Part shown: positions 1 through 33,132 of the stretch, in pieces
Position numbering within the stretch: position 1 is the first letter of the stretch
Layout: each line of letters starts with the position of its first letter
Virus record (IMG/VR): IMGVR_UViG_3300037088_000138
Span: 1 to 33,132 of that record
Origin: a virus
DNA: 33,132 nt
Strand: one strand, 5' to 3'
The notes under the pieces: generated by a model
Database searches by the model: none
The model's input: the letters and a program-made list of their open reading frames with translations, nothing else
Told to the model about the DNA's origin: nothing
Translations under genes and position numbers: made by a program

Positions 1-122
1 TTCGTATCTTTAATTTCCTTATCAATACGCCTAATATTCCAAGCGCGTTCTTCGGCAGGCATGTTAGCCTGCTCCAGTAAGTCATATCCCCCATGATACT
101 TCAGGAGGAATGACTGCTCCAT
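1..122 (-). CDS. Partial small tail-assembly/baseplate chaperone-like protein (C-terminus off the left edge)
   Basis: An open frame begins with ATG at 122 and runs off the left edge; about 40 residues are visible. They start MEQSFLLKYHGGYDLLEQ and continue with a NMPAEERAW segment. The pattern YHGGY-x-N-MP-x-x-x-R-x-W resembles the short proteins or C-terminal extensions encoded just after gp26-like baseplate proteins in T4-like phages; this is recalled family knowledge, not a search result. The frame stays open upstream of the ATG, in the +1 frame relative to the preceding gene, which ends 19 bases away. There is no good Shine-Dalgarno sequence, so translation may be coupled or reached by frameshift. 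Confidence 0.55.
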   Translation of the reverse strand, partial: MEQSFLLKYHGGYDLLEQANMPAEERAWNIRRIDKEIKDT

Positions 123-141
123 CAAGTGTTCCCACTCACTC

Positions 142-1125
142 TCACACTCTTGAATTGTTTTTTGGACGAAAAAAGGAGTCCGTAATCGGCAACTCCATCT
201 CAATATCCGTGCCACACTCAGGACAAGTCACATATATCTCAGTATCCAGCCCAGGTGCTTCATCTCTAATAACCCCGCGAATGGTAGCTGTATCGCGACC
301 ATGCATCCCTGTTACTAATTGTGCGATAGCATGTCTATCAGTCACACCATTCGCGTTAATAATAAGCAGATTCAGGTTCTCCTCAAGCGTCTGATCAATA
401 ATCGTCTGACGAGTCGGCCTCGGCGAATCATCCTGCTGCTGACTCTTGGGCCTGGCAGTCTGACCAACAGCTTTCTCGACAAATTTCCTCTTCTGACTCA
501 TGATCTGGGTATCGCGCCCACGCATAAACCGAACATCAACATAAAAATCACGCTTGGTAAACTCAGAGAGATACGGGAGTACTACCCTAACAGGCTCAGA
601 CATATGCTTCGGAGGCTTGACAGTCAATGCCGTCGCGTTCAGGTCATATGTGTGCGAACTATTCGCACCGCACGCCTCATTGGGACACTTCAACATAAAC
701 TCATAAAGATTGCCATGCGTGATACCACGCAGGACAAACAGAATGAACACTCTATCACCGACCAACAGATCCAGCGGATCGAAATTGCTCATATCAACGC
801 ACCGCTTGTATACCTCATCCAGCGCCTGACCACTTTGCGCTAATCGCGGTGTAGCCAGAATCTTATCTGTCATCAACCCCATTGGCCTTACTCTGACCTT
901 ACCACCGGGGATCTGATTGCCATAATATAACCCCTGGCTAGGGAGTACTATATCTTCCCAAGGAAGCAGCTCTTCCTGACTCTTACTCAACACAAAGCTT
1001 ACGACTTCAGCCGCCGACGCACCAGCTGGTAGTTCACTTTGAGGTTTCAGAGATTGTACCTCATCTGGCTTCGAGGTTTTGGGCGGTACGTTCTGACCTG
1101 GTAACGGAACTTCTTTCTCAGACAT
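142..1125 (-). CDS. Baseplate hub assembly protein, T4 gp26-like
   Basis: A protein of about 327 residues. I chose the ATG at 1125 (MSEKEVPLPGQ) because a strong GAGGAGGAG ribosome site lies just upstream; an earlier GTG is less likely. The proline-rich, low-complexity N-terminus is followed by a LPSQGLYYG motif of the kind seen in T4 gp26-type baseplate proteins. Two CxxC-like pairs (CPNEAC in the middle, CPECG near the C-terminus) could bind zinc. It follows the two tube genes in the late operon, where assembly factors for the baseplate or tail are often encoded. The C-terminus contains homopolymer runs (T6 and A6 on the coding strand) relevant to possible frameshifting into the next gene. 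The family assignment is inferred from motif and context. Confidence 0.5.
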   Translation of the reverse strand: MSEKEVPLPGQNVPPKTSKPDEVQSLKPQSELPAGASAAEVVSFVLSKSQEELLPWEDIVLPSQGLYYGNQIPGGKVRVRPMGLMTDKILATPRLAQSGQALDEVYKRCVDMSNFDPLDLLVGDRVFILFVLRGITHGNLYEFMLKCPNEACGANSSHTYDLNATALTVKPPKHMSEPVRVVLPYLSEFTKRDFYVDVRFMRGRDTQIMSQKRKFVEKAVGQTARPKSQQQDDSPRPTRQTIIDQTLEENLNLLIINANGVTDRHAIAQLVTGMHGRDTATIRGVIRDEAPGLDTEIYVTCPECGTDIEMELPITDSFFRPKNNSRV

Positions 1126-1165
1126 AATCACTCCTCCTCAATACACTTATGTACTCTTATGCGCT

Positions 1166-1723
1166 CTACTCAAGATTGATATTAGGTGTACTTGATGGAA
1201 CCGATGGGTTCTTAGCCGTATCTATGCCCTCGGCCCAATCATATGCCAAAGTCACAGTTACAATCTTTATCTCAGTATCCGTATAAGTGAGCTTTCCCTG
1301 TGATATATTAATTGGCCATGAATTCTTCAGAGTATATGAGTTAATGGTTGCCCCTGATCCATCCAACAGATCAAACTTAGATTCTTGCTTATACCCACCA
1401 CTAGGTGAATGAGTTCCGATACCAGATGCTAATTGGAAGACTGCATTCTGCCATTCTTGAATTTCACCTAGGAAGTCACCAGTATCATAAAAGATTACCT
1501 GCGCATCGTCATATTTAACTGCCTTGGCGAACTTATACCATATCATTCCACCCAAAATCTCTTGACGCTCAATTCTCAATTCCGGTAAAGTTATGTCTCT
1601 TGCCACTAATCGATTTGCTTGCCCAATAGGACCCATGCGTTGGATGAGCCAGCGATGCTGACGTAATGTTTCTACGGTATTGGCTGGACCATCCCCAGCA
1701 CCACCAATGACAAAACCTGGCAT
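1166..1723 (-). CDS. Tail tube protein (gp19-like), copy 2
   Basis: A 185-residue protein beginning MPGFVIGGAGDGPANTVETL. T4 gp19-type tube proteins stack as hexameric rings to form the inner tail tube through which DNA passes. Support comes from the small size, the glycine-rich N-terminus, the phrase LTYTDTEIKIVTVTLAYDWA near the end (a late beta strand typical of the tube fold) and the position next to the sheath. It is clearly paralogous to the gene immediately upstream: both start MPGF-I-GG, contain ETxRxHRW and end with YTDTEI plus a short beta strand. The start follows a G-rich stretch that can act as a ribosome site, 12 bases after the upstream stop. Whether this copy or the other is the major tube subunit cannot be told from sequence alone. 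Confidence 0.72.
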   Translation of the reverse strand: MPGFVIGGAGDGPANTVETLRQHRWLIQRMGPIGQANRLVARDITLPELRIERQEILGGMIWYKFAKAVKYDDAQVIFYDTGDFLGEIQEWQNAVFQLASGIGTHSPSGGYKQESKFDLLDGSGATINSYTLKNSWPINISQGKLTYTDTEIKIVTVTLAYDWAEGIDTAKNPSVPSSTPNINLE

Positions 1724-1735
1724 ACGCGCCCCCGA

Positions 1736-2260
1736 TTACATTCGGTACGCACGGTCGTATCTCATAGTTACCTCAACCAGCTGAATCTCTGTATCGGTAT
1801 AATCCAGAGCACCCCAATTGATATCCTGGCACCAACAACCAAACATCTGCCAAGTCTCATTGGGCGTGCCATCACCCTTGAGCATCTGTAACTTGCCTTC
1901 CTTCTTGTACTGGCTGGGCAGCTTGACCGTCACGTTCTTGATGTCAACAATTCCATTGAGCCAGTTCCATAGCTCCTCGGCGACATCATCCGGCTGTTCA
2001 CCATCGTACCAGACCAGCTTACAGGCTTCCCAGGAATGCTTACCAGCGAAGTAAGCCTTTTCCTGGTTGTGGTGCATCTCAGGCTCTTCAACCGTGGGAT
2101 GCGGCCTGCTGGCTTCCTTCAGAAGCAGCAAGATAGGTGATTTGAATTCACCCGCAGCGGCTTGTCCCAATGTCTCAAACACCCAGCGGTGCTTTCTTCG
2201 AGTCTCGACCATGTGGTTTGGACCCGGACCGCCTGTACCACCAATTATGAATCCTGGCAT
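1736..2260 (-). CDS. Tail tube protein (gp19-like), copy 1
   Basis: A 174-residue protein starting MPGFIIGGTGGPGPNHMVET, with a clear AAGGAG ribosome site before the ATG at 2260. It shares with its downstream neighbour the MPGF N-terminus, the ETRRKHRW segment, a KxEGKLQML/KxESKFDLL segment and the C-terminal YTDTEIQLVEVTMRYD strand, so the two are tandem paralogues. Both are expected to adopt the gp19/Hcp-like beta-barrel. One may be the main tube and the other a tube-initiator or terminal ring; T4 likewise uses several tube-fold proteins (gp19, gp48, gp54). This is the first gene of a leftward group, separated from the sheath by the UDG gene and a small plus-strand gene. Confidence 0.72.
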   Translation of the reverse strand: MPGFIIGGTGGPGPNHMVETRRKHRWVFETLGQAAAGEFKSPILLLLKEASRPHPTVEEPEMHHNQEKAYFAGKHSWEACKLVWYDGEQPDDVAEELWNWLNGIVDIKNVTVKLPSQYKKEGKLQMLKGDGTPNETWQMFGCWCQDINWGALDYTDTEIQLVEVTMRYDRAYRM

Positions 2261-2365
2261 TTGAGAATCTCCTTCAAGTCGTCAAGATATTTTTGCTTCC
2301 ATTTCCCTATATTTAACCCTACTCCTCCACGAGATAATATAAAATTAGACACGGGGGGTTAACAC
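2261..2365. promoter_or_regulatory. Divergent intergenic region between tube gene 1 and a plus-strand gene
   Basis: A 105-base AT-rich gap lies between the tube gene (minus) and the frameshifted plus-strand gene. On the plus strand GATAATATAAAAT at 2333-2345 is a plausible -10 region about 20-30 bases before the ATG at 2366, but no convincing -35 is visible. On the minus strand TTAAATATAGGG lies about 50 bases upstream of the tube ATG and only weakly resembles a T4-type late -10 (TATAAATA). AAGGAG directly precedes the tube start. Promoter activity is inferred from divergence and base composition. Confidence 0.3.
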
Positions 2366-2634
2366 ATGGACATGAAAGAGTTCATGCGAAACCAGGCCCT
2401 CAAGCCATCAGCGAATGGATAGAAAAATACGCTGCAAAATATCGCGAAGAATATGAAAAATGCATCGAGACACTCATTGACCAAACCACAACTGCGGTGG
2501 AAAAACGACTATCTGACCCCAACTGTGAAAGAGAGAAGATTCGCCTCATGACCAAGATGATCATAGAAGAATTCACTAAGATATGGTTCCTGGAAATGGC
2601 AACCGGCAACAATCCTCATATAGGAGAAGTCTAA
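2366..2634 (+). pseudogene. Small plus-strand helical protein gene, frameshifted near 2404
   Basis: Translation from ATG 2366 (after a GGGGGG ribosome-site-like run) gives MDMKEFMRNQALK and then hits TAG at 2420. From 2404 another frame reads AISEWIEKYAAKYREEY and continues as a charged helical protein to TAA at 2632-2634. That frame has no start codon upstream of the junction. Restoring one G near 2404 (AAGGCC instead of AAGCC) would join the two into one natural protein of about 89 residues. The apparent minus-strand reading frame over this stretch is a shadow. The lesion could be a real inactivating deletion, a sequencing error or a programmed shift; no slippery site is obvious. Function unknown. 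The 3' end overlaps the UDG stop codon convergently. Confidence 0.6.
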
Positions 2635-3587
2635 ACACCCTTATTAAACTCCAACTTATAGTGCAAGACCATCCTGCAGAGATCAGTGATATTTGCATCG
2701 AACTTCTCTTTTCGATCCTTCAAATTAATATTCCGTGGTGACGGATGATAGATCGGATAGACATTAACACCAAATATATCAGACCTCACTATCTCCCCAA
2801 GATGATCAGACATCTGCAACTTTGGACAGAAAACATCAAAAGCAACATTACCAAGAGTAATAACCAACCTTGGCCTCAATATCGCAATCTCCAACTGCAA
2901 AATAGGACGACAAGCAGACATATGTTCAAAGCTTGGCTTCTCATTATCAACCGTAAAACACTTCACTGCATTACTAATGTAAAAATCCTCACGACTACAA
3001 CCATTCCTTTGAAGAGCCTCATCAAAATTCCTACCAGCATCTCCCACAAACGGTACACCCTGCTTACATTCGTTCACCCCTGGATTCTGACCAACAACCA
3101 TCCAACGACTTGGATTCATAGTGCTAAACACATGCGGATTATATAAACTATCAACTACGTTCTTACACAAAACACACATACTACAGTTCTTAACAAATAA
3201 CCCTAGAGGACCAAGCATTTTCTCTAAACGCTCTTTCCGGTCCATTTCCAAGCTCCTCTTCTTTGAAGACTGAAGTGAATTAGGATTCCAATCGAACATG
3301 AACAACTTACGGTACTCAACATCATTAGCCAAGATAGCCAGAAGATCACCATGACACGCTTCTGGCCGACACCAGCAACCAAGACGCTTACCCTTCAACT
3401 CATCAAGAGAGTTAAGCAGATCTGGCTGTTCCATCAACCATAGCCGGTGCTTTTCTATTACCTCTGCACGCGTGCCATCTTTACCTATTGTGAATGGGTT
3501 ACCCCATTTGGATGGTCTTCCTATGTAAACGTCATAAGGTGATTTCTTACAATGGACAACTAGCGACTCATAATTACCTTCTGACAT
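2631..3587 (-). CDS. DUF4326 domain fused to a family-4-type uracil-DNA glycosylase
   Basis: About 318 residues from ATG 3587 (MSEGNYES); an upstream TTG is less likely because it lies in a hairpin. Residues 10-88 match the DUF4326 pattern: VHCKK, YIGRPSKWGNPF, then GCWCRPEACHGDLLA. Residues 130-310 look like an iron-sulfur uracil-DNA glycosylase that removes uracil from DNA. Visible motifs are GQNPG (166-170), GVPFVGDAGRNF (177-188), YISNAVKC and YHPSP (280-284). The cysteines C138-x2-C141, C210 and C226 fit the C-x2-C-xn-C-x15-C cluster of family 4 enzymes. The gene sits between the sheath and tube genes, an unexpected place for a DNA-repair enzyme. The two-domain fusion suggests linked roles in base or nucleotide processing, which is an inference. 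Confidence 0.8.
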   Translation of the reverse strand: MSEGNYESLVVHCKKSPYDVYIGRPSKWGNPFTIGKDGTRAEVIEKHRLWLMEQPDLLNSLDELKGKRLGCWCRPEACHGDLLAILANDVEYRKLFMFDWNPNSLQSSKKRSLEMDRKERLEKMLGPLGLFVKNCSMCVLCKNVVDSLYNPHVFSTMNPSRWMVVGQNPGVNECKQGVPFVGDAGRNFDEALQRNGCSREDFYISNAVKCFTVDNEKPSFEHMSACRPILQLEIAILRPRLVITLGNVAFDVFCPKLQMSDHLGEIVRSDIFGVNVYPIYHPSPRNINLKDRKEKFDANITDLCRMVLHYKLEFNKGV

Positions 3588-3602
3588 AATTCTCAAATAC
3601 AG

Positions 3603-3628
3603 CAACAGGAGGCCGAAGCCTCCCGTTG
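3603..3628 (-). terminator. Strong UUCG-loop hairpin after the sheath gene
   Basis: On the minus strand CAACGGGAGGC, loop TTCG, then GCCTCCTGTTG form an 11-bp stem (one G-U pair) closed by a UUCG tetraloop. It starts 20 bases after the sheath stop codon and lies just before the UDG start. Only CTGTATTT follows, so the U-tract is poor. It may be a partial terminator or an mRNA 3'-end stabiliser for the abundant sheath transcript. Confidence 0.6.
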
Positions 3629-3647
3629 ATCAGGTCCTTAAGTGCCC

Positions 3648-6524
3648 TTACGGGGTTGTCGTCACGAGCGTCACACCACCAGCTGCCAGGACTTCCTCTG
3701 CTGTGAAGCTGGCCTCTGTCCTGAGAATAACCAGGTTCAGCTGAATGAACTCGACAGCCCTGGTTGGCTTCAGGAAATAAGCCACGTGCAGCTCATTGCG
3801 ATCAATCCGTTCCGGAGTGTTGTTCCGCTCATCACAGACCACCGAGAACCCAGTGAGACCACGCCGAGCCTGGATGTCAGCCAAGAACGGATTGCTGATC
3901 GAGACCACCTGCGCACGCGTGATGGCATCGTTCGGCTCGAAGATGAACTGCCGCAGGAACTGAGTGGCATTCTTCTTGATGAAGATCAAGAGCATTCGAA
4001 CATTCACGCGGTCAAGAGCAGACTGCTTGCGCTGGAGAGTGCGCTGACCCCAGACCACGATCCCGTCCTGCGGGAAGTTCACAATCGGGTTAACCGCATT
4101 CCCGTAACCGTACATCAGATCACGCTCACCCTGGGTCAGGTCAACCTCAGTATCAATCGGGGTGAGCAGACGCCCGCGAGTCAGACCAGCGGGTGCGAAC
4201 CACTGCTCAGTGTCACGAGCCGTGCGGGCGTAAACCGCCGAGACGTGACCACTAGGCGGGATGAAGATGTTATTGCCGCTGAACTGGTCGAAGATCTTCA
4301 GCCACGGATGGTAGAGGGCACCATAGCTGGAGTTGATGGCACGAGCCAAGTCACTGAATAGGATGCCATTGCTCCAGTCCACCACCTGTTGAGCGCGGAG
4401 ACCAAACGGTGGGTCAATGAGCGACATGCAGTCGCCACGGGATTCGCACATCTGCAGCATGTTACCAATGACCGCACCAGAGCTAAAGCCTGGGCAGATC
4501 AGCAGCGTGATGTCGAACACTTCTGGATTCTGGAATGCGAAGATACCCGTCTCGGCCCCTGGATTACCAATGACCGCCCGATCCAGCTCAGTGGAATAGG
4601 CAGGATCAGATGGGATGCCATTGGCCTGACCAACGTAAACCTTCCTGTAGATCGGGCCAGGAACCCTGTTCTCGTAGTTGGTTGGATCATTCACTGGGTC
4701 GTTCGCCAGGAAGCTCGGTCTAGGAATCCAGTTGAGGTAAAGATCACCATTTGTCCCACCGTACTTGGAACCAGGGTTGATCACGTTGGCAATGTATCTG
4801 TCATTGGCAGTGTCGAAGCTGACGTTATCAATCGAGTCCAGCTTCTGGAAGTTGGAATCCTCAACCGTGATCGTGAACATGCCAGGGACCACTGCGCCAC
4901 TGCTCGTATTCTGAATGTACGGCTCAATCGTCACATGCAGTCCATCAACCCATGTGCCAGGGCTTATCGCCACGAGCCAGCCAACGATGTTTTCGAAGTA
5001 AGCAGAGTCGACCAGACAAGCAGCACTCAGCGGGTCAATCTCGCAGGACAGAGGCTGAGAAGGAGTGATCGCGCCAGTGGCCGGGAGCATTACTCTCGGA
5101 TCACTGAAGGTGCGGTAGGAGCGAGTGTACGGGTAGAGGATGTTAAGCTCTTCCGCAAAGCGCAGAGTCTTGAAATGTGACAGATCAGCCAAAAGCTGTG
5201 GCTGGCTGAACTCGTTCTCCGGTGTGGAAGTAACATCTGTCTCAATGAAGACCTCTTCGTAACCACCAGGAACAAGCATCGCGTACGAGCGGAAGTACCG
5301 AACACCATTCAAAATTCCGCCATTGTTGATCGCATTCGCCATGGACCCTGGAGTCTGGGTCCCAACTGGGAGGCTGAACTCCATATTCACGGTCTGCGTG
5401 CGGCCTACAATCTGCATACTGATGCGATTGTTCTCTGAGGAGATGTTGTACGGGCCTGAGTCTGTGGACTGGAGGAAGCTGCGTGGGATGTCGTACACGT
5501 AGAGCGACTGACCAACTTGGAGCGCGAAAGCTTCCGTGGTCACAAGCTGGATGTTCCAGCCAGCGACATCAGTTGTGAAGCAGGCTGTGCCATCATCCTT
5601 GGCGACCGCTTTGTATTTCTCACCACCACCCAACAGGGCGTTGAACGCAGCGACGAAAGCAGCTGGGGTGGTATAGTCAGCTGTCGGCATTGTGTACTCA
5701 ACCACCGACAGAGAACGATCCACATTAAAGGAGAACTTGCGATTGTCAGGTCGTGCTCTGAAGGAGAGTGTATCCTGAGCGCCAATGGGCACTGAACCAG
5801 TCACCACAACCTGGAAAACAATCCCCTCACCGATGTTAATCGGATCAGAAACACCAGGTGCACTCTCAACCAGCGTACCTGCACGTACCACCAGGCCATC
5901 CGAGTTGCGGATGACCTCATAACCAGCACCACCAACCAGACCACCGAGGCTTGGTGTTGGATCGCTCAGGATGAGGACCGTGAAGGCGTCATCAATCGCG
6001 CCAGTGTAGCTGGTTGGACTGCCGAAGATCAGCGTGGCACTGCATGGGCCTTCAGATGGGCTGATGAAGATGTCGTTGTAATCAACAGGACCATTAGGCA
6101 CCAATGCAGGATGGAAGGACAGTGGATTGGTGGAGTCAATGACGCGGGTGCAGATCCTGCCGAAGTCAATCCCTGTGAACACTGGGATTCTGCCCCAACC
6201 ATGACCGCGTGCACCAGAAAGGTCAATGCAGACATCAGCAAGAGGGGCTGCTTGTCCTTCTTCGCATTCAACTCCGACTCGTAGGATATAGGCCCTATTC
6301 CCTTCCTCAAAATACGCAAGTGCAGCGTATCCGAGGAAACTTTCTGGGAATGGATTCCCAAAATTGTCTATAAACTGCTGTGCATTGGAACAGAAGATAG
6401 GTTCCTGGACTGGCCCTTTGTTGGCGGTCCCAATGAAGGCAGGTGTGAGTGCTCCCGTTGCAGCGGGGAGAACACTCAAATCAATCTCCCTGGGGAAGAC
6501 ACCTGGCGAAAGAAAGATTGCCAT
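3648..6524 (-). CDS. Contractile tail sheath protein (T4 gp18-like)
   Basis: A 958-residue protein. The start MAIFLSPGVFPREIDLS with the APAFIG/GPV-like segment (TPAFIGTANKGPVQEP) is the characteristic N-terminus of phage tail sheath proteins. The C-terminal part carries the conserved sheath core: GIVVWGQRTL, then NVRMLLIFIKKN, FEPND and a terminal beta-rich segment with AVEFIQLNLVI. Sheath subunits surround the tube and contract to drive it into the host. At 958 residues it is much longer than T4 gp18 (659), with probable extra surface domains in the middle (about residues 100-600). A good GAGGAG ribosome site precedes the ATG. The gene is visibly more GC-rich than most neighbours, consistent with codon adaptation for high expression, and a strong hairpin follows it. 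Confidence 0.93.
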   Translation of the reverse strand: MAIFLSPGVFPREIDLSVLPAATGALTPAFIGTANKGPVQEPIFCSNAQQFIDNFGNPFPESFLGYAALAYFEEGNRAYILRVGVECEEGQAAPLADVCIDLSGARGHGWGRIPVFTGIDFGRICTRVIDSTNPLSFHPALVPNGPVDYNDIFISPSEGPCSATLIFGSPTSYTGAIDDAFTVLILSDPTPSLGGLVGGAGYEVIRNSDGLVVRAGTLVESAPGVSDPINIGEGIVFQVVVTGSVPIGAQDTLSFRARPDNRKFSFNVDRSLSVVEYTMPTADYTTPAAFVAAFNALLGGGEKYKAVAKDDGTACFTTDVAGWNIQLVTTEAFALQVGQSLYVYDIPRSFLQSTDSGPYNISSENNRISMQIVGRTQTVNMEFSLPVGTQTPGSMANAINNGGILNGVRYFRSYAMLVPGGYEEVFIETDVTSTPENEFSQPQLLADLSHFKTLRFAEELNILYPYTRSYRTFSDPRVMLPATGAITPSQPLSCEIDPLSAACLVDSAYFENIVGWLVAISPGTWVDGLHVTIEPYIQNTSSGAVVPGMFTITVEDSNFQKLDSIDNVSFDTANDRYIANVINPGSKYGGTNGDLYLNWIPRPSFLANDPVNDPTNYENRVPGPIYRKVYVGQANGIPSDPAYSTELDRAVIGNPGAETGIFAFQNPEVFDITLLICPGFSSGAVIGNMLQMCESRGDCMSLIDPPFGLRAQQVVDWSNGILFSDLARAINSSYGALYHPWLKIFDQFSGNNIFIPPSGHVSAVYARTARDTEQWFAPAGLTRGRLLTPIDTEVDLTQGERDLMYGYGNAVNPIVNFPQDGIVVWGQRTLQRKQSALDRVNVRMLLIFIKKNATQFLRQFIFEPNDAITRAQVVSISNPFLADIQARRGLTGFSVVCDERNNTPERIDRNELHVAYFLKPTRAVEFIQLNLVILRTEASFTAEEVLAAGGVTLVTTTP

Positions 6525-6621
6525 TGTGTTGATCTCCTCATCACACTAGCATAACTACCCTAGTCAATTTATATTTGCTTTTTATCCAGAGAATTGGAGA
6601 TCAGTTATGACCAATAGACGA
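6525..6621 (-). promoter_or_regulatory. Leader upstream of the sheath gene with a T4-late-like AT element
   Basis: On the minus strand GCAAATATAAATTGAC (6563-6578) lies about 40-55 bases before the sheath ATG. It contains TATAAATT, one base off the T4 late -10 consensus TATAAATA. AGGAG follows near the start codon. A separate promoter would suit a highly expressed sheath gene, but this is inference from one motif; no sigma70 pair with normal spacing is seen. Confidence 0.3.
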
Positions 6622-6927
6622 TTATTGCTGGGCAGCTTTTTCCGCAGCTTTTTCAGCCTTCTCGCTGTCATATAACACTTGAATTCTTCTCTGTTTTTCA
6701 AGGCGTTCAACCTGCTCTGGCCACAGACGGCTCTTCCTAAACATATGACTCTTTCCTACACCTAGCCGCACGTCTTGTGCACCGACATAAAAATCAACCC
6801 CTTTCGGAGGCTTCAGATGAATCGGTATGGTCTGCTTAGAAATATTGAGAATGCGGACTTCACCCTTACCAGCTTTCGCAACATTCTCCGCCTGAATCTC
6901 GCGCATGGTTTTCGGACGCATAGCCAT
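6622..6927 (-). CDS. Small virion-region protein, unknown
   Basis: A 101-residue protein with AAGGAG before the ATG at 6927 (MAMRPKTMREIQ). It has a basic N-terminus, a central beta-like part (GEVRILNISKQTIPIHLKPP, then VDFYVGAQDVRLGVG) and an alanine/lysine-rich helical tail ending in EKAAEKAAQQ. I do not recognise a family. It lies directly upstream of the sheath gene in the same operon, which suggests a structural or tail-assembly role. A minor capsid or tail-completion protein is possible, unproven. Confidence 0.6.
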   Translation of the reverse strand: MAMRPKTMREIQAENVAKAGKGEVRILNISKQTIPIHLKPPKGVDFYVGAQDVRLGVGKSHMFRKSRLWPEQVERLEKQRRIQVLYDSEKAEKAAEKAAQQ

Positions 6928-6950
6928 TCGAGTATCTCCTTAACGTGTAT

Positions 6951-7841
6951 TTACTCTGATAACTTACGTACTTGCGCTGTGTTCAACACATCCTTACCCA
7001 ACACAACATCTAGTATTTCACCCGTCACCAACGACTTAGTACCATCCTTCAGAGACATCACACGTCCAAGAATAGAAGGAACAACCTTCTCAGGAATCGG
7101 CAACCAACCCTCCATCTGAATACTATAATCATAACGCTTATTAGCACGTTGATCAGGAGGCATCTCATCATCAACTGATACCGTCATACCACTATACTTC
7201 AGGAACACACTACCACGCATATGCTCATCCTCAACCATAAACTCAGCCACAGGATTGAACCTAGTTCTAACTTGATAATTGATATATTCAAGATCACGCT
7301 TGTGCTCAGCCCACACCGATAGCGAATAATTAATCAACGATGGGATAGGCCGATAGGCAAGAGCGATCCTCGTTCCTTCAGGATCAAGGAAACGCTTTGA
7401 CATCCAATGAAAATGAGCAGGTGAAAACTTCTGAAAATTAAACTCATCATTTTCACGACGAACTGACATCACAGGAAGAGTAACACGACCTAAACGCAGA
7501 TCTTGCGCCCAGACCAGATAAGGCTTATCACCACCGCTAATCCTCACACCCATCATCTTAATGCCATCCTTGGTTGGCACCTGGATACCAGAAAAATAGT
7601 TCTTCAGACCACGATCCATGGTCCGATAACCAATAGGAAGAAATTCACGAATCTCTTCAGGAAGATTAACATTCTGACGCTCAAACCACAACGTTGTTCT
7701 CTTCTCAGCATCTATAGCAGTTGGAATAGCACTAGTGGCTGGACGACGTTGAAGCCTACCGTCCTCATCTTTCTGATCAAAACGCTGATCCGTGAGTTTA
7801 GTAGGATTAGTGGATTGATCAAACTCGAAGTTATAAATCAT
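6951..7841 (-). CDS. Tail-completion/neck-region structural protein
   Basis: A 296-residue protein from ATG 7841 with AAAGGAG upstream. Its middle contains the order SKRFLDPEGTRIALAYRPIP, then INYSLSVWAEHKRD, then a long RTRFNPVAEF segment. A C-terminal GWLPIPEKV segment follows. This arrangement is common to a phage structural family found near the sheath in T4-like gene clusters, possibly functionally like tail terminator/completion proteins such as gp15 or gp3. I recognise the pattern but cannot name the family with certainty. No enzyme motifs are seen. Context (between connector-type genes and sheath) supports a role at the head-tail junction or tail end. Confidence 0.6.
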   Translation of the reverse strand: MIYNFEFDQSTNPTKLTDQRFDQKDEDGRLQRRPATSAIPTAIDAEKRTTLWFERQNVNLPEEIREFLPIGYRTMDRGLKNYFSGIQVPTKDGIKMMGVRISGGDKPYLVWAQDLRLGRVTLPVMSVRRENDEFNFQKFSPAHFHWMSKRFLDPEGTRIALAYRPIPSLINYSLSVWAEHKRDLEYINYQVRTRFNPVAEFMVEDEHMRGSVFLKYSGMTVSVDDEMPPDQRANKRYDYSIQMEGWLPIPEKVVPSILGRVMSLKDGTKSLVTGEILDVVLGKDVLNTAQVRKLSE

Positions 7842-7875
7842 GCCGCAGCTCCTTTTGTCTTAGTTTTAATAGGCA

Positions 7876-8190
7876 TCAACGCTTCCCTTGTAAAAGGTTT
7901 TGAACATATGTCTTATCACTTAACTGCTGTTGAGTCTTGCTGAATGCCTGGGTACTGCGCTCAATCTCCTGAGCACGCGCCCCTGTGGGATCTTCTGGTG
8001 TAGGCTGGACTCCGACAATGAAATGTCTAACGGTCCTCTTTGCTTCCGGCACCAACTGACCCTGCGAACGTTTTTGTATTTGTGCAATCGCATCTTGAGA
8101 TAAGGCTACGACCACATGCTGACCAGCTGCGAAGATATGACCTTCCGCAGACTTCATAAACTCATTAACCGATTTGACTTTGTGAACCAT
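7876..8190 (-). CDS. Small unknown protein in the connector cluster
   Basis: A 104-residue protein beginning MVHKVKSVNEFMKSAEGHIF. A hydrophobic strand-like segment (HVVVALSQDAI) and a region rich in Q, R and P follow; the C-terminus is helical (TQAFSKTQQQLSDKTYVQNL). No known domain recognised. It is co-directional with its neighbours, 34 bases from each, so it belongs to the late operon. The start is preceded by a GGTGAGAAAATGG context (weak ribosome site). Confidence 0.55.
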   Translation of the reverse strand: MVHKVKSVNEFMKSAEGHIFAAGQHVVVALSQDAIAQIQKRSQGQLVPEAKRTVRHFIVGVQPTPEDPTGARAQEIERSTQAFSKTQQQLSDKTYVQNLLQGKR

Positions 8191-8224
8191 TTTCTCACCT
8201 AGAATATATTTGGTGAGAGTTATG

Positions 8225-8647
8225 TTATAGTTGCAACTTCCGAGACCCCAATTCGCTAGTCATGGCTTCCTGTACTGGGGCTTCCTGCGAAGCTGGTGGA
8301 GTTGGTGCATCCCTCAGCATCTCATCGGCTGTCATTCTCGATATCATCCCCATCTTCAGCAAAATCTCTATCTGATAAGGATATAACTTAACTGGACTAA
8401 CTGCCATAGGCTCGGTCCTGATTGGTGTAGAGATAGTAGTTGGTTCCGTTCTTGGAACGGAGATGAGATCACTCTTAGCGGGAAGAGGTCTCTTGAGTAT
8501 ATCGAGAAGAGACAGACCGTGAACAGCCTTGAGATCTTGTAATGCTTCGAAAGAAAAGGAAGCCTTCAGGCTTACTGACAACTTTTCCCGCTCTTCCCGC
8601 TTTTCCTTCTCAGCGGCTGTCTCAGCTACTACCGCTTCGTCTTCCAT
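8225..8647 (-). CDS. Small unknown helical/proline-rich protein
   Basis: A 140-residue protein. The N-terminal third is a charged helix (EKEKREEREKLSVSLKASF). A TP/ST-rich linker follows, then a segment YPYQIEILLKMGMISRMTADE that looks like a compact helical motif. No known family is recognised. The start region lacks a good Shine-Dalgarno sequence; a 25-codon reading frame ends just inside this gene and could couple translation. Its placement suggests a virion or tail-assembly accessory protein. Confidence 0.5.
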   Translation of the reverse strand: MEDEAVVAETAAEKEKREEREKLSVSLKASFSFEALQDLKAVHGLSLLDILKRPLPAKSDLISVPRTEPTTISTPIRTEPMAVSPVKLYPYQIEILLKMGMISRMTADEMLRDAPTPPASQEAPVQEAMTSELGSRKLQL

Positions 8648-8708
8648 GATGTTAAACTTAGTCCCGGAAAAACAGCCTCATCACCATTCTTATCTAGGAT
8701 AACCATAT

Positions 8709-8888
8709 TTAGCTCAACACAGGAGTAACATTAATCCGAATCTTCTTCGGAAGCTTATTCTTCGGGTCCCTACACCACATAGCTAATTGGGTATCAGCCC
8801 AATCCCTGGCCGTCTTGACATCCTGTGAATCAATGGTCGTCTTCTTCTCATAACCCTTCCCAAGAAACTCAACCAGAAATTTACTCAT
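8709..8888 (-). CDS. 59-residue small protein in the connector cluster
   Basis: A short gene in an otherwise unexplained 270-base gap. ATG at 8888 is preceded by a strong TTGGAGG ribosome site. The product starts MSKFLVEFLGKGYEKKTTID, continues with a predicted helix (VKTARDWADTQLAMWC) and ends with a basic beta-like segment (KKIRINVTPVLS) before TAA at 8709-8711. It is co-directional with the operon and 32 bases from the next gene upstream. The ribosome site, sensible composition and fit in the gap support it as real. Function unknown. Confidence 0.6.
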   Translation of the reverse strand: MSKFLVEFLGKGYEKKTTIDSQDVKTARDWADTQLAMWCRDPKNKLPKKIRINVTPVLS

Positions 8889-8920
8889 GGATAGCCTCCA
8901 AAACCCCCAATCTTCTTATA

Positions 8921-9538
8921 TCAACTAGGGTCCATCTTGAAATTAACCTGTATACTTGGATCACCAGTAATATTCTGAACCAAACAAGCCCAATATAACC
9001 AACGGTATTTGAAATTCCCAACATCGGACGACTTAAGAACACGATAAGTATCAACACGATTATGAATACCATCGCGCAGATCTGTGCTCTGAACCACCGT
9101 CAATGTATTATGGGGAACGATTAGAATATCACCCTCAGAGATCATCTCTTTTCCAAATTGCTTAAGTACAGAAGTCCGGGCGAAGTTCACAGTAGTCTGG
9201 TTCTGGACATCCACACCCCATCTGGTTTGAGAGATCTCAGCAGGCTCAGGGACAAATTTTCCCTTCAGACGAACACCCACCTTGTATTTTGGGTCAGCAT
9301 CCTCATCCCAAACCTCATCCTTGTTCCCAGTGTCACGAGTACGCTTATAGACAGTGATCCATGCCCCACATATGTTGATCAACTCCTCAGCTAAACGTTC
9401 TGTGTAAGCAATATCAGGATTGCGATGATTATATATCGACAAGAGAGAACTAGTACGTTCAGCATCTGACCTAAAATCAGGTCTGTTATCAATAGTTGAA
9501 TACTGCTGATGAGGATCAAAGTCAAGAATCGCACTCAT
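8921..9538 (-). CDS. Head-tail connector/neck-type structural protein
   Basis: A 205-residue protein starting MSAILDFDPHQQYSTIDNR. Its ATG overlaps the stop of the previous gene (ATGA), so the two are translationally coupled. Features seen: an ITVYKRTRDTG segment early, a GVRLKGKFVPEP segment, a long beta-rich centre with GDILIVPHNTLTVVQ, and a C-terminal YWACLVQNITGD. The pattern resembles small beta-rich neck or portal-proximal proteins of T4-like phages, but I do not recognise a specific family. The position immediately after the split neck gene and before the sheath supports a connector role. Confidence 0.55.
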   Translation of the reverse strand: MSAILDFDPHQQYSTIDNRPDFRSDAERTSSLLSIYNHRNPDIAYTERLAEELINICGAWITVYKRTRDTGNKDEVWDEDADPKYKVGVRLKGKFVPEPAEISQTRWGVDVQNQTTVNFARTSVLKQFGKEMISEGDILIVPHNTLTVVQSTDLRDGIHNRVDTYRVLKSSDVGNFKYRWLYWACLVQNITGDPSIQVNFKMDPS

Positions 9539-10023
9539 AGGCCACCCCCAACTGGCATACCATTTGGCCTATGATCAGGTAATCTGGGATGCAACATCTT
9601 CTCCACCTCATCATACGGAGTGCGTGCCATGCACCCATTTATGGAGAAACCAGCACATTCCTTTGGATTGGGCGTAGGTTCCACTTGATTAGGATAATAA
9701 GCATGAGCACGTAAGATAGCATACCAATCTGGTAGACAACAGGGAGGGCACACATTACCATAAGGTGGAGGACCCTCTGGTAATTCAACAAAAATTCCGG
9801 TTCCTGTGCCTTGCTGCCCACGCGGAGTCATCACTTGTACAATTCTAGACCCTGGTATCAGTCTCAAAACTTCTTGTACTGGGATGACCGATGCGTTACA
9901 ATGTAAGTTACGTGCAAGAGCTGTGGAGGTCAAACTCGAAATTGGTTCGCACCCAGGCACGCTGATAACATTCCCTGGTAAGATTTCAAGCTTGTTCTTA
10001 ACTGTGATCGTAGTCGCCTTCAT
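9535..10023 (-). CDS. Unknown structural-cluster protein
   Basis: About 162 residues from ATG 10023 (MKATTITVKNKLEILPG). The frame is open further upstream, but that part overlaps the end of the neck C-half gene, so the internal ATG is preferred. There is no Shine-Dalgarno sequence; the start is embedded in TCAAATATATTATATGAAG, a motif shared with two mobile genes. The protein has a beta-rich N-terminus and several cysteines (CPPCC, KECAGF, INGCMA) that could form disulfides or bind metal. The C-terminus is PG-rich. It is coupled by ATGA overlap to the next gene. No family recognised. Confidence 0.6.
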   Translation of the reverse strand: MKATTITVKNKLEILPGNVISVPGCEPISSLTSTALARNLHCNASVIPVQEVLRLIPGSRIVQVMTPRGQQGTGTGIFVELPEGPPPYGNVCPPCCLPDWYAILRAHAYYPNQVEPTPNPKECAGFSINGCMARTPYDEVEKMLHPRLPDHRPNGMPVGGGL

Positions 10024-10045
10024 ATAATATATTTGAAATCTAACG

Positions 10046-10660
10046 TTAGAACAATAAGACAGGAAGCGGCTCACCAAGAAGTATAGCATCCTGAACCACT
10101 TGAGCCTTTTCAGCTTGCCCTTCTACTCGCAATGTATCCCCATTGAGAGTAATTGACCCACCATCTGGAGACGGCAAAGAGCCAAATTTACTCCGAATAT
10201 TACCCAATATAATCTTGGCCTCAGCAACCATAGCCCGCTTGATTAACTCCCTAGCGGTAGGAGTCCTGATATTACTTATGACCGGGGTGTATTCGACCAT
10301 CACAGGAAAAGATCCACGTGGTGTAGGGAATAACCTGATCGTATTGTCACCCTTGACTTCCCAATGCCCATCAGTAGCCAAGACTTTCTTACTGAACTTG
10401 CGATAGGCTTGGAGTAGATGATAATCAAGTAATATATTTTGAATTCCAGTAACGTTGCCAACGTTCGCTGATAACCTAGCCTTAAACAGGAATCTATCCA
10501 AAACATGGTCAAAAATTTGCTTCTTTCCTCCTAATTCATGGCATATATCAAAAAATTCATTATTATGTGCTGGCCCACAAATAATATGAGAAATCTCATG
10601 GATCAAGTCATCCATAGAATGTGCAATTAATATATTATTCTTGAAATCAATTAGGCCCAT
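10046..10660 (-). CDS. C-terminal half of a neck/connector protein with an N-terminal HEISH extension
   Basis: A 204-residue protein from ATG 10660 with a strong AAGGAG site, so it is translated independently. From about residue 58 on (RFLFKARLSANVGNVTGIQ, then LQAYRKF, RLFPTPRG, AKIILGNIRSKFG and LNGDTLRVEGQAEK) it looks like the second half of a T4-like neck/connector protein. The missing first half is encoded at 12215-12925. The first 55 residues do not belong to that fold. They contain H21-E-I-S-H25 followed by CGPAHNNEFFDICHELGG, resembling the zinc-binding HExxH...H core of small metallopeptidases (YgjP/SprT-like), but too short to be a complete enzyme. It may be a leftover of the insertion. 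Confidence 0.65.
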   Translation of the reverse strand: MGLIDFKNNILIAHSMDDLIHEISHIICGPAHNNEFFDICHELGGKKQIFDHVLDRFLFKARLSANVGNVTGIQNILLDYHLLQAYRKFSKKVLATDGHWEVKGDNTIRLFPTPRGSFPVMVEYTPVISNIRTPTARELIKRAMVAEAKIILGNIRSKFGSLPSPDGGSITLNGDTLRVEGQAEKAQVVQDAILLGEPLPVLLF

Positions 10661-10678
10661 TATTCAGGCTCCTTATCT

Positions 10679-12193
10679 CTATCTTATATTTCTCAACTTC
10701 TTCAAAACAAGTCTACCAGATTTACCAACTATCTTACCAATTACCCTAGTTGACAATCTCTTATTAATATATTTATCATATAACCAACTATAATTATCCC
10801 ACTTATAGTTGGTACGATTTCTAATTGTTTCCCTTGGTGGTAACTCTTCTAAAGGCCAAATTAACTTAGTAGCATATCTAATTTCATTGTGCTTTGAACT
10901 TGATCCTCCCCATCTAACAACATAAGAACGATCTTCGAGAAATTTAGAAATAGTCCGATAATTTACCTTAAACTTTGCTGCTATTCCAAATTGCGTCATA
11001 TCTTGTTTGATTAAATCTAATATTTTATCCAAATTAAGAATAATTATCTTACCAAGCTTATCTTGCATATTCTGAGGACGATCATAATGAACGATCTTCG
11101 GTCTATTGATTATGAGATTATCATTAATTATCCTATATTGATAAATATGATTATATTTCTTCAATTTAGATATTACTCTATAACCTTTGGGGATCTCAAA
11201 ATCTTCCTTCGACCAAATAATAAATTTCTTCTTATGTTCTGAAAATTTCACAGGAAATATGACTCTATCATTAGGGATAGAGAATAATTTTATAGATCTG
11301 TTTAATTCATCTTCTGTAATCCATCTCCATCCTTGTAACTGTCTCTGAGCATATAAATATTTATCTGCAAGAGTTTGTAAATCTATAGGTTTAACCTCAA
11401 CATGTTCGATCCTACTTACATAAACAACTTTAAAATCACAAATATATTTCTTTTCCTTACCAGAAAAACTATCTAAATACCAAATCCAAGAAGTCTCATA
11501 ATCCCAAGATACCACCTCCCCTAGAGAATCTAAATAAACAGCATAAGCACATTCTAACATAGACCTAAACATAACTTCTTTAGAACATTTCATAGGTTTA
11601 TAAATTACGTTAATACCATGAGATTTCTTATTTGGCTCCTTTTCTCGGCCAAATTTTTTCTGTGGTCGAATTGGAATATCAAATCTTTTTAATCTATTCC
11701 TGACAGCAGTAATCGAACATCCTAACTCAGAAGCAATATCATCAATACCCCTCTGATTATCAATATATTCCACTCGCATCCAATTAGGATCTATAATTCT
11801 TTGATCTAATTTAGACTCACGAATTTGAGATTGAATTTTATGTATCTTCTCTCCCCAACGCTTAATTGGAACTCCAAACCTTCTACAGGCTTTGACTAAT
11901 CTCTTACGTTCAGCATTGTATTTAACGGCTATTTCAGTTAGAGATTGAGTCTCATATTCTTTTATAAATGATTCCTTATCTTCTAACAAATCATCTATTG
12001 GTTTCCTCCTATAAATTTTACCAGCTTCTTTGGCTAACCTTAATCCCTCTTTTTTAGTTCGAAGAACATTATGTTTCTTAAGTATAACATAAATAGAATT
12101 AGGTGCTCTATCAAATACCCCACATAAATCATTAATACTTTTACCTGATTTATATAATTCCACTACTTTATTTTGATCACATGGAGTCTTCAT
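10679..12193 (-). CDS. PD-(D/E)XK homing-endonuclease-like protein with helix-turn-helix repeats
   Basis: A 504-residue basic protein located exactly between the two halves of the neck gene. The N-terminal part (about 1-180) has several helix-turn-helix-like repeats, for example VVELYKSGKSINDLCGVFD and IDDIASELGCSITAVRNRL. A nuclease core follows: FRSMLE (209-214, RSxxE motif), YICDF (D253) and HVEVKP (E266, K268), matching the RSxxE...D...ExK signature of TnsA-like PD-(D/E)XK nucleases. The C-terminal half has further DNA-binding-like segments. The gene is very AT-rich compared with flanking structural genes, a sign of transfer, and its ribosome site is weak. It most likely cuts an uninterrupted allele of the neck gene and promotes spread of the insertion. 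Confidence 0.75.
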   Translation of the reverse strand: MKTPCDQNKVVELYKSGKSINDLCGVFDRAPNSIYVILKKHNVLRTKKEGLRLAKEAGKIYRRKPIDDLLEDKESFIKEYETQSLTEIAVKYNAERKRLVKACRRFGVPIKRWGEKIHKIQSQIRESKLDQRIIDPNWMRVEYIDNQRGIDDIASELGCSITAVRNRLKRFDIPIRPQKKFGREKEPNKKSHGINVIYKPMKCSKEVMFRSMLECAYAVYLDSLGEVVSWDYETSWIWYLDSFSGKEKKYICDFKVVYVSRIEHVEVKPIDLQTLADKYLYAQRQLQGWRWITEDELNRSIKLFSIPNDRVIFPVKFSEHKKKFIIWSKEDFEIPKGYRVISKLKKYNHIYQYRIINDNLIINRPKIVHYDRPQNMQDKLGKIIILNLDKILDLIKQDMTQFGIAAKFKVNYRTISKFLEDRSYVVRWGGSSSKHNEIRYATKLIWPLEELPPRETIRNRTNYKWDNYSWLYDKYINKRLSTRVIGKIVGKSGRLVLKKLRNIR

Positions 12194-12214
12194 ATTCTTA
12201 TTTACGTTCGGAGA

Positions 12215-12925
12215 TCATTTTGTTAGATAAAAAGACCTTCCTATAGCACTAATATAAATTCCACCACCGTTTACCTTTACACTCCATGTACCTTTAGTTT
12301 CAGATTTAGATATATCAATAATCTTCTCTTGTTTATCATTAGAATTAATTAATTTCTCACCAATTTTACATTCACACGCCATCTTCATCTTACCATCACA
12401 ACTAATTGGGTGATTTGAGGTACAAATTAAAAAATCTTTTTCTGTTTTCAATATAAGCATTGGTTGTTTTCTATCATTCCAACGCATTAATGGCCGTCGT
12501 AGACCAAATGGTGTAATCAATTTAATTTTATTTCTCTTCTCATAACATTCTTCACAGGTCATTTTACCTTCACTCGTCAATAGAATAGAACCACCTCCGA
12601 ACGAAAAGAGGAATGATTCAGCTCCAAATATATCTCCTATCCTCGTAACAGCAGGGTCCCATTTGATATCCTTCACCCAATATGCGTCTGCCGGTAGCGG
12701 ATATTCTGAGACCAATGGCTGAGTGTTGAAGTATGCGTATTTCTCTTCAAATGGGAAATAAGTAGCAATGAAGTCTCCAGTGACTCTGATTGCTTGTTCA
12801 AGTTGCTCCTCAGTCAGCTCAACCATAACAACTGGGTGGCCAAATGTGCATAATATCTCGAATTTTAGTGGATCTGAGGGTATTTTCAGGACAACAGGTA
12901 GATCAGGTGGGCCTAGAATACTCAT
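12215..12925 (-). CDS. N-terminal half of a neck/connector protein fused to an intein-like Hint domain
   Basis: 236 residues from ATG 12925 (MSILGPPDLP), overlapping the HNH stop codon as ATGA. Residues 1-107 look like the start of a T4-like neck/connector protein (VELTEEQLEQAIRVTGDFIA, PLPADAYWVKDI). At residue 108 the sequence changes to a Hint fold. Block A-like SFGGGSILLTSEG (108-120) aligns with the intein start [C/S]xxG-T-x-L-T-x-x-G. Block B-like CTSNHPIS (168-175) has the conserved T-x-x-H and is followed by the CKIGEKL stretch. Block F-like KGTWSVKVNGGGIYIS lies at 211-226. The frame ends at SFYLTK without the His-Asn and C/S/T junction needed for normal splicing. It may be a split or degenerate intein. 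Confidence 0.7.
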   Translation of the reverse strand: MSILGPPDLPVVLKIPSDPLKFEILCTFGHPVVMVELTEEQLEQAIRVTGDFIATYFPFEEKYAYFNTQPLVSEYPLPADAYWVKDIKWDPAVTRIGDIFGAESFLFSFGGGSILLTSEGKMTCEECYEKRNKIKLITPFGLRRPLMRWNDRKQPMLILKTEKDFLICTSNHPISCDGKMKMACECKIGEKLINSNDKQEKIIDISKSETKGTWSVKVNGGGIYISAIGRSFYLTK

Positions 12926-13440
12926 AGTTGTATCATCCCTTCCTCTAATTCCGCGTGACATCTGTTGCAGAGTAAAACACATTTATTAACTTCTATACGT
13001 AATTTTTCTAAAGAGAATCGTCTAAGCCCCCAAGCAATCTCATAATTTTTGGTGGATGGATCTTTATGATGAAAATGCATCGCATTTAAACATCTATTAT
13101 AACCACAAACTTTACAACTTCCCCCAGCATATTCTATTAATTTTCTCTTCTTTTCCTTACTAGCATCTCCAATATTTCGCCTTCGATTAGCTGTTTTCTT
13201 TTCCTTCCAACATAAACTACATCTCCATGTTACGCCTGGTTTCGAAAGTCCACCACGATATGTTCCATCACTATTCTTCCTATAATCTTTGTACGTTCTA
13301 AATTCAGATATGCCGTGCCGCTCACAAATATCATTCTTAGATTCATATTTTCTAGGAGATATAACCTTTATATAATTATCTAAATATGGTTTAGTGCTAG
13401 TCCGCACACCCCTACTTGGTTGTAATATTCCAGAACCCAT
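12922..13440 (-). CDS. HNH endonuclease, homing type
   Basis: A 172-residue protein with zinc-knuckle pairs CSLC (74-77) and CKVC (109-112). The HNH core is AMHFHHKDP (120-128), then CVLLCNRCHAEL (154-165), as in free-standing phage HNH homing endonucleases. The gene ends inside the start region of the fractured neck gene (ATGA overlap). It has no Shine-Dalgarno sequence; its start lies in GCAAAGATATTATATGGG, similar to the AT motif of other mobile genes here. It is AT-rich. The likely role is DNA cleavage promoting its own inheritance. It might also be a partner of the downstream insertion. Confidence 0.85.
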   Translation of the reverse strand: MGSGILQPSRGVRTSTKPYLDNYIKVISPRKYESKNDICERHGISEFRTYKDYRKNSDGTYRGGLSKPGVTWRCSLCWKEKKTANRRRNIGDASKEKKRKLIEYAGGSCKVCGYNRCLNAMHFHHKDPSTKNYEIAWGLRRFSLEKLRIEVNKCVLLCNRCHAELEEGMIQL

Positions 13441-13463
13441 ATAATATCTTTGCAGGAGTGTTA

Positions 13464-13985
13464 CTACAGGGGGAATGTTTCGCCACTAATCCCAAATATG
13501 AAGCCAGCAACCTCCATTCGATAAACTGGAAGGCCAGTTGCTGATTCGATCTGCATCTTCAACTCTTTAGTTAACGCATTCACGTCTGGATCAGGAACTC
13601 GATTAGCAGCGTTTCCTCCACCAGGACCAGTTAAGATACCGTCACTGGTGTCCTTATTGTGGAGACCATCGGGTGTCTTTGTAAAATTCGGGATCTTGCA
13701 GGCATGACCGTGAATGGTCAGTCGTGCTGTCTTGTCGCCAAACTGAGGTGTGAAGGCTACTGGTTTGGCGAAGTCAAAGGACACTGGTGCGGTGAAGCTC
13801 CCACCGGAGCAAAGGTGTTCTAGGCTTTCCTCTACTCGGTAGGCGATCTTTTCCATATCTCTGACAGTCTCGAACCTCTTTCCTCGGATCGGTACGATTC
13901 GTAGGAAGGCGGTAAACGGGACATGTTTGTCACCAAGGGCTTCGTTCGCCGCTGGTTGTATCAGAGACGTGGAATAGTGAGGCAT
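13464..13985 (-). CDS. Unknown structural-cluster protein
   Basis: A 173-residue protein from ATG 13985 (MPHYSTSLIQPAANEALG) with a GAGGTG ribosome site. It is beta-rich with a low-complexity loop (GPGGGNAANRVPDPDVN) and a C-terminal hydrophobic strand (VYRMEVAGFIFGISGE). No enzyme motif or family recognised. It lies downstream of the 176-residue gene and its hairpin, and upstream of the HNH insertion. A role in the virion is inferred from position only. Confidence 0.6.
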   Translation of the reverse strand: MPHYSTSLIQPAANEALGDKHVPFTAFLRIVPIRGKRFETVRDMEKIAYRVEESLEHLCSGGSFTAPVSFDFAKPVAFTPQFGDKTARLTIHGHACKIPNFTKTPDGLHNKDTSDGILTGPGGGNAANRVPDPDVNALTKELKMQIESATGLPVYRMEVAGFIFGISGETFPL

Positions 13986-14006
13986 CGCGGCACCTCAGCC
14001 TAGATA

Positions 14007-14038
14007 TGACGGCAGACGCCTTAATGCGTCTGCCGTCA
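14007..14038. terminator. Perfect 13-bp hairpin after the 176-residue gene
   Basis: TGACGGCAGACGC, a 6-base loop, then GCGTCTGCCGTCA form a perfect 13-bp stem. It begins 13 bases after the stop codon of the minus-strand gene at 14051-14581. No U-run follows on the minus strand (TATCTAGG), so it is either a weak terminator or a transcript-stabilising or processing hairpin. It parallels the hairpin behind the sheath gene. Confidence 0.6.
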
Positions 14039-14050
14039 CTCTTGGCCAGA

Positions 14051-14581
14051 TTACTGGATGAACTGCCAGACCGCGCCGTTGGTGCCCGGAGTGACGCCGA
14101 TGTTTCCATCGACCAGCGACACCCAAAGCTTCCCGCCCAACTCGACCTGCGCACCCTTCGCGTAAGTCGTGCCGACGAGCCAGGTATCCGCCGTGAGCGT
14201 GGCTTCGCCGGGGCAGGCCAGGCGGAGTTCGGTGTACAGATCGTCGGTCTGATGACCGTGCGCGTTCTGTAGCTGAACTTCGCGAGGGTTGCCAATCATG
14301 CGCACTGGGAAATCCAATCCGCCGACAGCGGCGTAAACATTCGCCACAGTGCAAACGGTGCGAGGCAGCACCACCACGGGATGACCGTACCGGAATGCAT
14401 CGGTGCGGAAAGCCCCGTCGCGAGTCTCAAGGACCTGAATTTCCTCACCCGGAACGGCAACGTACGCCGTATCGAATGGAGTCGTCAGATGCTTGATGCT
14501 CGTGTGCCGCCTATTGTCCCTGACCACACGCGCTCTGCGGAAAACCGAGATCGCGGTGTTGGCTGGCTGAGCAGAAGGCAT
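14051..14581 (-). CDS. GC-rich virion protein with a C-terminal carbohydrate-binding-like repeat
   Basis: A 176-residue protein from ATG 14581 with an AGGAGG ribosome site. The N-terminal two thirds are beta-rich with no recognised family. The last 45 residues, TWLVGTTYAKGAQVELGGK then LWVSLVDGN-x-GVTPGTNG and AVWQFIQ, resemble the carbohydrate-binding module pattern (W-x-x-G-T-x-Y-x-x-G-x-x-V ... P ... W) often found on phage surface proteins. The gene is much more GC-rich than its neighbours, and a perfect hairpin follows it. Both traits are shared with the sheath gene and suggest high expression, recent transfer, or both. A decoration or surface-exposed protein is a reasonable guess. Confidence 0.6.
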   Translation of the reverse strand: MPSAQPANTAISVFRRARVVRDNRRHTSIKHLTTPFDTAYVAVPGEEIQVLETRDGAFRTDAFRYGHPVVVLPRTVCTVANVYAAVGGLDFPVRMIGNPREVQLQNAHGHQTDDLYTELRLACPGEATLTADTWLVGTTYAKGAQVELGGKLWVSLVDGNIGVTPGTNGAVWQFIQ

Positions 14582-14656
14582 TGGTTCGTCCTCCTAAGGT
14601 TCCTGTCTTCCGATATTATTTTTGACTGGAGGTATATTCTTCTGCTAGAGGCACAC

Positions 14657-15313
14657 TTATTTATTCTTCGGGGAAAATACCGGAGCCGAATCATTTGAAG
14701 AAGGCTGAGCCTCTACATCCGACTCCTCTTCATCATGAGGTAAACCCTCATGTGCCGCAGCATCATGCGCCGCAGCCGCCTCAACAAACTTCTTCTCCTT
14801 GAAAATCCAGGACTGCTGGATAATCACATGCTTATCAGCAGCCTTGATCAACTCATTGGCTGCAGAACGTTCAAAGCTGGCAACCTCAACACGCACCCCA
14901 AGGAACCTCAGATTCTCCACTAAGGAGACATAATCGCCATTACCAGTGACAAGAATAGCGACGTCAATCCGAGGGGCGATCATCAACGCATCACAGGCCA
15001 TACCAACAGCCCAAGACCCTTTGGCTGAGCTACGGCCCTCACCATCCTCACGAATACGAAGCTCCTTCACTCTGACCTCATAGCCAAATCGAGAAAGGGC
15101 TTCATGGAAACCAGCTTGGTCCACCTCTGGCTTCTGGACCACATACGCTACAGCACGAATAAGCGGCCTCCCACCCAGGAGACCCTTTAGAAGTTCTCCG
15201 TAATCAACCTTGCTCTGGTACAGGATCTTGGCGGAGTAGAACATATTCTGGACATCCACAAAGATACCGACCCGCTGTGAGGTGTTGACCATAGGGGTAG
15301 CTGTGCTGGACAT
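14657..15313 (-). CDS. NYN-domain (LabA/DUF88-like) protein, putative RNase
   Basis: A 218-residue protein from ATG 15313 with AGGAGG upstream. Residues 15-160 match the NYN/PIN-like fold: GIFVDVQNMF (acidic D20 with N23), SWAVGMACDALMIAP (D108) and LVTGNGDYVSLVENL (D127). These acidic residues would chelate metal in a nuclease active site, as expected for LabA/DUF88 proteins. The C-terminal 55 residues are acidic and low in complexity (AAAAHDAAAHEG, then DEEESDVEAQ). It lies among virion genes, which is unusual. It could process RNA or act in host takeover. The substrate is unknown. Confidence 0.8.
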   Translation of the reverse strand: MSSTATPMVNTSQRVGIFVDVQNMFYSAKILYQSKVDYGELLKGLLGGRPLIRAVAYVVQKPEVDQAGFHEALSRFGYEVRVKELRIREDGEGRSSAKGSWAVGMACDALMIAPRIDVAILVTGNGDYVSLVENLRFLGVRVEVASFERSAANELIKAADKHVIIQQSWIFKEKKFVEAAAAHDAAAHEGLPHDEEESDVEAQPSSNDSAPVFSPKNK

Positions 15314-15332
15314 TATTCCCTCCTATTCGACC

Positions 15333-15926
15333 CTAACCAACCCTTTTTGCCTTATCCCAGTTCAAAGCGGTGTAAACTGATGCCATCCACTCATGCAAGA
15401 ATCTACTAGCTTCAGTTGTGTCCATCACTGTATCGAGCGATCCTTTACATACTTTAGATAGCCATTGCTTACTGAGCATACAATCGAACCAGACGGCTCT
15501 GAAAAGAGGATTCCGATCATCACTAGTCGCAAAATAACGCTCGCAGAATATAAAATCAGGCACTTGACCTTCTGCTAACCTATTCCCTTCCCATTTCGGG
15601 GGGACCAAAGCAACACGCAACTTTTCTCTTAATTCAGGGTCACGGAAACTAATCAACGTCCCGATTGGCCTAGCATCTTTACTAGGAACGAAACCAGTCA
15701 GATGACGATCACCCACAATCGAATGAAGATATTCCGTGTCACCAATAACCGCCGTCACTTCCTCATAATGAAGCTTACGTAACTCATCAAAAGCCCACCG
15801 TAGAGATTTGGACTCTTCCTGCAACCGCTGGCTAACATTATCCGGGACGCCCCGGCAGGTAGACAGTGCATCTAATCTCTCGCTTACACCCTCAACAGCA
15901 CGCAGTTGCTTCATTATTGGATTCAT
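15333..15926 (-). CDS. Unknown protein beside the TnpB insertion
   Basis: About 197 residues from ATG 15926 (MNPIMKQLRAVEGVSERL), with GAGGGG just upstream. The frame is open for another 75 codons, but that stretch overlaps the 5' end of tnpB and has poor composition, so the internal start is preferred. The N-terminal half is helical; the middle includes GDRHLTGFVPSKDARPIG and LVPPKWEGNRL, and the C-terminus is helical with tryptophans. No family recognised. A role in the tail or in a late function is only inferred from position after the J-like wedge gene. Confidence 0.6.
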   Translation of the reverse strand: MNPIMKQLRAVEGVSERLDALSTCRGVPDNVSQRLQEESKSLRWAFDELRKLHYEEVTAVIGDTEYLHSIVGDRHLTGFVPSKDARPIGTLISFRDPELREKLRVALVPPKWEGNRLAEGQVPDFIFCERYFATSDDRNPLFRAVWFDCMLSKQWLSKVCKGSLDTVMDTTEASRFLHEWMASVYTALNWDKAKRVG

Positions 15927-16025
15927 AGATTCCCCTCGATACGTCCTATCTATATAGAACAGGCTTTGAATTACCTCCGACTTATTTTTGACTGAACATT
16001 TTATATCTTCATTCAAATATAAAAT

Positions 16026-17183
16026 ATGAAGATCCACAAGGCTTATAAATATCGGATCTACCCCACTTATAAACAACAAGAACAATTTAAGCATCACTTT
16101 GGTTGTGCCCGCTGGATTTATAATTATTTCTTGGAGAGAAAGATCAAACAATATCGAGAAACAAAGAAATCAGATTCATTCCTCCAAATGAATAAACACT
16201 TGACAGAATTAAAGAAACAAGAGAAATATTCATGGCTGAGTAATGTGAGTAGACAATGTTTGGCTAATTCATTAGATAATTTAGATCAAGCTTATAATAA
16301 CTTCTTTAGGAAAAGAACCGATTACCCCAAATTCAAGAATAAATACTCAAAACAAGCATTTAAGATAAGGGTCCCATTTTGTTCAATTAGAGGTGAATTT
16401 ATTCATTTACCACAAATAGGAAATATTAGATGCAATCTTTATAATTTACCCAAAGAATATAAGTTATTCTCAATAATAATCATCAAGACTCCTACAGATA
16501 AGTATTTTGCTTCAATAAATATAGAACAAGAAATATCAGATCCACAGATTGATATAACTAAACCAGAAATAGGAATAGATTTCGGACTAAAAACATTCAT
16601 AACTTGTTCAAATGGAGTAAAGATAGAACACCCACTGCCACTTAGAAAGCTGTTAAGGAAGTTAAAGAGGTTCGCTAAGAGAGTGAGTAGAAGAGAAGTT
16701 GGGTCTAAGAGGAGGGAGGTAGCAAGGAGAAAATTAGCACTTCTCTATGAGAAAATTAGTAATCAGCGTTTAGATTTCCTTCATAAGTTAAGTCACAAGA
16801 TGGTGAGCGAGAACCAAGCCATCTATCTTGAGGACCTAAACTTGAAGGGAATGATGAGTAGATGGGGGCAGAAAATATCAGATTCTGGATGGTGTGAATA
16901 TTCTAGACAATTGAGTTATAAAGGTCAATGGTGTGGTTGTTATGTTGGTAAGATAGATAGATTCTTTGCTAGTAGTAAATTATGTAATAAATGTAAGTGT
17001 ATTAATCAGGCTCTAACATTGTCTGATAGGGAGTGGGATTGTTCTTGTGGTGCTCATCATGATAGGGATGTAAACGCTGGTCTGAATATTCTTGAATACG
17101 GTCGGGCTGACCGTAATTTACGGACAGGGAGAGTAGAGGTTCCTAACTCACTCATTGAACTGTCTAAGCAAGGAGTAAGTTGA
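16026..17183 (+). mobile_element. tnpB: TnpB, RNA-guided nuclease of IS200/IS605-type elements (intact, no TnpA seen)
   Basis: A 385-residue protein with the full TnpB layout. The N-terminus is KAYKYRIYPTYKQQEQF and the RuvC-like catalytic residues are D185 in GIDFGLKTF, E269 in YLEDLNLKG and D348 in HHDRDVNAGLN. A zinc ribbon uses C320, C323, C339 and C341. TnpB binds an RNA from its element's 3' end and cuts matching DNA next to a short motif. It is on the plus strand, against the late operon, and its stop codon lies 4 bases from the stop of the J-like gene, so little room is left for the usual right end. No tnpA or clear element ends are visible. The start lacks a good ribosome site and overlaps TCAAATATAAAATATGAAG. 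Confidence 0.9.
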
Positions 17184-17187
17184 GCCA

Positions 17188-18939
17188 TTACACCTTACCC
17201 AGTGGTGGAATTCTGTAGCTACCAGCCTCAAAGAAGAACTTGAGATTGACTTGACCAAGAACAATGACCTCATTAAAACCAACTCCCTTACTGGTCGGAT
17301 CACCAACCTTGTTAGTAGCCAAGATATCATCAGCAGGATTGAAAATATCAACAAACTTCACACCCGGAACTGATTGCATATTATTATATAAACTAGATAG
17401 ATATAAACCAGTTCCCATATCAAAGTTCCTAAGATCAAAGAAATCATCAATAACACTCTGAACTGCCGCCTTCACCGTCCCTGGATCAGCATTCTTACTA
17501 ATTACTATCGTTGCCTCAATATTCACCGGCTTAATAGCGCCATCAAACACACGCACCTCATCCGTCAGAACACTCTTATCGGCGAAGTAAGTAACAAGAC
17601 CCTCCTTCAATCCTGTGCTAGGCTGGGATAACGTGTTACCAGGACCAGCGGACAGCACATATAGCTCAACAATATTACGATTTACGAAATGGTTATCCAA
17701 TACCAAGGTTGCTTGCTCAAGAGTAGGAGCAGCACGAACCTGTGCCGCCAAGACTGATAGGCTCGATGCACCGTTAGAACTAGCCGATCCATCATATGAC
17801 CCGCCAGATCCAGAACTCGGAAGATCAACACCCGTTCGCACAATCCCCACTGCTTTTGCCACAGCACCATAGACTGGATGACTATATAGTGACGCTAGTA
17901 GTCCATAATCTTCACCAGACACAGCGTTATCATGCGTGGCGAATAACCGTGGCGCACGACGCTTGGCCTGTGTGATTGACTCATCATCAGTACCGCCAGA
18001 AGATGGCAAAGGATTGCGGAATAAAGCTTCGACCGCTGCAGAAGCTGGTGCCGAAGGTGTAACCGCACGCGATTCATTTATTTGACTGGCTGCTATTCTC
18101 CCTCGAACACCACCACCGGCTCTATACGTGACCAAAATGATCTGACCAGCCAGCGGCGATTTACCATTAACATCGTCACCAAACTGCACTCTAGTCTTGT
18201 CCGCATAATGCCGCACTTCGTATACTTCATCATTAGAACCACTCTTCTCAATGATATCAACCCGCTGCCACAAACGCGACACCGAACCGGAGATCACCTG
18301 GACAAAGATTGGCTCATCAAGCACATTTGAAACTGGAATATCAACAAACTGCTTCGCTCCACCAATAGCTGCAACTCTCATCTGGTCAGTTACACCCTCA
18401 ATACCGTAAGCAATAACACCACGCTTGCCTGGTGGTATCGAAATTGGGGAAGAAAAATCACCAGGTGATCGGAACAATTCATAATTAACAGCTGATGACT
18501 GGTCTACTCCAGTAACCGTGACTCTAGTTCCGGCCTGAATCTTGATCTCTGTAGGGGCAGCGTTGGTAATAGAGATCTCAACGTCAACCACTGCAGGTGT
18601 GGCTCTCTCCATCTGTTGGCCAATCAATGCAAGATGTTGTATGACAGCATCTTCTGTCTGAGCTGTGGAGAGGAAAGCTTCGTCAATAAGGACATCGGCT
18701 CTTTCAGTGAGGACACCGCCAATATATGAGACCAGTTCCAGCATCATTATAACACCGTTACTAGTCGCGAAGTCGTTAAACTGTGTAGGGAAATATGTTC
18801 TGATATATTCAATACCAGCCTGACTTAAAGCTGTGAAATCCAGAGCAGAAAAGTCTAGGCGGCGCAGCTCTGCTGGGGCTAGAGCAACACCAAACTCCTC
18901 AGGAGAATTAGGCATTTGAAACAAGACTTGAGTGGCCAT
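17188..18939 (-). CDS. Baseplate wedge protein, gp6/J-like
   Basis: A 583-residue protein with the baseplate J-like pattern. The N-terminal part has LSQAGIEYIRTYFPTQFNDF, then ISITNAAPTEIKIQAGTRV. In the middle lie FGDDVNGKSPLAGQIILVTY with YRAGGGVRGRI, then a RRAPRLFATHDNAVSGEDY segment; the end has VKFVDIFNPADD. These proteins form the inner ring of the baseplate wedge (T4 gp6). It follows the gp25-like gene, the conserved order for this pair. The C-terminus GSYRIPPLGKV appears intact, so the neighbouring tnpB insertion did not truncate it. Confidence 0.9.
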   Translation of the reverse strand: MATQVLFQMPNSPEEFGVALAPAELRRLDFSALDFTALSQAGIEYIRTYFPTQFNDFATSNGVIMMLELVSYIGGVLTERADVLIDEAFLSTAQTEDAVIQHLALIGQQMERATPAVVDVEISITNAAPTEIKIQAGTRVTVTGVDQSSAVNYELFRSPGDFSSPISIPPGKRGVIAYGIEGVTDQMRVAAIGGAKQFVDIPVSNVLDEPIFVQVISGSVSRLWQRVDIIEKSGSNDEVYEVRHYADKTRVQFGDDVNGKSPLAGQIILVTYRAGGGVRGRIAASQINESRAVTPSAPASAAVEALFRNPLPSSGGTDDESITQAKRRAPRLFATHDNAVSGEDYGLLASLYSHPVYGAVAKAVGIVRTGVDLPSSGSGGSYDGSASSNGASSLSVLAAQVRAAPTLEQATLVLDNHFVNRNIVELYVLSAGPGNTLSQPSTGLKEGLVTYFADKSVLTDEVRVFDGAIKPVNIEATIVISKNADPGTVKAAVQSVIDDFFDLRNFDMGTGLYLSSLYNNMQSVPGVKFVDIFNPADDILATNKVGDPTSKGVGFNEVIVLGQVNLKFFFEAGSYRIPPLGKV

Positions 18940-18947
18940 ATTCTACC

Positions 18948-19385
18948 TCATCCTAAACTAGTCGTAATCTTCCCCGTTGGTATATTTAGCTCCACCAGGA
19001 CATTACTATCCGCTGGATTACCAGGATTATATTGGTCAAACTTGAAGGAACCATATACTATAATCTTGATTAGATTATTATCTGGATCAGCAGCAATCGT
19101 CACACTGGAGACATTCACCCTATTCTCATATTGCTCTATTGTCTGTTTAATATTCTCCTGTAACGCCAAAACCGAAGCATTATCAATGCCTTCGAAAAGG
19201 AAAGGTCGAATCCCAGCACCAAAATCTGGCCGCATCACCCTCTCGCCAGGAGCTGTCAATAAAAGTTGTAGAAGATCATTCCTAATCAGTTGCTCGTCCA
19301 CCTGCTGAGATAGAAACCCTTGTTTACCACCAACGAATGGGGCATTATACCCATAATATGACGGAATCCTAGTTGGCTTATTCAT
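18948..19385 (-). CDS. Baseplate wedge protein, gp25/gpW-like
   Basis: A 145-residue protein with the GPW/gp25 signature: NDLLQLLLTAPGERVMRPDFG followed by PFLFEGID and a coiled IKQTIEQYENRV segment. The lysozyme-like gp25 fold helps the sheath start polymerising at the baseplate. The ATG overlaps the stop of the upstream gene (ATGA), which couples the two. It is directly followed by the J-like gene, the usual order. The start MNKPTRIPSYYG fits the family's typical length of about 130-150. Confidence 0.9.
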   Translation of the reverse strand: MNKPTRIPSYYGYNAPFVGGKQGFLSQQVDEQLIRNDLLQLLLTAPGERVMRPDFGAGIRPFLFEGIDNASVLALQENIKQTIEQYENRVNVSSVTIAADPDNNLIKIIVYGSFKFDQYNPGNPADSNVLVELNIPTGKITTSLG

Positions 19386-20092
19386 CTAGCCAATTCCCTC
19401 AAACTAATCAACTCATTATACTTTTTATTCGCACTATCAGTAAGGACATTAGACAACGCTGCCAACTCATCACGCTGAATGAGAAGATCAGCTTCACGCT
19501 TATCTAACTTCTCAATTATAGTCGGATCTGACCCAGTGACCAAGATCGCCGCATCTCTAACCTTTCTATTCTCATTCAACTGCCGCTGGTTATTCTGTAT
19601 TGCTAACTGGGTATCAGATATACCAGTCTTTAAAGCATTCAATTCAGCGACCAGATTATTAAACTGGGTACGTGCAGCCAATTCAAGATTATAGATTTCA
19701 TCATCCGTAAGACCAGTTGCAGCAACATCAATACGATTAGTATTCTGCTGCAAATCAATCGTATCAGGAACATCTAGATTGTTTAATACAGGAAGACTCT
19801 CAGTGGTGAAATCTAAAATCTGACCTACCTCAAATTGTTTCACCCCGGTGCTAACCAAATTCAGTGATCCTTGCGAAACACTGAATATAAGGTCACCCAT
19901 TGCAACTCGTCTTTCCTCTGGACTATAGACCTTGGGTGGGAGAGGTTTAACAACTTCAGCCACTTGGAGAGGGTATGGTGTAATTGAAGGACGCGGTGGG
20001 TCATTACTTGATATAGTAAAAGTAACGTTGCCAGGGTTATTCTCCGTTGGCAGAATCGACTTATATAATGCAGTTGGAAAACTGATAATCAT
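19382..20092 (-). CDS. Coiled-coil baseplate-region protein
   Basis: A 236-residue protein from ATG 20092, whose start overlaps the spike gene stop (ATGA). The N-terminal 110 residues are beta-like and proline-rich (ISSNDPPRPSITPYPLQV). The rest is a long coiled coil (residues about 125-230: IYNLELAARTQFNNLVAELN, then a QLNENRKVRDAAI segment and a KLDKREADLLIQRDELAAL segment). No known family recognised. The position between spike and gp25-like genes suggests a baseplate accessory or adaptor protein. Confidence 0.65.
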   Translation of the reverse strand: MIISFPTALYKSILPTENNPGNVTFTISSNDPPRPSITPYPLQVAEVVKPLPPKVYSPEERRVAMGDLIFSVSQGSLNLVSTGVKQFEVGQILDFTTESLPVLNNLDVPDTIDLQQNTNRIDVAATGLTDDEIYNLELAARTQFNNLVAELNALKTGISDTQLAIQNNQRQLNENRKVRDAAILVTGSDPTIIEKLDKREADLLIQRDELAALSNVLTDSANKKYNELISLRELAR

Positions 20093-22347
20093 TGATCACC
20101 TGTACACACCCTAATCACACGCTCTGGAACAGTCTCAAATGGACCATTAGTTGAGATCCCACGATCCGCTGGAAATCTCTTATCCTCAATCAACGCCGCT
20201 GGGTCTTCGGCTGGTACTCCACCACTCCCCTGCTTAAATTCTGGAGCAATATCCACGATGTCCTTCGTGAATTCGCTACCAGTGAGCTGCATGTGAGCAC
20301 CGCCAGCCTCGAAGTCAATGGTGCTACCAGCCTTGAGACTGATTTTACCACCAGCCTTCAAAGCTATATTTTGTTCAGAAATGACTTCAACATTACCCTT
20401 GCAGTATATCTGTAACACACCGCTTTCGCCGTTTCTAATAACGATTTGCTTCTTTCCATCATTGATGACAATATATTGATCAGAGTTATCAGCCGCCCGC
20501 CATATTCCAAGCTTATACTTCCGACTTAGCCAAACCCCACGATTGTCGATATCAACCATCTCACACCAGGCACCATCACCACCATTTGGTACACAAGTCT
20601 GCGGAACATCTTCCTTCTCATCTGGTGGATTATGGTTTGGGTTATCAGGTATATGTTGGGGTTCAGGTACAAAAGCTGGTGAACGCCCATCTCTCGCTTC
20701 AAACCCCTGGTTAATACCTGTTTCTGCTGCACACACTATCTCAGGCTCAGCCTTCACGCCATTATCGCCGCCAGCAGCAGTCTTGAGCCTGAGATAACCA
20801 TTAGCCTTATCTAATTTAAGATGGTATGTTGATTTTTCTGGATCACCAACCATCCCGATGTTTCTTGCGAACTCGTTTTCAGTCTTATACATCCATTCCT
20901 CTGATACATCAGTACCAGAATCAGTACGAGCCATCACATAGTCTTTCCTATCGTTCAATTCGATAACCTTAGACTTTGGCGTATACCAACGAGTCGTGTC
21001 GAGATCATCCTTATCACTGGCCTCAAAACCAAAACCACGTGGCGTTGTTGGCTGTCGCGTCCAACTCCGCCGCGTCTTCAACAACCAACCATTTCCTCGC
21101 GGTTTCTCCTCAGAATGAGCATATTTAGGATCAGTACCGCGATCATCTAGGACAAACTTACAACCCCATCTGGTAATCATCCTCATCTGGCGTGCATCAC
21201 GTTTATCCCAATTATCATCCTCATCATCCATACCACCAACTTCCAGGACCAAAAGACGATCATAGAACTCATCCTCTTGCGGGTGGAACCCCATATCCAT
21301 AGCCTGGAAGAGATGACCACCTTTAGTGCGGATCTTTATCCAACGTTCATCGTTCTTTTCCCATGTCGATAATACCCGCCGCTCACCATATTCGCCATCG
21401 CGAGACTTAGAATTTTTAATTTTCTCACATACCGCCAGACCACCATCTGCTTGTGCCCATCCAACATCACGCATTTCAAATTTGTGGCCAGCACGAGTCC
21501 TTACCTCATAACGACGTTGATCACGTTGAGATGAATCAGGCTCATCTTCATTCAATAAACGAATATTATACTTGTAACGTTTAATCTCAAAATCTCGATC
21601 TTCGTCAAAATCTCCCTCAAATTCACCCAGAGTCTGACCCATTTCGTCTGATTTCTTCCAATAATAACCAACATCAGAATGGATTACATAAATACCATAT
21701 TTCGTCATCCTAGTGAGGTATTTTCTATCAGGCCAATTAACTGATGGTCTTTTGCCTATCTCAAAATCTTGATTGGATACTGCATCTTGTCCAAGCGGAG
21801 CAGGTTCCTTAGCGTGCTCAACAGGGAAAAAGCCAATAGCCGAATTGACCTCTGAACTACCATACCTATCCCGCCAACCATTGGACATTGGCCGTCTATC
21901 TCTAGGAATATATTCCTTCACCCAATCATCAGGCTTATCAGCTGGCCTTTCATCAATATCAACAGAAAGAGGAGATTCGGTGAATATTGATTCAAGCGGG
22001 TAACGCTTCCTGCGCGTACCCATCGCAAAACCAACCCAGACTGGCACATAAGGGTGGTTCTTCTCAAATGTGATCCAAATGATATCGCCAATAATAGGAT
22101 GCGCCCAGGAACCAGCATTTTTACCACCGAGCCAAGGTGCACAATCAGCCCAGGGACATTCTTCTGGCTTCAATGTTGAATCGTGCAATTCCGGGCATTT
22201 GAATCGCACCCGGTGCCACTGTAATGGATCATTGGTCTCGACCACCTGAGCGCGATAATATCCAGGAAATCTCTGGAATAATGGGGAAACTCGTTCTTTG
22301 AAGAATTTGTTCCAAATGAACCCTATGTTACTTCCAGCATCTCGCAT
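20089..22347 (-). CDS. Baseplate spike/hub protein, gp5/VgrG-like
   Basis: A 752-residue protein. The N-terminal 120 residues form a gp5-type OB-fold: YYRAQVVETNDPLQWHRVRF, then GDIIWITFEKNHPYVPVWVG. This domain caps the tube at the baseplate centre. The C-terminal quarter has the alternating short-strand pattern of a spike beta-helix (IVINDGKKQIVIRNG, VLQIYCKGNVEVISEQN, then ALKAGGKISLKAGSTIDFE). The middle 300 residues are rich in charged and aromatic residues and match nothing I recognise. No lysozyme domain (as in T4 gp5) is apparent. The ATG overlaps the stop of the gp53-like gene (TAATG). Confidence 0.85.
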   Translation of the reverse strand: MRDAGSNIGFIWNKFFKERVSPLFQRFPGYYRAQVVETNDPLQWHRVRFKCPELHDSTLKPEECPWADCAPWLGGKNAGSWAHPIIGDIIWITFEKNHPYVPVWVGFAMGTRRKRYPLESIFTESPLSVDIDERPADKPDDWVKEYIPRDRRPMSNGWRDRYGSSEVNSAIGFFPVEHAKEPAPLGQDAVSNQDFEIGKRPSVNWPDRKYLTRMTKYGIYVIHSDVGYYWKKSDEMGQTLGEFEGDFDEDRDFEIKRYKYNIRLLNEDEPDSSQRDQRRYEVRTRAGHKFEMRDVGWAQADGGLAVCEKIKNSKSRDGEYGERRVLSTWEKNDERWIKIRTKGGHLFQAMDMGFHPQEDEFYDRLLVLEVGGMDDEDDNWDKRDARQMRMITRWGCKFVLDDRGTDPKYAHSEEKPRGNGWLLKTRRSWTRQPTTPRGFGFEASDKDDLDTTRWYTPKSKVIELNDRKDYVMARTDSGTDVSEEWMYKTENEFARNIGMVGDPEKSTYHLKLDKANGYLRLKTAAGGDNGVKAEPEIVCAAETGINQGFEARDGRSPAFVPEPQHIPDNPNHNPPDEKEDVPQTCVPNGGDGAWCEMVDIDNRGVWLSRKYKLGIWRAADNSDQYIVINDGKKQIVIRNGESGVLQIYCKGNVEVISEQNIALKAGGKISLKAGSTIDFEAGGAHMQLTGSEFTKDIVDIAPEFKQGSGGVPAEDPAALIEDKRFPADRGISTNGPFETVPERVIRVCTGDQ

Positions 22348-22664
22348 TATAGACTCCTATTAACTATACTTGCTATAGGCAGATCTATTACTGAACCAAG
22401 GAACGGCCATCCAAGTGTGTTCTGTGGTCTATTAAACATGACCACTACCCATTCTAATAGGACAGTACCATAAAAGTCTTGTGCAATTCTATCTGGTCTA
22501 CCAGCATAATTCGAGTTAATAGACAGCTTAACAATTTGGGTATCATCCAGATTCTCTTTGACCATCCAATCTGGTCGTGCCCATAGTCCAAAAGTCTCGA
22601 CACCATCCTTAGTCACAACTGGGGTGTCGGAGAAACGAGAGAAATCTTGCACATCAATTGGCAT
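22347..22664 (-). CDS. Baseplate wedge protein, gp53-like
   Basis: A 105-residue protein. The segment RPDRIAQDFYGTVLLEWVVV followed by MFNRPQNTLGWPFLGSVIDLP matches the core of T4 gp53 (PEELANAIYGN...YWVLLMCND...GW). It is shorter than T4 gp53 (196 residues), lacking the long C-terminal part. In T4 this protein clamps the wedge around the inner baseplate. It is tightly coupled to the spike gene downstream. An AAGGAGG site precedes the ATG (MPIDVQDFSR). Confidence 0.72.
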   Translation of the reverse strand: MPIDVQDFSRFSDTPVVTKDGVETFGLWARPDWMVKENLDDTQIVKLSINSNYAGRPDRIAQDFYGTVLLEWVVVMFNRPQNTLGWPFLGSVIDLPIASIVNRSL

Positions 22665-22674
22665 CGCATCCTCC

Positions 22675-23292
22675 TTAATACCAGTCAGGCCGTACTGGTT
22701 TTAATCCAGGAGCGACATTCTTAGCTGGTGGTTTCTGCGGGTTGCTCAATGTAGTCGCCAACTCTAACTCTATACCAACCTTGGACCAGATAGGATAATA
22801 GCCTCCGCCAGAGTTTACTTTCTCAGGACTATATGTGATGTTACAGCTCATCATCCTGAAATCGGTCAGAACCGGTAACACATACATATACTTGAATTTA
22901 ACCAATGGGTATCTAATAAACTTGAACGTGAAAAAATAACTCTTTAATGTTCTTAAGATACTAGCTATTTTCTTGCCAGTAAAGTTTTTATCAGTCGCGA
23001 AATATTCCCATTCGACATTGATCTTCCTACCAGTAGCCGTAGCCAAGATCGCTAATGGCTCATGCGAAAATAAGTCAGTCTTTTGGAAGTTTAGACCATT
23101 ACTCTCAGAAACAATAGTTGGTGCAAATTGAAATTCTATACCCGAATTTTGGGTATTAGTACTTAACCCAGCACCGCCCAACTGCCCTGAAGCCGCTCCT
23201 GAAGAGAATGAGCTACCAACTGGTGACACAATTATTAATTGTGCACTACCAGCTAGCGCGGCATCATATTCACATAATGAAGAATCTCCCAT
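22675..23292 (-). CDS. Baseplate/tail-tube-associated structural protein
   Basis: A 205-residue protein with a glycine/serine-rich N-terminus, then a conserved-looking core: HEPLAILATATGRKINVEWEY, ASILRTLKSYFFTFKFI and a C-terminal YYPIWSKVGIELELA. This arrangement recalls a phage tail family next to the tape measure, often annotated as a virion structural or LysM-adjacent protein. I cannot name it firmly. Position between tape measure and gp53-like genes supports a hub or tube-initiation role. The start is 9 bases from the tape measure stop. Confidence 0.65.
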   Translation of the reverse strand: MGDSSLCEYDAALAGSAQLIIVSPVGSSFSSGAASGQLGGAGLSTNTQNSGIEFQFAPTIVSESNGLNFQKTDLFSHEPLAILATATGRKINVEWEYFATDKNFTGKKIASILRTLKSYFFTFKFIRYPLVKFKYMYVLPVLTDFRMMSCNITYSPEKVNSGGGYYPIWSKVGIELELATTLSNPQKPPAKNVAPGLKPVRPDWY

Positions 23293-23301
23293 GGCTCACC
23301 T

Positions 23302-26300
23302 CTACCATTGATTTACACTCGAAGCGAGTGATCCACTTCGATTTTCAGCAATCTCAGGTAAATGTTTCTCCAACAGTTCCCTGATGGCAGTAGCCTCTTC
23401 CGGGTTCAGTTTTTCAGCGATCTTGCCAAGGATAATAAGCTGGTTATTCATCAACTCAAACATCCTCTTCTGCTCTGGTGTAGTAGTCACCGGGGGAGGC
23501 TTTGCCGTATCTTCATCAGTCTTAACCGTTACAATAGTCTCCGGTCGAACTACCCTGGATGCTTCTTTAAATGCATCTGCGGCCTTCTCTATACCAGATG
23601 CATCAATATTGAGCTTCGTAGCCAACGCTTCAGGAGTAATGCTCTTCAAAACCGGGCTAACTTTTCCGACAATATTATCTATCTGAGCTGCACCCCGACT
23701 GAAGACATCGGCAAGAGTAGGACCAATCTTACTTAGAGATTTTTCAATCGAATCAGCCAATGTCTTCAGAACAGCATCTATCGCTGGGCTGATCTTACCC
23801 AGTAGTGGCGAAAGTGATATCTCAACTGTCTTAATAATCTCAATAGTTGGTTCGGTAGGCATCTTGATTTCTTTTTTAGCAGTTTCCGCCATAGCCGCCT
23901 GTTTTGCCTTTTCAGCCTCTAATTGAGCTATCATAGCCTCTCGTGCACGACCTTCGCTTAATAACGCAGTTCTCTTGGTTTCGTCGGATACCTGAGCTTG
24001 GGTGGCTATCTGTGCCTTTGCCTGATCTACTGTAGCAGCAGCCGCCGTATGCGCTGCTTTCGCAGCTTCTTCATCCAACTTCGTCTGTACTTCCTTCGAA
24101 TACATATCCTTCTTCAATAATGCGGCAATTCTCGATCTAGCAAGAAATTCTTTTTTACTATCTTCGGTTACTACTGCAGTCTTCTGAGCAGCCAAATCAG
24201 CAGAGACACTAGCTGCCTTCTTCTCAGCATTCTGAGTCGCGGCAATTGTTCCCTGGGCCTGTTTCTCAGTCGCACCAGCAGCCTTAGCCTTAATTGCAGC
24301 CTGCTTAGCTAATTTCTTCTCTAAGTCCTCCTGTTGCGCCTTATCGCGTGCCTTCGTCAAGGCATCAAGTTCTCTTCCAATCTCAGCCTGCGCTTTCCTA
24401 TCACCCTTCTTGACAGCCTCATTCAAACGCATCTTAGCCTGCTCAGTCTGCACATTTAGATTGGCATTACCAGTAATAGTACGAGACATATCGTCTTTGG
24501 CATCCTTACGCATTTTCTGACGAGCATCAGCCAAAGCCTTGTTGGTCTCATCAATAGCCTTCCTAGCTGCCTTTTCTGCCGCCTCCCAATCCAGTGCAAG
24601 TTTGTAAATCCACAGGCCAACAGCAACCATACCTGCCAATACAGCAATCCCAGCTAAGGCTCCGACCAAGCCCATAGTTGCACCAGCCGCCACACCAGTT
24701 CCGGCAGTCAGAGCACCGTAGATCGTTATTATAGAGGCAATACCACTGACAGCAGCCGTGGCCATAGCTACAAATGCCATAGCTACTGCGCCAATTAAGA
24801 CACCCCACACAATCAGTTTCGCTGCCATTGGATTATCAGCAATCCATTTCATGAGAGACTCAAACCATTCCCTGATAGGAGAGAGAATCTTCATAAGGTT
24901 AGCTTCAAACCGTGATACAGTCAATTCCAGATTACGCATCGTCCCTTGAGTAGTCTTCAAATATTGCTTCATCTCAGCTTCAGCGTCTTCAGGGACAGCA
25001 TCTATCTTCGGAGCTTCAACAGCCATCTCCTCTTCTTTCCTCCAAGTCTTAACTGCCTTATCTAAGTTACCATATGCAGAAATACCAAGTTTGTTGGTAT
25101 AAGCTTCCAATCTCATACGCTCAATCATAGCCTCCCGCATACGACCTTCTTTTTCCATAGTCTCCACAACATTAAATTGTGAGGCAATTAATTTCTTCGA
25201 TTCTGAGATACGCTTGTCAACACTCCAGTCGAGTGACTCAGGACCCAGAAGAGCTACCGTATTCAATGGATTACGCATCGCGTCAACTATATTAGCCATC
25301 TCATCTACACCCATACCAACTTGCCTAGCAGCAGCGGCAGTCTTCAACATCTGTTTCGTGAACTTCTCTACAGCCGCAGGCCCTGCAGTACCAATCTGGA
25401 TGGCAGATTCATTGACCTTCCCCATAACCGCATTCATGTCATTCCCAGTAAGACCGAATTGCTTACCATATCGAGTCATTATAGTCAGCATATTAGCTGA
25501 TCTCTTCGTGCTACCTGTGGCAACCGTTAAAGTCTTCGAAAATTGAGAGATTGACTTGATATCAGCACCAGTAGTACGGGCTACCGTAGCGCCAGCATCA
25601 CGTAATGCATATAACTCATCAGAAGATGCACCAACTTCCCGCAGAGCAATCGTCGCATCCACAAGCTCTTTTCTGGTAAGATCACGAACATAATTACCGA
25701 ACTTATCCAGTTGCAATGTATCATCAATTATAGCATCTGACATCTCTCTCATACTTCCAATAGTGCGATAATTAATAGTATGAAATTGTTCCTCTTGTTG
25801 TGCTGCACCCATCACACCAGCAGTAAATGCCCCAGTCAGACTAACAGCTGAAGCTATCTGTTGTAGCCCTGCCGCAGTAAACAACTTTCCAAACCCACTA
25901 GCAATACCACCGACAGCTGACCCCACAGCGCCAAGACCAGCCTTTATACCACCAAGGACCTTCAATGACCCCATTAAATGTTTCGGCATTCCAGCCACTT
26001 GCGCCTCATGTGTATCCTCTAGATCAACAATACCTTTCTTTAATTTCTGGATAGCTTGGTAGTCATCTTGAGCGCCCTTATCTAACTTGGCAAGCTCCTT
26101 CTTCGAGAGGGTTTCCCCCTTGTAGTCCTTCTTATTCTGATCAGCAAACTTCTTAACTGCCTTGTGCCATACGGATGACATTCTCCGCTGCTTATCATCA
26201 AACCGTGCAATACCCTTCTTACCTTCTCTTTCTAGATTCTGTTCTTGTTGCCTTAAGGTCAATTCCTCCTCAACCATTTCGATAATCTGTTTCTCTGCCT

Positions 26301-26577
26301 TGATAGCTGGTTCAGAGGCAGACTGTTGAGCCGCAGCAACAGTATCTGCCTGCTTTGAAACCTTAGCCATACCAGTATCGAGATTAGTAAAGGACTGTTG
26401 AACATTCTTCGCCAAAGCAGCCGTGACTTGCGCCAGCCCCATCATCTTTTTCTGGAGATACTCAACCTGGGTCTCAACGGTAGACGCCAACGTGGATATA
26501 GCTTGTAGAGCAGGGGTAGCATTATCCTGTAGCGTCATCTCCAGACTGAGAGCATAAGTATTAATATCGCCAGGCAT
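23302..26577 (-). CDS. Tail tape measure protein
   Basis: A 1091-residue protein. It is alanine-rich and mostly helical, with long coiled-coil stretches (about 60-190 and 660-900) and a central hydrophobic block (about 590-670, including KLIVWGVLIGAVAMAFVAMA and GALAGIAVLAGMVAVGLWIY) that could insert in membrane during DNA injection. Tape measure proteins set tail length. By the usual rule of about 0.15 nm per residue, a tail near 160 nm is predicted. Low-complexity A/K/Q-rich repeats fill the second half. The ATG follows the hub stop by 3 bases, indicating coupling. Length, composition and place in the operon make this assignment firm. Confidence 0.88.
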   Translation of the reverse strand: MPGDINTYALSLEMTLQDNATPALQAISTLASTVETQVEYLQKKMMGLAQVTAALAKNVQQSFTNLDTGMAKVSKQADTVAAAQQSASEPAIKAEKQIIEMVEEELTLRQQEQNLEREGKKGIARFDDKQRRMSSVWHKAVKKFADQNKKDYKGETLSKKELAKLDKGAQDDYQAIQKLKKGIVDLEDTHEAQVAGMPKHLMGSLKVLGGIKAGLGAVGSAVGGIASGFGKLFTAAGLQQIASAVSLTGAFTAGVMGAAQQEEQFHTINYRTIGSMREMSDAIIDDTLQLDKFGNYVRDLTRKELVDATIALREVGASSDELYALRDAGATVARTTGADIKSISQFSKTLTVATGSTKRSANMLTIMTRYGKQFGLTGNDMNAVMGKVNESAIQIGTAGPAAVEKFTKQMLKTAAAARQVGMGVDEMANIVDAMRNPLNTVALLGPESLDWSVDKRISESKKLIASQFNVVETMEKEGRMREAMIERMRLEAYTNKLGISAYGNLDKAVKTWRKEEEMAVEAPKIDAVPEDAEAEMKQYLKTTQGTMRNLELTVSRFEANLMKILSPIREWFESLMKWIADNPMAAKLIVWGVLIGAVAMAFVAMATAAVSGIASIITIYGALTAGTGVAAGATMGLVGALAGIAVLAGMVAVGLWIYKLALDWEAAEKAARKAIDETNKALADARQKMRKDAKDDMSRTITGNANLNVQTEQAKMRLNEAVKKGDRKAQAEIGRELDALTKARDKAQQEDLEKKLAKQAAIKAKAAGATEKQAQGTIAATQNAEKKAASVSADLAAQKTAVVTEDSKKEFLARSRIAALLKKDMYSKEVQTKLDEEAAKAAHTAAAATVDQAKAQIATQAQVSDETKRTALLSEGRAREAMIAQLEAEKAKQAAMAETAKKEIKMPTEPTIEIIKTVEISLSPLLGKISPAIDAVLKTLADSIEKSLSKIGPTLADVFSRGAAQIDNIVGKVSPVLKSITPEALATKLNIDASGIEKAADAFKEASRVVRPETIVTVKTDEDTAKPPPVTTTPEQKRMFELMNNQLIILGKIAEKLNPEEATAIRELLEKHLPEIAENRSGSLASSVNQW

Positions 26578-26580
26578 CTA

Positions 26581-27945
26581 TTAAGCCTCCCTAGCCTTAG
26601 CGTTCCAATCAAGACGATAACAATACAAATCAGTCATCCAATTTCGTCTGGTTATGATATGATGGAATCCATATACCAACCAGTCACCACCAAGAAAATA
26701 TACTTCTCCGTGTGATGTTATCCAACCGAGTTTGAGTTTAGAACCAAGGTTATGACAGAATGCTAACTCCTTAGAGGAATCACCAGTCACGCGTACTTTA
26801 ATGCGCATTGACATATACAATGTATCCAAGTACAGCTGACGTGCACGCCCATCGATATATTTGTCATAAGTGATACCAAGATCACCTGCCGTAAACTGCG
26901 GAACAGACATAATAGAAGTTGACCATTCGTGCGGCTTCCCCTCAGCCGAAGAAGAAGCATACGGCTTATCAAATGCCTGTTGAACTTTAACCTTAGCCTT
27001 CCATTTCTGATCGGTATTTTCATCATGCACATGCACAACGCATGGCCCAGAATGATTAGCAGTATCATGCGGCTTAGGGACATCCACCCATCTGTCATAA
27101 AATTTCTCAGAAACAGACGATATGCCTTGCGTTATAAGCTGTCTCTGGAAGACCGTGATCATGTTATTGGATAGAAACTCAAAGCTAGGCGAATCGCTAG
27201 CAGTTGGCGGTCTAGTATCAATTATATATGTCCCATAATTGATCGGCTTTCTTGCCGCTTGTTCCATGACACGAATCGAAGGAGGACCCTTCTCCAACAT
27301 ACCCGAACATGTAATAATCCAATTCGTCTTCTGTTTAGTGACAGAGGAAGACCAATCCATCAACGAGATGATGAACGTCTTTGGGTCCATCCTCATCATC
27401 CACCACTTATTCTGATCACTATCAGTAGTATCACTGACACTCACATCACCACCATCGAATGGCTTATTCGGTTGGATAAAATAATCATTAACAACTTGCT
27501 TGATCACAGTAGTCAACTTACCTTTATACATCCTACCGGCACTGTCACCGGCATTCAACCAATACGATGGGGGGTCAATAGCTATAAATTCCATATGGCC
27601 TGTTGTAGGAATACCAGTTCCATCAACATCAGTTACATAAGCAATATGCCTGCCTGTGGTTAACTGCTGTTGGTCAGAAGGCCAACTTAACTCATATTCA
27701 CACCGCACAGGTTTACGTTTTCCAGAATATAAGTAACGGTAATCGACGGCAAGCTTCTTCAGGATATCCCAATGCGGGTCTTTTATTCTTGCTCTGATGA
27801 TATAACCAGAATTCAGAAAGGAAGCCCATTCAAAACGAGTGAACCAGTTTCCGAGGTCTTCGGTTTGAGCCTTACTCCCTCCCTTCCCAGCTTCACTAAT
27901 AACACAATACAATTTGGGCGCATGAGTAAGGGGCGGGCTATCCAT
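26581..27945 (-). CDS. Baseplate hub protein, gp27-like
   Basis: A 454-residue protein, first gene of the leftward late cluster. It is beta-rich with WNAG/DPPSYWLNAGDSAGRMY, WMMRMDPKTFIISLMDWSSS and a C-terminal block LGWITSHGEVYFLGGDWLVY then GFHHIITRRNWMTDLYCYR. The size, the order hub - tape measure - small tail proteins - spike, and the terminal GDWLVYGFHHII phrase fit a gp27/gpD-type hub protein that joins spike and tube. Homology is inferred from context more than from diagnostic motifs. The start has a GATGAGGTG ribosome site. Confidence 0.62.
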   Translation of the reverse strand: MDSPPLTHAPKLYCVISEAGKGGSKAQTEDLGNWFTRFEWASFLNSGYIIRARIKDPHWDILKKLAVDYRYLYSGKRKPVRCEYELSWPSDQQQLTTGRHIAYVTDVDGTGIPTTGHMEFIAIDPPSYWLNAGDSAGRMYKGKLTTVIKQVVNDYFIQPNKPFDGGDVSVSDTTDSDQNKWWMMRMDPKTFIISLMDWSSSVTKQKTNWIITCSGMLEKGPPSIRVMEQAARKPINYGTYIIDTRPPTASDSPSFEFLSNNMITVFQRQLITQGISSVSEKFYDRWVDVPKPHDTANHSGPCVVHVHDENTDQKWKAKVKVQQAFDKPYASSSAEGKPHEWSTSIMSVPQFTAGDLGITYDKYIDGRARQLYLDTLYMSMRIKVRVTGDSSKELAFCHNLGSKLKLGWITSHGEVYFLGGDWLVYGFHHIITRRNWMTDLYCYRLDWNAKAREA

Positions 27946-27987
27946 TGATACACCTCATCAAAACTATCTTTGATATCTACCTATAGA

Positions 27988-28015
27988 TTGACTCTTTATT
28001 TCTGAGCGATACAAT
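27988..28015 (+). promoter_or_regulatory. sigma70-like promoter for the plus-strand island
   Basis: TTGACT at 27988-27993 and TACAAT at 28010-28015 are separated by 16 bases, close to the bacterial consensus (TTGACA, 17, TATAAT). A GGAGG ribosome site at 28022-28026 and the ATG at 28034 follow, so the leader would be very short. It lies in the divergent gap between the hub gene and the plus-strand genes. Use of host RNA polymerase is inferred. Confidence 0.55.
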
Positions 28016-28033
28016 ATTCCTGGAGGAAGAAAA

Positions 28034-28624
28034 ATGACTAAGAACATCGCACAAAAGGCAGTGGTAATACTCTCAGGTTTGGTCATCTTTTATGTCATCG
28101 GCTTCGTCATCATCACCCCATGCAGGTTGTTGCTCCGCCTCTTTGGTTGGAAATTTGCATTCCCAGGCTTGATGGAAGGTATCTTTGTCGGGTTCGCAGT
28201 CTGCTGGATATTAGTCACAAAGCATGCAAGCCTCGACAATCGCTCCTACGACTTCGAGGTCATAGACACCGGAAATGGTGGAATGCTTGAGTTCAAGACA
28301 CCGCCCAGACCTCCTCAATACGGCGGGGAGGGCGGGCTACGAGTCTTCTACACAAACTGCTACGGTGGAGAGTTCTACAAAGCCGAAGGTGCGGTTGACG
28401 GTAAAAACACTAAATTCTACGTCCAGTATCTACCGGCAATCCACTTGGAGAACGACAACAACCACCTCTGTGTACAGACCAAAGATGGCAACGAGTTCCA
28501 CGAGAAAACCGAAGTAGCGGAGAGACAGAAAACATACTCGTACTGGACTTATGGCATAATGGCCATGGGTGCATTAGCGTTTCTGGCTGGTTTGTGCAGA
28601 CAAACAAATGAGGATTCCGGATGA
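28034..28624 (+). CDS. Membrane protein, unknown
   Basis: A 196-residue protein with a strong GGAGG site. It has two hydrophobic N-terminal segments (AVVILSGLVIFYVIGFVII at about 9-27 and GIFVGFAVCWILV at about 49-61) and one near the C-terminus (YGIMAMGALAFLAGLC). A soluble domain of about 100 residues lies between them. It is predicted to be an inner-membrane protein. It is expressed from its own promoter against the direction of the late genes, as accessory genes (morons) often are. Possible roles such as superinfection exclusion or membrane modification are guesses. The ATG of the next gene overlaps its stop. Confidence 0.7.
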   Translation: MTKNIAQKAVVILSGLVIFYVIGFVIITPCRLLLRLFGWKFAFPGLMEGIFVGFAVCWILVTKHASLDNRSYDFEVIDTGNGGMLEFKTPPRPPQYGGEGGLRVFYTNCYGGEFYKAEGAVDGKNTKFYVQYLPAIHLENDNNHLCVQTKDGNEFHEKTEVAERQKTYSYWTYGIMAMGALAFLAGLCRQTNEDSG

Positions 28625-28935
28625 GCGACGAAATCATACCCAAACCAGCCGACCTAGTTTGGGCTAGATACGGCGACCACAAGCACAAACACAAACTCTT
28701 CTTCTACATAGGGATGGCACGCCCAGGCTATATCCTAGCTCTTGATGCCGATCAAATCCCGATGCGGGACGTCTGTACCATCAGAAAGCACATCGAAGAA
28801 CTCAACGTAATGGACGAAACATCATTAACAGAATGGTTACAAAAATACACACCACGAGCCATCAAGATAGCCTGTAGAACAGTCAAAGCAGCCGACTTTG
28901 AAGCCCTCAGAATACACAACATCAAGCAGCTGTAA
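28621..28935 (+). CDS. Small unknown protein, coupled to the membrane protein
   Basis: A 104-residue protein whose ATG overlaps the preceding stop (ATGA), so the two are co-translated. It starts MSDEIIPKPADLVWARYGDH with a KHKHKLFFYIGMARPGYILAL segment resembling a small beta-barrel. A basic helical C-terminus follows (TEWLQKYTPRAIKIACRTVK). No family recognised. Its 3' end overlaps the end of the primase gene by 14 bases in convergent orientation. Confidence 0.7.
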   Translation: MSDEIIPKPADLVWARYGDHKHKHKLFFYIGMARPGYILALDADQIPMRDVCTIRKHIEELNVMDETSLTEWLQKYTPRAIKIACRTVKAADFEALRIHNIKQL

Positions 28936-29932
28936 GCAACCTGTTGAGGACAGGCAAAGTAAGATCAAAGGTATTCTTCTCAACGAAATAACGAGCAGCA
29001 CCAACGCCATCCTTTTGGTCAACCTCATTCCAATCCTTAAATCCAACAGGTGGAAGAGAATAAGCAAGCTTAAAATCCTTTTGGAGTAAGAAGAAGTTTT
29101 TCCGCATAGACATGATGCCAGCCTTGTCCCGATCTGGCGCTAACACAACCAAGGACGGGCTAAGCGCCTTCAACTTCTGAGGCTGTCTACCGGCTATAAT
29201 CGCACCACCAGAAGCAGTACAATTATCACCAACACTGATACAATTGAAGATAGACTCAACCACAATTACAAAATCACCTGGCTCGACGTTATCGAAATTA
29301 TACAAATAATTAGTCTTAGAAAGCCCAGTCTTGGCTTCATCCGGGAACTCGAAACGCTTATTAAACATCTCACGCTCCTGCCAAAACACAATATCACCAT
29401 ACTCGATATATGGGAACACGATAGTAGACGGAGTGTAATAGAGAGACAATTTCAACGCTAACTCTTCAGAAACACAACGAGTCCTCAGATAATTGATAGC
29501 CATCTGACGGGACATCGGCCTAGAATGATCAGAAAACGGCAAACTAGCTGATGGTAACTTAACCTCCTCAACCGGTGCTATCGGTTCATCGTCATCCCTC
29601 TGTACCCTCGCCGCAAGTAACTCATCCCTGAGAGTCTTACGGTCACCGCCCATAACCTCAGCAACTGCGGAAAAATAAGTCAGATTGCGATATCTCTTAA
29701 CGAAGCTAATGAATGAAGTGTTATATTGCTCATACCCTGGACGAAAATCGTGGACCCAAAATCCCTTCTTACCCTTCTTTGTGACCTCCTCCGTCGTGCT
29801 GATCCAGAAATGGAAATCATCGTCATCAGTAAAAGGATTATTGATGGTTAACTGTCGCCCCCCGCTTTTCCTCTTATAATCTGGGAAATGCCTTGCTACC
29901 CATTGCTCAATGTGCTTTGCTGTCAATCTCAT
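28922..29932 (-). CDS. DnaG-type DNA primase (TOPRIM), phage type
   Basis: A 336-residue protein. TOPRIM motifs are visible: VIVVESIFN with catalytic E226, the DxD in APDRDKAG (D267, D269), and a KDWNE segment near residue 300. It would synthesise RNA primers for replication. The N-terminal 60 residues (INNPF, FHFWIST, GFWVHDF) follow the layout of the DnaG zinc-binding domain, but no cysteine ligands are present, so the zinc site has been lost. No helicase domain is attached. The gene follows an endonuclease gene inserted between it and the RNR gene, so the three probably formed one replication/nucleotide operon before the insertion. Confidence 0.85.
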   Translation of the reverse strand: MRLTAKHIEQWVARHFPDYKRKSGGRQLTINNPFTDDDDFHFWISTTEEVTKKGKKGFWVHDFRPGYEQYNTSFISFVKRYRNLTYFSAVAEVMGGDRKTLRDELLAARVQRDDDEPIAPVEEVKLPSASLPFSDHSRPMSRQMAINYLRTRCVSEELALKLSLYYTPSTIVFPYIEYGDIVFWQEREMFNKRFEFPDEAKTGLSKTNYLYNFDNVEPGDFVIVVESIFNCISVGDNCTASGGAIIAGRQPQKLKALSPSLVVLAPDRDKAGIMSMRKNFFLLQKDFKLAYSLPPVGFKDWNEVDQKDGVGAARYFVEKNTFDLTLPVLNRLLTAA

Positions 29933-29967
29933 GTGAGGGTCTTATCTTTCAAATATCATATTTTAAA

Positions 29968-30023
29968 CTGTGTGCTAGACGAACTCCAGCGGGGGGGTTG
30001 CCAGACACTCACCCAGCACACAG
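29968..30023. repeat. 9-bp perfect inverted repeat enclosing a C7/G7 run
   Basis: CTGTGTGCT (29968-29976) and AGCACACAG (30015-30023) form a perfect 9-bp inverted repeat around a 38-base loop containing a run of seven G (plus strand). It lies directly behind the stop codon of the endonuclease gene and ahead of the primase. On the minus strand the stem is followed by TTTAAAA, so it may act as a terminator. A smaller hairpin (GCTGGA, GTTCG, TCTAGC) is nested and partly competing. No tRNA or clear group I intron core is recognised. Confidence 0.5.
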
Positions 30024-30024
30024 C

Positions 30025-31572
30025 CTAGAATTCATAGACAAATCTTATTTTCTCCTTCTCAGGCACACGCTTTAAATCTGCTGCTAAAGCATATTCTTCT
30101 TCTGTCATTTTCATCCTTGAAGCATGGTAATATATTGTCTTTTTATGATATCGACCACCAAGTTCGTCAACATAAAAATAACTTGGTGACACAATACCAT
30201 CTTCCTTAAAATTAGCAGCTCGATAAATTGTCCCATCATGACCCTGTGTGGTATCAGCAAAGGTTATAATCTTCGAAGCATTAGGGACCATCTTCAGAAA
30301 ACGTGAAAGCATATAACTAGCAGCATTTTTAATTTGATATTTTGGATGAATACAAAATCTAGATAATTCAAGATACCCCAAATTATTGTTATAAGTCGGA
30401 TATTTAAATACACATAGTCCTACTAATATATCTTTGTGAAATGCTCCAGCAGCTAGAACAAATGGGCCTACTTTACCAGCATAATGAAAATTTAATATAA
30501 AATCTGCCGCTATTTCTGGTTCGACAATTCTAAAAATCAAATCAGAGAATTGATATTCAATTGGACTAATTCTCTTACCTAATATATCACCGATAATAAT
30601 ACAAAGCGCTTGACGACTCAGTGTATATTGCTCCCAAATACGAAAGTAACGCTCCGATCTATTAGCCTTAATGAAATCATTCTTGCGCTTATCTTTTTCA
30701 ATTGCATAAATAATTTGTTTATGGTCTTGTTTAAATCTACCGTGCCAATATTCACCATCAACATCAATAAGATAATTCAAATTAGGTAATAAAAAATCAA
30801 CATTAAATCCTCCACCAACGAAAATATTGCGCTTATATGTTTCATTATATAAATCTAAAATAAAAGCAACTGCTTTCTCTGGTTTTGTATCAGTAAATTT
30901 TGCTAACTTCTCCCACAATCTCAATGAATACCATCTCTTACGAGATATCTCAACTAACTTTTTTCTGGTTTCTGGATCACGCCAAATAGCCCTACCAACT
31001 TCAGCTGATCTAAGTCTACCCTCAACAGATCTAGATGACTCAGCTGCTTTTCTCATCATCTCAGATCTATAATTATCATCATTCCATTTCTTCTTTAATA
31101 TTTGGGAACGTTTCTCTCTTATATCCGGTCGCTTGTTGAAATTATAAAGTCGCCCTTTGATGTCCAAACTCCTACGCCTAAAGAAACGACACAGATTAAC
31201 ATAATTGATAGATAATAATCTCGAAATTTGTACTGCTGTCTCGCCTGATTCATATAATTTCAATATTTCATCAGTTTTATTTATAATTTCTTCGTTGGCT
31301 TTCTCTTGTTGATTTTTTCCTCTATCCCAACCGCGTCGTTTAGATAAGCGCCATATTGTCACAGTACAACAATTTAACCCCAATTGTTTAATTATTTCCG
31401 CTGGCATCGCCCCATCTCTTATCAGTTCTTTAATTTTCTGTTCTGGTAACTCACATTCCTTACAACATCTAGAACATAAATATACACCATTATTCTTAAT
31501 ATTTAATCTAAATGCCTTCTTAGATACTTCTTTTGGCGTACTACATTTAGCGCACTTGACTCTAATTCTCAT
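30025..31572 (-). CDS. Vsr-like endonuclease fused to a Mom-like GNAT domain
   Basis: A 515-residue protein. Order seen: an N-terminal zinc ribbon (C7, C10, C33, C36), two helix-turn-helix-like segments (about 45-140), a basic NUMOD-like linker and a Vsr/EDxHD-type nuclease core. Candidate catalytic residues are E232, D259 in FNVDFLLP, H277 in DVDGEYWHG and D294 in KDKRKNDFI. From about 350 a second domain resembles the Mu Mom GNAT fold: NFHYAG, ELSRFCIHP and FADTTQGHDGTIYRAANF (438-455). The first half fits homing endonucleases; the second suggests DNA-base or acyl transfer chemistry. The gene is AT-rich, lacks a Shine-Dalgarno sequence and sits alone between RNR and primase. The activity of the second domain is inferred. 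Confidence 0.75.
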   Translation of the reverse strand: MRIRVKCAKCSTPKEVSKKAFRLNIKNNGVYLCSRCCKECELPEQKIKELIRDGAMPAEIIKQLGLNCCTVTIWRLSKRRGWDRGKNQQEKANEEIINKTDEILKLYESGETAVQISRLLSINYVNLCRFFRRRSLDIKGRLYNFNKRPDIREKRSQILKKKWNDDNYRSEMMRKAAESSRSVEGRLRSAEVGRAIWRDPETRKKLVEISRKRWYSLRLWEKLAKFTDTKPEKAVAFILDLYNETYKRNIFVGGGFNVDFLLPNLNYLIDVDGEYWHGRFKQDHKQIIYAIEKDKRKNDFIKANRSERYFRIWEQYTLSRQALCIIIGDILGKRISPIEYQFSDLIFRIVEPEIAADFILNFHYAGKVGPFVLAAGAFHKDILVGLCVFKYPTYNNNLGYLELSRFCIHPKYQIKNAASYMLSRFLKMVPNASKIITFADTTQGHDGTIYRAANFKEDGIVSPSYFYVDELGGRYHKKTIYYHASRMKMTEEEYALAADLKRVPEKEKIRFVYEF

Positions 31573-31617
31573 ATATTATATTTGACCTGTAGAACCTATT
31601 TAAAATACGATAATCGT

Positions 31618-33132
31618 CTAACCGCATAAACTCTCGCCACAATTCCGACAAGTCTTGCACGTAGCCCCCATCTGAATGTCATCACTCCCACACTTCTTAC
31701 ATCTAAACTTGCCTCTCAGTTCTTCTTGTTTTATGTAAATTGCTAGAGTCTTAGCAATAGCCTTCGGAAAGCTCGTAATCAAGGCCCTTGACTTTGAAAT
31801 CTGATCAACAATGAACTCAAGAGGAACACCATGCCGCAACGACGTAGAGACCAACCGCGTAAAGAGTGACGCCTCGTTATCCTCATAAGAATTCAGCTTC
31901 TGAATCCGCATAGCTCCCGACTCGAAATGATAGAAATTGAGATCATTCTCACCCTTTTCCTTCACAATCTGACCAGTCTGACCATCAGCAACACCGGCCA
32001 GCTTATGATCGAGTGCGAATACCTCATAGATCCGGCCATCCATGAAACCCACAAAGACAGTAAATGTCTTACCATTGGGTTTGATAATGTGAACCTTAGC
32101 ATCTAACACTTTTGGTCGAGAGGGGGCTGAATGCACGACAATGTGCTGCTTCTCTTCCTTAACAGAGGGAATATCCACCAACACGCCTTCACGGCTACCA
32201 TCACGATAAACTGTAATACCCTTGAGACCCAGACGCCAGGCACTGATATATAGCTTACCAATTTGTTCGGGAGTGGCATCGTGTGGGAGGTTGAAGGTAT
32301 TCGAAATAGATTGATCAACATACTTCTGAATCATCGCCTGCAATCTCAGACGGCGATCATTATCAACTTGATGGGCACCCACAAAGAAATCAGGTAGTTT
32401 GTCTGACGGGCAATTGAACTTCTCCGAATATTCCTTGGCAGTAGCGTGCCAAACTTCATGTTCCTTTACTTCCTTGGCAGTCCCAAGATTTGTCTTGCGG
32501 ATATAATGGATCTTAAACGCAGGCTCAATTCCAGATGATGCCTGCGCTACAACCGCGATTGAGCCAGTGGGTGCGATAGATAATACAGCAATATTGCGGA
32601 TTCCCTTCTTTTTGATCCGTTCCTTCAGATAATCAGGTAATCTCTGAATAAACGGCGACTTCATGTGCTTTTCAACATCAAAAGCCGGGAACGGTCCTTT
32701 CTCTTCAGCTAAGTTACATGACTCATCATAGGCAGTATCACGCATCACTTTGAAGATGTTCTCAGCCAGCTCTAAAGCAGCATCAGAGTCATACCGCATT
32801 GACATTCTCATGAAGACATCAGCCAATCCCATAACTCCAAGACCGACGCGTCTCCCCTCGTCATTGATCTTCTGCTGGAACAGCAATGGCGTCTTCTCAA
32901 GAGTATTGATATTATCTAGGAATCTAATTGCTGTACGAACATCACTTTTGAAAGCTTCATAGTCGAAATAAGGGTTGAACCATGAATTACGGACATACTT
33001 ACCAAGATTGATTGATCCAAGATCACAACTATCACCATGCCCCGCAGCAACCTCACCACATGGGTTAGTAGCAACTGGTTTAAATTGATCATACATACCC
33101 GAAGGACAACCACGAATCATAGAATCAATGAA
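31618..33132 (-). CDS. nrdJ: Ribonucleotide reductase, adenosylcobalamin-dependent (class II) - C-terminal part
   Basis: The frame runs off the right edge; about 504 C-terminal residues are visible. Motifs of the RNR catalytic barrel are NPCGE with SCDLGSINLGKYV, then GLGVMGLADVF and APTGSIAVVAQASSGIEP. The C-terminus ends in a zinc-ribbon-like CKKCGSDDIQ then CKTCRNCGESLCG, typical of the B12-dependent class II enzymes, where the terminal cysteines recycle the active site. It converts ribonucleotides to deoxyribonucleotides for phage DNA synthesis. The C-terminus is complete, so the following endonuclease gene did not interrupt it. Class II rather than class I is inferred from the C-terminal zinc ribbon and the layout. 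Confidence 0.88.
   Translation of the reverse strand, partial: FIDSMIRGCPSGMYDQFKPVATNPCGEVAAGHGDSCDLGSINLGKYVRNSWFNPYFDYEAFKSDVRTAIRFLDNINTLEKTPLLFQQKINDEGRRVGLGVMGLADVFMRMSMRYDSDAALELAENIFKVMRDTAYDESCNLAEEKGPFPAFDVEKHMKSPFIQRLPDYLKERIKKKGIRNIAVLSIAPTGSIAVVAQASSGIEPAFKIHYIRKTNLGTAKEVKEHEVWHATAKEYSEKFNCPSDKLPDFFVGAHQVDNDRRLRLQAMIQKYVDQSISNTFNLPHDATPEQIGKLYISAWRLGLKGITVYRDGSREGVLVDIPSVKEEKQHIVVHSAPSRPKVLDAKVHIIKPNGKTFTVFVGFMDGRIYEVFALDHKLAGVADGQTGQIVKEKGENDLNFYHFESGAMRIQKLNSYEDNEASLFTRLVSTSLRHGVPLEFIVDQISKSRALITSFPKAIAKTLAIYIKQEELRGKFRCKKCGSDDIQMGATCKTCRNCGESLCG

What the first reader, a model, noticed from the sequence alone, without database searches (positions are those of the whole stretch)
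10046..12925. A neck gene broken into two by an intein-like Hint domain and a homing endonuclease gene
The protein at 12215-12925 starts like a T4-like neck/connector protein, then from Ser108 shows Hint blocks A (SFGGGSILLTSEG), B (TSNH) and F-like (TWSVKVNGGGIYIS). The rest of the neck protein (from about residue 58, RFLFKARLSANVGN) is encoded 2 kb away at 10046-10660. In between sits a PD-(D/E)XK endonuclease gene. This matches the concept of 'fractured genes' with split inteins and free-standing homing endonucleases. It differs because the terminal HN/Ser junction is missing and the C-half starts with an unrelated extension. Either trans-splicing uses an unrecognised intein C-part, or two separate chains complement each other.
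Basis: partly seen in the sequence, partly recalled or inferred. Interest (0 to 1): 0.88.

Follow-up and report, generated by a model that had tools for sequence, protein, structure and literature searches.

The report
Neck gene split by Hint-protease pair
In a group of uncultured phages an essential head-to-tail connector gene is cut in two at one exact codon by a mobile element that puts a protein-splicing (Hint) domain on the first half and a miniature zinc-protease-like domain on the second half, which suggests that a protease has taken over half of the chemistry that inteins use to rejoin broken proteins.

Summary
The window carries a T4 gp13-like neck gene split exactly at Phe107^Asn108. 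53 distinct uninterrupted homologues read ...FLF-N-(V/I)-G-N... straight through this point. Half 1 is the neck N-half plus a complete mini-intein-sized Hint domain (129 aa), not half of a split intein. Its stop codon stands where the intein's terminal Asn should be: structurally, residues 108-236 match residues 1 to n-1 of whole inteins (Z 17.5). A PD-(D/E)XK endonuclease gene follows. Half 2 begins with a 65-aa extension: a zincin-type (minigluzincin/SprT/WLM-like) domain plus a linker ending in small residues before Asn108. Eleven distinct alleles share this plan; three were found by a prediction-driven scan, and in one the halves lie over 5 kb apart. Hint and zincin profiles hit essentially only interrupted contigs. 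Canonical or split-intein splicing is ruled out by sequence: no terminal Asn, no C-intein, and +1 is Asn. Best model: the Hint makes a Phe107 (thio)ester, the zincin frees the Asn108 amine, and aminolysis rejoins the halves, as in type-A BIL domains but with Asn cyclisation replaced by a protease. Ligation is inferred, not shown. Rival: two trimmed chains without a covalent bond.

The parts
12605..12925 (-). N-extein: residues 1-107 of the gp13-like neck (head-tail adaptor Ad2) protein, ending ...GAESFLF
   Evidence: 71-79% identical to the closest other alleles; 53 intact homologues continue without gap into the C-extein; intact profile matches T4 gp13 and phrog_211
12218..12604 (-). complete Hint (intein-like) domain, 129 aa: Ser1 at 12602-12604, block B TSNH at 12410-12421, last residue Lys236 at the penultimate-residue position of an intein
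   Evidence: AF2 pLDDT about 90; Foldseek/VIA to complete inteins, 108..236 = 1..n-1; dN/dS 0.12
12215..12217 (-). stop codon (TGA) standing where the intein terminal Asn would be
   Evidence: same column in 11/11 alleles; TGA, TAA or TAG where the codon was read
10679..12193 (-). homing-endonuclease-like gene: HTH modules plus PD-(D/E)XK nuclease-like core
   Evidence: Pfam HTH_28 3e-9, TnsA-like N 0.12; PHROG HNH endonuclease 1.8e-15, Holliday junction resolvase 5e-5; homologue after the Hint half in all 11 alleles (shortened to 263 aa in L093)
10526..10660 (-). zincin-like (minigluzincin/SprT/WLM-type) metallopeptidase domain at the start of the C-half; HEISH at 10586-10600, third His (residue 32) at 10565-10567
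   Evidence: Pfam WLM 1.2e-3; 11-allele profile to proabylysin 1.6e-4, MJ1213 1.8e-3; PHROG hits up to 1.9e-6 incl. 'metallo-protease' phrog_87; Glu and two His invariant in 11/11
10466..10525 (-). linker ending ...RLSA, predicted cleavage site immediately before Asn108 (residue 66 of this ORF)
   Evidence: -3 hydrophobic 11/11, -2 Ala/Gly/Ser 11/11, -1 Ala/Gly/Ser 10/11; cleavage itself inferred
10046..10465 (-). C-extein: residues 108 onward of the neck protein (NVGNVTGIQN...), with stop codon
   Evidence: Asn108 invariant in 53 intact alleles and 11 interrupted ones; phrog_211 7e-5

Best explanation
A mobile two-part protein-processing element sits between codons 107 and 108 of a gp13-like neck gene. 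Shown by sequence or structure prediction: the first chain ends in a complete Hint domain lacking only the terminal Asn, the second chain starts with a small zincin-type metallopeptidase domain, an endonuclease gene for mobility lies between them, and the extein ends are kept exactly. Inferred mechanism: (1) Cys1/Ser1 of the Hint makes an N-S/N-O acyl shift, leaving Phe107 as a (thio)ester. (2) The zincin domain cuts itself off the second chain just before Asn108, doing the job that Asn cyclisation does in inteins. (3) The freed alpha-amine of Asn108 attacks the (thio)ester directly, joining the halves into an unscarred neck protein and releasing the Hint. This is protein trans-splicing by a Hint-protease pair, chemically like type-A BIL splicing but with a protease in place of Asn cyclisation.
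For: Exact junction F107^N108, no extein residue lost or gained, in 53 intact versus 11 interrupted alleles. Hint maps to residues 1..n-1 of whole inteins and stops at the same column in 11/11 alleles. Position 1 is Cys (9) or Ser (2), block B T/S-x-N-H 11/11. Zincin family by independent weak hits and a profile search, Glu and two His invariant. A scan for FGAESFLF-Cys found three new alleles, all with both predicted features. Hint and zincin profiles hit interrupted contigs among 49, not the intact ones and not the canonical-intein contig (one marginal zincin hit, E 0.098, in an intact contig). Purifying selection, dN/dS 0.12 and 0.16. In L093 the halves lie over 5 kb apart, so joining must be at the protein level. 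Amine attack on a Hint thioester is the proposed mechanism of type-A BILs (PMC4031507). If the halves only needed to associate, a stop and a start codon would do; keeping a Hint makes sense if an activated C-terminus is used.
Against: No splicing, cleavage or zinc binding has been measured. The zincin assignment rests on weak matches; the AF2 model of the C-half is poor (mean pLDDT 54; zincin helices 67-77) and its fold searches gave no zincin match. Four of 11 alleles have DExxH instead of HExxH. Block F position 4 is never Asp or Cys, and the Ser1 alleles (window, L003) end in Lys rather than His. A small-residue linker next to Asn108 would also suit an uncleaved fusion. Intermolecular aminolysis competes with hydrolysis.
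Confidence: 0.55

Rival explanations
1. Two trimmed chains without ligation: the Hint only hydrolyses itself off the first half (as type-B BIL domains do), the zincin removes itself from the second half, and the clean halves work together non-covalently in the neck ring.
For: Same anatomy; type-B BILs cleave without splicing (PMC4031507); a gene-in-pieces ribonucleotide reductase created by a homing endonuclease retains function (Friedrich 2007, title cited in PMC3322345).
Against: A Hint is unnecessary if only a clean C-terminus is wanted, since a stop codon gives that; all 11 alleles keep Cys1/Ser1 and the T/S-x-N-H block.
Confidence: 0.22
2. Fractured gene with a split intein in the sense of Dassa 2009: the C-half carries an unrecognised intein C-part and splices by the canonical route.
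For: Gene order N-half, free-standing endonuclease, C-half is the same; the Hint is real.
Against: The Hint is complete in the N-half up to the penultimate residue; the C-half extension matches zincins, not intein blocks; +1 is Asn in 11/11 and 53/53; no HN directly precedes the junction.
Confidence: 0.04
3. Decayed element: Hint and zincin are non-functional remnants of a former intein, tolerated as tails while the two fused halves assemble.
For: DExxH in four alleles; Lys or Ser instead of the penultimate His in three.
Against: dN/dS 0.12-0.16; 11 diverged alleles all keep position 1, block B and the zincin Glu/His/His; the endonuclease is shortened in L093 yet both processing domains stay.
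Confidence: 0.1
4. The zincin-like domain is not a protease but a docking or metal-binding module that brings the C-half to the Hint; cleavage is by another enzyme or does not occur.
For: Short domain (about 45-80 aa), DExxH subclade, variable linker.
Against: Catalytic Glu and two metal ligands invariant in 11/11; minigluzincins of about 100 aa are the closest solved structures.
Confidence: 0.09

Closest known systems
Fractured genes with split inteins and free-standing homing endonucleases (Dassa et al. 2009, NAR 37:2560)
   Same: Phage-type essential gene broken in two, Hint domain on the first half, free-standing endonuclease gene in between, extension on the second half.
   Different: Hint complete on one side, no intein C-part, no terminal Asn, no +1 nucleophile; second half has a zincin-like domain; endonuclease is PD-(D/E)XK-like with HTH modules, whereas I recall the original family as Vsr-like (paper not held).
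Type A bacterial intein-like (BIL) domains (Amitai 2003; Dassa 2004; Aranko 2013)
   Same: Hint fold, no +1 nucleophile; proposed ligation by attack of the free C-extein amine on the N-terminal thioester (PMC4031507).
   Different: BILs end in His-Asn and free the amine by Asn cyclisation in cis; here Asn is absent in 11/11 and a zincin-like domain on a separate chain is proposed to do that step.
Hedgehog autoprocessing (Hog) domain
   Same: Hint fold (1at0 Z 17.5) using only the initial acyl shift, then an outside nucleophile (PMC7664689).
   Different: Nucleophile is cholesterol there; here proposed to be a protein alpha-amine.
Minigluzincins and WLM/SprT-like metallopeptidases (proabylysin, projannalysin, MJ1213, Wss1)
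   Same: HExxH...H motif on a minimal scaffold; best profile matches.
   Different: Fused to a structural protein fragment, even shorter in the window (about 45 aa core), DExxH in one subclade; activity untested.
Canonical mini-intein in the same neck gene four residues upstream (L009)
   Same: Same gene, same size of Hint.
   Different: Cys1...VVHN followed by Ser+1 in one chain, no zincin domain in that contig.

Membership tests
Hint (Hedgehog/intein) fold | Hint fold with blocks A and B (Cys/Ser1, T/S-x-x-H) | tested here: met
   AF2 pLDDT about 90; Z 17.5 over 121-122 residues to Hedgehog and intein domains; Cys/Ser1 and T/S-x-N-H in 11/11
Class 1 intein / split intein | C-terminal Asn | tested here: not met
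   stop codon at that position in 11/11
Class 1 intein / split intein | Cys, Ser or Thr at +1 of the C-extein | tested here: not met
   Asn in 11/11 interrupted and 53/53 intact alleles
Split intein | Hint fold divided between the two chains | tested here: not met
   108..236 aligns to residues 1..n-1 of whole inteins
Class 3 intein | W-C-T motif with Cys at block F position 4 | tested here: not met
   position 4 of block F is Ser, Ala or Thr in the alignments
Type A BIL domain | C-terminal His-Asn on the same chain as the C-flank | tested here: not met
   His 8/11 but no Asn, and the C-flank is on another chain
Type A BIL domain | ligation by free amine attack | not testable with these tools
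   needs biochemistry
Zincin metallopeptidase | HExxH motif plus third ligand | tested here: inconclusive
   HExxH...H in 7/11, DExxH...H in 4/11; profile matches to minigluzincins E 1.6e-4
Zincin metallopeptidase | zinc-dependent peptidase activity | not testable with these tools
   needs biochemistry
Fractured gene (Dassa 2009) | one host gene in two pieces with an endonuclease gene between | tested here: met
   53 intact homologues; endonuclease homologue after the Hint half in all 11 alleles
Group I/II intron | structured ribozyme RNA | tested here: inconclusive
   no Rfam family reaches its gathering score anywhere in the window; halves over 5 kb apart in L093

The most novel reading that the evidence does not exclude
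A new class of protein splicing in which the two halves of the intein reaction are done by two unrelated enzymes on two chains: an Asn-less Hint activates the N-extein, and a zinc protease fused to the C-extein frees the attacking amine. Because no nucleophilic +1 residue is needed, such elements could occupy sites closed to ordinary inteins.
Probability: 0.5. Interest if true: 0.95.

Novelty: new variant of a known kind. Interest (0 to 1): 0.86.

Why it matters
Every intein class known to me ends with cyclisation of a C-terminal Asn (or a stand-in) on the Hint itself. Eleven phage alleles that keep the Hint but replace its last residue with a stop codon, and always pair it with a zincin-like domain on the other half, imply that this step can be outsourced to a protease. 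That would widen what protein splicing is, explain how mobile elements survive at sites without a +1 nucleophile, and offer a traceless ligation that needs no Cys/Ser/Thr at the junction. It is directly testable with two small recombinant proteins.

Tried and rejected
Split intein with hidden C-part: rejected, Hint complete on the N-half. Stop-codon readthrough or frameshift to recover Asn: stops are TGA, TAA and TAG in different alleles, other frames mostly close quickly, and the frame to the endonuclease gene is not conserved. Intron: no Rfam match. HN in 'GPAHN/GPHHN' as a block G end: it coincides with the zincin third-ligand region and is not kept in other alleles. Same element in other genes: scans with the Hint subfamily and with a GEPVL(V/I)H-stop pattern found only the known neck alleles; phage-record tblastn gave only E 0.2-0.7 partial hits. 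Bacterial genome hits to the junction pattern (L130-L132) are chance. Full-text searches for intein with metalloprotease, zincin or SprT, and for an intein with a neck protein, found no such system; the library holds only open-licence PMC papers. Fold searches of the C-half model found T4 neck structures but no zincin; the model is of low confidence there.

Full report
The window is a 33,132-base IMG/VR viral contig with myovirus structural genes mostly on the minus strand. The finding lies in a neck gene whose uninterrupted relatives match T4 gp13 (profile E 1e-4) and PHROG 'head-tail adaptor Ad2'.

Observation. The N-half ORF (12215-12925), the endonuclease ORF (10679-12193) and the C-half ORF (10046-10660) are present as described. 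Searching the halves in viral contigs gave 18 and 72 loci. In 53 distinct uninterrupted alleles the residue matching F107 is followed directly by the residue matching Asn66 of the C-half...GAESFLF|N(V/I)GN.... The insertion point is therefore exact, and the first 65 residues of the C-half are foreign to the neck protein. Asn at that position is invariant in all 53.

The Hint. Residues 108-236 are predicted with pLDDT about 90 as a Hint fold. The best structural neighbours are Hedgehog and intein splicing domains (Z 17.5, rmsd 1.6-1.9 A), and the aligned range runs from residue 1 to the penultimate residue of complete inteins: gp41-1 1..124, Mtu RecA 1..439 (that these inteins end at 125 and 440 is my own knowledge). 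So the domain is a whole mini-intein minus its last residue, the catalytic Asn, which is replaced by a stop codon.

Generality. Besides the window there are ten further distinct alleles: L003 (=L001, L002), L093/L100, L005, L006, L010, L016, L018 and L123 (=L127), L125 (=L126), L128. The last three came from a scan of viral contigs for the DNA pattern encoding FGAESFLF followed by Cys, made to test the prediction that any such allele would have an Asn-less Hint and a zincin C-half; all three do. The Hint is 127-133 aa in all. The last residues are LVH (L005, L006, L010, L016, L128), LIH (L018), VGH (L123), LSH (L093), LVS (L125), LTK (window) and LVK (L003). Position 1 is Cys in nine and Ser in two; T/S-x-N-H of block B is in all. 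A control allele, L009, has an ordinary cis mini-intein four residues upstream (GAE^SFLF) ending VVHN before Ser+1, and its contig has no zincin extension.

The C-half extension. In all alleles the C-half begins with a domain carrying (H/D)ExxH-x6/7-H; Glu and the last two His are invariant. Single sequences match different metallopeptidase families weakly: WLM (E 1e-3, window), SprT-like (2.8e-4, L100) and Peptidase_M78 (3.6e-3, L018), and PHROG families up to 1.9e-6 including 'metallo-protease' phrog_87. The 11-sequence profile matches the minigluzincins proabylysin (1.6e-4), MJ1213 (1.8e-3) and projannalysin (5e-3), then WLM proteases. I read this as a minimal zincin. Four alleles have Asp for the first His, which could still bind metal, but that is inference. 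After the domain comes a variable linker ending hydrophobic-(A/G/S)-(A/G/S)-Asn108, with Phe at -1 in L093 as the one exception.

Pairing. In a search of 49 contigs the Hint profile hit only interrupted contigs, and the zincin profile hit those plus one marginal match (E 0.098); the uninterrupted contigs and L009 otherwise had neither. In L093 the two halves are over 5 kb apart with opposite-strand genes between them, so any joining must happen at the protein level. dN/dS between window and L003 is 0.12 (Hint), 0.15 (endonuclease) and 0.16 (extension). Distance matrices show Hint and endonuclease evolving together (r 0.84) but apart from the exteins (r 0.01-0.18), as expected of a mobile unit; the extension correlates with both sets.

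Mechanism. Canonical splicing needs the terminal Asn and a nucleophilic +1 residue; neither exists. The proposed type-A BIL route (thioester at the N-terminus, C-terminal cleavage, attack of the free amine; PMC4031507) needs no +1 nucleophile. Replacing its Asn-cyclisation step by the zincin gives a complete scheme that uses every conserved part. The steps shown are: split gene, complete Asn-less Hint, conserved zincin-like domain, strict pairing, exact extein ends, purifying selection. The steps inferred are: (thio)ester formation, self-cleavage before Asn108, ligation. The main rival is trimming without ligation; a mere stop codon would give the same N-half product, which is why I rank it lower.

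Limits. All alleles are metagenomic; none has been studied at the protein level. The C-half model is of low confidence. The junction scan covered Cys1 alleles with FGAESFLF only. The literature library lacks subscription papers and preprints, and the fractured-gene paper itself was not held.

Noticed in passing
12922-13440 (-): A second, HNH-type endonuclease gene lies directly upstream of the broken neck gene and its stop overlaps the neck start codon by 4 bases (PHROG HNH endonuclease 1e-24).
   Followed up: no
L009:1849-2979: A canonical 131-aa mini-intein sits in the same neck gene four residues upstream of the site studied here (GAE^SFLF, ends VVHN|S).
   Followed up: partly
L093:5001-5705 and L100:1498-2163: Neck halves over 5 kb apart with opposite-strand genes between; the C-half reads VVHNISF before NVGN, oddly like an intein block G end followed by an altered extein.
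   Followed up: partly
L016, L123, L125, L128 (C-half): A subclade has DExxH in place of HExxH while keeping Glu and both other His residues.
   Followed up: partly
L003:8271-8516: An extra small ORF of about 80 aa (MADEACQSIAETI...) lies between endonuclease and C-half; it is absent from the window, where the gap is 18 bases.
   Followed up: no
30025-31572 (-): A large endonuclease-like ORF (515 aa) directly beside a ribonucleotide-reductase-like gene (31618-33132), similar in style to ORFs near the neck halves in L093/L100.
   Followed up: no
16026-17183 (+): TnpB/IS605-like ORF (385 aa) on the opposite strand, A+T rich, amid structural genes.
   Followed up: no
L035:5861-6715, L062:5879-6544, L080:5888-6703: Relatives of the endonuclease stand just downstream of uninterrupted neck genes, as if targeting the same gene from outside.
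   Followed up: no
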